NCBI GenBank assembly: GCA_937995755.1 | Contig: CALKJD010000027.1 | Span: 1 to 64,000 of the forward strand | Source: an uncultured Saprospiraceae bacterium | Lineage (GTDB): Bacteria > Bacteroidota > Bacteroidia > Chitinophagales > Saprospiraceae | Direction: 5' to 3' | DNA length: 64,000 nucleotides | Shown here: positions 1-64,000 of the stretch, piece after piece | Layout of the letters: the number at the start of each line of letters is the position of its first letter | Numbering within the stretch: the first letter of the stretch is position 1 | The notes under the pieces: generated by a model | Told to the model about the DNA's origin: nothing | What the model saw: only the letters and a program-made list of their open reading frames with translations | The model's database searches: none | Program-made: the position numbers and the translations under genes

Positions 1-381
1 TTCTAATTTTATCTGAGCGACAATTCCCATTTTTATATTTTTATCCACCTTTAGCGATAGACTGGCATCGTCTTTTTCTCCGAGATCATATCCATTTTTG
101 ATTTTCATGATGGCTCCACGCAGTTGATCAATGTTGATGAAAGCATCATTTAGTTGAATGGAGATATTGCCATCACTTAAGCTTCCTATGTAGAGATGGT
201 TTTCCTGAGATTTGTTTTCTATTTTTTGTAGATCTATTCCTTCTGGAAGATCAAAATTGACCTTGACGGTATGGCTTTTGAGTACTGTCACCACCATGAA
301 GAAAAATAACAACATAAATATGATGTCAGGAAGCGAGGCTGTGCTTACAGCAGGCATATCTTTTTTGTTTCTCTTTAGCAT
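1..381 (-). CDS. ExbD/TolR-family biopolymer transport protein (partial, C-terminus outside window)
   Basis: The reading frame starts at an ATG at 379-381 and stays open to the window edge, giving the first 127 residues. It begins MLKRNKKDMPAVSTASLPDI, then has one hydrophobic membrane segment (about residues 18-36) and a periplasmic part. A short basic cytoplasmic tail, a conserved Asp at the start of the single helix and a periplasmic domain are the ExbD/TolR plan. Such subunits couple the proton gradient to outer-membrane work together with an ExbB/TolQ partner. It lies 139 bases downstream of a second ExbD on the same strand, so the two are probably co-transcribed. The specific partner system (TonB, Tol or gliding) cannot be decided from this fragment. 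Confidence 0.85.
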   Translation of the reverse strand, partial: MLKRNKKDMPAVSTASLPDIIFMLLFFFMVVTVLKSHTVKVNFDLPEGIDLQKIENKSQENHLYIGSLSDGNISIQLNDAFINIDQLRGAIMKIKNGYDLGEKDDASLSLKVDKNIKMGIVAQIKLE

Positions 382-520
382 CGTAAAGTGATTGTAGGTG
401 AAGAATAGTAATTCAGTAAGAAATTTTATATCTCTAGTGTGTAATGTGGGTAATGATCTGCATAATTCTACATGCGTCAATACTCGCTGTGAGTCATTGT
501 ATTGATAAAAGCTACCAAGC

Positions 521-1048
521 TTAACTCTCAAATGGATCTGCTTCAGAAACTTTCATGGGTAGCAATTTTTTTATTTCAGTAGCTTCAGTTCTATTGAGTT
601 CGGAAAGATCTTTGCCAAATTTTGATTTAGATAGATCGCGCCTCATATTAGTATATGATGATTGTATGACACTGTACGTGTATACATAAGCGTCGTAAGA
701 TGTATTGACATCATTCTGTAATGATATGATGGCTTTATGTGGAGCCGTAGGGTAGTCTAATCTTTTGTCTGGATTGAGGACAAAGTTAGGAATCAATGTT
801 TTAAGGTCTTCTAATTTTGAAGGTTCACCTTCTATCATTATTTCATCATATTTATTGATTTTAATATTGAGTACATTTTTGTCTACAGCTTTACCTATTG
901 GTCCATCGTAATACTCAGGAAGAACAACTCTGACTCCTTTGTCTTGAGAAATCTGAGTGGCAACTAAGAAAAAAATTAATAATAAAAATGCAATGTCAGC
1001 CATTGATCCTGCACTTATTTCTGGTGGTGCTTTTCTTTTTTTCTTCAT
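521..1048 (-). CDS. ExbD/TolR-family biopolymer transport protein
   Basis: This 175-residue protein has a Lys/Arg-rich start (MKKKRKAPPEISAGSMADIA), a single membrane helix around residues 17-35 with the conserved Asp at its start (SMADIAFLLLIFF), and a periplasmic domain. That is the ExbD/TolR plan, as used in proton-driven energy transduction across the envelope. The C-terminal stretch after about residue 130 is polar and longer than in the shortest family members. It is the first of two ExbD genes in tandem; no ExbB/TolQ gene lies between it and glyS. Two dissimilar ExbD proteins in a row is common in Bacteroidota clusters. The exact complex served is not shown here. Confidence 0.88.
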   Translation of the reverse strand: MKKKRKAPPEISAGSMADIAFLLLIFFLVATQISQDKGVRVVLPEYYDGPIGKAVDKNVLNIKINKYDEIMIEGEPSKLEDLKTLIPNFVLNPDKRLDYPTAPHKAIISLQNDVNTSYDAYVYTYSVIQSSYTNMRRDLSKSKFGKDLSELNRTEATEIKKLLPMKVSEADPFES

Positions 1049-1347
1049 GACAGATATATTGTTGGTGGTAACTTATAGATGTCATAGGCTTATGATTTTG
1101 GTGGGTAATCAATTGTATATTTATGGATTGTAGATCTGCAGGTAGTTGAAAATCATAAAATGAATCATGGAAGATAATCTAAGCCTACAGCATTTTTTGC
1201 AGTAGTAGAAGGTAAGCTATTTTGTGTTATGAAGATTTTGTGAACTCGATGAATTGTTATTTTTAAAAAACAAAAGGCATATAAAACTTAGTGGATTCGA
1301 TAGGCTTTTATCTAGACAGAAGTACAATGCCTCTATTAATGAAGAGT
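1049..1347. other. intergenic region upstream of the exbD pair
   Basis: No credible gene is seen between the first exbD and the glyS terminator. The region presumably carries the exbD promoter, since a terminator separates it from glyS, but I could not find a clean TTG/TAnnTTTG pair on the minus strand. Confidence 0.4.
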
Positions 1348-1386
1348 AAAAAAAAACTGCGATGCAGCAAAACGCCACATCGCAGT
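1348..1386 (-). terminator. rho-independent terminator of glyS
   Basis: A perfect 9-bp stem (ACTGCGATG at 1356-1364 with CATCGCAGT at 1378-1386) is followed on the minus strand by a run of T (complement of the A-run at 1348-1356). It sits 36 bases after the glyS stop codon. Confidence 0.9.
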
Positions 1387-1421
1387 AATTATATCACGAC
1401 TTAGATTGTTGAATCTATAGA

Positions 1422-2963
1422 CTATAGTTTTTCTAGTAAAGTTGCCATACTTACACTGTCAGCAACTTCTGCAACCAATGCATCGATGTGTACTCTTTTT
1501 TGTTGTAGCGTATCTCTGTCTCTTAGTGTTACCGTACCATCTTCCAATGAATCAAAGTCAACAGTTACACAGTATGGTGTACCGATTGCATCTTGTCTTC
1601 TGTATCTTTTTCCAATAGCATCTTTTTCGTCGTATTGACAGTTAAAATGCGATTGTAATTTGCGATATACATCACTTGCTAGATTAGTAAGCGGCTCTTT
1701 GTTTTTGAGTAAAGGAAGTATAGCTACTTTCACTGGAGCAATCGCGGCAGGAAGCTTAAGGACTATTCTTGTACTATCTTTTCCATCTGCATCTGGAACA
1801 GTTTCTTCTTGTAATGCATTCGCCATCATAGCTAGGAACATACGATCACAACCAATAGAAGTTTCTACTACATATGGTACATAGCTTTCGTTGATTTCAG
1901 GATCAAAGTACTGTAATTTCTTTCCTGATAAATTTTGGTGTTGAGTCAAATCAAAATCAGTACGACTATGTATACCTTCTAGTTCACGGAACCCAAATGG
2001 AAATTGGAATTCGATATCTGCTGCGGCATTAGCGTAATGAGCAAGTTTATCATGATCGTGGAATCTTAGTTTGCTAGCATCAGTTCCTAAGGACATATGC
2101 CACGCCAACCTTTTAGCTTTCCACTCTTCATAAAATTTCATTTCTTCTCCTGGACGAACAAAGAATTGCATTTCCATCTGTTCAAATTCTCTCATCCGGA
2201 AAATAAACTGACGTGCAACGATTTCATTACGAAATGCTTTACCAATCTGAGCTACACCAAAAGGTATCTTTTGACGAGTAGACTTTTGTACATTTAGGAA
2301 ATTTACAAATATTCCTTGAGCCGTTTCTGGTCTGAGGTATAATTTAGATTCACTTCCAGAAATGTTTCCTAATTGTGTAGAAAACATCAAGTTGAATTGT
2401 CTTACATCAGTCCAATTACGCGAACCACTTTCAGGACAAGCGATCTCTAGCTCTTCGATAAGCGCTTTCATACCTTCCATATCTTCAGCAGTAAGCAGTG
2501 CACCCATACGACCCATGATATCATCCATTTTAGTCTGGCGATCTATGATACGCTGATTAGTAGCTCTAAATTGTGCCTCATCGAAGTCGTCACCAAATTT
2601 CTTACGAGCTTTAGCTACATCCTTCATGATCTTGATATCGATCTTCTCTACATATCCTTCTACCAGTTGATCTGCTCGATATCTCTTTTTACTGTCCTTG
2701 TTATCGATTAATGGATCATTGAAAGCATCTACGTGACCACTCGCTTTCCAAGTGCTAGGATGCATAAATATTGCAGTATCTATACCTACAATATTTTGAT
2801 TGAGGCGAACCATACTATCCCACCAGTATTTCTTGATGTTATTTTTGAGCTCTACTCCCATTGGACCATAATCATAGACAGCACTGAGGCCGTCATATAT
2901 TTCACTCGATTGGAATATGAATCCGTATTCTTTACTATGCGATATTAGTTGCTTGAAGTCCAT
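1422..2963 (-). CDS. glyS: glycyl-tRNA synthetase, single-chain class II type
   Basis: The enzyme charges tRNA-Gly with glycine in the cytoplasm. The sequence shows the homodimeric (eukaryote/archaea-like) GlyRS rather than the two-subunit form: EYGFIFQSSEIYDGLSAVYDYGPMG near the N-terminus (quoted in part, residues about 12-31), the GHVDAFNDPL and DNKDSKKRYRAD stretches, LRPETAQGIF (motif 2 region), FRNEIVARQFIFRMREFEQME, and a C-terminal anticodon-binding domain with RYRRQDAIGTPYCVTVDFD. The frame is open to an ATG at 2993, but I choose the ATG at 2963 (MDFKQLI...). Family members begin there, and a TAnnTTTG promoter box at 2991-2998 would put the transcript start inside the upstream extension. 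A strong terminator follows the gene. Confidence 0.96.
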   Translation of the reverse strand: MDFKQLISHSKEYGFIFQSSEIYDGLSAVYDYGPMGVELKNNIKKYWWDSMVRLNQNIVGIDTAIFMHPSTWKASGHVDAFNDPLIDNKDSKKRYRADQLVEGYVEKIDIKIMKDVAKARKKFGDDFDEAQFRATNQRIIDRQTKMDDIMGRMGALLTAEDMEGMKALIEELEIACPESGSRNWTDVRQFNLMFSTQLGNISGSESKLYLRPETAQGIFVNFLNVQKSTRQKIPFGVAQIGKAFRNEIVARQFIFRMREFEQMEMQFFVRPGEEMKFYEEWKAKRLAWHMSLGTDASKLRFHDHDKLAHYANAAADIEFQFPFGFRELEGIHSRTDFDLTQHQNLSGKKLQYFDPEINESYVPYVVETSIGCDRMFLAMMANALQEETVPDADGKDSTRIVLKLPAAIAPVKVAILPLLKNKEPLTNLASDVYRKLQSHFNCQYDEKDAIGKRYRRQDAIGTPYCVTVDFDSLEDGTVTLRDRDTLQQKRVHIDALVAEVADSVSMATLLEKL

Positions 2964-2990
2964 GTTATTTGCTTTCTTTTTAAGAAGGGG

Positions 2991-2998
2991 CAAATGTA
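2991..2998 (-). promoter_or_regulatory. -7 promoter box upstream of glyS
   Basis: On the minus strand this reads TACATTTG, matching the Bacteroidota -7 consensus TAnnTTTG, 27 bases before the chosen glyS start. No TTG at the ideal distance was found, so only the -7 element is supported. It matters because it argues against the longer ATG at 2993. Confidence 0.5.
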
Positions 2999-3126
2999 AG
3001 ACTTTGCATCATGATCTCCTAAAAGGTGGCAATTAGCCTTTTCTATAATTTTTGGTGACTATGTGGCTATTTCTAAAATTACCTTATTAAAAAAGGATAG
3101 AATAGACCAATGTGAATCTTGTAAAC

Positions 3127-3157
3127 AAAAAAAAGAGACCCACTTTATGGATCTCTT
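3127..3157 (-). terminator. rho-independent terminator downstream of the pterin dehydratase gene
   Basis: On the minus strand a hairpin GAGATCCataaagtGGGTCTC (one mismatch) is followed by a run of eight T. It lies 43 bases beyond the stop codon of the gene ending at 3200. Confidence 0.8.
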
Positions 3158-3199
3158 TCTTTTTATACTCTTGTTTTAATAGGTATTGTAGACGTATAT

Positions 3200-3451
3200 T
3201 TATTTGATTTCGTACTTATCATAACATCCATCCATGGTTTTAGCCAGCTTTCGGTCCTTATCAGTGATCACGTTGCCATCATCATGAGTTGTCAATTCGA
3301 CTTTCACCGTATTGTATACATTAAGCCATTCAGGATGATGATTCTGCTTTTCTATATGATATGAGCATTCCGTCATCCAAGCCATAGCCTGTACGAAGTC
3401 CTTAAATTTATATTCTCTTTTAAGTTTATTATTATCTTCTCTCCAGCTCAT
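3200..3451 (-). CDS. phhB: 4a-hydroxytetrahydrobiopterin dehydratase (pterin-4-alpha-carbinolamine dehydratase)
   Basis: This is a small 83-residue enzyme that dehydrates 4a-hydroxytetrahydropterin, recycling the cofactor of aromatic amino-acid hydroxylases. The hallmark block is present: EKQNHHPEWLNVYNTVKVEL followed by TTHD near residues 34-57, with the paired His and the PEW motif that form the active site. The short N-terminus (MSWREDNNKLKREYKFKDF) matches the compact bacterial form. It precedes a terminator and is 79 bases downstream of the M42 peptidase gene on the same strand, so the two may share a transcript. No aromatic amino-acid hydroxylase gene is seen nearby. Confidence 0.93.
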   Translation of the reverse strand: MSWREDNNKLKREYKFKDFVQAMAWMTECSYHIEKQNHHPEWLNVYNTVKVELTTHDDGNVITDKDRKLAKTMDGCYDKYEIK

Positions 3452-3530
3452 AGTTGGAAATGTTATTTATGGTGTTGATAATCAGTATGTTAGTCATCTG
3501 TCTTGTGCCTGTTGTTCCAGTGACTCATAC

Positions 3531-4583
3531 TTATTTGAAAGACCAGTCATATTTGCCTATGTCTTCTAGACAGGCTACGAGTAGATCTATAGTATCACTG
3601 ATATCACTCTTGCTCGCCATCTCGATTGACTGATGAAGATATCTTAGAGGAATAGAAATCGCACCTGCAATACATCCACCTTTGCTATAGCGCTGTAACC
3701 CAGCGGTATCAGTACCACCAGCAGGCAATAGTTCCATTTGGTGCTTTACTTGATGCTTGGCGGCGGTCTGTCTCATAAACTCTACCATACGATAATCACA
3801 AATAGTCGCACCATCCATAATCTTAATAGCTGTTCCTGCATGTAATGATGACACTCTCTCATGTGCAGCAGCGCCAGGTAGATCGTAAGCCATAGTAACA
3901 TCTAGGGCAATACCGAAGTCAGGATTAATTCCAGAAGCAGCTGTAGTAGCGCCTCGTAGTCCTACCTCTTCTTGCACTGTAAATACAGCGTAAATATCGT
4001 ACGGTACTTCTTTGTTCTTCAATGCCTTCATGGCTTCGATCTGAACGAATACTGAGATTCGGTTGTCAAGAGATTTCGAATTAACACAATCTCCCATTTC
4101 GATCAGTTCGCGCTCTCTGGTAATCGGATCACCTACACGCACAAGTTGTTTCACTTTATCTGCGGTTAACCCAGTATCAATAAAGTATTCGTTGCTCTTC
4201 ACTACTTTATTCCTTTCTTCTGGAGTCATGACATGTATAGGCTTAGTACCCATTACACCGATGATATCTTCACGTCCATGTATAATCACTCGCTGTGCAG
4301 TAAGTGTTTTAGGATCAAATCCTCCCAACGTATGGAACCTTATAAATCCATCATCATCTACATGTGTAACCATAAAGCCAATCTCATCCATATGGGAAGC
4401 CAACATTACCTTCTTATCTGAAGATTTTCCTTTTTTTATGGCGATCACATTACCTAGTGCATCAGTCTTTACTTCATCTGCCACTCCATCCATTTGTTCT
4501 ATGACGAAAGCCCTTACCTTTTGCTCAAATCCTGGAGCGCCAGGCAGCTTGCTAATAGTACTTAGTAGATTTACATCTATCAT
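3531..4583 (-). CDS. M42-family metallo-aminopeptidase
   Basis: A 350-residue cytoplasmic di-metal peptidase of the M42 (glutamyl aminopeptidase / FrvX / CelM) family, which trims N-terminal residues from peptides in large oligomeric assemblies. Visible metal and catalytic motifs are ASHMDEIGFMVTH (metal His and Asp, about residues 62-74), DCVNSKSLDNRI (bridging Asp), FTVQEEVGLRGA (catalytic Glu pair, about 203-214) and the C-terminal PAGGTDTAGLQ. The start MIDVNLLSTISKLPGAPGFE is normal for the family. A TATATTTG box on the minus strand (4699-4706) is a likely -7 promoter element. Substrate specificity cannot be told from sequence. Confidence 0.93.
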   Translation of the reverse strand: MIDVNLLSTISKLPGAPGFEQKVRAFVIEQMDGVADEVKTDALGNVIAIKKGKSSDKKVMLASHMDEIGFMVTHVDDDGFIRFHTLGGFDPKTLTAQRVIIHGREDIIGVMGTKPIHVMTPEERNKVVKSNEYFIDTGLTADKVKQLVRVGDPITRERELIEMGDCVNSKSLDNRISVFVQIEAMKALKNKEVPYDIYAVFTVQEEVGLRGATTAASGINPDFGIALDVTMAYDLPGAAAHERVSSLHAGTAIKIMDGATICDYRMVEFMRQTAAKHQVKHQMELLPAGGTDTAGLQRYSKGGCIAGAISIPLRYLHQSIEMASKSDISDTIDLLVACLEDIGKYDWSFK

Positions 4584-4923
4584 TTTTTATATATTTTATG
4601 AGACTTGCAATCTCTGTTTCTTACCTTGATTTAAGAGTGTGTCATTAAAGTCAACTGTTGTATTGTAGAGTATTAATCTGACATCACCCTATTCTGCCCA
4701 AATATAAACATTTATAGAATCGAACGGAAAGATGAACGAGGAGAAGATGATGCTATTCCTGTTGGTAGTTTATGATAAGTAGGTTCTTTGTTCGATTGTA
4801 TTTGTTTTCGATGACGGATACTATCTTATGTGAGTCATCTTGTAGCTGGAATCATACGTATGATAAGAATGCTATATATAAAGTAAGCTTTGTACTATCT
4901 TGCCGTCGATATAAATACAATAG
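4584..4923. other. divergent intergenic region between the M42 peptidase and flippase genes
   Basis: About 340 bases hold no credible gene. The minus strand has TATATTTG at 4699-4706, a match to the TAnnTTTG -7 box, about 115 bases before the peptidase start. No convincing promoter for the plus-strand flippase was recognised. Confidence 0.4.
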
Positions 4924-6393
4924 ATGTCTATCATTAAGAAACTTGCTGGTGAAACTTTGATCTATGGAATGGCGTCCATATTTCCTAGGATGCTTAATAT
5001 CTTGATGACTTTGGTCTATCTTACATATAGATTTAAGGATACCGAAGATTATGGGTCGTATAATGAGATGTATGCTTATGTGACGATTTTCCTCACCATA
5101 TTGGTATATAGATTGGATACCGCCTACTTTCGATATGGTAGTAGGGCAGAAGATAAAGCCAATGTATTTAGTACGGCATTGATTCCTGTTATAGTATCTG
5201 CAGTGGTAGTGGTGGGTCTCGTATTACTTTTTAGTCAATCTATTGCAGATTGGTTGAGTTATGGAGATAAGCCGCATTATATACAATGGTTTGCGTTGAT
5301 AATCGGATTTGATGCAATAGCAACTTTATTTTATGGTAAGTTTCGACTGGCTAGCCAACCTAAGAGATTCTTATTTTTCAGGGTCGCTAATGTAGTCCTG
5401 ACGATAGTTTTTATTTTATTATTTCTAGAAGTGTTACCTAGGATAGCACCTGACTTAGGCCAACGAATAGGAGTTTTTTTTGGCGCGACCAAAGAGCTGG
5501 ATTTTGTCTTTTTAGCTAATCTTTTGGCTAGTGGCTCTATACTTTTACTGCTCATTCCAGAATTTGTTAGAGTAAAATGGTCGCTAGATTTTAGTCTCTT
5601 AAAGAAGATGCTATTCTATTCTTTTCCGTTGATTATAGTAGGTCTAGCCGGTAATATCAATCAAGCATTTGCAGTACCATTACAGAAGTACTTCTTGGGA
5701 GCGGATACGGCAGCCAACCTTAGTGATGCAGGATTATATGCCGCTGCGGCGAAAATTGCTTTACTGCTTAATCTATTTACTGTGGCATTCAACTATGCTG
5801 CCGAGCCTTTCTTTTTTAATAATGCCAAAGAGGACAAAGAGAAAAAAGCGTACGGACAAGTGGCGTTGGCATTTACCATAGTATGTGTAGTAGTGATTAT
5901 TGGGATAGTTACCTTCAGTGGATTAGCCCAATATCTCGTAGGTGAAAAATATCGAGCTTCGCTATTCATTGTACCGTGGCTACTGTTTGCGTACTTCTTT
6001 TTAGGATTGTATTACAATGTGGCGATATGGTTTAAACTCTCAGACAAGACTATTGTCGGAGCTATGATCTCAGTTCTAGGAGCACTCATTACCTTATTCG
6101 TAAGCATATACTTCTTGCCTAGAGTAGGTACGATTGCTTCGGCTTATGCGGCTGTGATGACCTATGCCTTTATGATTGTAGCAGGTTACCTTACAGGTCA
6201 GCGATATTATCCCATTAAATATCCTGTCAAAAAGATTTTGTCTTATGTAGTAGTCGCGGCTATTATGACGATCTCATTAGTAATGCTGAGAAGTGAAGTC
6301 AGTATGATAGCGTCCATGGCTGTAGGTGTGATCTACCTCATTGGATTGATCACATATGTATGGAAGCATGAGCGAAAAGAATTGTTAGGATAG
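4924..6393 (+). CDS. polysaccharide/lipid-linked oligosaccharide flippase (Wzx-like, MOP superfamily)
   Basis: A 489-residue polytopic membrane protein with roughly 12-14 hydrophobic segments spread over its length. It opens MSIIKKLAGETLIYGMASIF and continues PRMLNILMTLVYLTYRF, the typical N-terminus of MATE-like polysaccharide biosynthesis flippases. These move undecaprenyl-linked glycans across the inner membrane. It is not inside an obvious glycan gene cluster: neighbours are a peptidase and, convergently, a tiny membrane protein and rsgA. The substrate, and whether it serves O-antigen, exopolysaccharide or another glycan, are unknown. The ATG immediately following ATACAATAG was chosen because it agrees with family N-termini. 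Confidence 0.88.
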   Translation: MSIIKKLAGETLIYGMASIFPRMLNILMTLVYLTYRFKDTEDYGSYNEMYAYVTIFLTILVYRLDTAYFRYGSRAEDKANVFSTALIPVIVSAVVVVGLVLLFSQSIADWLSYGDKPHYIQWFALIIGFDAIATLFYGKFRLASQPKRFLFFRVANVVLTIVFILLFLEVLPRIAPDLGQRIGVFFGATKELDFVFLANLLASGSILLLLIPEFVRVKWSLDFSLLKKMLFYSFPLIIVGLAGNINQAFAVPLQKYFLGADTAANLSDAGLYAAAAKIALLLNLFTVAFNYAAEPFFFNNAKEDKEKKAYGQVALAFTIVCVVVIIGIVTFSGLAQYLVGEKYRASLFIVPWLLFAYFFLGLYYNVAIWFKLSDKTIVGAMISVLGALITLFVSIYFLPRVGTIASAYAAVMTYAFMIVAGYLTGQRYYPIKYPVKKILSYVVVAAIMTISLVMLRSEVSMIASMAVGVIYLIGLITYVWKHERKELLG

Positions 6394-6400
6394 AAGGATC

Positions 6401-6565
6401 TTAATACATTGAAGTTCTAATGTAATCCCATATATACACTCTGTTTTTGAATAATAGTACTAAGATTACGCAGACAGCGGCGAAAAGGATTCGTCTTGTA
6501 TTATTACGGATCTTGGCGCTTTTCTCTCTTCTAGAGGTATATCTTCGGCGGCTACTAAATGACAT
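6401..6565 (-). CDS. small single-pass basic membrane protein (54 residues), unknown function
   Basis: An open frame in the gap between the flippase and rsgA encodes MSFSSRRRYTSRREKSAKIR, then further basic residues, one hydrophobic helix (ILFAAVCVILVLLF, about residues 26-39) and a short aromatic tail ending TSMY. Nine arginines and lysines in the first 25 residues followed by one helix give a clear inside-positive topology. The basic-then-hydrophobic layout and the ATG start speak for a real gene, but it is short and lacks a recognised family. It ends 7 bases from the flippase stop on the opposite strand. A chance frame remains possible. Confidence 0.55.
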   Translation of the reverse strand: MSFSSRRRYTSRREKSAKIRNNTRRILFAAVCVILVLLFKNRVYIWDYIRTSMY

Positions 6566-6680
6566 GATGTATTATATTATGAATGCAAAGATAGCTTATT
6601 AAGGCAAATGTTACCTAAATAAATATATAGTAGCTTGGTGAAAATTAGGTTTTGGATTGCCTAATTAAACCAGGGCTTAC

Positions 6681-7628
6681 TTAGAAGTCGGTATTTAATT
6701 CCCAATAGTTTTGGTCCTCGACTTCTTCTAATAGTTGAAGATAATTGGAGTATCTGAGTTCACTGATTAATCCTTCTTCCAAGGCGTCTTTTACGGCACA
6801 GTTCGGCTCCTGTCTATGCATACAGTTGCTATACTTACAGTCCACGGATAGTGCGAATAGCTCTCTGAAATTATGCGCGATATCTTTCTCTTCTAAGTGG
6901 TTAAATCCTAAAGTCTTAATCCCAGGTGTATCTATGATCTGCCCTCCAAAGCTTAAAGGATGCATCTCAGCAAATGTCGTTGTATGTTGTCCCTTACCAG
7001 AATAGTCGCTCAACTCTTGGGTGTCTATATCTAGTTCGTCATCTATAGCGTTGACTACAGTAGATTTTCCTACTCCAGACTGACCAGCGATGAGTGATAC
7101 TTTATCTTTGAGTATGTTTCTGAGGTTATCTAGACCATCACCTTCGGTAGCAGAGCATAGAGCGACTTGATAGCCAATACTTTCATAGATGGCTTTCATG
7201 TAATTGTAGACCTCCATGTCTTTCTCCTCATACAGATCACTTTTGTTAAACACGATAGTGACAGGTATGTCGTATGGCTCAGTCATCAATAGAAAGCGAT
7301 CGATAAACCCTTGCTTCAATAAAGGCTCTACTATAGTTACTAGGAGTACGGCTTGATCTACATTACTTGCTAGGAGATGTACAAAATGCTTTTTTCTTGG
7401 TGATTGGCGGATGACATAATTTTTACGTGGAAGTATTTTTTTGATGGTTCCCCACACTTCTTCTTCCTTACCTAGCTGAATCATTACTTGATCACCTACA
7501 GCCACTGGATTAGTGAGCTTAAGGCCATCTAAGCGAAATTTTCCAGTGACACGACATTGGTATATTTCATCTTTGGTTTTTACATGATACCAACTTCCTG
7601 TAGATTTTATGACCGTGCCCTCTATCAT
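6681..7628 (-). CDS. rsgA: ribosome small-subunit-dependent GTPase RsgA
   Basis: A 315-residue circularly permuted GTPase that helps late maturation of the 30S subunit. It has an N-terminal OB-fold (about residues 1-70), then G4 (FNKSD, about 127), G1 (GQSGVGKST, about 182-190), G2/switch region (GKGQHTTTFAEM) and G3 (DTPGIKTLGF). The C-terminal zinc knuckle is CKYSNCMHRQEPNC. The G-motif order G4-G1-G3 is diagnostic of the YjeQ/RsgA permutation. Its start codon overlaps the stop of the upstream GGGP synthase gene by four bases, so the two are translationally coupled. Confidence 0.96.
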   Translation of the reverse strand: MIEGTVIKSTGSWYHVKTKDEIYQCRVTGKFRLDGLKLTNPVAVGDQVMIQLGKEEEVWGTIKKILPRKNYVIRQSPRKKHFVHLLASNVDQAVLLVTIVEPLLKQGFIDRFLLMTEPYDIPVTIVFNKSDLYEEKDMEVYNYMKAIYESIGYQVALCSATEGDGLDNLRNILKDKVSLIAGQSGVGKSTVVNAIDDELDIDTQELSDYSGKGQHTTTFAEMHPLSFGGQIIDTPGIKTLGFNHLEEKDIAHNFRELFALSVDCKYSNCMHRQEPNCAVKDALEEGLISELRYSNYLQLLEEVEDQNYWELNTDF

Positions 7629-8389
7629 ATAAGTGCTTCTTTCTTATTCATAGAGTGTACCGCATGTGATAGTTCAGCGACTAGCGATGGGTCGGTTTCT
7701 ATAGCGTTACCTACTACGATCATATCTGCTCCAGATTGTACATTAACCAATGCTTTTTCTGGCGTTTTGATGCCGCCACCGATTATGAGTGGAATATCAA
7801 TATTGCTACTTACCGCTGTGATCATAGACTCAGGTATTGGTTTTGCTGCTCCACTGCCTGCATCCATATAGATCATCTTAAGGCCTAATAGCTCTCCTGC
7901 CATCGCCGTACATACAGCTATATCATTCTTATCGCGAGGTATTGGGTTCGTATTACTCATATATGTAACCGTAGTAGCTACACCACCATCTATTAGCATA
8001 TATCCTGTAGACATGATTTCTAATGGACTCTTTTTTAGAAATGGTGCAGTAATGACATGTTTACCGATAAGTAATTCAGGATTTCGACCAGAGATAAGAG
8101 AGAGAAACAATAAGGCATCTGCTTTATTACTCAATTGAAACGAGTTACCTGGAAATAGGATCTGCGGTATGTCACATCGTTCTCTGATTCCTACTAATAC
8201 TTTATCTAGCATGTCATTGACGATAAGACTGCCTCCGATTAAGAAGTAGTCTACATTGGCGTCCATGGCATTCTGTAGGACTGTATCTAGCTTGCCTAAT
8301 CGCATTTGATCAGGATCGATAAGGACTGCAAATTTCTTTTGCCCTTTAGATTTTGCTTCTTGTAATTGACTGTATAAGTTGGTATTCAT
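7625..8389 (-). CDS. geranylgeranylglyceryl/heptaprenylglyceryl phosphate synthase (bacterial GGGPS)
   Basis: A 254-residue TIM-barrel prenyltransferase of the PcrB/GGGPS family. It joins a polyprenyl diphosphate to sn-glycerol-1-phosphate, the first step of ether-lipid synthesis in archaea. Visible family motifs are FAVLIDPDQM near the N-terminus, DYFLIGGSL, ILFPGNSFQLS, the YMDAGSGAAKPI loop (about residues 175-186) and the phosphate-binding PLIIGGGIKTPEKA with GADMIVVGNAIE. Length and motifs fit the larger Bacteroidota (group II) enzymes rather than Bacillus PcrB. The product and its role in the cell are not established by sequence. It overlaps rsgA by four bases. Confidence 0.92.
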   Translation of the reverse strand: MNTNLYSQLQEAKSKGQKKFAVLIDPDQMRLGKLDTVLQNAMDANVDYFLIGGSLIVNDMLDKVLVGIRERCDIPQILFPGNSFQLSNKADALLFLSLISGRNPELLIGKHVITAPFLKKSPLEIMSTGYMLIDGGVATTVTYMSNTNPIPRDKNDIAVCTAMAGELLGLKMIYMDAGSGAAKPIPESMITAVSSNIDIPLIIGGGIKTPEKALVNVQSGADMIVVGNAIETDPSLVAELSHAVHSMNKKEALI

Positions 8390-8415
8390 ATATGCTATTT
8401 AGCGCTTGCTACTAT

Positions 8416-8423
8416 CAAAGGTA
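8416..8423 (-). promoter_or_regulatory. -7 promoter box for the GGGPS-rsgA operon
   Basis: On the minus strand this reads TACCTTTG, an exact TAnnTTTG match, 26 bases before the GGGPS start codon. No clear TTG -33 element was found at the expected distance. Confidence 0.45.
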
Positions 8424-8532
8424 GTGATAAAGAAGTGATTTAATAACTCATTACATATGTCCATTTCTATTCAACTAACATCTAACCCAAATCAATCTAT
8501 TATAATAGAGTGAAATACTCCATCTTTGCACC

Positions 8533-9297
8533 ATGCAAGGTTATACTATTAAGATCCAGCAATTCGAAGGTCCATTTGATCTATTACTTTTCTTTATTGA
8601 GAGAGATGAGCTTGATATTAATAATATTCCGATATCTAAGATCACTGAAGATTTCCTTCACTATATCAAAGAGCTAGAAAAGCTGAATATAGATATAGCC
8701 AGTGAATTTATCCTTGTAGCCGCTACACTCATGCGTATCAAGGCCAAGCTACTTATCCCACGGAAAGAAGTGGATGAAGAAGGTAATGAAATAGATCCTC
8801 GAGATGAACTCACGCAAAAACTACTAGAGTACAAACAGTACAAGGAGATTATCGACGAACTGCGTGATATGGAGCAGACACAATCAACCAAACATGATCG
8901 TGGAAATGTATCCAAAGAACTGAAGCAGATAGCCAATAAAGCACTCGTAGATAGTGAGTTAGAGTCGTTTGATCTGTTTAAGCTACTGAAGACATATCAA
9001 AAAGTACTAGATAGGTTTGAAAATAGAAAAAGGGAAGTCGTACACGAGATTGTTAGTTATAATTATACAATACAAAATCAGCAAGCGCATATCGTAAAGC
9101 GAATTTCTACAGGCACCAGATCTTCTTTCTCTGCTATATTTGAAGGACTTGAAAATAGAGTGCACGCAATCGTTACATTCTTAGCATTGTTAGAATTACT
9201 CAATTTGCAAAGGGTAGTCATTACACAAGGAGAAGGCTTTAATAATTTTTGGGTCGATCCATATACTCCTACCGATAGCTCGGATGAGGAAGAGTAA
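8533..9297 (+). CDS. scpA: segregation and condensation protein A
   Basis: A 254-residue kleisin subunit of the SMC-ScpA-ScpB condensin, which compacts and helps segregate the chromosome. The N-terminal kleisin signature is clear (IQQFEGPFDLLLFFIERDEL, residues about 8-27, then DINNIPISKITEDF). It is followed by an acidic helical middle and a winged-helix C-terminal end (VHAIVTFLALLELLNLQRVV). The start codon lies five bases after a CATCTTTG sequence resembling the -7 promoter box, suggesting a very short leader. ScpB is not adjacent. Confidence 0.95.
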   Translation: MQGYTIKIQQFEGPFDLLLFFIERDELDINNIPISKITEDFLHYIKELEKLNIDIASEFILVAATLMRIKAKLLIPRKEVDEEGNEIDPRDELTQKLLEYKQYKEIIDELRDMEQTQSTKHDRGNVSKELKQIANKALVDSELESFDLFKLLKTYQKVLDRFENRKREVVHEIVSYNYTIQNQQAHIVKRISTGTRSSFSAIFEGLENRVHAIVTFLALLELLNLQRVVITQGEGFNNFWVDPYTPTDSSDEEE

Positions 9298-9976
9298 GGT
9301 ATATTCCAACCTATGAAGTGAACGCTATTCATTAAGGTAGTAGCTAATCGCTTAATTGAGAGTATTGAGTATTTGCTACTTGAGTCCTCCATGTAATTCC
9401 TATCAAAGAATCAGCCCATCATAAAATGGTCATTTCGTATTCAAAAGAGTGACAGTTAATGTAACTGGACATACGTTGATTTTGTACCCATCAATATACC
9501 ATGCACTCAAGTTTTAATACATCTACCACTTAGTAAGTTTTTTCGATAAGCAAGTGGAAACCCTGAGCAGATGCAATCATCTACTATCTCGTATGTTAGT
9601 CTTGGAAATCAAGCTTTTCATTCATTTGCACAAGGGTATACCCTAAGTCGATTGCGGCAAAATATCGTTCAAAATGTGAAGATTATTCTCATTATTGGCG
9701 ATTCGTATATAAATGTATTGTAATACATGAAAAAAAAACGCTGATCATAGATATATAATCCCTTATATGTTACCTAGTGGATACTAAGCTATTAATATAT
9801 TGTAAAATATAACACTAATATTGTAAGTGGTTGATTTTCAATATTTTGCGTTGGTATTGTTTTAATTTTAATATCAAATAATAGTTCAAAAAAAGGCAGT
9901 TTAGACTAAACTAGGTGACCTTTATTTACTTATATTTGATCCGTTGTAAATTTTCCCATACTACACTAACCAACCT
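9298..9976. other. 679-base non-coding region before the TPR gene
   Basis: No credible gene on either strand. An exact 7-bp inverted repeat with a 1-base centre (AGTTTAG-A-CTAAACT, 9898-9912) lies just upstream of a TATATTTG -7-like box at 9931-9938. The first could be an operator for the TPR gene, but this is a guess from position only. Confidence 0.4.
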
Positions 9977-11398
9977 ATGGAACAAAGAACAAAACAGGAT
10001 AGTACTATACTCGATCTTGTTTCGCAATTTGAATCATTGTCAGAAATTGGCAACTTGGAGCATCTTAATGAAAAAACGATTTACCAATTAGTTTTCCATT
10101 ACGAAAGAGAATCCATGTATGAGCAGGCACTTGATATCGTCGAGATTGCCCTCAGTCGCTATGAATACAGGTCTGAATTTTATATCATCAAAGCTAGAAT
10201 TTTGTTGGAGCTAGGAATACTTGATCAATGTATCAAGTCTCTAGATCACGCACAGTCTATCGCACCTTACGAAACAGAAGTTACGCTCCTAAGAGCAAAA
10301 GTTCTCTGTCAACTTGGAAGCTGCGAAGATGGTTTAGCAATATTGGAGCCACTCAAAGACGTAGTGAGCAATGATGACCTGATGAAGATATACCTTGTCG
10401 AGGCACATATCTATGACATGATGGATGACTGTACTACAGTTGTCGAAAAACTGCGAATCGTATTGTATAACGATCCCCTACAAGACGAAGCATTAAGTAT
10501 GCTTTGGAACGCTCTAGATATGTTTAGAGCATATGATACAAGTATTCAGATTACAGAAGAACTATTAGATCTCAATCCTTATAATTACATGGCCTGGTAT
10601 ATTCTTGGTCAGTCTTATGCTGCTAACTCAGAGTATGAGAAAGCAGTAGCAGCTATGGAATATTCATTTATTATCAATAGTGATTATAAAAATGGATATC
10701 TCGAGTGTGCTGATCTATGCATGAACATGTGCAGATACGCTGAAGCGTTAAGTATCTATAAGGAATATAGTCACCAGTTTGGCGCTGATGCTGAAGTAAT
10801 GCTTCTTATGGCACAATGTCAAACTAAGCTTGGTGATTACACTTCGGCTAAGTTGAACCTACTTAAAGCCGTTAAGAAAGAAAAATCTAACGATTATATT
10901 TATTTTCTTCTAGGACAGTGTTATAGTAAAGATGGCAACTGGTATAAAGCGATAGCTACTTACCATAAAGCAATAGATATCGATGACACTATAGAGGATT
11001 ACTATCTCGCGTTAGCAAAAGCTTTCGTTGAAGTAGAAGATTATAATAAAGCAACTATCAACTTTCAGATAGCTACTGACTTAGATCCTTGTAATAATAT
11101 CATTTGGTCTGAGTATGTAACTTTCCTTATTAAGCTAGGCTTATACGAAGAGTCCGATAGATTGTTAGAAGAGGCATTTACTTGTGCTTACGGTGGCGAT
11201 ATGTTATACTGCCATGCGATTACTTCATTCTTTCTTAGAAATAAGAAAAAAGGCCTCAGGCTTTTAGAAGAAGCACTTTTAGAAGATTTTGGAAATCATA
11301 AGCTCATCTTCAAATTAGCTCCAGAGTTGGAAGTTGAAAGAGATATCGTAGCAATGATTAGATACTTTCAAGGTGAGATAGCTTATCAGGAAGTATAA
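9977..11398 (+). CDS. tetratricopeptide-repeat protein
   Basis: A 473-residue soluble protein made of about ten tetratricopeptide-like helix-turn-helix units. Repeats are visible as W/Y-x-x-L-G/A-x-x-Y patterns, for example NYMAWYILGQSYAANSEYEK, YIYFLLGQCYSKDGNWYKAI and DYYLALAKAFVEVEDYNKA. No signal peptide is present, so it is likely cytoplasmic and a scaffold for protein-protein contacts. A TATATTTG box at 9931-9938 fits a promoter 38 bases upstream of the start, and a good terminator follows. It stands alone as a single-gene unit. Partner proteins cannot be predicted from the repeats. Confidence 0.88.
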   Translation: MEQRTKQDSTILDLVSQFESLSEIGNLEHLNEKTIYQLVFHYERESMYEQALDIVEIALSRYEYRSEFYIIKARILLELGILDQCIKSLDHAQSIAPYETEVTLLRAKVLCQLGSCEDGLAILEPLKDVVSNDDLMKIYLVEAHIYDMMDDCTTVVEKLRIVLYNDPLQDEALSMLWNALDMFRAYDTSIQITEELLDLNPYNYMAWYILGQSYAANSEYEKAVAAMEYSFIINSDYKNGYLECADLCMNMCRYAEALSIYKEYSHQFGADAEVMLLMAQCQTKLGDYTSAKLNLLKAVKKEKSNDYIYFLLGQCYSKDGNWYKAIATYHKAIDIDDTIEDYYLALAKAFVEVEDYNKATINFQIATDLDPCNNIIWSEYVTFLIKLGLYEESDRLLEEAFTCAYGGDMLYCHAITSFFLRNKKKGLRLLEEALLEDFGNHKLIFKLAPELEVERDIVAMIRYFQGEIAYQEV

Positions 11399-11456
11399 GG
11401 TTTACCAGATAGAAAATCAAAACGAATAATTGGTCTTTTACTAGACTTGAAAATAT

Positions 11457-11488
11457 AAAAGCAATCCACTATTGGGTTGCTTTTTTTC
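11457..11488 (+). terminator. rho-independent terminator of the TPR gene
   Basis: A 9-bp stem (AGCAATCCA at 11460-11468 with TGGGTTGCT at 11473-11481, one G-U pair) with a 4-base loop is followed by seven T. Confidence 0.88.
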
Positions 11489-11595
11489 GTTATATCTAAT
11501 TTGTATTTATAATAAGATCAAATTACGATTGGAGATTTTTACTAATGCAGAATTGGTATAATTGGTTTTGTTGTTTTTCATTTATACATTGAGTT

Positions 11596-12147
11596 ATGAA
11601 GTCATACAATACAATTTTTACGGTAGCGTTTTTTCTAATATTAGCGCAGGTAGTGGTTGCCCAAAAATTTATTCAGTTAGAACTGCCTGGCGATCCAATA
11701 GCTAGCAAGTATTTTGAGGGTAGCAGTATAGCATACAAGCTAAAGGACTATCCTGATGAGTACTTTCATAAAGTAATTAAGCAAATCAATATCGAGAACG
11801 AACTTTTGGTTTTTGATGATGGATTTATAGAGGTCGCGGATATCACACATATCAGAAGATTCCGCCCATGGGCAAAAGCTTTAGGGTATTCGCTAAGTAC
11901 ATTTGGTGCAGTATGGATTACCTATGGAGGTTTAGCGCATGTATTTGCAGATGATGATGGATTTGGTAATGAGGGCACTCGATTTGGCTGGGATACAGCT
12001 ATTATCGGAGGTACAGCTATACTTACAGGTTGGATTATGCGCAAGTGGCTCTACAAGAAAGATTATAAGTTAGGTAAGTACGCAAGTCTCCGGATGTTAG
12101 ATATTACTATGCCTACATCAGAGGAGATATATGGTCCCAAAGGATAA
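11596..12147 (+). CDS. secreted or membrane protein of unknown function
   Basis: A 183-residue protein that I do not recognise. It has a signal-peptide-like N-terminus (MKSYNTIFTVAFFLILAQVV, then VAQ), a polar region to about residue 95 containing a short ELLVFDDGFIEVADI stretch, and two more hydrophobic segments around residues 100-117 and 133-148. These may anchor it in the inner membrane. The layout (short beta-rich part then paired helices) resembles small Bacteroidota envelope proteins of unknown role. It is transcribed alone, convergent with the sigma-factor module that follows. No catalytic motif is seen. Confidence 0.7.
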   Translation: MKSYNTIFTVAFFLILAQVVVAQKFIQLELPGDPIASKYFEGSSIAYKLKDYPDEYFHKVIKQINIENELLVFDDGFIEVADITHIRRFRPWAKALGYSLSTFGAVWITYGGLAHVFADDDGFGNEGTRFGWDTAIIGGTAILTGWIMRKWLYKKDYKLGKYASLRMLDITMPTSEEIYGPKG

Positions 12148-12227
12148 CTATCCCTAATTACTTGATCACTAGACCAATAGTCTTAAGAATGAGTCTTAAT
12201 TAAATTAATGTGCGTTTGATCTAATTC

Positions 12228-13823
12228 TTATAGTATATACTTCACGCCTATATTGAGGCTTAGATTGTTGATGAGATCATTGTTGGGGCCGATACCATTA
12301 GAAAACGAATGAACACTATACTCAGGTCTCAACACGAATGTAGTACTCTCCGTAAGTTGCTTGTGTAGTCCTAAGCTAATATCTGTAGTCAAATAGATAT
12401 TTTCTTTTAGAGATCCTCTTTCAAATATTCCATCATGAAGTGGCTTATCATCTAAGTCAGAAAAAGGTAGCCTGCCATCCCTAGAGGAAATGTATTTACC
12501 ATCTCTTATAGTTCGTGTCTCTATGCGATAATCAGAATTAACGACTACGTTAGCACTTGCTCCTATACCTAGGTCTAATGCCCAGCGATCAGTCTCTAAT
12601 AGCATGTATTTCAATCCAGCAGACAAGGATAAAATGTTAAACTCAATATGATCCAATGAAGTTTCATATAATGTAAGCGTAGGGTTACCTGTGAGCTCTT
12701 CTATGATACGAGGTTCGTATCCTCTATGAGAGTAACCAAGACCTACAGCAAATTCTTTCTTATCTTTCTTGAACCCAAATTCTATACCTGCAGAAAATCC
12801 AATGCCATATGTTCTAAACCCTTCAGTATCGTAGACATCGTCAAATGGACTATTCACTAAGTTGTTGTCTAGCCCTGCATATAAAAGTAATGACGTTGAA
12901 GTATTATTGCGAGGATACACGATGTATGGTGTATATCTAGCAGCTTTATCCAGCGGTACTCGTATGATAGGTTCCTGATTAGTAATATTTTCTAATCGAA
13001 GGGTAGTTATAGATTCTGTGCTAATCACCTTGAGGTTTTTACCTGTGTCACCTATTGTTGATGTAAGTGCTGGCACTAAGGGCTGTACTTCATATGCAGT
13101 TTGAGAAGCATCGATCTTATCATCTGCGGTACTTCTATATTGTACTCTTCTTACGATATCTCTGGATACTGCTACTTTATTGTTGCTAGCAGTATGGCTA
13201 TTGTCTTTTACTAATGCAGTCGTACGAGTCTTATCTCTTTTGTTCTCTCGATCATTGGAAATATCTGTAGATTCGGTCTGAGTTTGGCTAGTAAGATCTT
13301 TATTATTAATGATCTCTAAGTCATTTACTTTTGATGCATCATTTGCTTTCGCATATATAATAGGTTTCTCTACTTGGAATGTAGTAGGGAGATATTTATA
13401 AAAGTTATTGACAGAGAGTATTAGTATAAATAGTAAACTAAGTTCTAATATTTTGAATCCAACTATTCTTCTGTTTCTAAGTTTCTGGAATTCTAGAGAG
13501 TTATGTAAGAGTTCCCAATGATCTTGTCTATAAGGAGCACGCATATTATTCATCTCCATAGAGACCTTGTCATCGAGCATTTGATCGGTAAGCTGATCTT
13601 CGTCGAGCATATGTTCAAATGTAGACCAGTCGCTAGGATTGCTAGCAGCGGTCATGCCAGCTAGTTTTTGTTTGATAGCATCGTCAAATTTACCTTCAGA
13701 GCTGTTACTTGATAGTCGTGTATTATCGAGCTTTTGCTCAAATGCAGACCAGTCGCTTTTGCTAGCATCTGTCATATCAGTAAGCTTTCGCTTCAGTATG
13801 TCGTCAAATTGTTTGTCTATCAT
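12228..13823 (-). CDS. putative dual-membrane-spanning anti-sigma protein (cytoplasmic repeats, one helix, C-terminal outer-membrane-type beta-barrel)
   Basis: The 531 residues fall into four parts. Residues 1-115 are cytoplasmic and hold three copies of a motif of about 28 residues (6-33, 46-74, 83-111), each with FDD/LDD...(K/S)-M...DW/HW...L-(D/E). One membrane helix spans about 119-141. A polar, disordered linker runs to about 290. A C-terminal region of alternating hydrophobic strands ends in GVKYIL, as outer-membrane barrels do. The start overlaps the ECF sigma gene stop by four bases. This architecture matches the dual membrane-spanning anti-sigma (Dma) proteins reported in Bacteroides thetaiotaomicron. 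Sigma binding by the N-terminal repeats is my inference. Alternative: a plain membrane-anchored OmpA-like barrel protein. Confidence 0.78.
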   Translation of the reverse strand: MIDKQFDDILKRKLTDMTDASKSDWSAFEQKLDNTRLSSNSSEGKFDDAIKQKLAGMTAASNPSDWSTFEHMLDEDQLTDQMLDDKVSMEMNNMRAPYRQDHWELLHNSLEFQKLRNRRIVGFKILELSLLFILILSVNNFYKYLPTTFQVEKPIIYAKANDASKVNDLEIINNKDLTSQTQTESTDISNDRENKRDKTRTTALVKDNSHTASNNKVAVSRDIVRRVQYRSTADDKIDASQTAYEVQPLVPALTSTIGDTGKNLKVISTESITTLRLENITNQEPIIRVPLDKAARYTPYIVYPRNNTSTSLLLYAGLDNNLVNSPFDDVYDTEGFRTYGIGFSAGIEFGFKKDKKEFAVGLGYSHRGYEPRIIEELTGNPTLTLYETSLDHIEFNILSLSAGLKYMLLETDRWALDLGIGASANVVVNSDYRIETRTIRDGKYISSRDGRLPFSDLDDKPLHDGIFERGSLKENIYLTTDISLGLHKQLTESTTFVLRPEYSVHSFSNGIGPNNDLINNLSLNIGVKYIL

Positions 13824-14374
13824 AGTCTCTTCGACAGTATTATCGCTCTTAGTTTTGTTCGTGCTTTTACGAGGTTAGATCTAGAAGTACTTTCGGTTAT
13901 TCCAAGTTGCTCTGCCACCTCTCTGTGCGAGTATCCCTCTATCACATAAAGGTTAAACACAGATCTGTATGCAAAAGTTAGCTGTTGGAGACATTCTAAT
14001 ATCTCTTGTGCTGACATTTGGCTCACTACATCTGGTGTATTGCTACTTAGACCATAAGCTGTCTCTAGGTCTTCTGTCCTCTTTCTGCTCCTCTTACGAT
14101 AATAGTCGATTGCCGTATTGATCATGATTCTTCTGATCCAGGCGGATAGTGATGTTCCGGCTTTGTATTTCGATATATGTCTGAATACTTTAATGAAACC
14201 CTCGTGTAAAATGTCAAGAGAATCTTCACTGTTATTAGAGTATCGCTTACATACAGGTACCATAATAGGGTAGTGGTCTTCGTATAGCTTTTGTTGCGCC
14301 CACTTTTCCTTGCGGATGCACGCAGCTATGAAGTCCTGCTCATTATGTTGTATGTCTATTACAAAATCCATCAC
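13820..14374 (-). CDS. ECF-type RNA polymerase sigma factor
   Basis: A 184-residue extracytoplasmic-function sigma factor with only regions 2 and 4. Region 2 is seen as ILHEGFIKVFRHISKY and AWIRRIMINTAIDYYRK (about residues 50-90); region 4 as YVIEGYSHREVAEQLGITES followed by TSRSNLVKARTKLR. It redirects RNA polymerase to a dedicated promoter set. It overlaps by four bases with the downstream gene for the envelope-spanning partner, the usual layout of a sigma/anti-sigma pair. The recognition helix contains TSRS, the same pattern as in the second sigma module at 37.4-38.0 kb. Its targets are unknown. Confidence 0.93.
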   Translation of the reverse strand: MMDFVIDIQHNEQDFIAACIRKEKWAQQKLYEDHYPIMVPVCKRYSNNSEDSLDILHEGFIKVFRHISKYKAGTSLSAWIRRIMINTAIDYYRKRSRKRTEDLETAYGLSSNTPDVVSQMSAQEILECLQQLTFAYRSVFNLYVIEGYSHREVAEQLGITESTSRSNLVKARTKLRAIILSKRL

Positions 14375-14526
14375 TTAAATATATCTCAATCGGGTCAACT
14401 TTCATAAGATTGTCTCTTGTATTAACGATATTTTAGTCTTTTAGCTGCTTTTCTTAACAGTTTTATTTTGTTGTACTTAATTGAGTGAAGTCATAATTTG
14501 ATTTAGTGCATCCCAAGTATTAGATA

Positions 14527-14534
14527 TATCTTTG
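14527..14534 (+). promoter_or_regulatory. -7 promoter box of the gene at 14578
   Basis: TATCTTTG matches TAnnTTTG. The nearest TTG upstream (14498-14500) is 26 bases away, longer than usual, so only the -7 element is claimed. Confidence 0.45.
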
Positions 14535-14577
14535 CATCACATTATTTATCATTGCTTTACATATAGCGTTTATTATC

Positions 14578-16020
14578 ATGAGAATTATTTTGCTTTTTCT
14601 TTCATTCTTATTTGTCCAATCTAATACTACAGCCCAGCTGACTAATAGTACGGAGAGTAAAGAGGTGGAAGCACTTAATAATTATGTGTTCTTTGCTAAT
14701 GAATGTACACATGGTATGTTGATCGTTCATGGTCTACTCTATAGATTTAATCAGGATCTTAATAAGGAGATTGATATGGATTCGTACCAAGTCAATTTTT
14801 ATTCTAATAAGGATCTACCTACAGATATATTCGCTGATACCTGGTTTTATGATATAGCGCCATATGACTGGCATAAAAAAGCAAAATTATCAAGTAGTGT
14901 ATTGCCGGCCGCTAGTGCTCGCGAACTTAATTTACTATCTGATCAACTTAAAGCGATCGTAGTAGATATCAATGCCTTAAGATTTAGCCTCGAAAAGCTA
15001 GTCTCTGCGGATATGAATAATCAAGATAACGTCTTAGCCGTATATCAAGAGTTAGAGCGAGCGACCACATTATTCGCTGATTTTCATACGCAGCAGCAGA
15101 AACTCAGAATCGGTTTAGATAAATCGTACAACATATTGAAGCCAAATTTGGATGTAGAGTTTCCAGAGTTGATAAATATAATGGATAACTCATATCGTGT
15201 GTCACTAGCGATTATGAATACACTACATGCAAAGACCGATGAAGGGTTAAACGAAAAAATAGAGAAACTTAATGCCGCTCAGGGAAATTTGAAAAATACT
15301 TCTCTAGAAAGCTATAACAGTACAAGACTACTAAGTGGTGAAGTACAAGGACATTATAAAAATCTACAAACGCAGCTGGTAAAGTTTGCTGAAGGGACTA
15401 ATAATTTTTACTTCACGGCAGATGTGCCTGCAGAATATAAGATGTATGGCAAGTACTATTATTACTATAATAAAGACCTGATAAGTAAGTTCAATAGGTT
15501 TGGTATCGGAATAGTATTTGAAATCAATAGCATACTAGACTATCTGAAATCTGACCAACTTAGATATATGGAATTACCTCACTTCTATCAAGTAGTCTAC
15601 CCTAAGAAAATAGAGAATATAGATCACCTATCCTCGACCGCAGGTACGTTGACGATATTGCCTACTAAGCTTAAGGATAGAGAAGTAACTGTAGCGAATA
15701 AGAGTATCAAAGTAGACAGTAACAAAGTATCATTCAAACTCTACGATCACATGATAGAGGATGGAGATGTAGTTAGTATTAATTTTAATGGTGATTGGGT
15801 ACTAGAAAATCATGAAATTACGGCTAAACCATACGAGCTAAAAGTTCAACTTAATCCAGAAGGAAAGAACTATATAATCCTACATGCAGAGAATGTTGGA
15901 AGACGCCCTCCTAATACTATGGCGGTGTCATATAGGTATAATGGTAAGAAGAAACAAATCATTATGAAAGCCGACTTGAATACAAGTGAGATGATTGAAA
16001 TTATACAAATGCCTAAGTAG
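14578..16020 (+). CDS. secreted protein of unknown function
   Basis: A 480-residue protein that I do not recognise. A short signal peptide (MRIILLFLSFLFVQSNTTAQ) points to export. Residues about 30-110 carry several aromatic and histidine residues (ECTHGMLIVHGLLYRFNQDL). Residues 110-260 are helical and possibly coiled coil. The last 130 residues look beta-rich, with a repeated hydrophobic-polar pattern (SIKVDSNKVSFKLYDHMIED, then GDVVSINFNGDWVLENHEI). No sorting domain of the T9SS type and no lipobox is present. It is a single-gene unit, divergent from the sigma module, and could belong to that sigma factor's targets, but this is only positional. Confidence 0.72.
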   Translation: MRIILLFLSFLFVQSNTTAQLTNSTESKEVEALNNYVFFANECTHGMLIVHGLLYRFNQDLNKEIDMDSYQVNFYSNKDLPTDIFADTWFYDIAPYDWHKKAKLSSSVLPAASARELNLLSDQLKAIVVDINALRFSLEKLVSADMNNQDNVLAVYQELERATTLFADFHTQQQKLRIGLDKSYNILKPNLDVEFPELINIMDNSYRVSLAIMNTLHAKTDEGLNEKIEKLNAAQGNLKNTSLESYNSTRLLSGEVQGHYKNLQTQLVKFAEGTNNFYFTADVPAEYKMYGKYYYYYNKDLISKFNRFGIGIVFEINSILDYLKSDQLRYMELPHFYQVVYPKKIENIDHLSSTAGTLTILPTKLKDREVTVANKSIKVDSNKVSFKLYDHMIEDGDVVSINFNGDWVLENHEITAKPYELKVQLNPEGKNYIILHAENVGRRPPNTMAVSYRYNGKKKQIIMKADLNTSEMIEIIQMPK

Positions 16021-16360
16021 TTTCTCTCCGGCAGAAAAAATCTAAGTGAATTACTTTTATGTTTGGATGGATTAGTTAGCCTTTCTCTATCTAATTAAAG
16101 TAACATCACTAGCCTTCTTGATTTCTTGTTCCAAACTGTAGATTGGTTTCAACTATTGTGGCGAAGATCATAAAAATGACCTGCTTCCAAAGTGCGCAAG
16201 ATAAAGTAGACTTTCGAATTACTCTCTTTTATTGGAAAGGTAGTCCAAATAGGAATTTTTTGAAGGGTTGCATCGACTACCTTGTTAGGTGAATTATTTT
16301 TTAGAAAGTATAGATAGCCCAATGTTTTATTATTCAGTAATATACGCTCTCCTTAAAATA
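16021..16360. other. non-coding convergent region
   Basis: No gene or strong structure was seen in these 340 bases between two convergent genes, apart from the terminator directly after them. Confidence 0.4.
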
Positions 16361-16396
16361 TAAAACGCCATCTCACAAATGCAAGATGACGTTTTA
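16361..16396 (-). terminator. terminator of the Prc-like protease gene
   Basis: An inverted repeat (TAAAACGCCATCT at 16361-16373 pairing with AGATGACGTTTTA at 16384-16396, one mismatch) ends in an A/T-rich stem giving U-rich ends on both strands. It lies 25 bases beyond the protease stop. Confidence 0.75.
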
Positions 16397-16421
16397 TATT
16401 CTTATTAGCGGTCAATTAATA

Positions 16422-18611
16422 CTAGTTCTGACTACTCTCAAGTTTTTGCTCAATAGCGGCAAATGAATCTTCAAGTTTAATCATGTCTTTCATGATAGAT
16501 AGTGCTTCTTCTAAATAGAAATCTTTCTTCATACCATCTAACCAATCTTGGTTACGCGCTTGCTTAGACTCATCAAAGTTGATGTTGTCCATATCCACTT
16601 CTAGATTGGAGATTTTTAAGCTAGCTATATCCGTATCATAAAGATCTTTAAATTGCTCTGAGTCTGCCTCTCTCTGGTCCATTTCTGCTATAAATTTATC
16701 TAGGTTGAGAGAGTATGTGGCATTGTCTCTATACTGCTTTATTCTTTTAGCATTTGCTAGTACGCGAGCAAACTTATTGTTTGTTTCTATTCTCTTTTTA
16801 CTTGCTTCAGCTACTTCGTCAATATGATCAAGTAGAGCTACTTCTTGGCTATATTCTACAGGATCTATTTCTGTCCACTCCATAGCGTGATCGTATTCCT
16901 TTTCGCCTACTTTCATAAACTGATAATTGTCAGGTAATACGATGTCTGGAGTTACACCGATCAATTGGGTAGACCCTCCATTTACTCTAAAGAATTTTTG
17001 AGTTGTCATTTTTAAACTTCCCAAAGGCTTAAACTCGTCGGCGCCTTTGAATGCTCTATCTAGATCGTAAAATCTCTGTACGGTACCTTTGCCATATGTA
17101 GATGTACTACCTACGATTACCGCTCTTTTATAATCTTGCATAGCCGCTGCTATAATTTCTGATGCTGATGCACTGTATTTATTTACTAAGATCATTAATG
17201 GTCCATCATAAAGTACGTCAGGATTTTTGTCTAAGTGTACATATGGAGCTTTATCTCTAGGTTTTACTTGTACGATAGGTCCTTCTTCTATGAAGAGTCC
17301 AGACATCTCTACTACATCGTTAAGAGAGCCCCCAGTATTATTTCTTAGGTCAAGTATGATTCCGTTTACATTTACGGCTTTCAGTTTTTCTATTTCTGTA
17401 GCTACATCTTTAGCACAGCTATTGCCACCTTCTTTTTCAAAACTTGAGTAGAACTTAGGTAGTTTGATGTATCCAATATTTTCTATAGATCCTACTTTAT
17501 CAATGATCAACGATTTCGCTAAAGTTTCTTCTGTAATTACTTCATCTCTTTCTATAGGAAGTAATATTTCTGATCCATCTTTTTTGCGTAGTGTAAGTGT
17601 AATTACTGTTCCCTTTTTTCCTCTGATTTTAGAAACTACATCATCGAGTCTCATGCCATTTAGATTAAGTACTTCATCTTCTCCCTCTTGCTGAATAGCA
17701 ATAATTAGATCATCCGCTTCCGCTTTTTTAGTCTTCCAAATGGGGCCGCCAGGCACTATACTAACGATCTTAATGAAATCATCATCCGCTTGTAGTCTCG
17801 CACCGATACCTTCAAGTTTACCTCCCATGTTGATATTAAAATCATCTCTTTTCTTAGGATTGAAGTAAGTGGTATGAGGATCACTTTGATGTGTAACTGC
17901 GTTCAAGTATTGCTCAAATCTATCAGACCTTCTTTGCTGATTTAATCTTTTGAAAAATTTCTCATAATTTTCAATATGGTCTTCGATCGCCTCTTCGATC
18001 ATTTCCTCTCGCGTCTTCTCTATATACGGCTCTTTGGTTTCTTCCTTAGCATCAGCAGTTTTTGGTTCTGACATCGCTTTGAGTTTTTTCTCCTGCTTGT
18101 CTATTTTAGTCTCTACTTTGCTGATGAGATCATAAGTGATCAGTTGCTCCCAGTATTTCTTTAAGGCTTTTTCATTTTTGGGCCTATCTCTATTTTCATA
18201 ATCAAGATCTATTTCGTCGTTGCTATTTAGATCTAATTTTCTCACATCTATTGAAGCATATATTTCCTGACCTCGTTGAATTCCATTTTCGATTAGATCA
18301 TTACTCTTCTCAAACATCTCAAAAGTCTTGATTTTGATCTGATCATCAATCTTATCTCTATATTGAGCCAGACCATCTACTTCTTCTTGTGTGAGGAATC
18401 TCTTTCTAGAATCTAATGATTCGATGTACTCATCGAATATGATAGCACTTGTTTCATCATTGAGTAGCTCAGGATTGTAATGCACTTGATCCATAAATTT
18501 CATTACGCCAGTAAGTATCATAGCTTCTCTCTCCTGATAGTTGAAAGGATTGACAAAAGCTAAGAATGCAACTACTGAAGCTAAAGCTGCTAAAATCGCC
18601 GAGTTCTTCAT
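16422..18611 (-). CDS. prc: tail-specific (C-terminal-processing) protease, S41 family
   Basis: A 729-residue periplasmic Ser-Lys protease of the Prc/Tsp type, which degrades or trims envelope proteins from their C-terminus. It has a hydrophobic signal/anchor (residues about 3-20), a helical N-terminal domain, a PDZ domain (about 255-345, with GGKLEGIGARL), and the S41 catalytic domain. The domain shows DLRNNTGGSLNDVVE, the Ser region KYSASASEIIAAAMQDY (about 476-492) and the catalytic Lys in STYGKGTVQ (about 504-512). A helical C-terminal domain follows, as in E. coli Prc. The acidic/lysine-rich insert around residues 165-205 is low-complexity. It is a single-gene unit with its own terminator. 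Confidence 0.95.
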   Translation of the reverse strand: MKNSAILAALASVVAFLAFVNPFNYQEREAMILTGVMKFMDQVHYNPELLNDETSAIIFDEYIESLDSRKRFLTQEEVDGLAQYRDKIDDQIKIKTFEMFEKSNDLIENGIQRGQEIYASIDVRKLDLNSNDEIDLDYENRDRPKNEKALKKYWEQLITYDLISKVETKIDKQEKKLKAMSEPKTADAKEETKEPYIEKTREEMIEEAIEDHIENYEKFFKRLNQQRRSDRFEQYLNAVTHQSDPHTTYFNPKKRDDFNINMGGKLEGIGARLQADDDFIKIVSIVPGGPIWKTKKAEADDLIIAIQQEGEDEVLNLNGMRLDDVVSKIRGKKGTVITLTLRKKDGSEILLPIERDEVITEETLAKSLIIDKVGSIENIGYIKLPKFYSSFEKEGGNSCAKDVATEIEKLKAVNVNGIILDLRNNTGGSLNDVVEMSGLFIEEGPIVQVKPRDKAPYVHLDKNPDVLYDGPLMILVNKYSASASEIIAAAMQDYKRAVIVGSTSTYGKGTVQRFYDLDRAFKGADEFKPLGSLKMTTQKFFRVNGGSTQLIGVTPDIVLPDNYQFMKVGEKEYDHAMEWTEIDPVEYSQEVALLDHIDEVAEASKKRIETNNKFARVLANAKRIKQYRDNATYSLNLDKFIAEMDQREADSEQFKDLYDTDIASLKISNLEVDMDNINFDESKQARNQDWLDGMKKDFYLEEALSIMKDMIKLEDSFAAIEQKLESSQN

Positions 18612-19118
18612 ATTAGATATATTTTATAAGTGTTGTTGTCTGATAATAAGCACAAATGATACCGTTTTGGTGTATTTCTGCTTTTAAATATACTTTATTA
18701 AACAGATAATTGCTGCAAGTAAGCTTACAGTTAATACTGTTTAACTTTCTTATAACGATAAGATGTAATCAAGCTGTGAGAACAAATTGGCACCTTGGAG
18801 CAAAAGTGGATAATTTATTTTCAGCGTGAGGTAACCTTATTTGTTCTTTATACTGTTAAATATTAAATGGGTTTAGTGAAACGGTATTTTTATAAATGAG
18901 GTACTCAATTCTTCACGCTAATTAGATCTGTGTAGGCATAAGTAATTGATAATGCATGGCTTATAACTTTTGTGTAGGAATACTCTAAGCAATACAAAAG
19001 CGTCTATGAAATGGCGTCATGTGATTTTGGAGTAAGTTTAAAAAGTACCCTTTATATTGAAGTCTTATAGAAGATCTTTGAGAGGTTAAAATATTGGAGA
19101 TAAATTTCTTGTATATAA
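18612..19118. other. non-coding region upstream of tRNA-Cys
   Basis: About 500 bases between the divergent protease gene and the tRNA promoter hold no credible gene. The protease promoter should lie near the left end; no exact TAnnTTTG box was found there (a 9-base variant TATCATTTG occurs on the minus strand). Confidence 0.35.
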
Positions 19119-19149
19119 TTGACCTACCTTAAAAATTATTCTATATTTG
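19119..19149 (+). promoter_or_regulatory. promoter of tRNA-Cys
   Basis: TTGACC at 19119-19124 and TATATTTG at 19142-19149, with 20 bases between the TTG and the TA of the -7 box. This is a textbook Bacteroidota sigma-A promoter, and it places the transcript start a few bases before the tRNA. Confidence 0.85.
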
Positions 19150-19164
19150 CGATCCAAAATGACT

Positions 19165-19235
19165 GGACGGTTGGCCGAGCGGCTAGGCTCAGGTCTGCAA
19201 AACCTGCTACAGCGGTTCAAATCCGCTACCGTCCT
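19165..19235 (+). tRNA. tRNA-Cys (anticodon GCA)
   Basis: The 7-bp acceptor stem GGACGGT/ACCGTCC (19165-19171 with 19228-19234) and the anticodon stem CAGGT/ACCTG enclosing the loop CTGCAAA give anticodon GCA. The T-arm is GCGGTTCAAATCCGC. The discriminator base is T, the identity base for cysteine tRNAs. No CCA is encoded, so it is added after transcription. A strong promoter precedes and a strong terminator follows, making this a stand-alone tRNA gene. Confidence 0.97.
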
Positions 19236-19249
19236 CAACTATTTTACAA

Positions 19250-19284
19250 ACCTCATTCGCTATGCGAGTGAGGTTTTGTTTTTT
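19250..19284 (+). terminator. rho-independent terminator of tRNA-Cys
   Basis: An 11-bp perfect stem (ACCTCATTCGC at 19250-19260 with GCGAGTGAGGT at 19264-19274) with a 3-base loop precedes a T-rich tract. Confidence 0.92.
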
Positions 19285-19512
19285 ATCTCGATGTATAATA
19301 AATCGTCATTTCATTTGTTCAAATAGCTATTTCCTGTTCTTTTGGATGGTTTTACAGTAATTATCAAAGGTAGAGAGGCTAAATAGAAGTATCCTAGGCA
19401 TATAGTATGAACGGAGAAGCAGTTCCTAGAAGTTTATTCGCTATCAATCATATAACTTTCTCCTATCTATCCTCTACCCAATGTGAGGTATTTTACTCAT
19501 CTTTGCTAGTCT

Positions 19513-21810
19513 ATGAATAATGCTCCTGATTTCTCGTATTTAGACCAATTAAATGATGTACAGCGAATGGCTGTAAGCACCATGGATGGTCCTGTAATGG
19601 TGATTGCTGGTCCTGGCTCTGGTAAGACTCGTGTACTCACTTATCGTATTGCACATATACTCAATAATGGCGTGCCACCATGGCAGATCTTAGCCTTGAC
19701 TTTTACTAATAAGTCGGCTAAGGAGATGAAAGAACGGATCGAAAAGATTGTAGGTAGTGGAGCCAATAGAGTATGGGCAGGTACTTTTCACTCAATATTC
19801 GCTAGGATACTAAGAGTAGAAGCTCACCGCATCGGATATCCTAATGATTTTACGATATATGATACTGATGATAGTAAGAGTGTAATCAAAGAGATTATTA
19901 AAACTCTTAAGCTAGATCCTAAAGTATATAATGTAGGAGCTATCAGATCGAGGATATCATCAGCTAAGAGTAATCTTATCACCCCTAAAGCATACGTGGT
20001 CAATGAAGACCTCATGACTGCGGATAAGATGAATCGTAGACCGATGACACATCTGATCTATGAGAAGTATACTAATAAGTGTCTCAAGGCTGGAGCGATG
20101 GACTTTGATGATCTACTGCTTCAGATGTTTAAGTTGTTGTATCAAAATCCGGATAATATACGTACGAAGTATCAGCGTCAATTTCAATATTTGATGGTGG
20201 ATGAGTTTCAGGATACTAACTTTTTGCAATATGAAATACTTAAGCTGCTTTGTGTATATGAAGGTAGTCCTCAGAATGTGTGTATAGTAGGAGATGATGC
20301 CCAAAGTATCTATAGCTTCCGTGGAGCTACAATAGAAAATATTTTAATGTTTGAGCAAGATTTCCCAACATTAAAGACTTATAAGCTTGAGCAAAATTAT
20401 AGATCTACAGATCATATCGTAGCAGCTGCAAATGAAGTAATCAATTACAATAAAAATCAAATCCAGAAAAAAATCTGGACTGATAATATTGGTGGTCATA
20501 AAATCAAATTGATCAAAGCAGTCACTGAAACAGATGAAGGTAAACGAATAGCGGATACGATAGTAGAGCAGAAAAATAGATTTGGATTAGCCAATAGAGA
20601 AATCGCAATACTATATAGAACTAATTCACAATCTAGAGTATTTGAGGAATGTTTTAGAAGAGCCAATATAGCATATAGAATATATGGCGGATTATCATTC
20701 TACTCACGTAAGGAAATCAAAGATCTGATAGCCTACCTAAGACTTACTGTCAATCCAAAAGATAATGAAGCGCTTAAGCGTGTGATCAATTTCCCTAGAA
20801 GAGGTATTGGAAAGACAACCATAGATAACCTTATAGAATTGTCTAATGATAATGATATGAGTATTATGGAAGTATTGACTCAAGTGGATTTTAATGCAAG
20901 GTCAAAAAAATCGATAGGAGCTTTTGTACAGATTATAAGGAAATGTGCGCATAAGACGGCAGAGCTTAATGCTTATGATGCAGCATTATATATCGCGCGT
21001 ACTTCCGGCTTAATCGAACACCTCAAAGCAGATACTACGATTGAGGGAATGAGTAGGTTAGAAAACGTCAATGCCTTATTAGATGGTATTAAAGATTTCG
21101 TAGAAGATGATACTTTAGAAGAAGGTGAAGATGCAGAAGTGCAGGACAGATCTATAGCAGGATATCTTCAAAATATTTCTCTCATGACTGATGCAGATCA
21201 AGATGATGGTGAGCAAGATACGGTTACCTTGATGTCAGTACACGCTGCGAAGGGACTTGAGTACAAATCTGTTTTCGTAGTGGGATTAGAAGAAAACTTA
21301 TTCCCATCGTATATGTCGATGTCATCACCGGAGCAGATCGATGAAGAGCGTAGATTGTTTTATGTTGCGATCACACGAGCGGAAGCGCATTTGACTTTGA
21401 GTTATGCTAATAGTAGATATCAATATGGTCAGATGAGATTCAATGATGCAAGTCGATTCCTCGAAGAAGTGCCTGAGACTAGTATCGATGCGATATCAAG
21501 TATCAAAAGAAATGCAGGCGGATTTTCAGATAGTGGAAGTGAAGGCGGCTTAGGAACACCTAAGAAATTGATGGGTAATTTTAAAAAATTATCAGCACCA
21601 AAATCACTCGCAGTAGATCCTAAAACTTTCAAACCAAGTCCATCTGAAACTATCAAAGAAGGAATGAAAGTGTTACATATGAAATTCGGTGAAGGAATCG
21701 TGAAAAGTGTCGATGATAGGTTTGTAGCAACTATAGTCTTTGGGCAGTTGTCTGATAATGCAGAGAAGAGAATCATGTTGCAATTTGCTAAGTTGCAGAT
21801 ATTGGACTAG
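19513..21810 (+). CDS. pcrA: UvrD/PcrA-family superfamily 1A DNA helicase
   Basis: A 765-residue 3'-to-5' DNA helicase acting in nucleotide-excision repair, mismatch repair and clearing of replication conflicts. All family motifs are present: Q-motif LNDVQRMAV, Walker A AGPGSGKTRVLTYR (about residue 31), Ia TFTNKSAKEM, Walker B VDEFQDTN (about 228), III GDDAQSIYSFRGA, IV LEQNYRS and YRTNSQSRVFEE, V SVHAAKGLEYKSVFV, and VI EERRLFYVAITRA. The C-terminal GMKVLHMKFGEGIVKSVDD is the Tudor-like domain that binds RNA polymerase in PcrA. The start sits 7 bases after a CATCTTTG box. PcrA rather than UvrD is preferred for the C-terminal domain; the two are close homologues. Confidence 0.95.
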   Translation: MNNAPDFSYLDQLNDVQRMAVSTMDGPVMVIAGPGSGKTRVLTYRIAHILNNGVPPWQILALTFTNKSAKEMKERIEKIVGSGANRVWAGTFHSIFARILRVEAHRIGYPNDFTIYDTDDSKSVIKEIIKTLKLDPKVYNVGAIRSRISSAKSNLITPKAYVVNEDLMTADKMNRRPMTHLIYEKYTNKCLKAGAMDFDDLLLQMFKLLYQNPDNIRTKYQRQFQYLMVDEFQDTNFLQYEILKLLCVYEGSPQNVCIVGDDAQSIYSFRGATIENILMFEQDFPTLKTYKLEQNYRSTDHIVAAANEVINYNKNQIQKKIWTDNIGGHKIKLIKAVTETDEGKRIADTIVEQKNRFGLANREIAILYRTNSQSRVFEECFRRANIAYRIYGGLSFYSRKEIKDLIAYLRLTVNPKDNEALKRVINFPRRGIGKTTIDNLIELSNDNDMSIMEVLTQVDFNARSKKSIGAFVQIIRKCAHKTAELNAYDAALYIARTSGLIEHLKADTTIEGMSRLENVNALLDGIKDFVEDDTLEEGEDAEVQDRSIAGYLQNISLMTDADQDDGEQDTVTLMSVHAAKGLEYKSVFVVGLEENLFPSYMSMSSPEQIDEERRLFYVAITRAEAHLTLSYANSRYQYGQMRFNDASRFLEEVPETSIDAISSIKRNAGGFSDSGSEGGLGTPKKLMGNFKKLSAPKSLAVDPKTFKPSPSETIKEGMKVLHMKFGEGIVKSVDDRFVATIVFGQLSDNAEKRIMLQFAKLQILD

Positions 21811-21842
21811 TTTTTCAGACGGCTAAGCGCGTAACGCGGTTA

Positions 21843-21885
21843 AGAGATTGGTAAGCTGAAAAATATTTTGAGCTTACCAATCTCT
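21843..21885. terminator. 15-bp perfect hairpin between convergent genes, possible bidirectional terminator
   Basis: AGAGATTGGTAAGCT (21843-21857) pairs perfectly with AGCTTACCAATCTCT (21871-21885) across a 13-base loop. It lies between two convergent stop codons, where a shared terminator would be expected, but neither side has a real T-run. Rho-independent termination is therefore uncertain. Confidence 0.5.
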
Positions 21886-21908
21886 ACGAACTTAGGAGTC
21901 TCAATATT

Positions 21909-23927
21909 CTATTCAACCAATATCTTTTTAGTCAACTCTTGTCCTTTACTATTTACAAGGTGTAGAAAATACATTCCGGTATTGATGTCTACCAACTCCA
22001 TACTAGAGACATCAACTTTCTCTAACACCAACTGTCCTTGAAGGTTATAAATTTTCGCATTAGTAATGGAATTCTCTGCGTCGATATATATATGATTGAT
22101 TACTGGATTAGGATAGATTGTAATTTCTAAATCTGGTATTTCTTCTACTGCTGTTACCCAACAGCCTTCAAAATTACTGACACCTTCGTATTGAGTTTGT
22201 CCAAATTCTGAATAGCACAATATTTGCGTATTGAATTCCAACTGGCATGAAGATACTGTACCAGCCAATGGGTAGCTAATATTGCCTATTCCTTTTACCC
22301 ATGAAATAGTGTTGTTTAATTCGCAATTGAGTTTGATTCTTTTTCTAAGTGAGCCATCAATTAATTCTAATGAATCTATATCAGTGACGGTTAGAGTAGT
22401 GCCAGGGTCATCCACCGATTGCTTAGATAAGAATGTATCCCCTATATTAAGTCCGAAATCATGAATTAGAATTTCAGAATTGTTTGCAACATTATAGATA
22501 TATATTTTTTCTTCCTCTTCTCTAAATGCTTGTGTTTCATCCAGAATCCAGTTTGCACTACCTGGATCATCTATTGATTCCAAATGATAATATTCCAAAC
22601 CATTATAGATTTTTTCAGGATAGTCGAATCTTACCTTTGCGGTTTTCAAATCTGAATTGAATTGCGAGGATGTCAATATATGCCATTCACTTGCAGAATT
22701 AACTAGATTGTTTACTTCAGTATCATAATCATACCAACAGCCTTCTACATTACTAATGTCCTCATATAGTGTTTCTCCATTTTCAGAATAACATAATAAA
22801 CTTCCAGGAACGTCAAAGAAGCATGAATAGATGGTGCTTAGCAATGGATAGTCAATATTTCCAATGCCTTCGACCCATTGAATTTCAAAATCTCCAGATT
22901 CACAATTTAGGAGTATTCTTTTTCTATCGCTTTCATCAGCGAGTTGAACTGTATCGACAGTAGTTACTATCAATTCTATACCAGGGTCAGATATATATTG
23001 TTTACTAATGAAAATATCCCCTACAGATAGCCCAAAGTCATGAATTAGCACTTCAGTACTATCGGTGATATTATACAAATAGACTTTTTCATCTTCTTCT
23101 CTATAAGCGTAATTATCATTTAATAACCAGTCTGATCCATTCTCTTCACTGGAGCGTTCCGTTTGAAAGTAGATCTTACCATTGAGGAATTGAGGGCTAG
23201 CTCTAAATCTATGTTTTGTTGTTGATTGATTACCGTCGAATTGAGAAGACGAAAGTATATTCCATTGACTACCAAAGGTTATAAGGTTTGGCTCAGGAGG
23301 TGAACTTTCATACCAACAGCCAAAAAAATCTTCATTTTCATAAAATAGAGGTGTATCATTTTGAGAGAAGCATATAAGCGTAGTCCCTATATCGGTAAAA
23401 CAAGTATACATAGCCGAATTGAAGGCGTAGACAATACTGCCTAACCCTTCGACCCACTGTATAGTGCATGAGTTACCGCTACTCATATGTAATTGCTTTC
23501 TCATCGAACCATCTTCTAACTGGATAGAGTCAATCTCGACTACGGTCAAGTCAGGTTCTCCTATATAATCCGTACCTAATAGTACATCTCCAATCTCGAG
23601 ACTAAAATCATAAAGGAGTACTTCTGTACTGTCAAAAAGATTGAGTTGGTATACCTTCTTTTCCTCTTGTCTGTATGCAGCTTGTTCATAAGAAGTCCAA
23701 TCTTGACTCAATTCTTCTCCAGAATATTTCATTGTAAAATAGACTAGATTATTTACCGTTATAGAATCTTCATTAAATCTGTATTTATTGGTGGAAGCAT
23801 GACCACCATTATCACTTGTTAATAGATTCCACTGATTATCAAAGTTGACAAAGTCAGTCTCAGATTGTGAAAATGTGAAAGGGATAAAAGAAGTAATTAA
23901 GGCGAGTGTAAATATTGCTTGTTTCAT
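21909..23927 (-). CDS. T9SS-exported protein with three tandem ~190-residue repeats
   Basis: A 672-residue surface or secreted protein. After the signal peptide (MKQAIFTLALITSFIPFTFS) come three homologous units (about 29-206, 214-400, 402-590). Each has QWN/EWHILSS, a YREEEEKVY-like turn, STEVLIHDFGL..GD, RKRI.LNC, a WV.GIGNI.YPL stretch and an ending EGCW. The last 75 residues form a type A T9SS sorting domain (ITIYPNPVINHIYIDAENSI, ending MYFLHLVNSKGQELTKKILVE in part). The repeat domain is not one I can name. Export through the type IX system is inferred from the sorting domain. A 17-bp hairpin directly abuts the start codon, and prfC lies just upstream on the same strand. Confidence 0.85.
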   Translation of the reverse strand: MKQAIFTLALITSFIPFTFSQSETDFVNFDNQWNLLTSDNGGHASTNKYRFNEDSITVNNLVYFTMKYSGEELSQDWTSYEQAAYRQEEKKVYQLNLFDSTEVLLYDFSLEIGDVLLGTDYIGEPDLTVVEIDSIQLEDGSMRKQLHMSSGNSCTIQWVEGLGSIVYAFNSAMYTCFTDIGTTLICFSQNDTPLFYENEDFFGCWYESSPPEPNLITFGSQWNILSSSQFDGNQSTTKHRFRASPQFLNGKIYFQTERSSEENGSDWLLNDNYAYREEDEKVYLYNITDSTEVLIHDFGLSVGDIFISKQYISDPGIELIVTTVDTVQLADESDRKRILLNCESGDFEIQWVEGIGNIDYPLLSTIYSCFFDVPGSLLCYSENGETLYEDISNVEGCWYDYDTEVNNLVNSASEWHILTSSQFNSDLKTAKVRFDYPEKIYNGLEYYHLESIDDPGSANWILDETQAFREEEEKIYIYNVANNSEILIHDFGLNIGDTFLSKQSVDDPGTTLTVTDIDSLELIDGSLRKRIKLNCELNNTISWVKGIGNISYPLAGTVSSCQLEFNTQILCYSEFGQTQYEGVSNFEGCWVTAVEEIPDLEITIYPNPVINHIYIDAENSITNAKIYNLQGQLVLEKVDVSSMELVDINTGMYFLHLVNSKGQELTKKILVE

Positions 23928-23965
23928 ATCTAATTATTTATTTTCATAAAAATAAATAATTAGAT
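23928..23965 (-). promoter_or_regulatory. perfect 17-bp AT-rich hairpin abutting the start codon
   Basis: ATCTAATTATTTATTTT (23928-23944) and AAAATAAATAATTAGAT (23949-23965) are exact reverse complements around a 4-base loop. The stem ends at the base next to the ATG of the T9SS gene (start at 23927) and lies 42 bases after the prfC stop. In mRNA it would fold right before the initiation codon, and as DNA it is a long palindrome. There is no T-run, so it is a poor terminator. Its role is unknown. Confidence 0.65.
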
Positions 23966-24006
23966 AGATAGAAAAATGTCGCAATGAATTACAAAACAAA
24001 CTTACG

Positions 24007-25587
24007 CTAACCTTCAGAGGTAAAATGGAATTGGATTTTAGGGTGGTTCTCTTGTGCCATTTTGAGCGACCAAGAAGATTCAGCTAAAAATACCAAATTG
24101 CCATCTTTATCTTTCGCGAGATCACGCATACGTTTTTTACGGAAATCTTTGAAGGCGTCTATGTCATCATATGTTATCCAACAAGCTCTGTTAAGACCTA
24201 CTGGCTCGTAAGCTACTGAGGCACCGTACTCATGTTGTAATCTATATTGAATTACATCAAACTGTAATGCTCCTACAGTACCGATAATAATACGTCCAGT
24301 AGTTTCAGTTTTAAACATTTGAGCTACACCTTCATCCATCAATTGATCTAGACCTTTTTCAAGCTGTTTGGATTTCATTGGATCCATATTGTTTACAAAT
24401 CGGAATTGCTCTGGAGAGAAACTTGGTATTCCCTTGAAGTGTAATTTTTCGCCCTCTGTAAGTGAATCACCAATCTTGAAATTTCCGGAATCATATAGAC
24501 CTACAATATCACCCGGAAAAGCTTCTTCTACAATTGATTTTTTACTCGCCATGAAAGCAGTAGGATTCGAAAATTTTATCTTTTTGTCTTTGCGGATATG
24601 TAAGTAATTAGTATTCCGTCTGAATGTACCACTGCAGATTCTTAAGAAGGCAATACGGTCTCTATGCTTAGGATCCATATTGGCATGAATCTTAAATATG
24701 AAACCAGAAAATTTAGCTTCATTAGGAAGTACTTCTCTCTCTTCTGTAATTCGTGGAAGTGGAGTAGGGGCAATCTCAACGAAACAATCCAACAACTCTT
24801 TTACACCAAAGTTATTAATAGCACTACCAAAAAATACTGGTGATACATCACCATTGAGATAGTCTTCTCTATTAAATTCTGGATATACTCCAGTCATCAT
24901 TTCAGTTTCTTCTCTTAGTTCTTCGGCTAATGCTGGTCCTAATTTTTCATCAAGAATAGGATCACTCAGATCAGAGATCTTTACGATGTCGTCTTGCACC
25001 TGCTTACCATGTGGAGAGAATAAGAGTAGTTCTTCTTTATAGATATTATATACACCTTTGAATCTCTGGCCCATTCCTGCAGGCCAACTTAATGGTGTCA
25101 CATTGAGTCCTAGTTTTTCTTCTATTTCATCGAGTAAATCAATACCATCTTTACCTTCTCTATCTAGCTTGTTGATAAATACGATGATTGGTGTCTTACG
25201 CATACGACATACCTCAACTAGACGCTCGGTCTGCGCCTCTACACCTTTGGCAACATCTATTACTACGATTACACTATCTACTGCGGTAAGTGTACGGAAA
25301 GTGTCTTCAGCGAAATCTTTGTGACCCGGAGTATCTAGGATATTTACTTTGCGATCTCTATAATCAAATGCCATTACGGAGGTGGCTACTGAGATACCTC
25401 TCTGACGCTCTATTTCCATGAAATCGGATGTCGCTCCCTTCTTAATTTTGTTGGACTTGACTGCTCCGGCCTCTTGTATGGCACCACCAAATAGTAGTAG
25501 TTTTTCAGTCAGAGTCGTCTTACCTGCATCTGGGTGAGATACGATTCCAAATGTTCTCCTCTTATTGATCTCTTCTTGTAATGACAT
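24007..25587 (-). CDS. prfC: peptide chain release factor 3
   Basis: A 526-residue translational GTPase that removes RF1/RF2 from the ribosome after termination. G-motifs are clear: G1 [13 protein letters not shown] (about residues 17-29), G2 region [12 protein letters not shown]3 LDTPGHKDF (about 89-97) and G4 [13 protein letters not shown]3-typical stretches follow, such as [27 protein letters not shown]-like [15 protein letters not shown], and [17 protein letters not shown] at the end. The start [20 protein letters not shown] fits the family. A TACATTTG box on the minus strand (25608-25615) is a likely -7 element. Confidence 0.96.
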
Positions 25588-25607
25588 ATTGCTATAGATA
25601 TTGGCTG

Positions 25608-25615
25608 CAAATGTA
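25608..25615 (-). promoter_or_regulatory. -7 promoter box of prfC
   Basis: The minus strand reads TACATTTG, an exact TAnnTTTG match and the same eight bases as the glyS box, 20 bases before the start codon. No TTG at the right spacing was found. Confidence 0.45.
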
Positions 25616-25664
25616 GTTAAATAAGATGTAAAGTACGGTTGGACTGGCTCTTCACTTGATTATA

Positions 25665-25700
25665 CAAAAATAGGGCAACTTACCATTGTAAGTCGCCCTA
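25665..25700 (-). terminator. rho-independent terminator of the padR-pspC operon
   Basis: A 13-bp stem with one mismatch (TAGGGCAACTTAC at 25671-25683 with GTAAGTCGCCCTA at 25688-25700), a 4-base loop and a T-run on the minus strand, about 85 bases after the PspC stop. Confidence 0.85.
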
Positions 25701-25784
25701 TAGAAGCAATCATTATTACTGTCATCAGTATCTCTACTGGCAGTATATCGGAGCAGAGCTCCTAAGTCAATCCATATTAATTAG

Positions 25785-28025
25785 CTAGTTTACCACATCG
25801 GTAACTTTCACTATACTTGATATTGTAGGGTTTCCTATTATCTCTAGACGCTCAAGAGTATTTTCCTTACAATTCAATGCCTTTTCTACATTTAGTTTTC
25901 CTGATCTATATAGGTCACCTTTAACAGTTGCATTGGTTACGAGATATTTACTTAGGTTTAGGTCAGTGTTATGGCTGATCTGTAGATCTAAGTTTTCACC
26001 TTTACCCATAAGGTCAATAGATTGATGTCCATCTAAGTTAAGTTGAAGGTTTTCTATGTCCATTACCCCAGTGATGTCACCATTTCCTGAACTGTATATG
26101 GATAAGTTTTCTTGGGTTAGACCTTTCAATTTGGTATAATGTACATCCTCCAGATTTAGTTGATCTAGCTGAGAGACGTATACATAGACCTTAAGTTTTT
26201 TACTGTTGTATCTGTTATTCTTATTCTTAATATTTACACTTCCGTTGATTGTACTATATTCTACATTGTCTACAAGGTCTTGATCACCTATTATACTGAT
26301 CGCAGCTTCTTCGGCTTTTACTAGATCTATATCAAAATCACCTTCTATAAACAAACTGCTAATTTGATCCACAGGAATTTTTAATTCGAAATTGGCCTTC
26401 TTATTATATTCATCAGAAAAGAGACCCTTACTTCCCATTTCCCAGCTGTATTGAGATTCGTCATGCGGTCTAGATTGACTGTTGTCAAACGAAGATCCGT
26501 ACATCAAGTGCTCCGTAGTGCCATCAAAGGTTACTTTTTTTCCTATTGGTATAGCCATCGTATAAGTAAGTCCTTGGCCTCTATAGTTTTCTCCTTTGGG
26601 TAATAAAAACTTCTCAGGTATTATGATTGTACCATCTTCTTGTATTTCAAAATCAGCCTTAACTTTTCCTGCGTTCGAGAGGGCATCTTTTTTATTCATT
26701 CCTCTGGATACTATGTCTTTAGTGATATGCACATTATGATCATTAGACGCTACTATTTCTAAATGTACGTCATCTACATATAGACCTTCGCTGGTAGGTT
26801 GCAGGTCAAAGAAATTGACAAATTGAATTTCATTGTTGTGCTCGTCCGTAACTTTTATATTCACAAGATCACTGCTGATGTTTTTACTGTAAGTATCCGA
26901 AAGGCTTCCAGATACTCGGTATTCACCAATAGTATTACTTACACTAAATGCACCGATTACTAATGATGCGACCCACATTGTACCTAGATTTCTAATCCAG
27001 TTGTTTTTCGTTTTATATCCGAAAAGCATTTTGGCGATTAGAGATAACCCAAAGAAAAGAGGAATTCCTAATGTTAAGTATAGAGATAGCCCTCCTAATG
27101 AGCTTAAAAAATAATTGTCAGGGCCAACATATTTCATGAAAGGCAGACATACAGAAATGGCTATAATAATGGTAATGAAGAGTAATCCCAAGACTAGCGC
27201 TAATGCTCCACCAGTGATTTTGAAAATCGATTTTCCTGTTTTACCTATTAGTCCAAATATGCCAGAAAAAATACTTCCAATTAAAGCAAATATCGCTGCA
27301 AATCCTCTTAGTATGAAGTTGCGTCTTTTCTTGTTGACGCTTTCTTCATTTGCATCCAGATGGCTGCTACTTTTTTTTTTAGAACTTAAGTCTTTCCCTA
27401 TCTCAGTGATTCGCTTGGATAGTTCAGTGATCTCCTCTTCTACAGTCTTAGCAATGTTCGATATATTTATATTTTCTCCCCTCATGGCGAGCTTCTCACT
27501 TGACGTGCGAGCCACTGGAACTATCACCCATAAAAGTATATAGAAGACAGGTCCAATTCCTCCTGCGAAAAAAAGTGCTGCAAATCCTATTCTTACCAAA
27601 AGCGGATCACTGATACCAAAGTACGCCGCTATACCAGAACATATGCCACCTAGAACTTTGTCGTCGCCATCTCTGAATAATCTTTTGCCGCTACTTTTCT
27701 TGCGATCTTTTGATGTATAACTTTCTCTGCTTTCTTCTGTAGGCTCATAATCATCCTCAATAGCTTCTGCACCAAAATCTTCAGGCGTTCCCATGATCTT
27801 GATTACCTCATCTAGCTCTTTGTTGCTGATGATAGATGATCCCTTCATACTCTCTTGAAAGAGCTCGCCCATACGTACTTCTATATCATGGATGATCTCA
27901 TCACAACTCTCAGAATCTGAGAAATGTCTACGGATCGTACTGAGGTATGTCTCTAGATGTGTATACGCATCGATATCGATGGTAAATGGCATTCCGCCTA
28001 GGTTTATATTGAGTATCTTATTCAT
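25785..28025 (-). CDS. PspC-domain membrane protein with C-terminal adhesin-like beta domain
   Basis: A 746-residue inner-membrane protein. Residues 1-85 are a helical regulatory-looking region (DIEVRMGELFQESMKG, IIKIMGTPEDFG-like). Residues about 113-172 are the PspC domain (KVLGGICSGIAAYFGISDPL then LVRIGFAALFFAGGIGP). A coiled linker and four or more membrane helices follow (about 232-370). The last 370 residues are beta-rich with repeated short hydrophobic strands, like the DUF2807 head-group domains often fused to PspC in Bacteroidota. PspC proteins sense envelope stress. The upstream PadR gene is the usual partner and probably represses the operon. The stress sensed here is unknown. Confidence 0.88.
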   Translation of the reverse strand: MNKILNINLGGMPFTIDIDAYTHLETYLSTIRRHFSDSESCDEIIHDIEVRMGELFQESMKGSSIISNKELDEVIKIMGTPEDFGAEAIEDDYEPTEESRESYTSKDRKKSSGKRLFRDGDDKVLGGICSGIAAYFGISDPLLVRIGFAALFFAGGIGPVFYILLWVIVPVARTSSEKLAMRGENINISNIAKTVEEEITELSKRITEIGKDLSSKKKSSSHLDANEESVNKKRRNFILRGFAAIFALIGSIFSGIFGLIGKTGKSIFKITGGALALVLGLLFITIIIAISVCLPFMKYVGPDNYFLSSLGGLSLYLTLGIPLFFGLSLIAKMLFGYKTKNNWIRNLGTMWVASLVIGAFSVSNTIGEYRVSGSLSDTYSKNISSDLVNIKVTDEHNNEIQFVNFFDLQPTSEGLYVDDVHLEIVASNDHNVHITKDIVSRGMNKKDALSNAGKVKADFEIQEDGTIIIPEKFLLPKGENYRGQGLTYTMAIPIGKKVTFDGTTEHLMYGSSFDNSQSRPHDESQYSWEMGSKGLFSDEYNKKANFELKIPVDQISSLFIEGDFDIDLVKAEEAAISIIGDQDLVDNVEYSTINGSVNIKNKNNRYNSKKLKVYVYVSQLDQLNLEDVHYTKLKGLTQENLSIYSSGNGDITGVMDIENLQLNLDGHQSIDLMGKGENLDLQISHNTDLNLSKYLVTNATVKGDLYRSGKLNVEKALNCKENTLERLEIIGNPTISSIVKVTDVVN

Positions 28026-28141
28026 TTGGTAGCGAGTTTTATTGTAGTGATTGAGAGGTCGTTTTTACTGTTTCGTAGATCGGTATTACTTCTCATTTTT
28101 TTAATAGCGAATTTTATTTTTTAATGAATCAAGTCTGCGCG

Positions 28142-28477
28142 CTATTGGACCTGCGATTTAGTGGATTGATTGACAGCTGTGGATAGCTCCTGCCAAGTAT
28201 CCATCAACGCTCCGAGAAATTCTTCTCCTTGCTCTGTCAGTGTATAGTATTTTCTTGGTGGACCAGATTTAGATTCCTTCCAGCTATAGGCAAGAAGCTC
28301 TGCATTTTTGAGTCGACTGAGTAATGGATATAAAGTACCTTCTACTACTATCAACTTAGATTCTTTGAGCTTCTTTATAATATCTGATGGATATGCTTCT
28401 TGTTCGGCTATGATACTCAGTACACACAGCTCTAGTAAGCCTTTCCTCATCTGCGCTTTAGTGTTTTCTAACTTCAT
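28142..28477 (-). CDS. PadR-family transcriptional regulator
   Basis: A 111-residue winged-helix repressor. The PadR signature is visible: KGLLELCVLSIIAEQEAYPS near residue 12, the LKESKLIVVEGTLYPLLSRL recognition region (about 38-57), and GPPRKYYTLTEQGEEFL (wing, about 70-86). It is followed 116 bases later by the PspC-domain gene, a pairing seen across Bacteroidota, and both share one terminator. Three GTAC-centred sites lie upstream over the -33 region of its own promoter, which suggests autoregulation. The inducing ligand is unknown. Confidence 0.93.
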   Translation of the reverse strand: MKLENTKAQMRKGLLELCVLSIIAEQEAYPSDIIKKLKESKLIVVEGTLYPLLSRLKNAELLAYSWKESKSGPPRKYYTLTEQGEEFLGALMDTWQELSTAVNQSTKSQVQ

Positions 28478-28541
28478 TTTACATCTTAGTTGTGCATGAT
28501 CGTGATAGATAATGATTGATTGCTTCTATATGATCACAATA

Positions 28542-28603
28542 CAAATATAGAATAACTTATAGTACTATGCAATACAAAGTACACTATTAATGCATGGTAC
28601 TAT
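28542..28603 (-). promoter_or_regulatory. padR-pspC promoter with palindromic operator-like sites
   Basis: On the minus strand TATATTTG (28542-28549) is a -7 box, with TTG trinucleotides at 28570-28577 near the -33 position. Overlapping and upstream are ATAGTACTATGCA (28559-28571) and its inverted near-copy TGCATGGTACTAT (28591-28603), with a further GTAC between them. The GTAC centres are 17 and 18 bases apart. This is the place and symmetry expected for PadR binding. Confidence 0.65.
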
Positions 28604-28618
28604 ATGGAATGATAGATT

Positions 28619-28649
28619 TCGACGATGAATGGCTCAAAATTATCGTCGA
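28619..28649. other. short stem-loop after the glycosyltransferase operon
   Basis: TCGACGAT (28619-28626) pairs exactly with ATCGTCGA (28642-28649) around a 15-base loop. It follows the stop of the family 4 glycosyltransferase gene by about 120 bases. It has no T-run on the minus strand, so it is only a weak terminator candidate. Confidence 0.3.
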
Positions 28650-28770
28650 GTGAAAAAATAGAATATACTATGGTATATCAACTATCGATAAAACTTAGAT
28701 CTGATAGGATTCAGCGACTATTCTATGTGAGCTTAAGATTGTATATAGATGATTATCTAGGATGATGATG

Positions 28771-29895
28771 TTATTGAGCACTCACTTTTTCTATAGCATG
28801 ATACACTATTTCTGCTGTCTTTTCCCAATCAAAAGTTTTGGTCCTTTCTAATCCTTTTTGAATTAAAAACTGCTTGAGTGATTTGTCATTATCAATACGA
28901 TGCATAGCTTCTACTATCTGTCTAGTATCTGTAGGGTCTACTAGTAGCGCAGCATCTCCAGCTACCTCAGGCATACTAGATATATTAGAGGTGATGACAG
29001 GGACACCCGCAGAAAATGCTTCCAGAATAGGAATGCCAAACCCCTCGAAGGTAGATATATATATAAGAGCTTCAGCACTAGCTAACATGGCTTTCGCTTC
29101 TTCTTTGATATCGTGATACATATGTATCTCATGTTTGAATGGGCTGAAATTGTAGGCCTTTTGTATTTGATCAAAATTCCATGCTGGTCTACCTACGATG
29201 ACCAATTGGTGGTCGGTATTGTATTTGGCTTTGTATGATGAAAAAGCTTCTATTAATTTAACGATATTTTTTCTTGGGTGTAATGAGCCGAGGTAAAAGA
29301 AATAAGGTTTGCCTTCACTGTATTGATTTCGGATTTTTACTTTAATGGATTCTTCAACTGGAGAAAATCCCTTTGGCGAAGCGTTGTGACCTACGGTAAT
29401 TTTTTCTGCTGAGATATTATATTGTTGGATGACATCCGCTTTAGTGGCTTCTGATACTGCTACGATATGATCTGCTCGTTTGTGGAATAGCGGAAAATAT
29501 TTTTTATAATATCTGAGGTGATGGCCAGGTAAATGATCTGGATAGTGGATGTAGGCTAAATCGTGACTTATCATCACAGAAGGTACTTTGGATCTAAGGC
29601 TTAGATACGCATCACCACTAAAAAATACATCAATCTTGTGTTTTTTCAATGCCCTATGAACGGAATATTCAAACCATAGCTTAAATAGGATGGGCAATCG
29701 AGCTGGAACTCCAATCTGAATAGCAGTAACATTCTCAGCAAATACAAACTCTGGATCAAATGGACGGTCAAATAGAAAGATGAACTCGTGCTCAGGATGA
29801 TTAGCTACGATACGACGCGTTACCTCATAGATGTATCTGGCTACACCTTCCATTCTTCCCTTTTGTAGTATACGTGCGTTGACGGCTATTCTCAC
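28771..29895 (-). CDS. family 4 glycosyltransferase (GT-B fold)
   Basis: A 374-residue retaining glycosyltransferase of the GT4 type. The N-terminal Rossmann domain begins MRIAVNARILQKGRMEGVAR with the Gly/Arg acceptor loop. The C-terminal domain shows YFFYLGSLHPRKNIVKLIEA (about residues 201-220), the EGFGIPILEAFSAGVPVITS sugar-nucleotide block (about 284-303) and AALLVDPTD. The start codon is GTG, overlapping the stop of the upstream QTMAN-type gene by one base (TAGTG), so translation is probably coupled. Donor and acceptor are unknown. The partner gene suggests RNA modification, but a glycan or lipid role is equally possible. Confidence 0.9.
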   Translation of the reverse strand: MRIAVNARILQKGRMEGVARYIYEVTRRIVANHPEHEFIFLFDRPFDPEFVFAENVTAIQIGVPARLPILFKLWFEYSVHRALKKHKIDVFFSGDAYLSLRSKVPSVMISHDLAYIHYPDHLPGHHLRYYKKYFPLFHKRADHIVAVSEATKADVIQQYNISAEKITVGHNASPKGFSPVEESIKVKIRNQYSEGKPYFFYLGSLHPRKNIVKLIEAFSSYKAKYNTDHQLVIVGRPAWNFDQIQKAYNFSPFKHEIHMYHDIKEEAKAMLASAEALIYISTFEGFGIPILEAFSAGVPVITSNISSMPEVAGDAALLVDPTDTRQIVEAMHRIDNDKSLKQFLIQKGLERTKTFDWEKTAEIVYHAIEKVSAQ

Positions 29896-31010
29896 TAGTT
29901 ATTATTTATTGCGTCCTCAAATTTCCGATCATAACTTTCGATGATGTTGGACCAATCATAATGCATTACATGATCTGCTAACGAAGGTAATTGATTTGGC
30001 CAATCTTGTATCATTGCCTTTAGTTTTTGATAGAGATCATCGGAGTCATTGTAAAAGCATTGAGGGTTGTCTACTGGGTCTACATGCTCTGGATATGAAA
30101 GTTTATTAGGTAATAGAGGCATGACTCCTGCTGCGATAGCTTCGACGATGCTAATTCCGAAAAAATCTTGATCATTAGTGACTGGCAAGATATCTGACGA
30201 TTGTACCAATTGGATATAACGATCTTTACTTTCAGCATACCCAAAGTGAATGATATGTTTTGCTAGTCGCTTTTCAGCTTCATTGAAAACTGCAGGATAT
30301 TTCTTGTAAGATTCACCGCAGACGATCAGTTCAAAATTTTCGCCTGATTCACTTAATCGATAAAGACATTCAAAAAATGTTTCTGGGCATTTATCATACT
30401 CCCACCTATGGTTCCATAATACGATAGGCACTTTGTTTATTCTCTTTTGGTGTGTATAAAATGTCTTCAACTCCATGCCTATATATAGCACACTACTTTT
30501 GGCTTCGATATATTCGATGGTGTAGTGATTTCGAAAATCAGGAAATGCATACAGGAAATCAGGGATAGCCGAAATAAAGGATTGCATGTGGTATCGAGAA
30601 TTAAATAGTATGCGATCCGCGGCCAACGAAGAAGTATAATTGATCCACGCATAGGTGCGATCACGATTGAGCTTGGTGTCTGGATCAGTGGCTGACCATG
30701 GGTATGTCAATTGATTTTCATGAAAGAACAACACCACAGGAATATTTCTAATCTTCTTTCTAGCCAAAGCGACAAAAGTACTGAGGTCTATCATGTCTGT
30801 AGCTATGATCAGGTCTGGTGTATAGTCCATATTCAGGAACTCAGTGGCTAATGTGATTGCTGCACCGTGCATGCGCCATTTCCAATGTCGACCTGGTAAG
30901 GTTAGGAGCTTAATGTCATGGCGAGAGTACTTTTGGAGTTGATCTTCCATCACCTTGTGACTACTTGCGTAGAATGGCTCTATAAATAGTATTTTTCTCT
31001 TTGTATTCAA
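29895..31010 (-). CDS. tRNA-queuosine alpha-mannosyltransferase family protein (GTDC1/QTMAN-like)
   Basis: A 371-residue GT-B glycosyltransferase. Its N-terminal half carries the DUF3524 hallmarks of the family that mannosylates queuosine in tRNA-Asp: ILFIEPFYASSHKVMEDQL (residues about 7-25), LLTLPGRHWKWRMHGAA, VVLFFHENQLTYPWS (about 93-107) and ILFNSRYHMQSF. The C-terminal half has the sugar-nucleotide block (FFGISIVEAIAAGVMPLLPN). Human GTDC1 shares these motifs. The donor (GDP-mannose) is known for the animal enzyme only; the bacterial activity is an inference. It is the first gene of a two-gene operon with a GT4 enzyme. Confidence 0.85.
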   Translation of the reverse strand: MNTKRKILFIEPFYASSHKVMEDQLQKYSRHDIKLLTLPGRHWKWRMHGAAITLATEFLNMDYTPDLIIATDMIDLSTFVALARKKIRNIPVVLFFHENQLTYPWSATDPDTKLNRDRTYAWINYTSSLAADRILFNSRYHMQSFISAIPDFLYAFPDFRNHYTIEYIEAKSSVLYIGMELKTFYTHQKRINKVPIVLWNHRWEYDKCPETFFECLYRLSESGENFELIVCGESYKKYPAVFNEAEKRLAKHIIHFGYAESKDRYIQLVQSSDILPVTNDQDFFGISIVEAIAAGVMPLLPNKLSYPEHVDPVDNPQCFYNDSDDLYQKLKAMIQDWPNQLPSLADHVMHYDWSNIIESYDRKFEDAINNN

Positions 31011-31225
31011 TGTGGAATGAGAATGTAATTTAACCGCAAAATAACGATTTGTGGGTATACGATAATATTACCTTATTGGATATGATAACTGGCTAGGTAA
31101 AGAATTATTAAACCAAAGTCCAATACAGACGTTTCAAAAGTCATTAATTTCATATCTCATAGTTCTGTCTTTATACTTTCTATGAAACCACTATATTGCG
31201 TATCAATCTAATAGAAGATCACTAG

Positions 31226-32830
31226 ATGAAAAAAGAATCAGACGTACTTATCATAGGAGCAGGAGTAGCAGGACTTACATGTGCGATTAAATTGGCGATG
31301 CAACGCCCTGATATTTCAATAAATGTACTTACTAAGTCTAATGACCAAGAGAGTAATACCCGATATGCACAAGGTGGAGTAGCGGCCGTATGGGATCATG
31401 GTATAGATAACTATAATAAGCACGTAGAAGATACACTGGATGCAGGAGATGGATTGTGTGATCCAGAAGTAGTGCGTATGGTAATAGAAGAAGGGCCTAT
31501 ACGCGTGCAGGAGATAATAGATTGGGGCGTAAGATTCGATAAGGAAGTGGATGGAGATTATGATCTTGGGAAAGAAGGTGGACACTCGGAAAATCGAATT
31601 CTGCATTATAAAGATATAACAGGATGGGAGATACAGCGTACACTCAATGAGAAAGCTAGATCACTCAAAAACATCAGTTTCTTAGAGCATTATTTCGCTG
31701 TCAATCTGATTACGCAGCATAGTATGGGGCGTAATGTAACGAGGCTTACACCAGATATTGAGTGCTATGGTGCTTATGTATTCAATAAAGAGACTAAGCA
31801 GATAGAGACATTTTTGGCTAGACAAGTAGTCATGGCGGCAGGTGGTGCTGGACAGATATATAAGAGTACTACCAATCCTACGATAGCAACTGGAGATGGT
31901 ATTGCGATGATGTATCGTGCCATGGGAAGGATCGCCAATATGGAATTCATTCAATTTCACCCCACCTCTCTATATAATCCTGCAGGAGAAAACCCTTCAT
32001 TCTTAGTATCTGAGGCGGTTAGAGGATTTGGTGCTGTGCTTAAGACTTCTGATGGAAAAGAATTTATGCATAAGTATGACGATCGTCTATCATTGGCTCC
32101 TAGAGATATAGTCGCTAGAGCGATTGATAATGAGATGAAGATGCGTGGAGATGACTATGTGTTATTGGATTGCACACATCTCGACAAAGAGAAGTTTTAC
32201 GATCACTTTCCCAATATCACCGACAAGTGTCGTAGTATAGGTGTTGATCCATATGTAGATATGATCCCTGTAGTGCCAGCCTGCCATTATACTTGCGGAG
32301 GTATCGTAGTAGATAAAGAAGGGCGTACGTCTATCAGCAATCTTTTTGCTGCAGGAGAAGTGACAGCAAGTGGATTACATGGGGCTAATAGATTAGCATC
32401 GAATTCACTGCTCGAAGGCTTAGTATATGGACATAATATCCAAGAAGTGATTGCCAGAGAAATAGATAATACTATAATGAAAGCCAATGTGCCTGAGTGG
32501 GATGCAGAAGGAACTACAGAGCCTAATGAGTTGGTATTGCTTACACAATCACTCAAGGAACTCAAAGAAATCATGAGTAGCTATGTAGGTATAGTAAGGA
32601 CAGATGTACGGATCAAAAGAGCCATGGATAGATTATGGTTGTTATATCAAGAAACAGAAGACTTGTATAATAATACCACTATATCTCCTCAGCTATGTGA
32701 GTTGCGTAATCTGATTACTGTTGGATACTTAGTTACCAAATCTGCAGGTATGCGTAAAGAGAGTAGAGGCCTACATTACAATACGGATTACCCTGATCAT
32801 TATGGTTATTTGGAAACTACATTGATGTAG
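31226..32830 (+). CDS. nadB: L-aspartate oxidase
   Basis: A 534-residue FAD enzyme that oxidises L-aspartate to iminoaspartate, the first step of bacterial NAD synthesis with quinolinate synthase. The FAD-binding Rossmann motif (VLIIGAGVAGLTCAIKLAM, residues about 7-25) is followed by NTRYAQGGVAAVW, EGGHSENRILHYKD-like active-site stretch, MEFIQFHPTSLY (about 237-248), HYTCGGIVVD and GANRLASNSLLEGLVYG. The C-terminal helical domain is complete. Succinate dehydrogenase flavoproteins are related, but length and the EGGHS...R region fit NadB. nadA and nadC are not nearby. Confidence 0.95.
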   Translation: MKKESDVLIIGAGVAGLTCAIKLAMQRPDISINVLTKSNDQESNTRYAQGGVAAVWDHGIDNYNKHVEDTLDAGDGLCDPEVVRMVIEEGPIRVQEIIDWGVRFDKEVDGDYDLGKEGGHSENRILHYKDITGWEIQRTLNEKARSLKNISFLEHYFAVNLITQHSMGRNVTRLTPDIECYGAYVFNKETKQIETFLARQVVMAAGGAGQIYKSTTNPTIATGDGIAMMYRAMGRIANMEFIQFHPTSLYNPAGENPSFLVSEAVRGFGAVLKTSDGKEFMHKYDDRLSLAPRDIVARAIDNEMKMRGDDYVLLDCTHLDKEKFYDHFPNITDKCRSIGVDPYVDMIPVVPACHYTCGGIVVDKEGRTSISNLFAAGEVTASGLHGANRLASNSLLEGLVYGHNIQEVIAREIDNTIMKANVPEWDAEGTTEPNELVLLTQSLKELKEIMSSYVGIVRTDVRIKRAMDRLWLLYQETEDLYNNTTISPQLCELRNLITVGYLVTKSAGMRKESRGLHYNTDYPDHYGYLETTLM

Positions 32831-32890
32831 TCGATAATGTGCAATTTCTAAATTGACAGGAACAGAAAATCGAATTTGATATAACATCAT

Positions 32891-32927
32891 AAAAAAAAGC
32901 CCCATCACAATTTTGCGATGGAGCTTC
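32891..32927 (-). terminator. rho-independent terminator of the 753-residue T9SS protein gene
   Basis: A stem of about 13 bp (AAGCCCCATCACA against TGCGATGGAGCTT, few mismatches) with a T-run of eight on the minus strand, 64 bases beyond the stop at 32991. It may also serve nadB on the plus strand, but there it lacks a T-run. Confidence 0.82.
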
Positions 32928-32990
32928 TCGTAGTTTTCGATATTAATACTAACTGATTCAATTAGTATTAGTCGAATGAAATATTGAACA

Positions 32991-35252
32991 TTATTCTTTG
33001 ATCAGTTTGATCGACTCGTTTAAGTTTAGACCCTTGATATTACATAAATAAATGCCTGTTGGTTGATTTATTGCTAGGGTGTATTTATTATTTCCTAGAG
33101 CAGCTTTGTATTGTTTTTTAGAAATACTTCGTCCTGTGATATCTGTTATTTCAATTGTGATATCTTCTGTAATTTCTGCATCATAAGTAACCACGAACGA
33201 TTCAGCAAATGGATTTGGATATGCACTGACCGTAGCAGATACACCTACTAAAGATCTAGCGATCGTTTCTATATCTTCACTGTCAAGATTTCCAGTATTA
33301 ACATTTCTTAGGTTCTGAAGATTTTGGTTACTATTCACCATTATCAGTTCTTCCTCTGTAAGATCACCTAGTCTCACTGCAATAAAGTTTTTGCTATTGA
33401 TGTTAGATCCGTTTACTGTGAAGTATACTGCCTCAGGACAGTTGCCTTCAATGATTTCAGCAGGATCGCTAAATGTATAAGATGCATCAACCATCACCCA
33501 ATGTTTTCCTGAGCTAAATGAGTCACTTATCCCATTAGAATATTGTAATAATTCACTGAGATCATTAAAGTCGATATCACCATCTTGGTCAAGATCGGCT
33601 GCGAGAAATTGATAAGCGGTTGTGAGTAATTCTTTTCCTTGTAAATGATAGAGTAATGCTTTTACATCTGCGTAGTTTACAGAATTGTCATTGGCATCGT
33701 ATGCTGCAGTTACCATGTATTCTACATCACTTCTTACTGCGTTATCGATGGTGTAGTTACCGTTAATGTCAGTAGTCGCAGTTGCCTCTCCAAAGTGTAC
33801 GGTCTCATGATTGCCATAGACTTGTACTTTTTCATATCTTGATCTCTCTTGCCAGTAACCATGCTCGTCAAGATACTGTTCTGTAACTAACTGATCTACT
33901 TCATTCCATCCTACCCACTGATCTGAAATAGGTGCTGTAGATATCAATGAAACATTCGCATTAGCTACTCGTTCTTGGCTAGACATCATGATCATACCTG
34001 CTACATTGTATGCATCTGGATCAATATTGGGTTGGCAGTCAGGAATGTTAGCATTATTGTTTTGTATGATTACGTTCACTTGACAGTAGCTTTGGTTGCC
34101 CTTAGTGTCAGTTACGTACATATTGATGATATTATCTCCAACATTATCACAAGTAAATACTTTAAATTTATCAGCAACATCAGGAGAGAATGAAAACTGT
34201 ACTGGTCCATGACCACAAGGAGAACTACTACCAAAATCAAGATCCTTAGCCCAAATTTCTACCATACCATTATCAGCGATTCCGTCATTGTTATCATCCA
34301 TTGGCATAAGTGTAGTCGTTAGTTCAGCTATACAATATGGAAGTGGGCCTCCAGCATCTTTAACTACGATATCTACTGTGTGGTATACTTTACCAGTACA
34401 TCCATATCTTACTGTAAAAACAACTTTGGTAGTACCGATTGGATACGTACCTGAAATATCAGCTCCATTGTTATCAGCATAAGGAGAGTTATTAGAGATA
34501 TAGAAGTCTCCTCCACATGTAGATGGTGGGACATATAGTGGTGGTATGTCTAAGTGTCTTCCTCCACAGTTGTAAGAGTTAAATTCAATTTCATCTGCAA
34601 ACTCTACTTCTGGCAGATCAGATTTTGAAATTTTTATGGTCTGCACAAAAGTATATAAACCACTTGAATGTGGTCCTTCTATTCCAGTGAATGTGCACCA
34701 GTCCATTACCTTATATGTACGGAGTATCTTGGTACATTGAGGAGAAATTGTAAATACTTGATCTGAGTGAGAGACCCCTATCAGACTACAATCAGCGTAG
34801 TCGTACGTAGGGTATCCATAACCATAAGGAAGATTTTCAGGTTGGTATGCAGGATTGCATCCTGTTAATTCAATATATGGTTCTGGCCAATGTATGTTAT
34901 ATTCATTAAATCCTCCAGTAGCATTCACTGTAATAGTTTGTGAGCATGACTGTAGGTTCCAGTTAGGATCTTCTACGGTCCATGTTCTTACTATTGTACC
35001 TACATTACAGCTAGATAGATTATAGTTGATATATGGTGTTCCAGCATCATGATTGCCATTGTAATCATGGTAATACGCATTGCCGTAGATGCTAAGATCC
35101 CATAGTTCGTCTTGACAATCTACTGTTACATCTGCTGGGCAATAGATTGAGAATAAGTCTTCTTCTGCCATGACAGAAGTGCTAAATGCGAGAGATACGA
35201 GCAGTGTGCATAGCAGTGCCCATCCCTTCAAGAGGGTAGAGGTTGTTTTCAT
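32991..35252 (-). CDS. large T9SS cargo protein with HYR-like and dockerin-like segments
   Basis: A 753-residue exported protein. A signal peptide (MKTTSTLLKGWALLCTLLVS) ends around residue 29. Cys-rich Ig-like units follow, starting IYCPADVTVDCQDELWDLSI and including CTKILRTYKVMDWCTF. Further on come PYCIAELTTTLMPMDDNNDG, VEIWAKDLDFG, and VYVTD-like CQVNVIIQNN. A transthyretin-like fold (TTDINGNYTIDNAVRSDVEY) and a dockerin-like pair of Asp-rich loops (LDQDGDIDFNDLSELLQYSN, about residues 565-585) are next. A T9SS type A sorting domain (SAYPNPFAESFVVTYDAEIT onward) ends the protein. The module order matches the C-terminal third of the giant protein at 45.8-55.9 kb. Function is probably surface adhesion or scaffold; none is proven. 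Confidence 0.85.
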   Translation of the reverse strand: MKTTSTLLKGWALLCTLLVSLAFSTSVMAEEDLFSIYCPADVTVDCQDELWDLSIYGNAYYHDYNGNHDAGTPYINYNLSSCNVGTIVRTWTVEDPNWNLQSCSQTITVNATGGFNEYNIHWPEPYIELTGCNPAYQPENLPYGYGYPTYDYADCSLIGVSHSDQVFTISPQCTKILRTYKVMDWCTFTGIEGPHSSGLYTFVQTIKISKSDLPEVEFADEIEFNSYNCGGRHLDIPPLYVPPSTCGGDFYISNNSPYADNNGADISGTYPIGTTKVVFTVRYGCTGKVYHTVDIVVKDAGGPLPYCIAELTTTLMPMDDNNDGIADNGMVEIWAKDLDFGSSSPCGHGPVQFSFSPDVADKFKVFTCDNVGDNIINMYVTDTKGNQSYCQVNVIIQNNNANIPDCQPNIDPDAYNVAGMIMMSSQERVANANVSLISTAPISDQWVGWNEVDQLVTEQYLDEHGYWQERSRYEKVQVYGNHETVHFGEATATTDINGNYTIDNAVRSDVEYMVTAAYDANDNSVNYADVKALLYHLQGKELLTTAYQFLAADLDQDGDIDFNDLSELLQYSNGISDSFSSGKHWVMVDASYTFSDPAEIIEGNCPEAVYFTVNGSNINSKNFIAVRLGDLTEEELIMVNSNQNLQNLRNVNTGNLDSEDIETIARSLVGVSATVSAYPNPFAESFVVTYDAEITEDITIEITDITGRSISKKQYKAALGNNKYTLAINQPTGIYLCNIKGLNLNESIKLIKE

Positions 35253-35318
35253 ATTATTTGAGCCTTTTAATGGATAAAATGTTGCTAGTAGTCGATACTA
35301 GCGCATTACATATTAAAA

Positions 35319-35350
35319 CAAATATACATATGTTATTTGCAATATATCAA
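35319..35350 (-). promoter_or_regulatory. promoter of the 753-residue T9SS protein gene
   Basis: On the minus strand TTG (35348-35350) and TATATTTG (35319-35326) are separated by 21 bases, fitting the Bacteroidota promoter. The predicted leader of about 60 bases is like that of the giant T9SS gene. Confidence 0.7.
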
Positions 35351-35385
35351 CGTTTTACGATAAATTGTAACAAAATAGGGGATTA

Positions 35386-35529
35386 CCCTAGTGCGGCTTG
35401 CGCAGCAAACGCACGTTGAGGAGTGTGAATTTGGCTTTTGCAGAAAACAGATGGACTCCCTAGTGCGGCTTGCGCAGCAAACGCAGGTTGAGGAGTGTGA
35501 ATGTGGCTTTTGCAGAAAACACATGGACA
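35386..35529. repeat. two tandem copies of a 72-bp intergenic repeat
   Basis: The unit starts CCCTAGTGCGGCTTGCGCAG and occurs at 35386-35457 and 35458-35529, with only a few differences between copies. Each contains an imperfect palindrome TGCGGCTTGC-GCA-GCAAACGCA, so each could form a small hairpin like a REP element. It lies between the divergent genes starting at 35252 and 35589. It is more GC-rich than its surroundings. Two copies of a long, spacerless unit do not make a CRISPR array. Confidence 0.9.
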
Positions 35530-35588
35530 CAGATTTAGCTTCATTTATGCTTTTATTGATATCTTAATGCTTACAAAACAAAAGCGAT

Positions 35589-35999
35589 ATGAATCCAAGG
35601 ATAAAATTAGTGCTAGCTATAGTGGTTGGTTTAGTTGTAGGTGGTATAGTGAATTATGGAATGGTGATCTTAGGACCATCTGTGATTGATTATCCAGAGG
35701 GAATGGATATTTCGGATGAAGTGAGTTTCAAAGCTCATGCACATTTGCTTACGAGCAAACATTTTATGTGGGCTTTTTTAGCACATGCTTTAGGCGCATT
35801 GACAGGAGCGTTTAGTACTGCTAAATTGGCTGCCGTTAGTAAGATGAAGTATGCTTTATTCATTGGAGTATTCTTTCTTGTAGGTGGGATTGCCATGGTT
35901 CAAATGATACCTGCGCCAGGATGGTTTGTGGCATTAGATCTTATAGCAGCATATATACCTATGGCATGGATTGGAGGTAAATTGGCAGGAGCAAAATAG
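35589..35999 (+). CDS. small polytopic membrane protein of unknown function
   Basis: A 136-residue protein with four hydrophobic segments (about residues 7-27, 58-78, 84-104 and 111-130). The charged loop between the first two contains EGMDISDEVSFKAHAHLLTS. The glycine-rich helices (VVGLVVGGIVNYGM, ALTGAFSTAKL) look like close helix packing. No catalytic motif or named family is recognised. It lies just after the 72-bp repeats and convergent with the second sigma module, and appears to be a single-gene unit. The start follows a stretch ending AAAACAAAAGCGAT. Confidence 0.72.
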   Translation: MNPRIKLVLAIVVGLVVGGIVNYGMVILGPSVIDYPEGMDISDEVSFKAHAHLLTSKHFMWAFLAHALGALTGAFSTAKLAAVSKMKYALFIGVFFLVGGIAMVQMIPAPGWFVALDLIAAYIPMAWIGGKLAGAK

Positions 36000-36008
36000 C
36001 TGAAATTA

Positions 36009-37418
36009 TTACAGTCTAATTTTTATGCCAGCATAAATATGGGTGGTGTTTAGTTTTTTACTATCGCGGTATAGTGAATTGAATGATAGCGCAGAATTAG
36101 CTCTTAGAGATAGAGCAAATTGTGTTGATAGTGCATAGTCGATACTAATCCCAATCTTAGGCGCTATTAAGTTTCTATTGAGTCCAGTGCTGTTATTGTC
36201 GTATGCCAATACTTCCCCAGAAGCATCCAATGTCTTCCCTTCAATGTCTAAAATTCTATCATATCGTATACCTATGCTAGTCTCGATAGACCATTTGGAA
36301 GAGAGGTTAAGTTTGCGGTAAATCGCTGCATCGATAGAGAATAGATTTATTGTATTGTATATAAGTTCTTTTCTTCTACGCTCTTTACTTCTGTATCCAT
36401 CACCGATGAGATTAGTCGTATTTCCAGTTAAGGTGTTTGTAAGTTGGGATAATATTACATCGTTGTGTTGAGTAAATAAAGTATCAGTTTTATTGAAATC
36501 AAATTTCTCAACGAGTAGTGAATATCCTATACCTAATTCGTAGCCCCAGTTATTGCCCTTTTCAGCGGACAGTCCTAATCTAACACTATATCCTGGTAGT
36601 GAAGTTGCATATTCGCTACTGCTGATGTTGTATCCTGAATGTAGTGTAGTACCTCCGAGAAGCGAAAAAGCGTATTTGGTATTTCGCTTGTTGTTTATTT
36701 CGCTTATCTCTTTATCAAACGATATCATTTTATTATTCAATAACAAAGCATCTCTTGATGTGTTAAATGGATTTAACTCAGTCGTGGACAATTGAGAAAG
36801 GTTGAATTGTATTCTTTTGTTTTCAACGTTCAATTTTGGAACTACGAGACTTTCCACTAAACTTACTTGATCCTTATTTGAATCGTTTTGAGTTAGTGTC
36901 AATGGTTTATCATATGTAGATTTGCTATTTATTACTAGAGTTGATTCTTTTGACCTTTGGTTCGGTGTTTTTTCTTCGTTTTTCGCTATAGCTATGTTTC
37001 GCTTGTTTTTTGTCAAATCGGTAATGCTGGTGTGGTCTTCTGTTTTGTGTTGTATAGTATTTGCAATTTGTTTTTTTGTTGACGATTGATTCAATAGATC
37101 AATAGGAGCACTAGTAACTACGTTTGTTTTTGACTTGGTGGATTGTGACTTGTTAGATTGTGATTGTGTTGCTGTATTTTTGGTAGCTGCGTAAGTTTGT
37201 CTTTTATCGTTTGAACTAGACATCATATACATAGCGATGATTACTGCAGTCGCTACCAAAGCACCACTGATCCAAAACCAAATAACTCTACGTTTTGGTT
37301 TTTTTTTCTCCATGCGTGAGTATACACCATCTTCCATAAATTCCCATGATAGATCATTAGGAAGATCTTGTTCAGGTTGACTGTATAGCCCTTTTATTTT
37401 TTTGTCAAAATAGTCCAT
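36009..37418 (-). CDS. putative dual-membrane-spanning anti-sigma protein, second copy
   Basis: A 469-residue protein with the same plan as the one at 12.2-13.8 kb. It has a short cytoplasmic N-terminus with one motif (FDKKIKGLYSQPEQDLPNDL then SWEFMEDGVYSRM, about 4-37), one membrane helix (about 45-66), and a long Ser/Thr/Asn/Lys-rich linker (about 67-235). A C-terminal region of amphipathic strands ends THIYAGIKIRL like an outer-membrane barrel. It overlaps the upstream ECF sigma gene by 14 bases. Compared with the first copy the cytoplasmic part has one motif rather than three. Role as an anti-sigma that reads the outer membrane is inferred from the architecture and from the Dma proteins of Bacteroides thetaiotaomicron. 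Confidence 0.76.
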   Translation of the reverse strand: MDYFDKKIKGLYSQPEQDLPNDLSWEFMEDGVYSRMEKKKPKRRVIWFWISGALVATAVIIAMYMMSSSNDKRQTYAATKNTATQSQSNKSQSTKSKTNVVTSAPIDLLNQSSTKKQIANTIQHKTEDHTSITDLTKNKRNIAIAKNEEKTPNQRSKESTLVINSKSTYDKPLTLTQNDSNKDQVSLVESLVVPKLNVENKRIQFNLSQLSTTELNPFNTSRDALLLNNKMISFDKEISEINNKRNTKYAFSLLGGTTLHSGYNISSSEYATSLPGYSVRLGLSAEKGNNWGYELGIGYSLLVEKFDFNKTDTLFTQHNDVILSQLTNTLTGNTTNLIGDGYRSKERRRKELIYNTINLFSIDAAIYRKLNLSSKWSIETSIGIRYDRILDIEGKTLDASGEVLAYDNNSTGLNRNLIAPKIGISIDYALSTQFALSLRANSALSFNSLYRDSKKLNTTHIYAGIKIRL

Positions 37419-37959
37419 ATGCTTGGTATTTATGGTCCTTAGATATTTGGTTTTTAAGCCATTTTTTAGCTCTGTTGAGTTGCGACCTTGAGGTAACTTT
37501 TGTTATTCCCAATGTTTCGCTGATTTCTGTATGGTTATATCCATCGATTACGTTAAGCATAAATACGATTTTGTAACCTGAAGGCATATTTGAAAGCATC
37601 TTGTCTATATCCTTTCTGTTTAAATGATTTAGTGCTTCACTTTCATCTATGTATTGTTCTGGCGATTCTTCGATAGGATTTAGCAATGTCAATTTTTTGT
37701 ACTTTCTAAGATGTAAAAGGCATTGATTAACTGTGATTTTTCTAAGCCACGTATTCCATGTTCCTTTATCGCTGTCATAAGAATCTATTTTCGTAAACAC
37801 ATTTGCAAAAATTTCTTGAATGATATCCTTCGTATCTTCATGATTGTAGATGTATCTTTTTACAACACTGTAAACGTATGGTACGCAAGCAGTGTACACT
37901 TGCCTGTGAGCAGTGCGACTTCCTTCTTTACAGGATTTTATGAGTGCGTTGTCAATCAA
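37405..37959 (-). CDS. ECF-type RNA polymerase sigma factor, second copy
   Basis: A 184-residue sigma factor with regions 2 (DIIQEIFANVFTKIDSYDSD then TWNTWLRKITVNQCLLHLRK) and 4 (NVIDGYNHTEISETLGITKV then TSRSQLNRAKKWL). It has the same length as the sigma factor at 13.8-14.4 kb and shares the TSRS recognition pattern, so the two are likely paralogues. The downstream envelope-spanning partner overlaps it by 14 bases. There is no other regulator nearby. Targets are unknown. Confidence 0.93.
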   Translation of the reverse strand: MIDNALIKSCKEGSRTAHRQVYTACVPYVYSVVKRYIYNHEDTKDIIQEIFANVFTKIDSYDSDKGTWNTWLRKITVNQCLLHLRKYKKLTLLNPIEESPEQYIDESEALNHLNRKDIDKMLSNMPSGYKIVFMLNVIDGYNHTEISETLGITKVTSRSQLNRAKKWLKNQISKDHKYQAYGLF

Positions 37960-37996
37960 ACGGTTTGATATGATTTTTAAAAGTAGAGGTAAAATA

Positions 37997-38032
37997 GAGA
38001 ATAAGCCCTAAGTTATGATAGAGCTTATTCTC
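37997..38032 (-). terminator. hairpin terminator of the four-repeat lipoprotein gene
   Basis: GAGAATAAGC (37997-38006) pairs exactly with GCTTATTCTC (38023-38032) around a 16-base loop, 21 bases after the lipoprotein stop. The following minus-strand bases are T-rich (TATTTTA) but not a pure run. Confidence 0.6.
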
Positions 38033-38052
38033 CTACGAAAAACTATTTTATT

Positions 38053-39318
38053 TTATTGGCAATCTTCCATCAAGTTAAATATGTCTTCAGCACCTTCTAA
38101 TACTGATGTCTCTCCATTACTATTGAGCGTGACACTTACAGGGTATATTATCTCCTCTGGAAAATTTTGATCTAACTCTAAAGCATTGATGAAATCTTCT
38201 GCAGAAGTATATGTAAGTTGAGTGCTATCTATAGTAATCACATCTACTGGATAATTGATAGCATAGCAGTCGCCTTCAAAGTCATTTGATGAGATGAAAA
38301 ACAAAAATGCATTTTCTCCAAATGGTGGATCTACTTGTCCTCCGCCATTATCAAAGTCCCAGCAATTTTGTACGGCATCACTAAATTCATCATCACTATT
38401 GACTATAGTTATTTCAGTTGTTTCGATATTGATTAATGAGACAGGATATACGAAGTTTTCTAGATTTCCATTGAGCATTGCTGCCGAAAATTCTTCTTCA
38501 TTATTTAATACTGTTTCTCCACCATTTTCAGTTGAGAAAGTTACAGGAAATAAAAGGTTGTAACAGGCTATGCCTCCGATGTCAAATGTAGAGTCAATCT
38601 CTACATCTACGCCACCATCCCACGGATCTTCTTGGCAGTCTATTAAAAGGTCAAATAGCGTGTCTCCATTTTGTGCAGTGACTGTACCATCTGTACCTTC
38701 AAGACTTACTGGAAATTGGAAAGCTAAGAACTCTTGAGTAGATAGTAATTCGATAAACTCATTCTCACTATTAGCTAAGTAAGTAATGCCTTCTGGATCT
38801 ATTAGCGTGACAGGGTAAATAAGTTGATAACAAGAGTTAATGTCACATATTAGGAAAGCTGGAAATGTACCGTCAAATCCTGTAGAATCTTGCTGCTCCC
38901 ACCCTTGATCAGGCACACATTGAGAAAACGCTTCTCCTAAAGCTTCGCTATTCGCTAATTCTGCAGTTTCACCATCCTCATAAGTAATATATATTGGATA
39001 TACAAAGTCAACGTTAATAGCTATGTCAGTAGAGTCATATTCAAATGCATTTTCAAGATCTTCGAATGAATTAATTTCTATGATGGTACCATCTACATCT
39101 AATGAAAATGGTGTGTCAATAGTAAAGCATCCTAATTCAAGTCCTTCTCCTAAGTCGTCTCTATTTTGAATGTTGTCAAGAAGAGGATTGAAGTTATGGT
39201 TGTCTATTTCTGTAGGAATATTCGTAGTCTCAGTTTCTGATATTGGATCCTTGGTACATGATGAAAATGTGATCAGGAATACAGCGAACATCAGTAATAT
39301 TATATTTATCTTTTTCAT
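38053..39318 (-). CDS. lipoprotein with four tandem cysteine-bounded repeats
   Basis: A 421-residue lipoprotein. The signal ends in a lipobox (FSSC, Cys 21). Four homologous units follow at residues 64-134, 163-228, 252-319 and 351-420. Each starts C-(F/Y) with (Y/F)PV close behind, has a middle (F/Y)P(V/I) strand, and ends in a Cys, so each unit could close one disulfide. Spacers between units are acidic, Gly/Asp-rich and of 23-31 residues. The domain is not one I can name. It lies upstream of the second sigma module on the same strand but is separated by a hairpin, so probably its own unit. Confidence 0.8.
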   Translation of the reverse strand: MKKINIILLMFAVFLITFSSCTKDPISETETTNIPTEIDNHNFNPLLDNIQNRDDLGEGLELGCFTIDTPFSLDVDGTIIEINSFEDLENAFEYDSTDIAINVDFVYPIYITYEDGETAELANSEALGEAFSQCVPDQGWEQQDSTGFDGTFPAFLICDINSCYQLIYPVTLIDPEGITYLANSENEFIELLSTQEFLAFQFPVSLEGTDGTVTAQNGDTLFDLLIDCQEDPWDGGVDVEIDSTFDIGGIACYNLLFPVTFSTENGGETVLNNEEEFSAAMLNGNLENFVYPVSLINIETTEITIVNSDDEFSDAVQNCWDFDNGGGQVDPPFGENAFLFFISSNDFEGDCYAINYPVDVITIDSTQLTYTSAEDFINALELDQNFPEEIIYPVSVTLNSNGETSVLEGAEDIFNLMEDCQ

Positions 39319-39757
39319 TTGTTGTCTTTTAAAATATTCAAGTGGTTTAGAACACTGAATATGTTGATAAGTAAAGCGTTAATTTCAGTAATCATATTGC
39401 AATATAATTCCGTTCATACTGCAATATTCATTTTTGTATTCGATCGATAACACTTTACTATATGTTGTTACTTGTCATAACGTTGCATCATAGTTTTTTT
39501 TACTTTGGTTTATATGTTCAACTGTCGGCACAAACACTACTGGATGTAGAATGAATAAGTGGTTGAATTGTCTGATTTAGCTTTGATTTCAGGGCGTTGT
39601 ACTCTTTTGCTGATCTCCTTATTGTTGTTGTTGGTTTGTTTTTAACCGTTCGTCATTGTATGGTGCCGATGATCAATAGCCCTCGAGTTTTGCTTTTATT
39701 CAATGTAATTTTCGTGGCGAATAATTAAATCTAAACAATATTATAAATCCTTTTGTC
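39319..39757. other. divergent intergenic region, nothing recognised
   Basis: About 440 bases between the divergent four-repeat lipoprotein and beta-helix-like genes. I saw no gene, no exact promoter box on either strand and no strong inverted repeat. Confidence 0.35.
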
Positions 39758-41344
39758 ATGAAAGTAAATTTAACATTACTTCTTTTTGTCCTATGTGTTA
39801 TTCAAGTTTCGGCCATTACTATCACATGGACTGGCGCTGTCGATACCGACTGGGATGATGCAGGTAATTGGTCTCCATCTCAGATTCCGACTATTACTGA
39901 TCACGTCGTCGCTTCATCTACTCAGACGATTAATGTACCTGATAATTATAATGCCGTTGCATATAGTCTAATGACTAACGGTAATACACTTATAATTGGG
40001 AACGGTGCTTCTCTTACTGTAGAAGATGGTCTCACATCTACCATTCAGTTTAGTGCTAAGCTCACTAATACTACGGTGACCAACAATGGAGATTTTGTCT
40101 TATATGGTGGTCTATGGGCGGAACAAAACTCTAATATTACTAATAATGGGAATATGGTAGTTTATGGAGATAGGCTTAATACTCCGATTAACTTTTTCTT
40201 TGATACCAATACAACTTTGATAAACTCATCTACAGGTATCCTGAGATCTATAGAGAATAAAGATAGCGCAGGAAACAGAAAGGATGCATTGATCAAATTG
40301 GATAATGGATCTTTATTTGATAATAATGGTCAAGTGTATAATTCTTATCAATCTACACTTGCAGATTACCTTTTGAAGGGGGTGATAATTAATAATGGCT
40401 CTCAATTTTTGCATCATGGTTCATTTTTTAATCTTAATTGGGTGAAAAATATTGGGATCGAAATATTAAATTCATCTGGAGATCCGACTAAGTCATTATT
40501 CGAAAATAATGCACCTCTGAGAATAAGGGAGTCTACTGTGGATACAGACAATACCAGTATTGCAATATATATAGGCACTAACTCAGAATTTAAAAGATTA
40601 AGTGGTTCGGTGTTAGGTATGACATATGGTCCAATAGCTCCTGGCGGTTTTTCGAATACTACCAAGCAGATAGAAATATTCGGTAGCTTATCATATACTA
40701 ATACTACTGCTACAGCGATGTCATTTGGAGTAATGGGCTATGGTCCTGGATCTGTATTAGCAGGCGTTGGGCTACTAGAGCTTGGGAATACTGATTTTAA
40801 CGGTGGTTCTTTAGTGCCAGGCGCATCACCAGGCATTATGACTTTTCAAGATAACTACTCAGGAACGGCTACATTGCTCATGGAGTTGGCTGGTACTTCT
40901 GGTGCTGGTGATCCTGCTGGACATGATCAGATTGTATTTCAAGGTGCGACTAATGATATTACTAATACCTCATTGGACATCGAGATCATAGATGGCTATG
41001 TCCCTCAGATAGGCGACGAATTTGTTCTCATTTCTGGTGCTTATACTGGTACGTTGAGCGAGGAAACGTTCCCTGGTATGCCATCGAATTGGATGATTCA
41101 TTATGATGCCAATGAGGTGAAGCTTGAGGTTTTAGAAGAAGTAAACCTAGACTTCAATACTAATAACGTTGGTATAGGTACAGAAACACCTGTTACTAAA
41201 CTGCATGTTAAAGATGGAGATGTATATCTAGAAAGTATTGGTTCTGGAGTGATAATGAAAGATGCCAATGGACTTTGTTACCGAGTAACTGTCAATACTT
41301 CAGGAGTAGTAGAGGCTAATGTTTTAAATGCTTGTCCAGAGTAA
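39758..41344 (+). CDS. secreted beta-helix-like protein with tail-fibre-like C-terminus
   Basis: A 528-residue exported protein. After a signal peptide (MKVNLTLLLFVLCVIQVSA) it begins ITITWTGAVDTDWDDAGNWS, the motif that opens many secreted right-handed beta-helix proteins. Asn/Thr/Gly-rich repeated strands follow to about residue 440 (for example TNNGNMVVYGDRLNTPINFF). The last 70 residues are different: DFNTNNVGIGTETPVTKLHV, GDVYLESIGSGVIMKD, then CYRVTV and a terminal CPE. This resembles the ends of phage tail-fibre-like proteins found in Bacteroidota. No T9SS sorting domain is present, so how it leaves the cell is unclear. Confidence 0.75.
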   Translation: MKVNLTLLLFVLCVIQVSAITITWTGAVDTDWDDAGNWSPSQIPTITDHVVASSTQTINVPDNYNAVAYSLMTNGNTLIIGNGASLTVEDGLTSTIQFSAKLTNTTVTNNGDFVLYGGLWAEQNSNITNNGNMVVYGDRLNTPINFFFDTNTTLINSSTGILRSIENKDSAGNRKDALIKLDNGSLFDNNGQVYNSYQSTLADYLLKGVIINNGSQFLHHGSFFNLNWVKNIGIEILNSSGDPTKSLFENNAPLRIRESTVDTDNTSIAIYIGTNSEFKRLSGSVLGMTYGPIAPGGFSNTTKQIEIFGSLSYTNTTATAMSFGVMGYGPGSVLAGVGLLELGNTDFNGGSLVPGASPGIMTFQDNYSGTATLLMELAGTSGAGDPAGHDQIVFQGATNDITNTSLDIEIIDGYVPQIGDEFVLISGAYTGTLSEETFPGMPSNWMIHYDANEVKLEVLEEVNLDFNTNNVGIGTETPVTKLHVKDGDVYLESIGSGVIMKDANGLCYRVTVNTSGVVEANVLNACPE

Positions 41345-41375
41345 ATCTTTATAACTGTCAAGACTTAATTTTTCT

Positions 41376-41407
41376 TTGGAAAAGCCACTTTCAGAACGCT
41401 ACATTTG
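41376..41407 (+). promoter_or_regulatory. promoter of the gene at 41426
   Basis: TTG (41376-41378) and TACATTTG (41400-41407) lie 21 bases apart, a good Bacteroidota promoter. The box ends 18 bases before the start codon, so the leader is very short. Confidence 0.7.
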
Positions 41408-41425
41408 TGGACATAATATTATAGT

Positions 41426-42097
41426 ATGTTCAGCAAAGCCGTATTCGATCAATATTTAGATAAGTTTCCTGCTATACTTATGAGCAGGGATGACCTACCT
41501 AATTTACATATGTGGGATGCTCAGCAGCATTTTGCTAAGGTGTGGGATATAGAGCGACTAGATTTTGATGTGATGTATGCTGAGAGTTTGCATAGTGATA
41601 TATCTAATAGGCTATGGACAGGTGTGGATTATCACCCTAAAGAATCTATGATGACATTCCTCAAGTATGAGAAAGAATTCATCCGGAGTATGTTTCGAGA
41701 TCTTTTCAACGAAGGCAAAGACCTGCAGATGCGTATTTCTAGGTTTATATTTCACTGCGACGAATTAGGCAAGCAAATCAAGAAGAAGGAACCTAAGCTG
41801 CTTCATCATTATCACGATGAACAGATGGTCGTTAGTTATCTAGCGTTACACGACCCTCAACGATATGCATTTTTGGATATTCCTTCATTTCGATCCGCTA
41901 TGGTAGCAATGCAAGCTCGTAATATTCCTGAGTATATCACGATTGAGAGTTATACAAAGCTGATGAGAATTATTCAAAAATTCGTTTCATCAGATCCTTC
42001 GTTAGCAAATGGTTATCGAACCTTGTTTCCAGAGTCTAAGTTATATGTTGATGGGAGTATGTTACTTTCATTGGATTTTGTGCAAAGTGTAAAATAA
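41426..42097 (+). CDS. stand-alone protein resembling the N-terminal domain of McrB-like AAA+ proteins
   Basis: A 223-residue soluble helical protein. Its pattern MWDAQQHFAKVWDIERLDFD, the YHPKESMMTFLKYEKEFIRS stretch, MFRDLFNEGKDLQMRISRFI and the following HYHDEQMVVSYLALHDPQRY resembles the N-terminal domain that precedes the AAA+ motor in many McrB-like (5-methylcytosine-type) restriction proteins. Here there is no AAA+ domain, no Walker motif and no nuclease partner next to it. It has its own promoter and stands between the beta-helix gene and glutamine synthetase. The match is by eye and moderate; it could instead be an unrelated conserved helical protein. Confidence 0.55.
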   Translation: MFSKAVFDQYLDKFPAILMSRDDLPNLHMWDAQQHFAKVWDIERLDFDVMYAESLHSDISNRLWTGVDYHPKESMMTFLKYEKEFIRSMFRDLFNEGKDLQMRISRFIFHCDELGKQIKKKEPKLLHHYHDEQMVVSYLALHDPQRYAFLDIPSFRSAMVAMQARNIPEYITIESYTKLMRIIQKFVSSDPSLANGYRTLFPESKLYVDGSMLLSLDFVQSVK

Positions 42098-42470
42098 GTA
42101 TTCAGATAAAAGTTTGTAGTTGTCGGTATGTCTTAATCTCACCGATTATGGTGGAATTCTTAGGAATGGTAGTTTCCTTGGCTTGAAACTGTTATTGCTC
42201 TAAAGACATAGAAAAGACATAGAGTTTATTATTGACCTCAGAGGGTTGGGCATTTTCTTCATTCATTACTGATGATTTGGACAAATCACCACTGCATATG
42301 TAGTGGAAATTGGTCCCTATAACTCAAGATGAGCGTTCTGTTTTTATATTTTATCACGGAATTGATTTGATCTAAGATACTTGTGTGTTAGGGTGGGTAT
42401 TTATATTTTAAGATATAAATAAGAGTTTGCCCTATCAAAAACAGGGGTAGAGTGGATAAAATGTTAGTAA
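42098..42470. other. upstream region of glutamine synthetase, non-coding
   Basis: No gene is seen. A 9-bp perfect inverted repeat (TATTTATAT at 42398-42406 and ATATAAATA at 42413-42421) lies about 50 bases before the promoter and could be an operator. A short direct repeat of AAAGACATAG occurs around 42205-42225. Confidence 0.4.
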
Positions 42471-42506
42471 TTGACATTGATTGCCCCTATAATTTGTATA
42501 TTTTTG
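42471..42506 (+). promoter_or_regulatory. promoter of the type III glutamine synthetase gene
   Basis: TATTTTTG at 42499-42506 matches TAnnTTTG. A TTG at 42477-42479 is 19 bases upstream of it, and a second TTG lies in TTGACA at 42471. The leader is about 65-70 bases. Confidence 0.6.
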
Positions 42507-42578
42507 CGCCTTTGATAGAATAATCTAGGTTAAGGAGCCTTAGTCGTTCTAAATTCATAAACTCATAATAGATTACAC

Positions 42579-44771
42579 ATGGCTATATTAAGATTCAGAG
42601 CATTACAAGACTCGGCTAACAGAGCACCTATACAAGTAGACGAGGTCTCAGACACTAGATCGGAGCTTTTCGGAGCTAACGTATTTGATAAGAGAGCACA
42701 GAAGCACTTCATGACTAAGGAAGGGTATAAGGCTGTTAGATCTGCTATTGATTACGGTACAAAGATCGATAGATTGATTGCTGATCAAGTAGCAGCGTCA
42801 ATGAAGACTTGGGCTTTGTCTAGAGGAGCGACACATTATACGCACTGGTTTCAACCATTGACAGGTACTACAGCAGAGAAGCATGATGCATTTTTTGAGC
42901 CTATTGGTGATGGGGAAGCTATTGAGAAATTTGCTGGAGGACAACTAGTGCAGCAAGAGCCAGATGCATCCTCTTTTCCTAACGGAGGTATTCGTAATAC
43001 ATTCGAAGCGAGAGGATATACAGCTTGGGATCCAACATCTCCAGCCTTCGTAATAGGTACAACATTGTGTATACCTACGATATTTGTATCATATACAGGA
43101 GAAGCATTAGATATGAAGACGCCTTTGCTTAGAGCGCTTCAGGCAGTGGATGCAGCAGCTACTGATGTATGTAAGTATTTTGATAAAAATGTAAAGAAAG
43201 TAATCGCAACTCTCGGATGGGAGCAAGAATATTTCCTTATTGATAGTGCGCTCGCATCAGCTAGGCCAGATATAACGGCTACAGGTCGTACATTATTAGG
43301 TCACTCTTCTGCCAAAGGGCAGCAATTGGATGATCATTACTTTGGGTCTATTCCTGAAAGAGCGCTCGCATACATGAGAGAGTTAGAAATAGAGTGTATT
43401 CAGCTAGGAATACCAGTAAAAACTAGGCATAATGAGGTGGCGCCTAATCAATTTGAGCTAGCGCCATTATTCGAAGAAGCTAATCTTGCCGTAGATCATA
43501 ATTCATTATTGATGGATATTATGCAAAAAGTAGCTTCTAGGCATAACTTTAAAGTGTTATTCCACGAAAAGCCATTCGCAGGAATCAACGGATCTGGAAA
43601 GCATAATAATTGGTCCCTCGCTACAGATACAGGAGTCAACTTATTAGCTCCGGGTAAAACTCCAATGAGTAATTTACAATTCTTGACTTTCTTTATTAAT
43701 ACAATCAAGGCAGTATATACACATGCTGATTTGCTCAGAGCGACTATCGCATCTGCTAGTAACGATCATAGGTTGGGAGCTAACGAAGCGCCTCCTGCGA
43801 TTATCTCAGTATTTATCGGTGAGCAACTGACTAAAGTGCTAGATCATCTTGAAAAAGTATCTCAAGGTAAGATTACACCAGAAGAGATGACAGATCTTAA
43901 GCTTAATGTTGTAGGTAAGATACCTGATGTACTTCTTGATAATACGGATAGAAACAGAACTTCGCCATTCGCTTTTACAGGAAATAAATTTGAGTTTAGA
44001 GCCGTAGGATCTACAGCTAACTGTGCAGAGCCCATGACTGTTTTAAATACAATTATGGCAGACCAACTTATCCAATTTAAAGCGGAGGTAGATGCAATGC
44101 TCAAAAAGGATAAGAGTATGAAGAAGGATGGTGCGATATTCAACGTACTGAGAGAATATATAAAATCGTCAAAAGCGATTAGATTTGAAGGTGATGGATA
44201 TGGACAACCTTGGGTGAAAGAAGCAAAGAAAAGAGGATTAAATAATCACCTTAATACACCGAGAGCATTAGCGGCAAAAGTAAGTAAAGAAGCATACGCA
44301 CTTTATGAAAGACATAATGTAATGAATCACATCGAGACCGAAGCTAGGTATGAGATTGATTTGGAAAATTATGTAATGAAGATGCAAATCGAAGGGCGTA
44401 CTATAGCAGATATCGCTAGTAATAATGTAATTCCTACAGCGATTAAATATCAGAATGTGATTCTAAAAAGTCTAAGAGGACTCAAGGAAATTTTCGGTAC
44501 TGGGTATAAGAAAATGGCTGGAGAGCAAATCGAATTAGCTAAAGAGATATCAATACATATCAATGCTATATCTGCCAATGTAGATAAGATGAATGCTGAA
44601 GGTATTAAAGCTAATAAGTTAACTAAGTTAGATAAGCAAGCAATCGCATACTGTGATAAAATTAAACCTTACTTTGAAACGATCAGAGAGCATTGTGATG
44701 CTTTAGAAATGATGGTAGATGATGAGATCTGGCCATTAGTTAAATATAGAGAAATGATGTTTACAAAATAA
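42579..44771 (+). CDS. glnN: glutamine synthetase type III
   Basis: A 730-residue ATP-dependent enzyme that makes glutamine from glutamate and ammonia. The length (about 700-730) and the motifs set it in the GSIII group rather than GSI: GWEQEYFLID (about residue 214), NEVAPNQFELAPLFEEANLA (about 288), KPFAGINGSGKHNNWSLATD (about 332-351, nucleotide/metal region), LGANEAPPAIISVFIGEQL and NRTSPFAFTGNKFEFRAVGS (about 450). The C-terminal 150 residues are a helical bundle. GSIII is the main glutamine synthetase in many Bacteroidota. It has a promoter with a nearby inverted repeat and a strong terminator, and is a single-gene unit. Confidence 0.96.
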   Translation: MAILRFRALQDSANRAPIQVDEVSDTRSELFGANVFDKRAQKHFMTKEGYKAVRSAIDYGTKIDRLIADQVAASMKTWALSRGATHYTHWFQPLTGTTAEKHDAFFEPIGDGEAIEKFAGGQLVQQEPDASSFPNGGIRNTFEARGYTAWDPTSPAFVIGTTLCIPTIFVSYTGEALDMKTPLLRALQAVDAAATDVCKYFDKNVKKVIATLGWEQEYFLIDSALASARPDITATGRTLLGHSSAKGQQLDDHYFGSIPERALAYMRELEIECIQLGIPVKTRHNEVAPNQFELAPLFEEANLAVDHNSLLMDIMQKVASRHNFKVLFHEKPFAGINGSGKHNNWSLATDTGVNLLAPGKTPMSNLQFLTFFINTIKAVYTHADLLRATIASASNDHRLGANEAPPAIISVFIGEQLTKVLDHLEKVSQGKITPEEMTDLKLNVVGKIPDVLLDNTDRNRTSPFAFTGNKFEFRAVGSTANCAEPMTVLNTIMADQLIQFKAEVDAMLKKDKSMKKDGAIFNVLREYIKSSKAIRFEGDGYGQPWVKEAKKRGLNNHLNTPRALAAKVSKEAYALYERHNVMNHIETEARYEIDLENYVMKMQIEGRTIADIASNNVIPTAIKYQNVILKSLRGLKEIFGTGYKKMAGEQIELAKEISIHINAISANVDKMNAEGIKANKLTKLDKQAIAYCDKIKPYFETIREHCDALEMMVDDEIWPLVKYREMMFTK

Positions 44772-44824
44772 ATGTAGTTGCTTAGACTATTTTACTAATT
44801 GTAAATAGATTCTTAAATAAAATT

Positions 44825-44861
44825 GAAATCCCATTCAGCGCAAGTTGGATGGGATTTTTTT
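44825..44861 (+). terminator. rho-independent terminator of glutamine synthetase
   Basis: AAATCCCATTCA pairs with TTGGATGGGATTT (one mismatch) around a short loop, followed by seven T. The stem is almost the same sequence as the terminator of the giant gene at 55877-55914. Confidence 0.88.
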
Positions 44862-45672
44862 GATGGAAGATAGTTACGTATGTAGGTTTTCGGGATCACA
44901 TTATATTTAGGGGGGATAAACGGGTCGTGTTATATAGATGGGGAGCAGATAAAAAAAATAGACGTTTTTTTATTTGAAGAGTATATTTCAGTTTGGAGGG
45001 CAGATGTAGATTTACGTATTGATCGGCCTTGTTGGGTGTTCCGTTAAGAAATTAAATATTTAATTCGTTAAGCAGAGATAACTGTTTGAGCTAAAAGGCA
45101 GATAGATAAAGACTTTACTTAACGAGGTAACCAGAATGCAATAGTAAAGAAGAAATCATTAAAGCGAGTTTTATCTCTGTAGAATTTTGTATTTAACTTT
45201 AGGTATAGCCAGCACAGCCTAGGATTTTGTCTCTTTTTGCCAATGAAAAAGAGAACCCGCGGTAGCGATGTCACATAAGAATTTAGTGTTACTCCCCCTA
45301 AAAAGGAAGTGACCCGATTTTCGGTGCACTTATAGTCATAGGCATTTCTAAGAGAATGAAGTCCCTCGTGTCTTCCTTTTTAGAGTAGTGGTAGATAGTA
45401 TGGAATTTAAGTGGCACAGGTTCTGTCATATTGGAGTTGTTTTACTTTGGTGGTGAAGTGAAATAATTCATGGAATTATGGCTTATTTACTTAGAAGTAG
45501 AAAGCCAAAAATAAATAACGGAAGCAATTAAATATTAATTAAAAATAAGTAGGCTTAGGCTTGTTATGTCTAATGAATTTTGGTTAGTGTAGATACAATT
45601 CAAATAAAATTGAGTTGAATTGAATTTTTTAAATTAGTAATTGGGTTAAATGTGTATTTTCCAATTAATATT
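44862..45672. other. long non-coding region with several inverted repeats before the giant gene
   Basis: Over 800 bases with no credible gene. A 9-bp perfect hairpin (TCTCTTTTT at 45230-45238, AAAAAGAGA at 45246-45254) and a 12-bp perfect inverted repeat (CTAAAAAGGAAG at 45298-45309 and CTTCCTTTTTAG at 45372-45383) are present. The second encloses a small CCGA/TCGG hairpin near 45314-45324. Together they suggest a folded RNA or mobile-element remnant. No transposase or terminal repeats were found. Confidence 0.5.
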
Positions 45673-45702
45673 TTGTGTATTGCGCTGTAATTCTTAATTT
45701 TG
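45673..45702 (+). promoter_or_regulatory. promoter of the giant T9SS gene
   Basis: TTG (45673-45675) and TAATTTTG (45695-45702) are 19 bases apart, an exact Bacteroidota promoter. The leader to the start codon is about 65 bases. Confidence 0.78.
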
Positions 45703-45773
45703 GCTGTTAAAGCGGACTATATGGTGATTTAACCACACTGTATTAGTATTTATTATAACCAACCTAGAATACC

Positions 45774-48700
45774 ATGAACCAATTCCCAATGGGTGAAGTG
45801 TCTTTTGACACTTGTACTTTCCCATCCCCCCAACTTTCAAAAAATACTCTATCGTCTAAGAATTTAAGTTCTCGAAGTAAGAAAAGTATTTTTTCTTGTC
45901 AGAAACTAATACCAATTTTGATATTAGCGGCATCCTTTTTCTCTATTCCTAATTCTTATGCTCAGCCAGATAATATAGGTACTGAATTCTGGCTTATGTT
46001 TAATCAGAACCATAATGGAGGGGGGACACAGACCTTATTTATTAGTGGACAGACAGCTACAAATGGTGTCGTCGACATACCTGGAATCGGATTTAATCAA
46101 GCGTTTACCATAACTCCAGGTACTGTTACATCTATACCATTGCCGAATGACGTTGATGTCATTACTAGTGATATAGTTGAAAGTAAAGGAATCCATATTA
46201 CGGCAGACGATGATATTGCAGTGTATGGTCTAAATCAGCAGTCAGCTACTACTGATGCATTTTTAGGTATGCCTGCAGATGTGTTAGGTTTAGAATATAT
46301 AGTTTTAGCTTACAATGCGCTAAACAGTTCATTGGGTGCCCAATTTGGGATAGTAGCCACAGCGAATTCAACCACTGTAACCATCACGCCTTCTGTTACA
46401 GTAGGGATAAGGACTGCAGGAGTGCCGTATAATATTATAATGAATCAAGGGGAGGTATATCAATTGGAGTCTGATACTGCTAATGAAGATTTGACAGGAA
46501 CAATTATTACTTCGTCTGCACCAATAGGAGTTTTTGGTGGTGCCGAATGTGTTAATGTTCCATTTAGTGCGTTGTACTGTGATCACTTAGTGGAACAATT
46601 GCCTTCCACTGATACTTGGGGTACTCAATTTTTGACTTCACCCTTAGCTACCAGAACAGGTGGAGATATTTTTCGAATATTATCTTCGGTTGATGCAACT
46701 GACATTACTCTTAATGGTACTGTAGTAGCTACGTTGAACCGTGGAGAATTTCATGAAATGGATCTAAGTTCAGTTTCTTATAATGAGATTTCTGCTACTA
46801 ACCCTGTGTTATTAGCCCAGTATTCAAAAGGTACTACGGCTGATAACGTTACCTCTGATCCTTTTATGATGTTGATTCCACCATTTGAACAATATAGTGG
46901 AGCCGCTACTTTTTCTACTCCCGCGTCTGGTTTTTCAGTGCATTACGTTAATTTAGTAATTCAGGATCCAGGTGTTGGTAGCGTTATGTTAGATGGAGTG
47001 GTAATACCTGCAGGAGATTTTACTAGTATAGGGTCGAGTGGCTTTTCTGGAGCGCAAATTTCTGTTACTGCCGGAGTTCATAGCATCTTTGACCCTAATA
47101 ACTTTCTATTTGGAGGATTAATTTATGGGTTTGGATCTGCTGATTCCTACGGTTATCCAAGTGGATCACTTTATAGTCCAGCTGCTTTAGTTACATCTAT
47201 GACACTGAGTCCTACTAGTGGTGGTAGTAGTAATACAGGAATGCAACATTGTGTTACAACTACCGTATTAGATCAGAATGATATGCCACTTGAAAATATT
47301 AGAGTGGATTTTAATGTCACAGGTGTGAATCCTAATACAAATTTCGTATTTACGGATGCCAATGGAGAAGCAGAATATTGCTATACAGGAGTTAATGGTG
47401 GAGATGATTTAATTACTGCATCTATAGGTAGTCTAAGTGCATCAGGAACAAAGACTTGGGTAACGACTTGTGGACTTGTCGTAGACTGTTCTGCCATTGT
47501 GGATATGACAGTATCTTGTAGGCAAGATTTACCACCGGTAGATTTTACCTTGCCAATGGTAATAGATTCATGTGGGGATATAATTCTATCCGCATTGACG
47601 ATTATATCTGGAAATAGTGGATGTCCTAATGATACATTGTTTATAGATAGAACATACTTTATACAAGATGGAGTAAGTCCAGTAGAGGAATGCATGCAGA
47701 CCTTTACTATTATTAGTGCAATGGATCCTATGTTTACTTCATTTCCATCAGATACGATAGTATTATGTGGAGCAGATACAGCACCAACATCTACAGGTAT
47801 GGCAGAAGGATCACAGGAATGTGATTTCTCTGCAGGAGATGCGGTAGTGACATTTGCGGATTTAATTGTACCAGGCGCTTGTCCAGCAGAAAGTACCATA
47901 ACAAGAACATGGACAGTAACAGATGCCTGTGGTAGAACGACTATGATGGATCAAACGATCATGGTAAGAGATACCGTAGCGCCAGCCATGTTGTGCCAAG
48001 TAGCAACAATAGAACTTGATGCTTTAGGAATGGCGACATTGACAACAGCTGACTTAGATGCAGGATCCACAGATGCATGTGGAGGTCCAATAACCCTATC
48101 ATTGAGCATGGAAAATTTCACTTGTGCGGATGTAGGAGAGAACGATGTATGGCTGATAGGTGAGGATGAATGTGGAAATCAAGATTCTTGTATGGCTGTA
48201 GTCACGGTAGAAGATAATATCGACCCAGTGATTGTATGTCCTTCCGACGTTACTTTAGATTGTGCGCAGGAATATAATTTTAGTATTACGGCTACGGATA
48301 ATTGTAATACTTTCCCTGTAAATGAAGCCGATTTTACTTTAATTGGAATATTGAACGGAACAAGTTACTATAGATCTAATGCTTCATTCACTTGGGCTCA
48401 GGCTAATGCAGACGCACAAGCAAATGGAGGTAATTTAGTATCTATTACTTCAATGGAAGAAAATGATTTTGTCGCAGGAAGTTTCGTTCATATAGGTGCT
48501 AATGACCTAGTCTTAGAAGGTACTTTTGCATGGACAGATGGAGAACTTTTTGGATATTCAAATTGGGAAGCAGGAGAACCAAATAATCTAGGAAATGAAG
48601 ATGGGGTAATTATGCTACCAAATGGCAAGTGGAATGATATCCCTGCTAATTTAAATGTTCTGCCTTATATTTTTGAAGCACCAGATGGGCCTAGAGTACT

Positions 48701-51700
48701 ACAGACTATGGGTGAAGAAAGTGGCGAGTTTTTAGACTTGGGTACTCATGATTATACCTTTGTAGCTACAGATGGATCAGGAAATACATCGGAATGCTCA
48801 TTTACAGTAACCGTGCAAGATGTAGATCCACCAGTAATTATGTGTAATGATGATGTTACCGTTAATAGTGATATGAACTTGTGTGTAGCTGAAGTGGAGT
48901 ATACTATGCCTTTAGTGATGGATAATTGTACTATTGATGCAGAAGCATCGCAGGCGGTTAACGAAATGTTAGTAAGTACATCCGCTGATTGTATTGGATT
49001 AGCAGCAAATCATCATAGGTATTTTGAGAATACTCTAAATGCTGAGATCGCGATTTCGGAGGTGAATTTTGGAATTGCCACTGCAGGAGTAGGTCAGTCA
49101 GTGACCATAAAAATATATTCAATAGATCCAGCGGATGATTTTATTTATGCAAATCTAACAGAGTTAGCATCTTCCGTGGTGACAGTGCCTAACAATATAA
49201 ATAATGTGATCATGACTGAAATGATTGCGGCAACAATACCTGCAAATAAAAATTATGTTCTCACTATTGAAACTCCAAGTACTCAGGATTTTATAATGGG
49301 TTATAATACCTCTGGTGAGACAGCACCAACTTTCGTGGGTGGACCTGCACCAGCAAATTGTAATGCTATAGAACCAACAAATATAGACGGAGTTCTTCCA
49401 GATCATGCAGTTATATTATTGTCCGATGGTATGGCAGAGGCTATGATCACTCAGACTGAAGGTTTACCCTCTGGTTCAGAGTTTCCTCTAGGGACTACAA
49501 CCAATACATTTGTAGCTACAGATTCAGGAGGTAATACAGCAGAATGTAGCTTTACTGTAACAGTCGAAGACGCAGAAGCGCCAACGTTCGACTGTACAGA
49601 TATAACGGTATCACTTGATGATAATGGAGAGTACTTTATTACGGACGATGATGTATTTAATGGAATGATCCAAAATTGGATGGATAACTGTGCACCAGCT
49701 CCAGTAGCCTTTGGTTCTGGAAACCGAACTATTACTTGTGACGATCTTGTCGATGGTACTTTCGAATTCTTCTTTGGAGGTAGGGATGCTATCGGATCAG
49801 ACTATAACGAAATGTTATGTACTGCAACCATTACTGTACGTGAAACAATGGCACCTATGGCTGTATGCCAGGACATTACGATACAGTTAGATGCAGCTGG
49901 CATGGCAATGATAGAAGCATCTGATATTGATGGAGGTTCTTCTGATGACTGTGGAGGTGTAACCATAGCGGCTGATATCACAGAGTTTACTTGTGATGAT
50001 GTAGGAGACAATATGGTGGTGTTGACAGTAACAGATCTAAGCGACAATACAAGCACATGTATGGCCAATGTTACCATAGAAGATAATGTACCTCCAATGG
50101 CAATGTGTCAAGATGTAACGGTTTCGTTAGATGAGAACGGAGAAGCAACGATAGCAGGAGGCACAGTGACGATGGTAACGGGTGTAGAATTGGGTGCAGT
50201 CAGTCAGTTGCCTTCAGATATTATATCAAGTGTATGTGGCCCAGTTGCTACAGCAGCGACTATTTGTGACTGCCCAGATGGGTATGTAGCTACAGGAGTA
50301 GAAGGATTAGAATCAACTGACTTCGGTGGACTAGTAGGAGAGTTCAACATCATATGTAGACAACTATTACCTTCAGGTAACCTAGGAGCTACAAGTATGG
50401 TAACATGTACTAATGGTACAGCGAATACAACCACTGTGATGGGCCCAATATCTACTACGGGTGATAATGTATTAGTTGCTGGCCAATCGAGGATAGGCTG
50501 TGCTATAAACGCAATTACTGTATACTCAGCACCAATGACTCAAGTTTTAGCAGGGAATAATACACCTAATACGGAAGTTGGGTCTTTAGAAGGTATTCCT
50601 GGCGGAGGAGTAAGGCCATTACGAACGGCACCTAATAACAATGTAATCGTAGGGATGCAAACTTTTGATAATCAAGGTAATCCATCGTTTACAACAGGAG
50701 TAGCATGGCGCTATGCACCAATAGAAGAAGTATTAGTGCAATCTGCAGGTGAGTTTGAAATCAATAGTGGCAGTACAGATAATTGTGGAGAGGTTACATT
50801 TACAGTAACACAATCAGAGTTTAGCTGTGAAGATTTAATAGACGGTCAAGTATCAACTGATGTAGAAGTAACTCTGATAGTTACAGATGGATCAGGAAAT
50901 GTGTCGAACTGTACATCTACAGTCACTGTGATGGATGATATCGCTCCATTAATTACATGCCCAGGAACGACAACTGTAAACCTAGAGGCAGGCGCCTGTG
51001 ATTATGTAGTACATTATATAGTAGAAGCATCAGACAATTGTGGGCTGGTAGCAGATGCAGAAGGCAATGAAATTACACAGACAGCAGGATTACCATCTGG
51101 CTCAGTATTTGAGCGAGGTACGACGACTAATACATTCGAAGTAATAGATGCTTCAGGAAATCTATCTACATGTTCATTTGATGTAGTGGTGTTAGAGTTT
51201 CCAAATCCAGTAACGGCTTTGAGCTGTAATGGAAATCTAAACATATCACTAGATCACAACTGTGAAGCGTATATAGGAGCGGATCAAATATTAGAAGGTG
51301 GCGGCTATGGCTGTTATGATGACTATGAAGTAACGATCAGCGGAGTTACAGGGCAGACGATCTTATCACCAGGGACATATTCCGTAACTATCACAGATCC
51401 GGATACCGGCAATAGCTGCTGGAGTGAAGTAACTGTAGAAGATAAACTAGAACCAACATTAGTATGTAGTGATTGTCCACCAGGTTCAATTATGCCTATC
51501 GAGTTACCATTTACAGGTACGTTAGATGCCAATAGCCCAACATGGACGCGTCCATTTGGTCAGGTAGGAGCATGCAACCCATCAGGAGTCGGAGTTGGAG
51601 TATCATACAGTACACATGAGTTTTTAGTATTGACAGGAGCAGATAGTGATTTTGAAGTAGTGACATTCATGGGAGATTCATTTATGGCGATCTATGAAGG

Positions 51701-54700
51701 TAGCTTTGATCCAACTATGCCATGTATGAATATGGTGACCAATAATGATGATAGCGTAGGTTTATTAAGTCAATTTGATGTGATGCTAGAAAGCAATACA
51801 CAATACATCTTAGTAGTCACGACATACGAGCCAGGAACATATGGGGACTATGTAGTAGAGCTAGAAACAGAAGCAGAGTTAATAGTTGCACCACTGGAGT
51901 GTATATTTAAATGCTTTGATGAGGCGGCGATATTAGCTGGAGTACAGTCAGTACCATCTGCAGTAGCGATGGACAACTGTACAGCTAATCTACCAGTCAC
52001 ATATACAGATGTAGTTAGAGATGGAGAGACATGCGGAAGTAGAGTAATCACAAGAACCTTTAGTATTATGGGTTCAAATGGATTAGTATTGACAAGCTGC
52101 GTTGCGGAGTATCAACTGTTCCCAGCACAATTCAGTGATTTTATAACACCACCAGCAGTAGTATCCTTACCATGCGGAAGTGGAACAAGTCCAGAGGAAA
52201 TAGAAGCATATTTTGATAATAAAATAGATACGGATGGCGACGGTATACCAGATACGGATATTAATCCAACAAATGATATCAACGATCCTAACTGTAACCT
52301 ATCGGTAATAGAAAACAATGAAGGAACGAGCTTTGGCTATATCACATACCCAAGCTTAGGCTGTGACGGAAACACACATCTACAAGCAGTAGATAATAAT
52401 ATGTGTGGCTTCTACACGACGTACAGTGACCAAGAGATCCCAACGTGTGGTGCATCATGTGGTAGTAGTAATAAGAAAGTAATCAGAACGTGGACTATAC
52501 TAGATTGGTGTAACGCAGATACAGCACCATTTATCTATATCCAAGTGATCGAGTCAGCAGATAATGAAGCGCCAACGATCGAACTAGTGGACGATTTTGG
52601 CGTAAGTGTAAATCCTTGGAATTGTCTAGGAGAGTTTAGCTTACCAGCACCGACATTGATGCATGATCTATGTTCAACAGAACTAAGTTACACGGTAAGC
52701 GGACCTGCTGGAACGACTTTATTAGCACCTAATACAACAAGTAATCCAAGTGATAACTGGATAGTATTCGGAGCACCGAAGGGAATAGTACCATTTACAT
52801 ACATAGTGTCAGACTGCTGCGGAAATACAAGTAGTGCGGAGCTGAAAGTAAATGTATATGATACGACTCCACCAGTACCAGTAGCTACAGAAAACATCAT
52901 AATAAATCTAACTACAAGTGGACAGTTAGATTCTGATGGAAATGCGCAAGGATTTGCGAAGCTCTATAATACATCAGTAGATAAAGGGTCGTATGACGGT
53001 TGTAGTGATGTAAGAATAGAGATTAGAAGAGAGGAAAGCCCAGTAGCTTGTGGATATACAGGAAATAGCACATATGCTACAAATGATGATTTCCCAAATG
53101 CAGGAGATACTAACCCAACAAGAGCAGACTACGATCCAGATAACGGTGAGTATGTTAAATTCTGTTGTGCAGATATTCCAGATGTAGATCCAGTAACAGG
53201 GGTTGAGTATGGATTGATACCAGTAAGAATGAGAGTATTCGATGATGGAAACATGAACGGAATACTAGGAGACTGGGTAGATGCAGATAACGACGGTGTA
53301 CAAGACGCAGGCGAATATGATAACTTCAACGAAACATGGGTAACTGTGCGAGTAGAAGGGAAAGCAATCGCTAGTATCGTATGTCCACCAGATGTAACAT
53401 TGGCCTGTGATATGGATTATACAGATCCAGCGATGATAGGCACAGCAACTACATTAGCGCTTTGTGGAAGCGAGTCAGTAGACGTAACGTTTAATCCACA
53501 ATTAGATGCTTGTGGAGTAGGATTTGTAATAGCCACATATACAGTTGTAGGATCGTCTAATCCTGTTATTTCATGTAACCAGAGAATAGATATCGAGAAC
53601 CCATACCCATCATTTGATCCAGCAGATATAAACTTCCCAAGAAGTTTACCTACAAATGCGACACAGCAAATATCATGTACGGATGCCTTAACATATGCAG
53701 CACCGACATGGACAGCAGGTGCCTGTGACTTTATCGGATATACAGAAGAGGTAGATACATTCTTCTTCGAAGTAGATCCTAACACAGGAGCGCCAAATGA
53801 TGCATGTTTCAAGATCTTAAGAAGATTCACGGTAATCGATTGGTGTGTGTATGATGCGACTAACGGACAAGATGGATTATATTATGGATCACAAACGATC
53901 AAGATCACAGATAGAGATGCGCCAGTTCTTAATAATTGTGTTGCACAAATGTTTGAAGTAGATGGAGAGTGTGTACGTACAAGTACAGTGCTTACTAATA
54001 ATGCAACTGACTCAGGTAACTGTTCAAGTGATTGGTTGAAGTGGCAAGTGTTTGTTGATACTTGGGGCGATAATGTTATCGATTATGAGTATAGCTCATT
54101 CCTACCATCGAATGATAGTAACATTACAAATGATACCAATGGTAATGGAATCAATGATAAGTACTTAGCGCCAACAAATAGTGGAGAAGATGTGTCAATC
54201 ACTGTATCAGAAGTAATTGAGTCAAGTATGTTTAATCATGTAGTGACTTGGAAGGTGACAGATGGTTGTGGTAATGTAGCATCTTGTACAACTACATTTA
54301 TGGTAGTAGACAAGAAGGCACCAACACCATACTGTGTAAGTTTGAGTACAGCATTGATGGAGAATTCACAAGCAGTAGAGTTATGGGCAATAGATTTCGA
54401 TTTAGGAGCTTTTGACAACTGTACAGCACAGGAGCATCTAAGATTTACATTCAGTAATACAGCACCAGAAGACGATAGTAGCTACGATGCATCACAAAGA
54501 TCAAGTGCGATGTCATTTGGTACAGCAGGAGAAATTCCAGTGAATGTATATGTATGGGATGAGAAAGGAAATGTAGACTTCTGTACAGTAGTATTGACAG
54601 TAATCGACAATGGAGGATCCGGGCTTCGAGTATCAGGAATGGCAGCCACAGAACTAGGGGACGGAGTAGAAGATGCAGAGGTATTAGTAGAGGCGAATCT

Positions 54701-55850
54701 AAGTGAGTATCCAAGGATAGACATGAGTGCCTCTACAGGAGTATATGCATTTGAATCTAATCCAATAGGGATGGATTACGAAGTGAGTGTAATGAAAAAT
54801 GACAACCATACGAATGGAGTAAGTACGTTAGATTTAGTGTTGATCCAACGACATATATTGGCCTTTGCAGATTTAGATAGTCCATACAAAGTAATCGCTG
54901 CGGATATCAATAGAGATGATAAAGTAAGTAGTATAGATGTAGTAGAATTGCGTAAAGTAATTTTAGGTGTACAAGAAGAGTTTAGTCAGAATACGTCATG
55001 GAGATTTGTAGATAGCGGACAGGTGTTTGCAGATATAAGTTCACCATGGCCAGTAGATGAGACAAGGACTATTTCAAGTTTGTCTACGGATATGGAAGCA
55101 GAGGATTTTGTAGCGGTTAAAATCGGAGATGTAAATGCGACAGCTACAGATAATGTATCAGGCGCGAGTACAGAAGTAAGAAGTAGTGAAACGCTTCTAT
55201 TAGAGCTAGAAAGTAGATCGGTAAAAGCAGGAGAGCAGGTGGAGATAACACTAAGTAGTGGTGACTTTACATCGGTATCAGGATTGCAGATGACGGTAGA
55301 GTTTGACGGATTAGCATATACTGATGTATTGAGCAAAGCAATTGTAATAGGCGCACAGAATGTAGGGGTTATCAATGATAAAGTAATTACGATGTCATGG
55401 AATACCAACACAGCGATAACGACAAGTGAAGATTTATTTGTGATCAGAGCAGTGGCTACAAAAGATGGTAACATCAGCGAAATGATCAAAGTAACTGATA
55501 GAGTAATAACACCAGAAGTTTATATAGGGTCAAGTTTAGAAGTACAGAATGTTGAATTAGGAATCAGAGGAGGTAAGGAAGTGGTATTAATCAATGAATT
55601 GATGCAGAATGAGCCTAACCCATTCAAAGAGATGACAACTATAAGCTTCAAGCTAGCGAAAGCAGGCAAAGCAGTATTGACTATAAGAGACGTTACCGGT
55701 AAAGTGTTTAGAAAAGTAAGAGGAGAATATAGCGCAGGAAAGAATACGATAAGTATATCGAAGAGTGAATTAAATGCATCTGGAGTATTATTTTATACCC
55801 TCGATTCAGGAGAATTTAGCGAGACTATGAAAATGATTGTAGTAGAGTAG
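45774..55850 (+). CDS. 3358-residue T9SS surface protein with IgGFc-binding-like, HYR, C-type lectin, dockerin-like and cohesin-like domains
   Basis: The start has an unusually long polar stretch (residues 1-43) before a signal core (LIPILILAASFFSIPNSYAQ, about 45-64). An IgGFc-binding-like domain (about 65-470; GTEFWLMFNQN, GLNQQSATTDAFLGMPADVL) is followed by a Big_1-like Ig domain (about 475-563). Many Cys-containing HYR-like repeats come next (DNC, GTTTNTFVATDSGGNTAECS), interrupted by inserted domains. One insert is a C-type lectin fold (about 850-973; WEAGEPNN, WND). After more Ig-like units come a transthyretin-like piece, a dockerin-like pair (about 3015-3083; LDLVLIQRHILAF, AADINRDDKVSSIDVVELRK), a cohesin-like domain (about 3139-3259) and a T9SS type A sorting domain (about 3272-3358, NEPNPFKEMTTISFKL). 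It is likely a cell-surface adhesin; the ligand is unknown. Confidence 0.9.
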   Translation: MNQFPMGEVSFDTCTFPSPQLSKNTLSSKNLSSRSKKSIFSCQKLIPILILAASFFSIPNSYAQPDNIGTEFWLMFNQNHNGGGTQTLFISGQTATNGVVDIPGIGFNQAFTITPGTVTSIPLPNDVDVITSDIVESKGIHITADDDIAVYGLNQQSATTDAFLGMPADVLGLEYIVLAYNALNSSLGAQFGIVATANSTTVTITPSVTVGIRTAGVPYNIIMNQGEVYQLESDTANEDLTGTIITSSAPIGVFGGAECVNVPFSALYCDHLVEQLPSTDTWGTQFLTSPLATRTGGDIFRILSSVDATDITLNGTVVATLNRGEFHEMDLSSVSYNEISATNPVLLAQYSKGTTADNVTSDPFMMLIPPFEQYSGAATFSTPASGFSVHYVNLVIQDPGVGSVMLDGVVIPAGDFTSIGSSGFSGAQISVTAGVHSIFDPNNFLFGGLIYGFGSADSYGYPSGSLYSPAALVTSMTLSPTSGGSSNTGMQHCVTTTVLDQNDMPLENIRVDFNVTGVNPNTNFVFTDANGEAEYCYTGVNGGDDLITASIGSLSASGTKTWVTTCGLVVDCSAIVDMTVSCRQDLPPVDFTLPMVIDSCGDIILSALTIISGNSGCPNDTLFIDRTYFIQDGVSPVEECMQTFTIISAMDPMFTSFPSDTIVLCGADTAPTSTGMAEGSQECDFSAGDAVVTFADLIVPGACPAESTITRTWTVTDACGRTTMMDQTIMVRDTVAPAMLCQVATIELDALGMATLTTADLDAGSTDACGGPITLSLSMENFTCADVGENDVWLIGEDECGNQDSCMAVVTVEDNIDPVIVCPSDVTLDCAQEYNFSITATDNCNTFPVNEADFTLIGILNGTSYYRSNASFTWAQANADAQANGGNLVSITSMEENDFVAGSFVHIGANDLVLEGTFAWTDGELFGYSNWEAGEPNNLGNEDGVIMLPNGKWNDIPANLNVLPYIFEAPDGPRVLQTMGEESGEFLDLGTHDYTFVATDGSGNTSECSFTVTVQDVDPPVIMCNDDVTVNSDMNLCVAEVEYTMPLVMDNCTIDAEASQAVNEMLVSTSADCIGLAANHHRYFENTLNAEIAISEVNFGIATAGVGQSVTIKIYSIDPADDFIYANLTELASSVVTVPNNINNVIMTEMIAATIPANKNYVLTIETPSTQDFIMGYNTSGETAPTFVGGPAPANCNAIEPTNIDGVLPDHAVILLSDGMAEAMITQTEGLPSGSEFPLGTTTNTFVATDSGGNTAECSFTVTVEDAEAPTFDCTDITVSLDDNGEYFITDDDVFNGMIQNWMDNCAPAPVAFGSGNRTITCDDLVDGTFEFFFGGRDAIGSDYNEMLCTATITVRETMAPMAVCQDITIQLDAAGMAMIEASDIDGGSSDDCGGVTIAADITEFTCDDVGDNMVVLTVTDLSDNTSTCMANVTIEDNVPPMAMCQDVTVSLDENGEATIAGGTVTMVTGVELGAVSQLPSDIISSVCGPVATAATICDCPDGYVATGVEGLESTDFGGLVGEFNIICRQLLPSGNLGATSMVTCTNGTANTTTVMGPISTTGDNVLVAGQSRIGCAINAITVYSAPMTQVLAGNNTPNTEVGSLEGIPGGGVRPLRTAPNNNVIVGMQTFDNQGNPSFTTGVAWRYAPIEEVLVQSAGEFEINSGSTDNCGEVTFTVTQSEFSCEDLIDGQVSTDVEVTLIVTDGSGNVSNCTSTVTVMDDIAPLITCPGTTTVNLEAGACDYVVHYIVEASDNCGLVADAEGNEITQTAGLPSGSVFERGTTTNTFEVIDASGNLSTCSFDVVVLEFPNPVTALSCNGNLNISLDHNCEAYIGADQILEGGGYGCYDDYEVTISGVTGQTILSPGTYSVTITDPDTGNSCWSEVTVEDKLEPTLVCSDCPPGSIMPIELPFTGTLDANSPTWTRPFGQVGACNPSGVGVGVSYSTHEFLVLTGADSDFEVVTFMGDSFMAIYEGSFDPTMPCMNMVTNNDDSVGLLSQFDVMLESNTQYILVVTTYEPGTYGDYVVELETEAELIVAPLECIFKCFDEAAILAGVQSVPSAVAMDNCTANLPVTYTDVVRDGETCGSRVITRTFSIMGSNGLVLTSCVAEYQLFPAQFSDFITPPAVVSLPCGSGTSPEEIEAYFDNKIDTDGDGIPDTDINPTNDINDPNCNLSVIENNEGTSFGYITYPSLGCDGNTHLQAVDNNMCGFYTTYSDQEIPTCGASCGSSNKKVIRTWTILDWCNADTAPFIYIQVIESADNEAPTIELVDDFGVSVNPWNCLGEFSLPAPTLMHDLCSTELSYTVSGPAGTTLLAPNTTSNPSDNWIVFGAPKGIVPFTYIVSDCCGNTSSAELKVNVYDTTPPVPVATENIIINLTTSGQLDSDGNAQGFAKLYNTSVDKGSYDGCSDVRIEIRREESPVACGYTGNSTYATNDDFPNAGDTNPTRADYDPDNGEYVKFCCADIPDVDPVTGVEYGLIPVRMRVFDDGNMNGILGDWVDADNDGVQDAGEYDNFNETWVTVRVEGKAIASIVCPPDVTLACDMDYTDPAMIGTATTLALCGSESVDVTFNPQLDACGVGFVIATYTVVGSSNPVISCNQRIDIENPYPSFDPADINFPRSLPTNATQQISCTDALTYAAPTWTAGACDFIGYTEEVDTFFFEVDPNTGAPNDACFKILRRFTVIDWCVYDATNGQDGLYYGSQTIKITDRDAPVLNNCVAQMFEVDGECVRTSTVLTNNATDSGNCSSDWLKWQVFVDTWGDNVIDYEYSSFLPSNDSNITNDTNGNGINDKYLAPTNSGEDVSITVSEVIESSMFNHVVTWKVTDGCGNVASCTTTFMVVDKKAPTPYCVSLSTALMENSQAVELWAIDFDLGAFDNCTAQEHLRFTFSNTAPEDDSSYDASQRSSAMSFGTAGEIPVNVYVWDEKGNVDFCTVVLTVIDNGGSGLRVSGMAATELGDGVEDAEVLVEANLSEYPRIDMSASTGVYAFESNPIGMDYEVSVMKNDNHTNGVSTLDLVLIQRHILAFADLDSPYKVIAADINRDDKVSSIDVVELRKVILGVQEEFSQNTSWRFVDSGQVFADISSPWPVDETRTISSLSTDMEAEDFVAVKIGDVNATATDNVSGASTEVRSSETLLLELESRSVKAGEQVEITLSSGDFTSVSGLQMTVEFDGLAYTDVLSKAIVIGAQNVGVINDKVITMSWNTNTAITTSEDLFVIRAVATKDGNISEMIKVTDRVITPEVYIGSSLEVQNVELGIRGGKEVVLINELMQNEPNPFKEMTTISFKLAKAGKAVLTIRDVTGKVFRKVRGEYSAGKNTISISKSELNASGVLFYTLDSGEFSETMKMIVVE

Positions 55851-55876
55851 AAGTAGAAAAGCTTTATTTTAAATAT

Positions 55877-55914
55877 AAAAATCCCATCCAATGAAAGTTG
55901 GATGGGATTTTTTT
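55877..55914 (+). terminator. rho-independent terminator of the giant gene
   Basis: AAATCCCATCCAA pairs exactly with TTGGATGGGATTT around a 6-base loop, followed by a T-run. It starts about 30 bases after the stop. Confidence 0.9.
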
Positions 55915-55980
55915 AATTATTTAAATTTAGTTTTTGTCAACAGTAACATTACTAATAAAGCGAATTAGTCACTGTAAACA

Positions 55981-56319
55981 TTAACATTGTAAAGTATCTA
56001 TAGAGTCCTTTGCTTCTTCTACTGACATTTCGAATTCGTCGCCATATCCGTTTTCTCTATAACATGCTTCTAATCCTTCTAGCGCAGTAATATAGTCTAA
56101 GAAGGCAGTTTTGTAAGCGTTGCAGTTTTCAGGGGTTGGATCATTTGCGAAAGCTATGCTTGCAATATTGATTGCGTCCAGTTCATCTTCAAAGGCTATT
56201 GAAAAATTAATGTTGCAGTCTTCGATATCATCCTTGTCATCTCCACAAGAAGTGAAGCTTAAAATAGAGATAGAAAAGAAAAAATACAGTAATAGTTTGG
56301 TGGGGTTTAATGTTTTCAT
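55981..56319 (-). CDS. small lipoprotein of unknown function
   Basis: A 112-residue lipoprotein. The N-terminus (MKTLNPTKLLLYFFFSISIL then SFTSC) has a lipobox with Cys at about residue 25. The mature part is acidic and helical, with Cys at CN (two sites), C-YREN and a final Cys (TLQC). It has no recognised domain. It is convergent with the giant gene and lies 184 bases upstream of the AI-2E-family gene region. It could be surface-exposed, as many Bacteroidota lipoproteins are; the acidic CGDDKDDIEDC start after the lipid Cys resembles export signals of surface lipoproteins. Confidence 0.78.
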   Translation of the reverse strand: MKTLNPTKLLLYFFFSISILSFTSCGDDKDDIEDCNINFSIAFEDELDAINIASIAFANDPTPENCNAYKTAFLDYITALEGLEACYRENGYGDEFEMSVEEAKDSIDTLQC

Positions 56320-56503
56320 TTGGGTAAATTTTTTAGGTGATTCCCAAAACAGTAGAAATGGTTTTTTATTGTTATGGGTAGAATAATTGAATCATTAAAA
56401 TTAATTTTTAATTTTAATAACATCAAGTATTTGAGACTAATGATATTGATGTTTTTGTTTCTCGACTTCAGTTGGTTTGTTGGGATTAGTATTTTTTTAG
56501 ATT

Positions 56504-57586
56504 TTAACTGTCTGCCATTTTTTTAAACTTTCCTGCTTTGTCTGCCACTTCACTACTCATCAATACCGCGATGGGTTGGGTGGATTCAAATTGACTTAAT
56601 ATGATGCGTGCAACACCTATGATAGGAAGCGCAAGTATAATTCCGCCCACACCCCACATGCTTCCAAAAAAGACTAAAGATAGTACAGCAAATAATGGAT
56701 TGACATTAACTTTGTCACCTACTATTTTTGGTGTGATTACATTACCTTCTAAGAACTGAATGACGGCATAATAAATTACTATAGCTATAGGCTGCCAATT
56801 GTGGTCGGCTGTGGCTAACGCAAACAAAAAAGGCAGTAGTCCGCCAAGTGCTGTACCCACATAAGGTATCACCGCTAATAAGCCAGCTAATGTTCCCCAG
56901 AATAAAGGGTATTCAATTCCGATCAGCCATAAACCTAGGCTATTAAGTATGGACAAAAGGATAATTACAATAGCTAATCCTCCTATATAAGCTTGAACAA
57001 TTTCTTTAATTTTAGTAAGAGTCTCTCTTATGTTTGGTCTCAATTGCTTTTCGAATTGAAAGACAATAAAGTTTCTAATACTTCTTCTGTAGTATAGAAT
57101 CAAGAAGGAGTAAATAAAAGTAAGAGCTAATGAAACGGCTACTGAAGATGAGGAAATAAAACCTTGTCCAAGTATTCCTAACGGTTCTTTTAGTGAGGAT
57201 AAAGAAGTAGATTCTGTCAGAGCATTTCGGTTGATTTTTAGAAACGGAATTTCATTGCTTACCCAGCTTAATGCTTTGTCTACTCCAGTTTGCATATTGT
57301 TTTTGATCTCTGGAAGAGATTCCACAATGCTACTCATCTGCGTGGTGAATAGATAGGCTATAAGAGATAAGGGGAGTAAGACGCTCAGGAAGCTTAGAGA
57401 GATAGATATGGGCTTAAATTTTACGATCTTTATTAATCGTTTATCTATTGGGTACAAGTAAACAGCCAATAACACTCCAAAGATAAATGGAACAATGATG
57501 GATGATCCTATATACATAAGAAATCCCACTCCAAGTATCACAAAAAGAGCATATGCAAGGTTTTGTAAAGTAGTGTTGACAGTCAT
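56504..57586 (-). CDS. AI-2E-family permease (TqsA/PerM-like)
   Basis: A 360-residue inner-membrane protein with about eight hydrophobic segments. The N-terminal pair of helices (VILGVGFLMYIGSSIIVPFI then FGVLLAVYLYP), the soluble middle (about residues 90-140) and the C-terminal PYVGTALGGLLPFLFALAT and VGGIILALPIIGVARIILSQ are typical of the AI-2E (PF01594) family. Members have been linked to autoinducer or sodium/proton transport; the substrate is uncertain. It opens the stress-type block that continues to the window end. Upstream bases 57587-57835 hold no gene. Confidence 0.9.
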   Translation of the reverse strand: MTVNTTLQNLAYALFVILGVGFLMYIGSSIIVPFIFGVLLAVYLYPIDKRLIKIVKFKPISISLSFLSVLLPLSLIAYLFTTQMSSIVESLPEIKNNMQTGVDKALSWVSNEIPFLKINRNALTESTSLSSLKEPLGILGQGFISSSSVAVSLALTFIYSFLILYYRRSIRNFIVFQFEKQLRPNIRETLTKIKEIVQAYIGGLAIVIILLSILNSLGLWLIGIEYPLFWGTLAGLLAVIPYVGTALGGLLPFLFALATADHNWQPIAIVIYYAVIQFLEGNVITPKIVGDKVNVNPLFAVLSLVFFGSMWGVGGIILALPIIGVARIILSQFESTQPIAVLMSSEVADKAGKFKKMADS

Positions 57587-57835
57587 GTTATTGCTTTAGT
57601 TTGTTTTGAGTATTTCGACCAAGATATGTATAATAAGTATCAATAGTAATAGAGATAAATAATCTATGATGTCAATTGATATGTAATATCAGTTGACCCA
57701 AAACTATATTGTCGCTTATTGTGATCTTATGTCTTATTGCTGCACTGGATAGTTGTGCTGTGTTGGTGTAGATTATAGATACTACTAGACGATAAGGATT
57801 TATTAGGCTAGGAAAGTTCAATTCAAAATTGGTAT
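57587..57835. other. intergenic region upstream of the permease gene
   Basis: No gene or clear promoter box is seen here; together with the hairpin that follows it makes a gap of about 310 bases. Confidence 0.35.
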
Positions 57836-57879
57836 AAAGTCACCTCATAAGTATAGCGAGATATCTTATAAGGTGACTT
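57836..57879 (-). terminator. hairpin terminator of csbD-like gene
   Basis: AAGTCACCTCATAAG pairs with CTTATAAGGTGACTT (one mismatch) around a 13-base loop, 17 bases after the csbD stop on the minus strand. The T-run is short, so it is a moderate terminator. Confidence 0.55.
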
Positions 57880-57895
57880 GCTGTTGCTGATAGTA

Positions 57896-58087
57896 CTAGA
57901 ATTTATCAATAAAGTCTTTAACTTCCTCTTTTGTTTTTCCCATCAAAATTTGAAGCCTTCCCAGTAATTCATCTTCCTGTCCTTCTTGGTAGGCAAGATC
58001 TTCATCGGATGCCTCTGCAAACTCTTGCTTTATAGATCCTTTTATTACGTTCCAGTTTCCTTTGATTTTATCTGTTATTGCGCTCAT
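57896..58087 (-). CDS. CsbD-family stress protein
   Basis: A 63-residue protein. The CsbD pattern is visible: ITDKIKGNWNVIKGSIKQEF, DEDLAYQEGQEDELLGRLQI and GKTKEEVKDFID. CsbD proteins are small, abundant, general-stress proteins of unknown mechanism. The frame is open to an ATG at 58195, but the extra 36 residues are unlike the family; the ATG at 58087 (MSAITDKIKG) is chosen. It sits downstream of two membrane-associated genes on the same strand. Confidence 0.9.
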   Translation of the reverse strand: MSAITDKIKGNWNVIKGSIKQEFAEASDEDLAYQEGQEDELLGRLQILMGKTKEEVKDFIDKF

Positions 58088-58158
58088 GGTTATAATGTTT
58101 ATGTGATTAAAAAATGTTTGTGATATGTATGAGTTGATAATTGTACTATATATTAGTT

Positions 58159-58416
58159 TTAGTCTTTTAGTATATTTCTTATCTTCAAAATCCATTCGCC
58201 TATTAAGGCATATAATCCTGAAGTGGTAAAATTGCTTTTGTTGGCTAGCCTACGAAAGGTAGTTGCAATTGCTAATGGGATTTCATCGACTTTGTATCCA
58301 ATGTCAGGCATGAGGTAAGAAGATAGATCTAGATTGCTGAGGTTTTGAGTTAAAAGCTCCTTGGCTATTTCATTTCTTCTTAATAAGTAGGCCTTACGTT
58401 CTTCTATTGAGTTCAT
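58159..58416 (-). CDS. small helical protein of unknown function
   Basis: An 85-residue protein that I do not recognise. It opens MNSIEERKAYLLRRNEIAKE and ends GEWILKIRNILKD, all predicted helix, with a central ATTFRRLANKSNFTTSGLYA. It lies 3 bases downstream of the holin-like gene and was probably co-transcribed with it and csbD. The length and position are similar to the small YqjK-type partners of YqjE proteins in other phyla, but similarity is not convincing. Confidence 0.68.
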   Translation of the reverse strand: MNSIEERKAYLLRRNEIAKELLTQNLSNLDLSSYLMPDIGYKVDEIPLAIATTFRRLANKSNFTTSGLYALIGEWILKIRNILKD

Positions 58417-58419
58417 GGT

Positions 58420-58770
58420 CTATATGTTTTTTAAAATAAGATTGTTAAAGAATCTTATCATTGGTTTTTTGATTAATATGCCTCTCAATAAGTATAAGCA
58501 TATAGCTAGTACTATCATAAATCCTACAGTGGCTAAAATTGCCATAGGATACGAGGCAAATATTTTTGCTAGAGTCACAATAGCCAATACAGCCAATAGT
58601 ACGAATACGATGAAACCAATAAGAGACAGTAGGGCACCAATAATTATTTTACTCAGGATGTCGCCACTCTTTTCTAAAATCTCTATTTTTTTAAGCTCAA
58701 TAGTATTCGCAACTATTTCATCTAAGTATTCTTTATTTTCTCCTATATCCCTTAGTAGCTTACTTTTCAT
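58420..58770 (-). CDS. holin-superfamily-III / YqjE-like membrane protein
   Basis: A 116-residue protein with an N-terminal helix (MKSKLLRDIGENKEYLDEIV) and two adjacent hydrophobic segments (about residues 42-65 and 72-95: IIGALLSLIGFIVFVLLAVL then MAILATVGFMIVLAICLYLL). This is the plan of Phage_holin_3_6/YqjE proteins, which in spite of the name are usually chromosomal envelope-stress proteins. No phage gene is nearby, so I do not infer a prophage. A terminator lies between it and the upstream ytxH gene, so it starts its own unit. Confidence 0.82.
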   Translation of the reverse strand: MKSKLLRDIGENKEYLDEIVANTIELKKIEILEKSGDILSKIIIGALLSLIGFIVFVLLAVLAIVTLAKIFASYPMAILATVGFMIVLAICLYLLRGILIKKPMIRFFNNLILKNI

Positions 58771-58811
58771 TGGTTGTTCGATTTTAGAAGTTGTGGCTGT
58801 GATGAATTAAT

Positions 58812-58850
58812 AAAAAAAGCACTATCCAGATTTTCCAAATAGTGCTTTTT
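58812..58850 (-). terminator. rho-independent terminator of the ytxH-like gene
   Basis: AAAAGCACTAT pairs with ATAGTGCTTTT around a 13-base loop, with a T-run of seven on the minus strand, about 20 bases after the stop. Confidence 0.88.
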
Positions 58851-58870
58851 ACTTTTTGGAGTGTATTGTT

Positions 58871-59227
58871 TTACGACTTCATTCCATTTTCTATCGCTTG
58901 TTGTGCTTTAGAAGCACCTAATTTCAAGTCGCTTATTTTGTCACTAGCTGATGCCAATGCAGCATTTGATTTTTCTTGAAATGTTTCTTTGATTTCTGAC
59001 ATTTTCGTCGACGCTAGATCAAGGGCATCTTGAGATTTAGCTTTAACATCATTAGCTAATGTTTTAGCCTTTTCAGTAGTATCGTTGGCAAATTTATTTG
59101 TTTTTTTAGAAATGTCTTTTCTTAGTTTTTTACCTGCTGGAGTTTGTAAGTAATAAGTTGCTGCAGCACCTGCAAGTGCTCCGGCTATTAACAATAATCC
59201 ATTTTTATTTCTTTTAGTCGTATCCAT
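58871..59227 (-). CDS. YtxH-domain protein
   Basis: A 118-residue protein. One N-terminal hydrophobic segment (NGLLLIAGALAGAAATYYLQ, about residues 8-27) is followed by TPAGKKLRKDISKKTNKFAN and a long Ala/Lys-rich helix to the end. The signature GxxxGAxxxxLxTPxxGKKxR is that of YtxH, a small general-stress-related membrane protein family. It has its own terminator and lies directly downstream of an ECF sigma factor gene on the same strand (about 103 bases), which may control it. Confidence 0.85.
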   Translation of the reverse strand: MDTTKRNKNGLLLIAGALAGAAATYYLQTPAGKKLRKDISKKTNKFANDTTEKAKTLANDVKAKSQDALDLASTKMSEIKETFQEKSNAALASASDKISDLKLGASKAQQAIENGMKS

Positions 59228-59330
59228 CTCTGCTTGATTTTTAATGTGTTAATAAATATTATGTATTCTTCTTACTTATTGTAAGTGTAATTGTTCGGTA
59301 TGATCGATTTAAATAATCGATTTGTTTGTT

Positions 59331-59846
59331 CTATGCAGCACCTATTCCTCTAGCTTTAAGCGCAGTTTTTAGTTTCGTTCTGGCGAAGTTAATTCTAGAT
59401 TTTACTGTACCAATAGGGATGTTAAGAGATTCTGATATCTCATTATATTGATAGCCATTGACGTGCATGATGAACGGCATTCTACTCTTGTAGCTCAGTT
59501 CACTGATGCAATCTTTGATCTCTTTAATTCTCATATTAGACAATGCATTGTTGGCAAGCGTGTTTTTTGACTCGATGTAATTAGTAAAGTCTTCTATAGG
59601 TTTGTTTACTACGCCTCTTTTCTTCTTTTTGTTATATCCAGTAATGAATGTGTTTTTAAGAATAGTAAAAGACCAACTTTTGAAGCTTGTGCCAGGTCTA
59701 AATGTGTGCATAGCTCTAAATGCTTTCATAGCAGTCTCTTGTACTAAGTCCTCTGCTGCTGATACATCATTAGTAAGTTTTCTAGCGAAATTCTTTAATG
59801 CTGTATAATTATCTGAGTAATAAGTATTGAATTGTGATTCTGTCAT
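59331..59846 (-). CDS. ECF-type RNA polymerase sigma factor without adjacent anti-sigma
   Basis: A 171-residue sigma factor. Region 2 shows DLVQETAMKAFRAMHTFRPG then SFKSWSFTILKNTFITGYNK; region 4 shows HVNGYQYNEISESLNIPIGT then VKSRINFARTKLK. The frame is open to an ATG at 59951, but the family starts at MTESQFNTYYSDNYTALKNF, so the ATG at 59846 is chosen. There is no anti-sigma or envelope-spanning gene next to it, unlike the other two sigma genes in this window. It resembles the stress-type ECF sigma factors often found beside YtxH and CsbD genes. Control is unknown. Confidence 0.92.
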   Translation of the reverse strand: MTESQFNTYYSDNYTALKNFARKLTNDVSAAEDLVQETAMKAFRAMHTFRPGTSFKSWSFTILKNTFITGYNKKKKRGVVNKPIEDFTNYIESKNTLANNALSNMRIKEIKDCISELSYKSRMPFIMHVNGYQYNEISESLNIPIGTVKSRINFARTKLKTALKARGIGAA

Positions 59847-60048
59847 GATTGTTATATTTTGATTAGCTTGTTTGATTAGTATAACCTCACAATCACTACA
59901 TTTGTTCATAAAAGACACAAAATAGTTTAATGGTATATGTATAATAAACACAATATTTTGTATAAATAGTTGATAGTTAGCTATTTATGCTTTTGTGAAT
60001 TTTTATTAAAAAAATGATTATAATATTCTATTGTTGATTATTGGACAT

Positions 60049-60085
60049 AAAAAAGCCTCATTCAAACAATGAATGAGGCTTTTTT
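60049..60085. terminator. rho-independent terminator, bidirectional
   Basis: A 15-bp perfect stem (AAAAAAGCCTCATTC at 60049-60063, GAATGAGGCTTTTTT at 60071-60085) with a 7-base loop. The A- and T-runs make it work on both strands; it lies 39 bases after the stop of the minus-strand XRE gene at 60125. Confidence 0.9.
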
Positions 60086-60124
60086 ATAGTGTGATTTTGA
60101 AGGTGTGTACCTTATATTCACATT

Positions 60125-60652
60125 TTAGTTGCTTTGTGCTTGCTTTGAATTGCTGATCGCTTTTATAACAGTTTCGTTGTATGCTAGCAAGTGCTCCATC
60201 AATTGGATAAAATTGTCAATATCAAAAGTCAGTTTTTCTTGATCAGGGGAAGCATTGATAATTGCACTCTTTTTAAAACTATAAAAAGCTTTAAACCCCT
60301 CTAAGACCTTTCTAATCTTTACGGATTTACTTACAAACTCAGCTATATTAGCATTATCTTCGATTTCCAATGTTTGTGAGTTATTTGGATCGGATTTGAA
60401 TTCTTCTGTAGCAAAAGTGGGGTAATCTTGGTTTTCTTGTAATTTCTCTTCTATAAGACTTCTTACGCTAATATCGAATAGTCTAGCTAATTCTAAAATG
60501 ATACGAAGTCTCGGTTCTACGTTTTTACTTTCGTAAGCAGCAATATTGGATCTTTTAATCCCTAGTTTGATGGCTAGTTCTTCTTGGTTGTACTTACTTT
60601 TTTTGCGCAGGTACCTTATATTATGTGCAAGTATTGTTGTAGTATCTGACAT
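60125..60652 (-). CDS. XRE-type helix-turn-helix regulator
   Basis: A 175-residue DNA-binding protein. The N-terminal HTH_3 domain reads LRKKSKYNQEELAIKLGIKR then SNIAAYESKNVEP (about residues 14-46). Its C-terminal half (about 95-165) shares a pattern with the divergent neighbour: ILEGFKAFYSFKKSA against ILEGYQTFYDLQRES, then a helix rich in Leu. The two genes are paralogues in opposite orientation with a palindromic region between them. No ligand domain is recognised. It is probably a regulator of one or both genes or of the stress block around them. Confidence 0.9.
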   Translation of the reverse strand: MSDTTTILAHNIRYLRKKSKYNQEELAIKLGIKRSNIAAYESKNVEPRLRIILELARLFDISVRSLIEEKLQENQDYPTFATEEFKSDPNNSQTLEIEDNANIAEFVSKSVKIRKVLEGFKAFYSFKKSAIINASPDQEKLTFDIDNFIQLMEHLLAYNETVIKAISNSKQAQSN

Positions 60653-60743
60653 GGTGTTGAGTATTATATTCTATATTCAGTCTTATTACTAGATTTAATT
60701 TGATTATGTTCGCTTTGAACTCAATAGTAATAGTTAATATTAA

Positions 60744-60775
60744 TGCAATGTTAATAATAATAACATTTTATTGCA
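60744..60775. promoter_or_regulatory. palindromic operator-like site between the divergent XRE genes
   Basis: TGCAATGTTA (60744-60753) is mirrored by TAACATT (60761-60767), with TTGCA (60771-60775) matching the outer TGCAA. The site is AT-rich, 40 bases before the right-hand XRE start, and could be an operator for either regulator. Confidence 0.5.
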
Positions 60776-60814
60776 AGATTTTAGTTCTATTTATACACAA
60801 ATGATATTTTACTA

Positions 60815-61330
60815 ATGAAGCCTGTAAAGAGGAAGCATATTCCAAGACCTACTCACTTTGGCAAAAATCTTAGATTTCTTCGTCGTATGAAAGGTTTAAG
60901 TCAGTCTGCGATTGCAAAGGCAACTGATATGACGAGAAATAATATAGCATCATATGAGTCTGGCTTAGTGGAGCCCAATGCTAAGAACTTTTATAAAGTG
61001 TCTAAATATTTTTCTGTAGATCCAAAGAAAATGCTCGATTCTATATTGTCAGAAAACCCGACCGAGATCAGTCAGGTAGATATTTCAACAGATAATATAG
61101 TTGATCAATATTTAACGGACCATATGGAGCAGTTTGTTATACAGACTAATGAGATGACTAAAATATTGGAGGGGTATCAAACATTTTATGATTTGCAGAG
61201 AGAATCGACTGTGGATAAGTCTACGCGCGAACTATACTCTACAATGGATGATCTCCTTAGTCTCCTTAAATCCCTTATTAAATCTAACTGGGACCTGATT
61301 CAGAGTGTATATCCTGAAGAAGAGGAATAG
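60815..61330 (+). CDS. XRE-type helix-turn-helix regulator, divergent paralogue
   Basis: A 171-residue DNA-binding protein with HTH_3 domain LRRMKGLSQSAIAKATDMTR then NNIASYESGLVEPN (about residues 20-55). A basic start (MKPVKRKHIPRPTHFGKNLR) precedes it. The C-terminal half contains MTKILEGYQTFYDLQREST and MDDLLSLLKSLIKSNWDLIQ, which lines up with the same part of the protein on the opposite strand. The pair is 162 bases apart. Function is unknown beyond DNA binding; regulation of the adjacent stress genes is an inference. Confidence 0.9.
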   Translation: MKPVKRKHIPRPTHFGKNLRFLRRMKGLSQSAIAKATDMTRNNIASYESGLVEPNAKNFYKVSKYFSVDPKKMLDSILSENPTEISQVDISTDNIVDQYLTDHMEQFVIQTNEMTKILEGYQTFYDLQRESTVDKSTRELYSTMDDLLSLLKSLIKSNWDLIQSVYPEEEE

Positions 61331-61503
61331 ACTTAGCCCATTAATACAGTTCTTAATTGATTTTTATACTTATCACATAATAATATGTATTAGGTACTTA
61401 TGTACGCTCCTTCCATAAATTTTCTTTTTGCATCGAACAGAATCGGCTCTTCCATAGTATCATAGGCGATATTAATTTTCTTCACGATTTAAAAAAGAAC
61501 ATT

Positions 61504-61962
61504 ATGGATACGAGTAACGTAAGTAAAGCATTACAAGATTTAATTATAAGATTGCAAGATTCAGAGAAGGGATTCAGAGAGATACGAAAAGTAACCTCAA
61601 ATGTCAGTCTCCAAAAATGGATGGACAGATATGCTGATGAAAGACATAAAATGCATCAAGTGCTAGAAGGTCACGTAGCAGCCAGAGGAGATAACGCAAC
61701 TGTAACAACCAGCCTATTAGGAGACTTACATAGAATATTTATTGATCTGAAACTCAGTGCAATGGATGAAGATTTTAATGCTATTGTCAATGAGATAGAA
61801 AGAGGGTCGTCACGATTGATAGAGGACTATGATACTGTCATGAGTGAATTAGACCTTCCGCTCAGTCTCAAGAACAATTTAATATACCAGCAAGGCATTA
61901 TTAAGGCCGAGTTAGAAGAGTTATTAATTCTCAAGAAAGAGCTAAATGCCGTAGAGGCATAG
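61504..61962 (+). CDS. DUF2383 (PA2169-type) four-helix protein
   Basis: A 152-residue soluble helical protein. The pattern ALQDLIIRLQDSEKGFREI near the N-terminus (about residues 9-27), WMDRYADERHKMHQVLEGHV and LLGDLHRIFIDLKLSA fit the PA2169/DUF2383 family, a four-helix bundle related to ferritin-like folds. The visible helices contain Glu and His residues, but I do not claim a metal site. Its role in stress is inferred from frequent neighbours in other Bacteroidota. It has a strong terminator and is a single-gene unit. Confidence 0.86.
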   Translation: MDTSNVSKALQDLIIRLQDSEKGFREIRKVTSNVSLQKWMDRYADERHKMHQVLEGHVAARGDNATVTTSLLGDLHRIFIDLKLSAMDEDFNAIVNEIERGSSRLIEDYDTVMSELDLPLSLKNNLIYQQGIIKAELEELLILKKELNAVEA

Positions 61963-61976
61963 TTTGTTTTGATTAT

Positions 61977-62013
61977 GCCCTATCCAACTGCAGATTGGAT
62001 AGGGCTATTTTTT
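61977..62013 (+). terminator. rho-independent terminator of the DUF2383 gene
   Basis: An 11-bp perfect stem (GCCCTATCCAA at 61977-61987, TTGGATAGGGC at 61995-62005) with a 7-base loop, followed by six T at 62008-62013. Confidence 0.9.
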
Positions 62014-62188
62014 AGCGGTGCTGTGATTTAACCTATTTTTTAGTGCAACTATAGTATAAGAAAAGCTATTGTTGTATGCGTATTGCGATATAGTTTTATG
62101 CTCATAAAGTTGATGCTTATTAGATGTTTATTTGCGATATGTTTTTAAATTACTTCAGCATATTATCTACGTAATCAAAATTAAACGC

Positions 62189-62710
62189 ATGAAAAATGTA
62201 ATATTTCTGTTGTGTATCGGCACAGCATGTATGGTACTGTTCTCTGCCTGTCAAGAAAATCCCAATCTTAATAAGAAAGGAGTGGATATTATTGAATCTA
62301 AATTGACATACGTAGATAGGTCGCATCAAGCCTATCAAGACACTGTGTATATCCCTATTTATTCTGACATATATAGTGAATCGAGTTTAAGGTCGACATT
62401 GCTCACGGCTACATTGAGTATTCGTAGTACTAGTCTTACAGAAAACACTTATATACATGCTATAGAATATTACAATACTCAAGGTGAATTGGTGAAGTCC
62501 TACCTTGACCGTAGCTTGTTGCTAGCTCCCTTACAATCTATTGATTATGTTATTGATCGAGATGATAATTCTGGTGGAGTTGGCGCTAACTTTATAGTAG
62601 AGTGGGGCGCGGATCATAATGTGAAACCACTTTTTCAAGCAGTAATGATAGGTACTTCTGGACAACACGGCCTTTCGTTTGTGACAGAGGGAGTGTCAAT
62701 TAAGAAATAA
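62189..62710 (+). CDS. DUF3124 lipoprotein
   Basis: A 173-residue lipoprotein. The ATG at 62189 is chosen over the one at 62132, because it gives a proper signal (MKNVIFLLCIGTACMVLFSA then C) with a lipobox Cys. The mature part fits DUF3124: YIPIYSDIYSESSLRSTLLT-like stretch, TLSIRSTSL, IEYYNTQGELVKSYLDRSLL, GGVGANFIVEW and VMIGTSGQHGLSFVTEG. Function is not known. It is followed 35 bases later by an MscS channel gene, then by an acetolactate-synthase-like gene, probably as one operon. Confidence 0.85.
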   Translation: MKNVIFLLCIGTACMVLFSACQENPNLNKKGVDIIESKLTYVDRSHQAYQDTVYIPIYSDIYSESSLRSTLLTATLSIRSTSLTENTYIHAIEYYNTQGELVKSYLDRSLLLAPLQSIDYVIDRDDNSGGVGANFIVEWGADHNVKPLFQAVMIGTSGQHGLSFVTEGVSIKK

Positions 62711-62745
62711 AGGGTAGTTACAAATTTTAAATAAAAAGATAGATT

Positions 62746-63609
62746 ATGCTTGAAGATTTAATGTTGCAACTTGAGTCGTATTACGATTCTTTAGTAGTGC
62801 TTATACCAAAGCTTGTCATTGGAGCAGTTCTAGTAACGATATTCTTATTTGCCTTACGGTATTTGCGTAGAAGAGTAGTAAAGTTTGCAGGATTGAAAGC
62901 GGATGATCAATTGTTGGTAGGTTTTATTGATAATATTTTTAGGACAGTGAACATATCCTTAGGAGTTTTACTTTTTCTATACGTAATAGGTCAGGCTGGA
63001 TTGGCAAGTAGTGTGCTGGGAGCAGCGACATTGTCTTCTGTTGTGATAGGATTTGCTTTCAAGGATATAGCCGAAAATTTTCTTGCAGGAGTCATAATGG
63101 CTTTTAATAGACCTTTCAGATTAGGCGATACCATTATGACGGGTTCTGTAGAAGGAAGTATCATAGAGATGAGTTTGAGAGATACACACGTAAAAACATT
63201 TGACGGAAAAGATGTTTTTGTTCCTAATGGTCAAATAATAAAGAATCCATTATATAACTATACTATAGATGGTTTTATCAGGGGAAACTTTACAATTGGA
63301 GTTGATTACGATAGTGATATAGAGCAAACCCGAAAAATCATTTTGGAAGTAGTTGAAAATGTGCCTGGGGTGCTTAATGATACGAAACCTCCTCGTACAC
63401 ATGTAAAGAATTTAAACACAAGTACGGTAGATATAGAAGTACATTATTGGATCAATACACTTAATAAAAAATACAGTGGACTAGAGATAAAATCTTTAGC
63501 GCAGTCACGAGTGATTATGGCATTGAAGGAATACAATATAGGTATGCCTGCAAATATTGTCGAGATCAAAAATTATGAATCTTCACCTTTAAAGGCAGCT
63601 CAGTATTAA
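62746..63609 (+). CDS. MscS-family mechanosensitive ion channel
   Basis: A 287-residue inner-membrane protein with three N-terminal hydrophobic segments (about residues 13-40, 60-85, 90-115). The pore helix region reads LGAATLSSVVIGFAFKDIAE then NFLAGVIMAFNRPFRLGDTI (about 90-128), which is the MscS signature. The C-terminal beta and alpha/beta cytoplasmic vestibule is present (VFVPNGQIIKNPLYNY). The channel opens under membrane tension and lets solutes out on osmotic downshift. It is in an apparent operon with the DUF3124 lipoprotein. Confidence 0.94.
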   Translation: MLEDLMLQLESYYDSLVVLIPKLVIGAVLVTIFLFALRYLRRRVVKFAGLKADDQLLVGFIDNIFRTVNISLGVLLFLYVIGQAGLASSVLGAATLSSVVIGFAFKDIAENFLAGVIMAFNRPFRLGDTIMTGSVEGSIIEMSLRDTHVKTFDGKDVFVPNGQIIKNPLYNYTIDGFIRGNFTIGVDYDSDIEQTRKIILEVVENVPGVLNDTKPPRTHVKNLNTSTVDIEVHYWINTLNKKYSGLEIKSLAQSRVIMALKEYNIGMPANIVEIKNYESSPLKAAQY

Positions 63610-63661
63610 AATATTCAATGAGGCTGCCGTGTGTTAATTAATTAAAATTAAAAAACAAAAT

Positions 63662-64000
63662 ATGAACGCAGCAGAACTCATGATACAATGTTTAGAGCAA
63701 GAAGAGGTACGGTATATTTTTGGAGTGCCTGGGGAGGAAAATGAAGATTTCATGTTTGCTCTAGAAGGATCAAGCATAACGTTTGTGCCTACGAGACATG
63801 AGCAAGGTGCCGCTTTTATGGCCGATGCATGGGGTAGAATTACTGGTAAGGCAGGCGTATGTTTAGCTACTTTAGGTCCTGGAGCAACTAACCTTTTCAC
63901 AGCAGTGGCTGATGCCCAACTTGATAAAGCTCCATTAGTGGCGATTACAGGCCAAGGTAGTTCGCAGAGGTTGCATCATGAAAGTCATCAAGTTATTGAT
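63662..64000 (+). CDS. acetolactate-synthase-like thiamine-diphosphate enzyme (partial, continues past window)
   Basis: The first 113 residues of a thiamine-diphosphate enzyme. It shows MNAAELMIQCLEQEEVRYIF then GVPGEEN, the catalytic Glu in TRHEQGAAFMADAWGRITGK (about residues 44-63), and LATLGPGATNLFTAVADAQL. These are the N-terminal signatures of acetolactate synthase large subunits and related enzymes (AlsS, IlvB), which condense two pyruvates. Without the rest of the protein the catabolic (AlsS) and biosynthetic (IlvB) types cannot be separated. The gene is 52 bases after mscS and probably in its operon. Confidence 0.88.
   Translation, partial: MNAAELMIQCLEQEEVRYIFGVPGEENEDFMFALEGSSITFVPTRHEQGAAFMADAWGRITGKAGVCLATLGPGATNLFTAVADAQLDKAPLVAITGQGSSQRLHHESHQVID

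Follow-up and report, generated by a model that had tools for sequence, protein, structure and literature searches.

A sigma factor gene overlaps a gene for a predicted envelope-spanning protein

The 64,000-nucleotide stretch of Saprospiraceae DNA analyzed here (the window) carries on its minus strand an ECF sigma factor gene (13820-14374) that shares a four-base ATGA with a downstream gene encoding a 531-residue protein (12228-13823), an arrangement that matches the original prediction. The sigma open reading frame begins GTG ATG GAT and encodes 184 residues if read from the GTG at 14374, but because its relatives begin at the ATG directly after this codon, translation more probably starts at 14371, giving a protein of 183 residues. 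In Pfam searches the sigma protein matched sigma regions 2 and 4 (E 3e-17 and 5e-16, respectively). The 531-residue protein, a candidate anti-sigma factor of the Dma/Reo type, matched OMP_b-brl_2 only weakly and under the cut-off (0.0079); it had no NCBIfam match and no match in a PDB sequence search. The Pfam search of the pair gave no match to a FecR domain, and a plasmid search found no homolog.

We modeled the 531-residue protein as a single chain with AlphaFold2 using 65 natural sequences. The model begins with helical hairpins at residues 5-15/25-37 and 45-55/64-74 (confidence about 55-68 pLDDT), followed by a helix at 80-93 and a long helix at 100-144 that holds the membrane span. This span, residues 120-138 (13410-13466, minus strand), is the one hydrophobic helix in the protein and is predicted to be its single inner-membrane helix. 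Lysine and arginine are enriched on the N-terminal side of the helix (mean of 4.7 versus 1.7 on the other side, with the N-terminal side higher in 87 of 93 homologs), which argues that the N-terminal hairpin modules sit inside the cell. A Lys-x-x-Glu motif within the helix or at its starting edge (13443-13454) is near-invariant, with Lys124 in 63 of 65 sequences, Arg in the other two, and Glu127 in 64 of 65, unlike the remainder of the membrane helix, which varies across the family.

Beyond the helix, AlphaFold2 and homolog comparison delimit a polar periplasmic tether of residues about 145-307 (12903-13391, minus strand), predicted to be disordered (pLDDT below 50 at 152-303). Across homologs its sequence conservation is almost absent and its median length is 167 residues (quartiles 151 and 181); length is thus kept while sequence drifts, as expected if only reach matters. 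The C-terminal part of the protein, residues 308-531 (12231-12902, minus strand), is by AlphaFold2 and fold comparison an eight-stranded outer-membrane barrel. The original prediction had staked itself on a closed barrel at this end, and the model has one, with eight long strands (308-530) at a pLDDT of about 95; Foldseek shows a resemblance to NspA, OmpA and OmpW, which are its nearest solved folds (Z 16-18). Eight strands would leave the two ends of the barrel on the periplasmic side, where the tether needs them. Overall, the model, hydrophobicity and charge bias agree on the order first read from the sequence (cytoplasmic N-terminus, one inner-membrane helix, polar linker, barrel end), and prediction thus shows a layout spanning both membranes, with cytoplasmic modules and a closed barrel.

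The pair is conserved across the Saprospiraceae

We found homologs of the 531-residue protein in 22 of the 25 Saprospiraceae genomes searched, with no match in the other three, and 16 other genomes of the order yielded one weak match. In all 20 loci first read, a sigma gene lies directly upstream of the homolog. We extended this survey by scanning named genomes with an alignment of the sigma factor, the alignment of the divergent 531-residue homologs being too variable for a contig scan, and obtained the 80 best-matching relatives out of at least 582. In each of these 80 named Saprospiraceae loci the gene after sigma encodes a barrel protein of the same layout, the two genes mostly overlap by 4, 8, 11 or more bases, and every downstream protein matches a profile of the barrel derived from the initial set of loci. 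The nearest relatives of the sigma factor within this best 80 belong to Saprospiraceae metagenome-assembled genomes, including UBA1994 (96% sigma identity). Retention of the protein in 22 of 25 genomes and of adjacency in 20 of 20 and 80 of 80 loci argues that the pairing is not due to chance. The genes flanking the pair in the window are conserved only within the genus, so the sigma gene and its partner form a unit of their own.

The genome holds at least 11 pairs of a sigma gene and a gene of Dma layout, with different barrels. A second pair lies in the window at 36009-37959 on the minus strand, where a sigma gene (37405-37959) accompanies a gene for a 469-residue partner (36009-37418) with one module-like N-terminus and a membrane helix at residues 45-63. 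Elsewhere in the window, a single open reading frame of 3358 residues occupies 45774-55850 on the plus strand. A candidate natural fusion of sigma factor and Dma-like protein, an 861-residue frame in another genome (G093), turned out to reflect an open stretch ahead of the sigma gene and not a joining to the anti-sigma protein.

The cytoplasmic region is a tandem array of hairpin modules

The N-terminal repeats mentioned in the original prediction are real, and they belong to a tandem array of a hairpin of about 35 residues that contains a tryptophan and approximates the consensus FDxxIKxKL, then variable sequence, then W-xx-[FLM]-xxx-L. The window protein has three copies, all on the minus strand. 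Module 1 (residues 5-37; 13713-13811) and module 2 (residues 45-74; 13602-13691), helical hairpins by AlphaFold2 and sequence comparison, are 58% identical to one another and only 16-19% identical to module 3 (residues 80-110; 13494-13586), which contains Trp103 and is of the membrane-proximal type, a type with its own signature, vPYxxxHW.

Module number varies widely. Among 97 proteins, a set in which some loci are represented twice, once from each of two collections, four have one module, 50 have two, 32 have three, six have four, three have five and two have six to eight; no module lies C-terminal of the membrane helix in any of them. By eye, L036/L187 have four. A second AlphaFold2 model, of a five-module protein (L162), has ten helices forming five hairpins ahead of the membrane helix. 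The largest members, L116 and also L126 and L127, have about six to eight modules in 750-780 residues. Distal modules are 35% identical within one protein and 26% between proteins, and distal and last modules of the same protein are 23% identical, a pattern that points to tandem duplication of the distal modules with the last one kept. On the sigma tree, module number requires at least 20 changes, and well-supported sister loci differ in it (three in L150, four in L178). Beyond the Saprospiraceae, genomes of a different family (f19) encode arrays of several modules, with about four to seven counted by eye, and in many other Bacteroidia there is a single module. The distal modules could serve as spacers, or each could add binding strength or a binding place; conservation of the tryptophan in every copy would favor their being binders.

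A predicted promoter is shared by the operon and a lipoprotein gene

ECF sigma factors usually autoregulate. In a dyad search of the 79 regions upstream of the sigma genes, 51 had CAGC-N17-CGTT, compared with at most eight for any dyad in shuffled sets, and the exact matches rose to 68 of 79 once the N16 spacing found in the window's genus was also allowed. The fuller pattern GCAGC-N15..18-CGTT has a perfect match upstream of 62 of the 79 operons versus 3 of 237 regions upstream of other open reading frames at the same loci. In the window, the predicted promoter is GCAGC-N16-CGTT at 14424-14448 (minus strand), about 50 bases before the sigma start; it is the sole match to the pattern in the 64 kb, and we take it to be autoregulatory. 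The same promoter was looked for ahead of Bacteroidales pairs and was not found.

Intergenic matches within the genus point to few other targets. The promoter precedes the operon in all four genomes and a lipoprotein gene in all three genomes that have it. The predicted lipoprotein is about 260 residues long, with a lipobox cysteine and two further invariant cysteines; Pfam searches turned up nothing convincing for it, and it had no match in the PDB. Of the 150 family genomes, 81 carry a single copy. We read 69 upstream regions, of which 62 have a perfect site and 65 match at eight or more of nine positions; shuffled sequences gave 0.0007 perfect sites each and reversed sequences none. These counts strongly indicate that the operon and lipoprotein promoters are read by one sigma factor, and a single operon unit whose predicted promoter is common to the pair and the lipoprotein gene is strongly supported.

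The present sigma factor is probably the reader. Related sigma factors of f19 have GCAAC-N17-CGTT upstream instead, so the -35 element changes with the sigma clade, and this shift together with the predicted autoregulation of the operon leads us to infer that the sigma factor encoded beside the site recognizes it.

Other candidate targets fared less well. An FKBP-type lipoprotein has the site in two of the four genus genomes and not beyond the genus, which leaves it a possible minor target, and a MlaD-like gene has it in a single genome. A wider regulon was likewise set aside, as most other pattern matches lie inside genes and the background in other genera is high. We found no core regulon of chaperone or Bam type; the consistent targets in the genus are the operon and the lipoprotein gene only. 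A sharp promoter and one predicted target lipoprotein, conserved across most genomes that have it, provide a handle for study.

Relationship to Dma and Reo proteins

Dma proteins consist of an N-terminal anti-sigma domain, a membrane helix, a disordered tether and a C-terminal barrel, and are encoded beside an ECF21 sigma gene (PMC13088901). Deletion of dma2 in Bacteroides thetaiotaomicron raises das2 by 4.5 log2, in line with autoregulation (PMC13088901). Reo of Phocaeicola vulgatus has the same layout, and its pair is induced by an envelope-perturbing toxin, the sigma gene 33-fold (PMC9308784). The likeness to B. thetaiotaomicron Dma proteins that was suggested from the sequence holds point by point against the published layout (PMC13088901): Dma1/Das1 and Dma2/Das2 likewise place an ECF sigma factor next to an anti-sigma, helix, tether and barrel protein. 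Profile comparison with Bacteroidales Dma-like proteins, those of a NigD-bearing Bacteroidia genome (G072), relates both ends, the module to their N-termini (probability 95.5%, E 1.4e-8) and the barrel to theirs (probability 98.6%), although the barrel similarity may in part be at the superfamily level. The modeled window protein thus has the structural features of the Dma kind, and it differs from the Bacteroidales Dma-like proteins compared in having three tandem modules where those have one.

EcfO-Reo of P. vulgatus and Bacteroides fragilis is likewise a sigma factor with an envelope-spanning anti-sigma factor ending in a barrel. Its sigma gene is induced with its regulon, which contains surface lipoproteins, three of them NigD (PMC9308784, PMC13114119), and EcfO is needed for NigD surface lipoproteins (PMC13114119). 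In contrast, the lipoprotein target predicted here has no detectable NigD similarity: an apparent homology was limited to the signal peptide, and the present genome has no match to NigD (PF12667). Membership in the EcfO-Reo/Das1-Dma1 subgroup, taken as NigD in both genome and regulon, therefore does not extend to the present system. The Dma-like pairs of the NigD-bearing genome G072 have one module each, and one such sigma/Dma-like pair, L407:215-2988, lies divergent from a NigD gene. As judged from sequence, the present system and EcfO-Reo share output logic and not the gene. This parallel suggests that the core output of such systems is the making of a cell-envelope lipoprotein, which would direct work toward lipoprotein function.

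Relative to the Dma/Reo literature compared, the kind of system is already known, and the module arrays and conserved predicted target are new. The original prediction was right about the protein and its kinship; the expansion of the modules, the spread of the pair, the promoter and the target were absent from it. A small number of studies, all on gut Bacteroidales, have described anti-sigma factors that span the envelope, and the same layout now extends across a distant, mostly uncultured family.

A proposed envelope-stress switch and its alternatives

The best full explanation, and one we consider probable, is that the pair works as a Dma/Reo-type switch that responds to envelope stress and regulates its own expression. 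The cytoplasmic hairpin modules would hold the sigma factor at the inner membrane, an anti-sigma action suggested by gene order, homology and published relatives, while one helix would span the inner membrane, a flexible tether of approximately 165 residues the periplasm, and the eight-stranded barrel would sit in the outer membrane. By analogy with these relatives, failure of barrel insertion or disturbance of the outer membrane would destabilize the protein or lead to its being cut, freeing the sigma factor. The freed sigma factor would then transcribe its own operon and the gene for the approximately 260-residue lipoprotein, and in some species also that for the FKBP foldase lipoprotein.

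The input could instead be a ligand or surface contact at the outer loops of the barrel, with the anti-sigma action retained and general stress playing no part. The barrel forms a domain of its own, is well conserved and has long outer loops, and the different barrels of the at least 11 pairs in the genome suggest different inputs. Even so, it is small, with eight strands and no plug seen, and the closest studied relatives answer envelope damage (PMC9308784), making this reading unlikely. We give slightly less credence to cleavage of the protein after export, leaving the barrel and the inner-membrane portion to work independently: published descriptions of Reo and Dma have each as one continuous protein (PMC13114119, PMC13088901), and although the disordered, unconserved tether could be the cut region, its length stays within a narrow range despite sequence drift. 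That another ECF sigma factor reads the promoter, making the pair a target and not a regulator of the lipoprotein, is improbable, for although some 35 sigma-70-type genes in the genome score above the family threshold and one of the own-genome sigma genes tested has an 8/9 site, only the present one has a 9/9 site, the site lies upstream of the present sigma gene in nearly all loci, its -35 element follows the sigma clade, and autoregulation is usual for this class.

Within the envelope-stress switch, we entertain tentatively, as something of a long shot, that the modules form a multivalent array in which each module or module pair would bind one sigma factor, so that stored copies would be released together. 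If true, evolution would tune threshold and burst size through module gain and loss. The natural series of one to at least eight modules offers a means of studying how the sigma factor would be retained by the cytoplasmic end.

RseA, an inner-membrane anti-sigma factor of sigmaE, is tied to outer-membrane assembly stress. It shares the inner-membrane anti-sigma role proposed here and differs in having no outer-membrane part. FecI-FecR-FecA likewise signals from the outer membrane to an ECF sigma factor (review PMC9249621), but does so through FecR and a separate TonB-dependent transducer, whereas the window system is one polypeptide with no FecR domain found and an eight-stranded barrel without a plug, which sets it apart from FecR-type systems.

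In other Bacteroidia, proteins encoded downstream of sigma factors of the same subgroup have one or more modules and a membrane helix followed by a CHU_C type IX secretion signal domain, with no barrel. Examples are L200:118-1455 (minus strand) and L204:1584-2846 (plus strand), both with PKD domains, and L205:2497-3696 (minus strand), with L201-L203 and L206 assigned by eye. From its sequence, this variant is a candidate anti-sigma factor whose far end resembles type IX secretion cargo, and it could sense the working of that secretion system.
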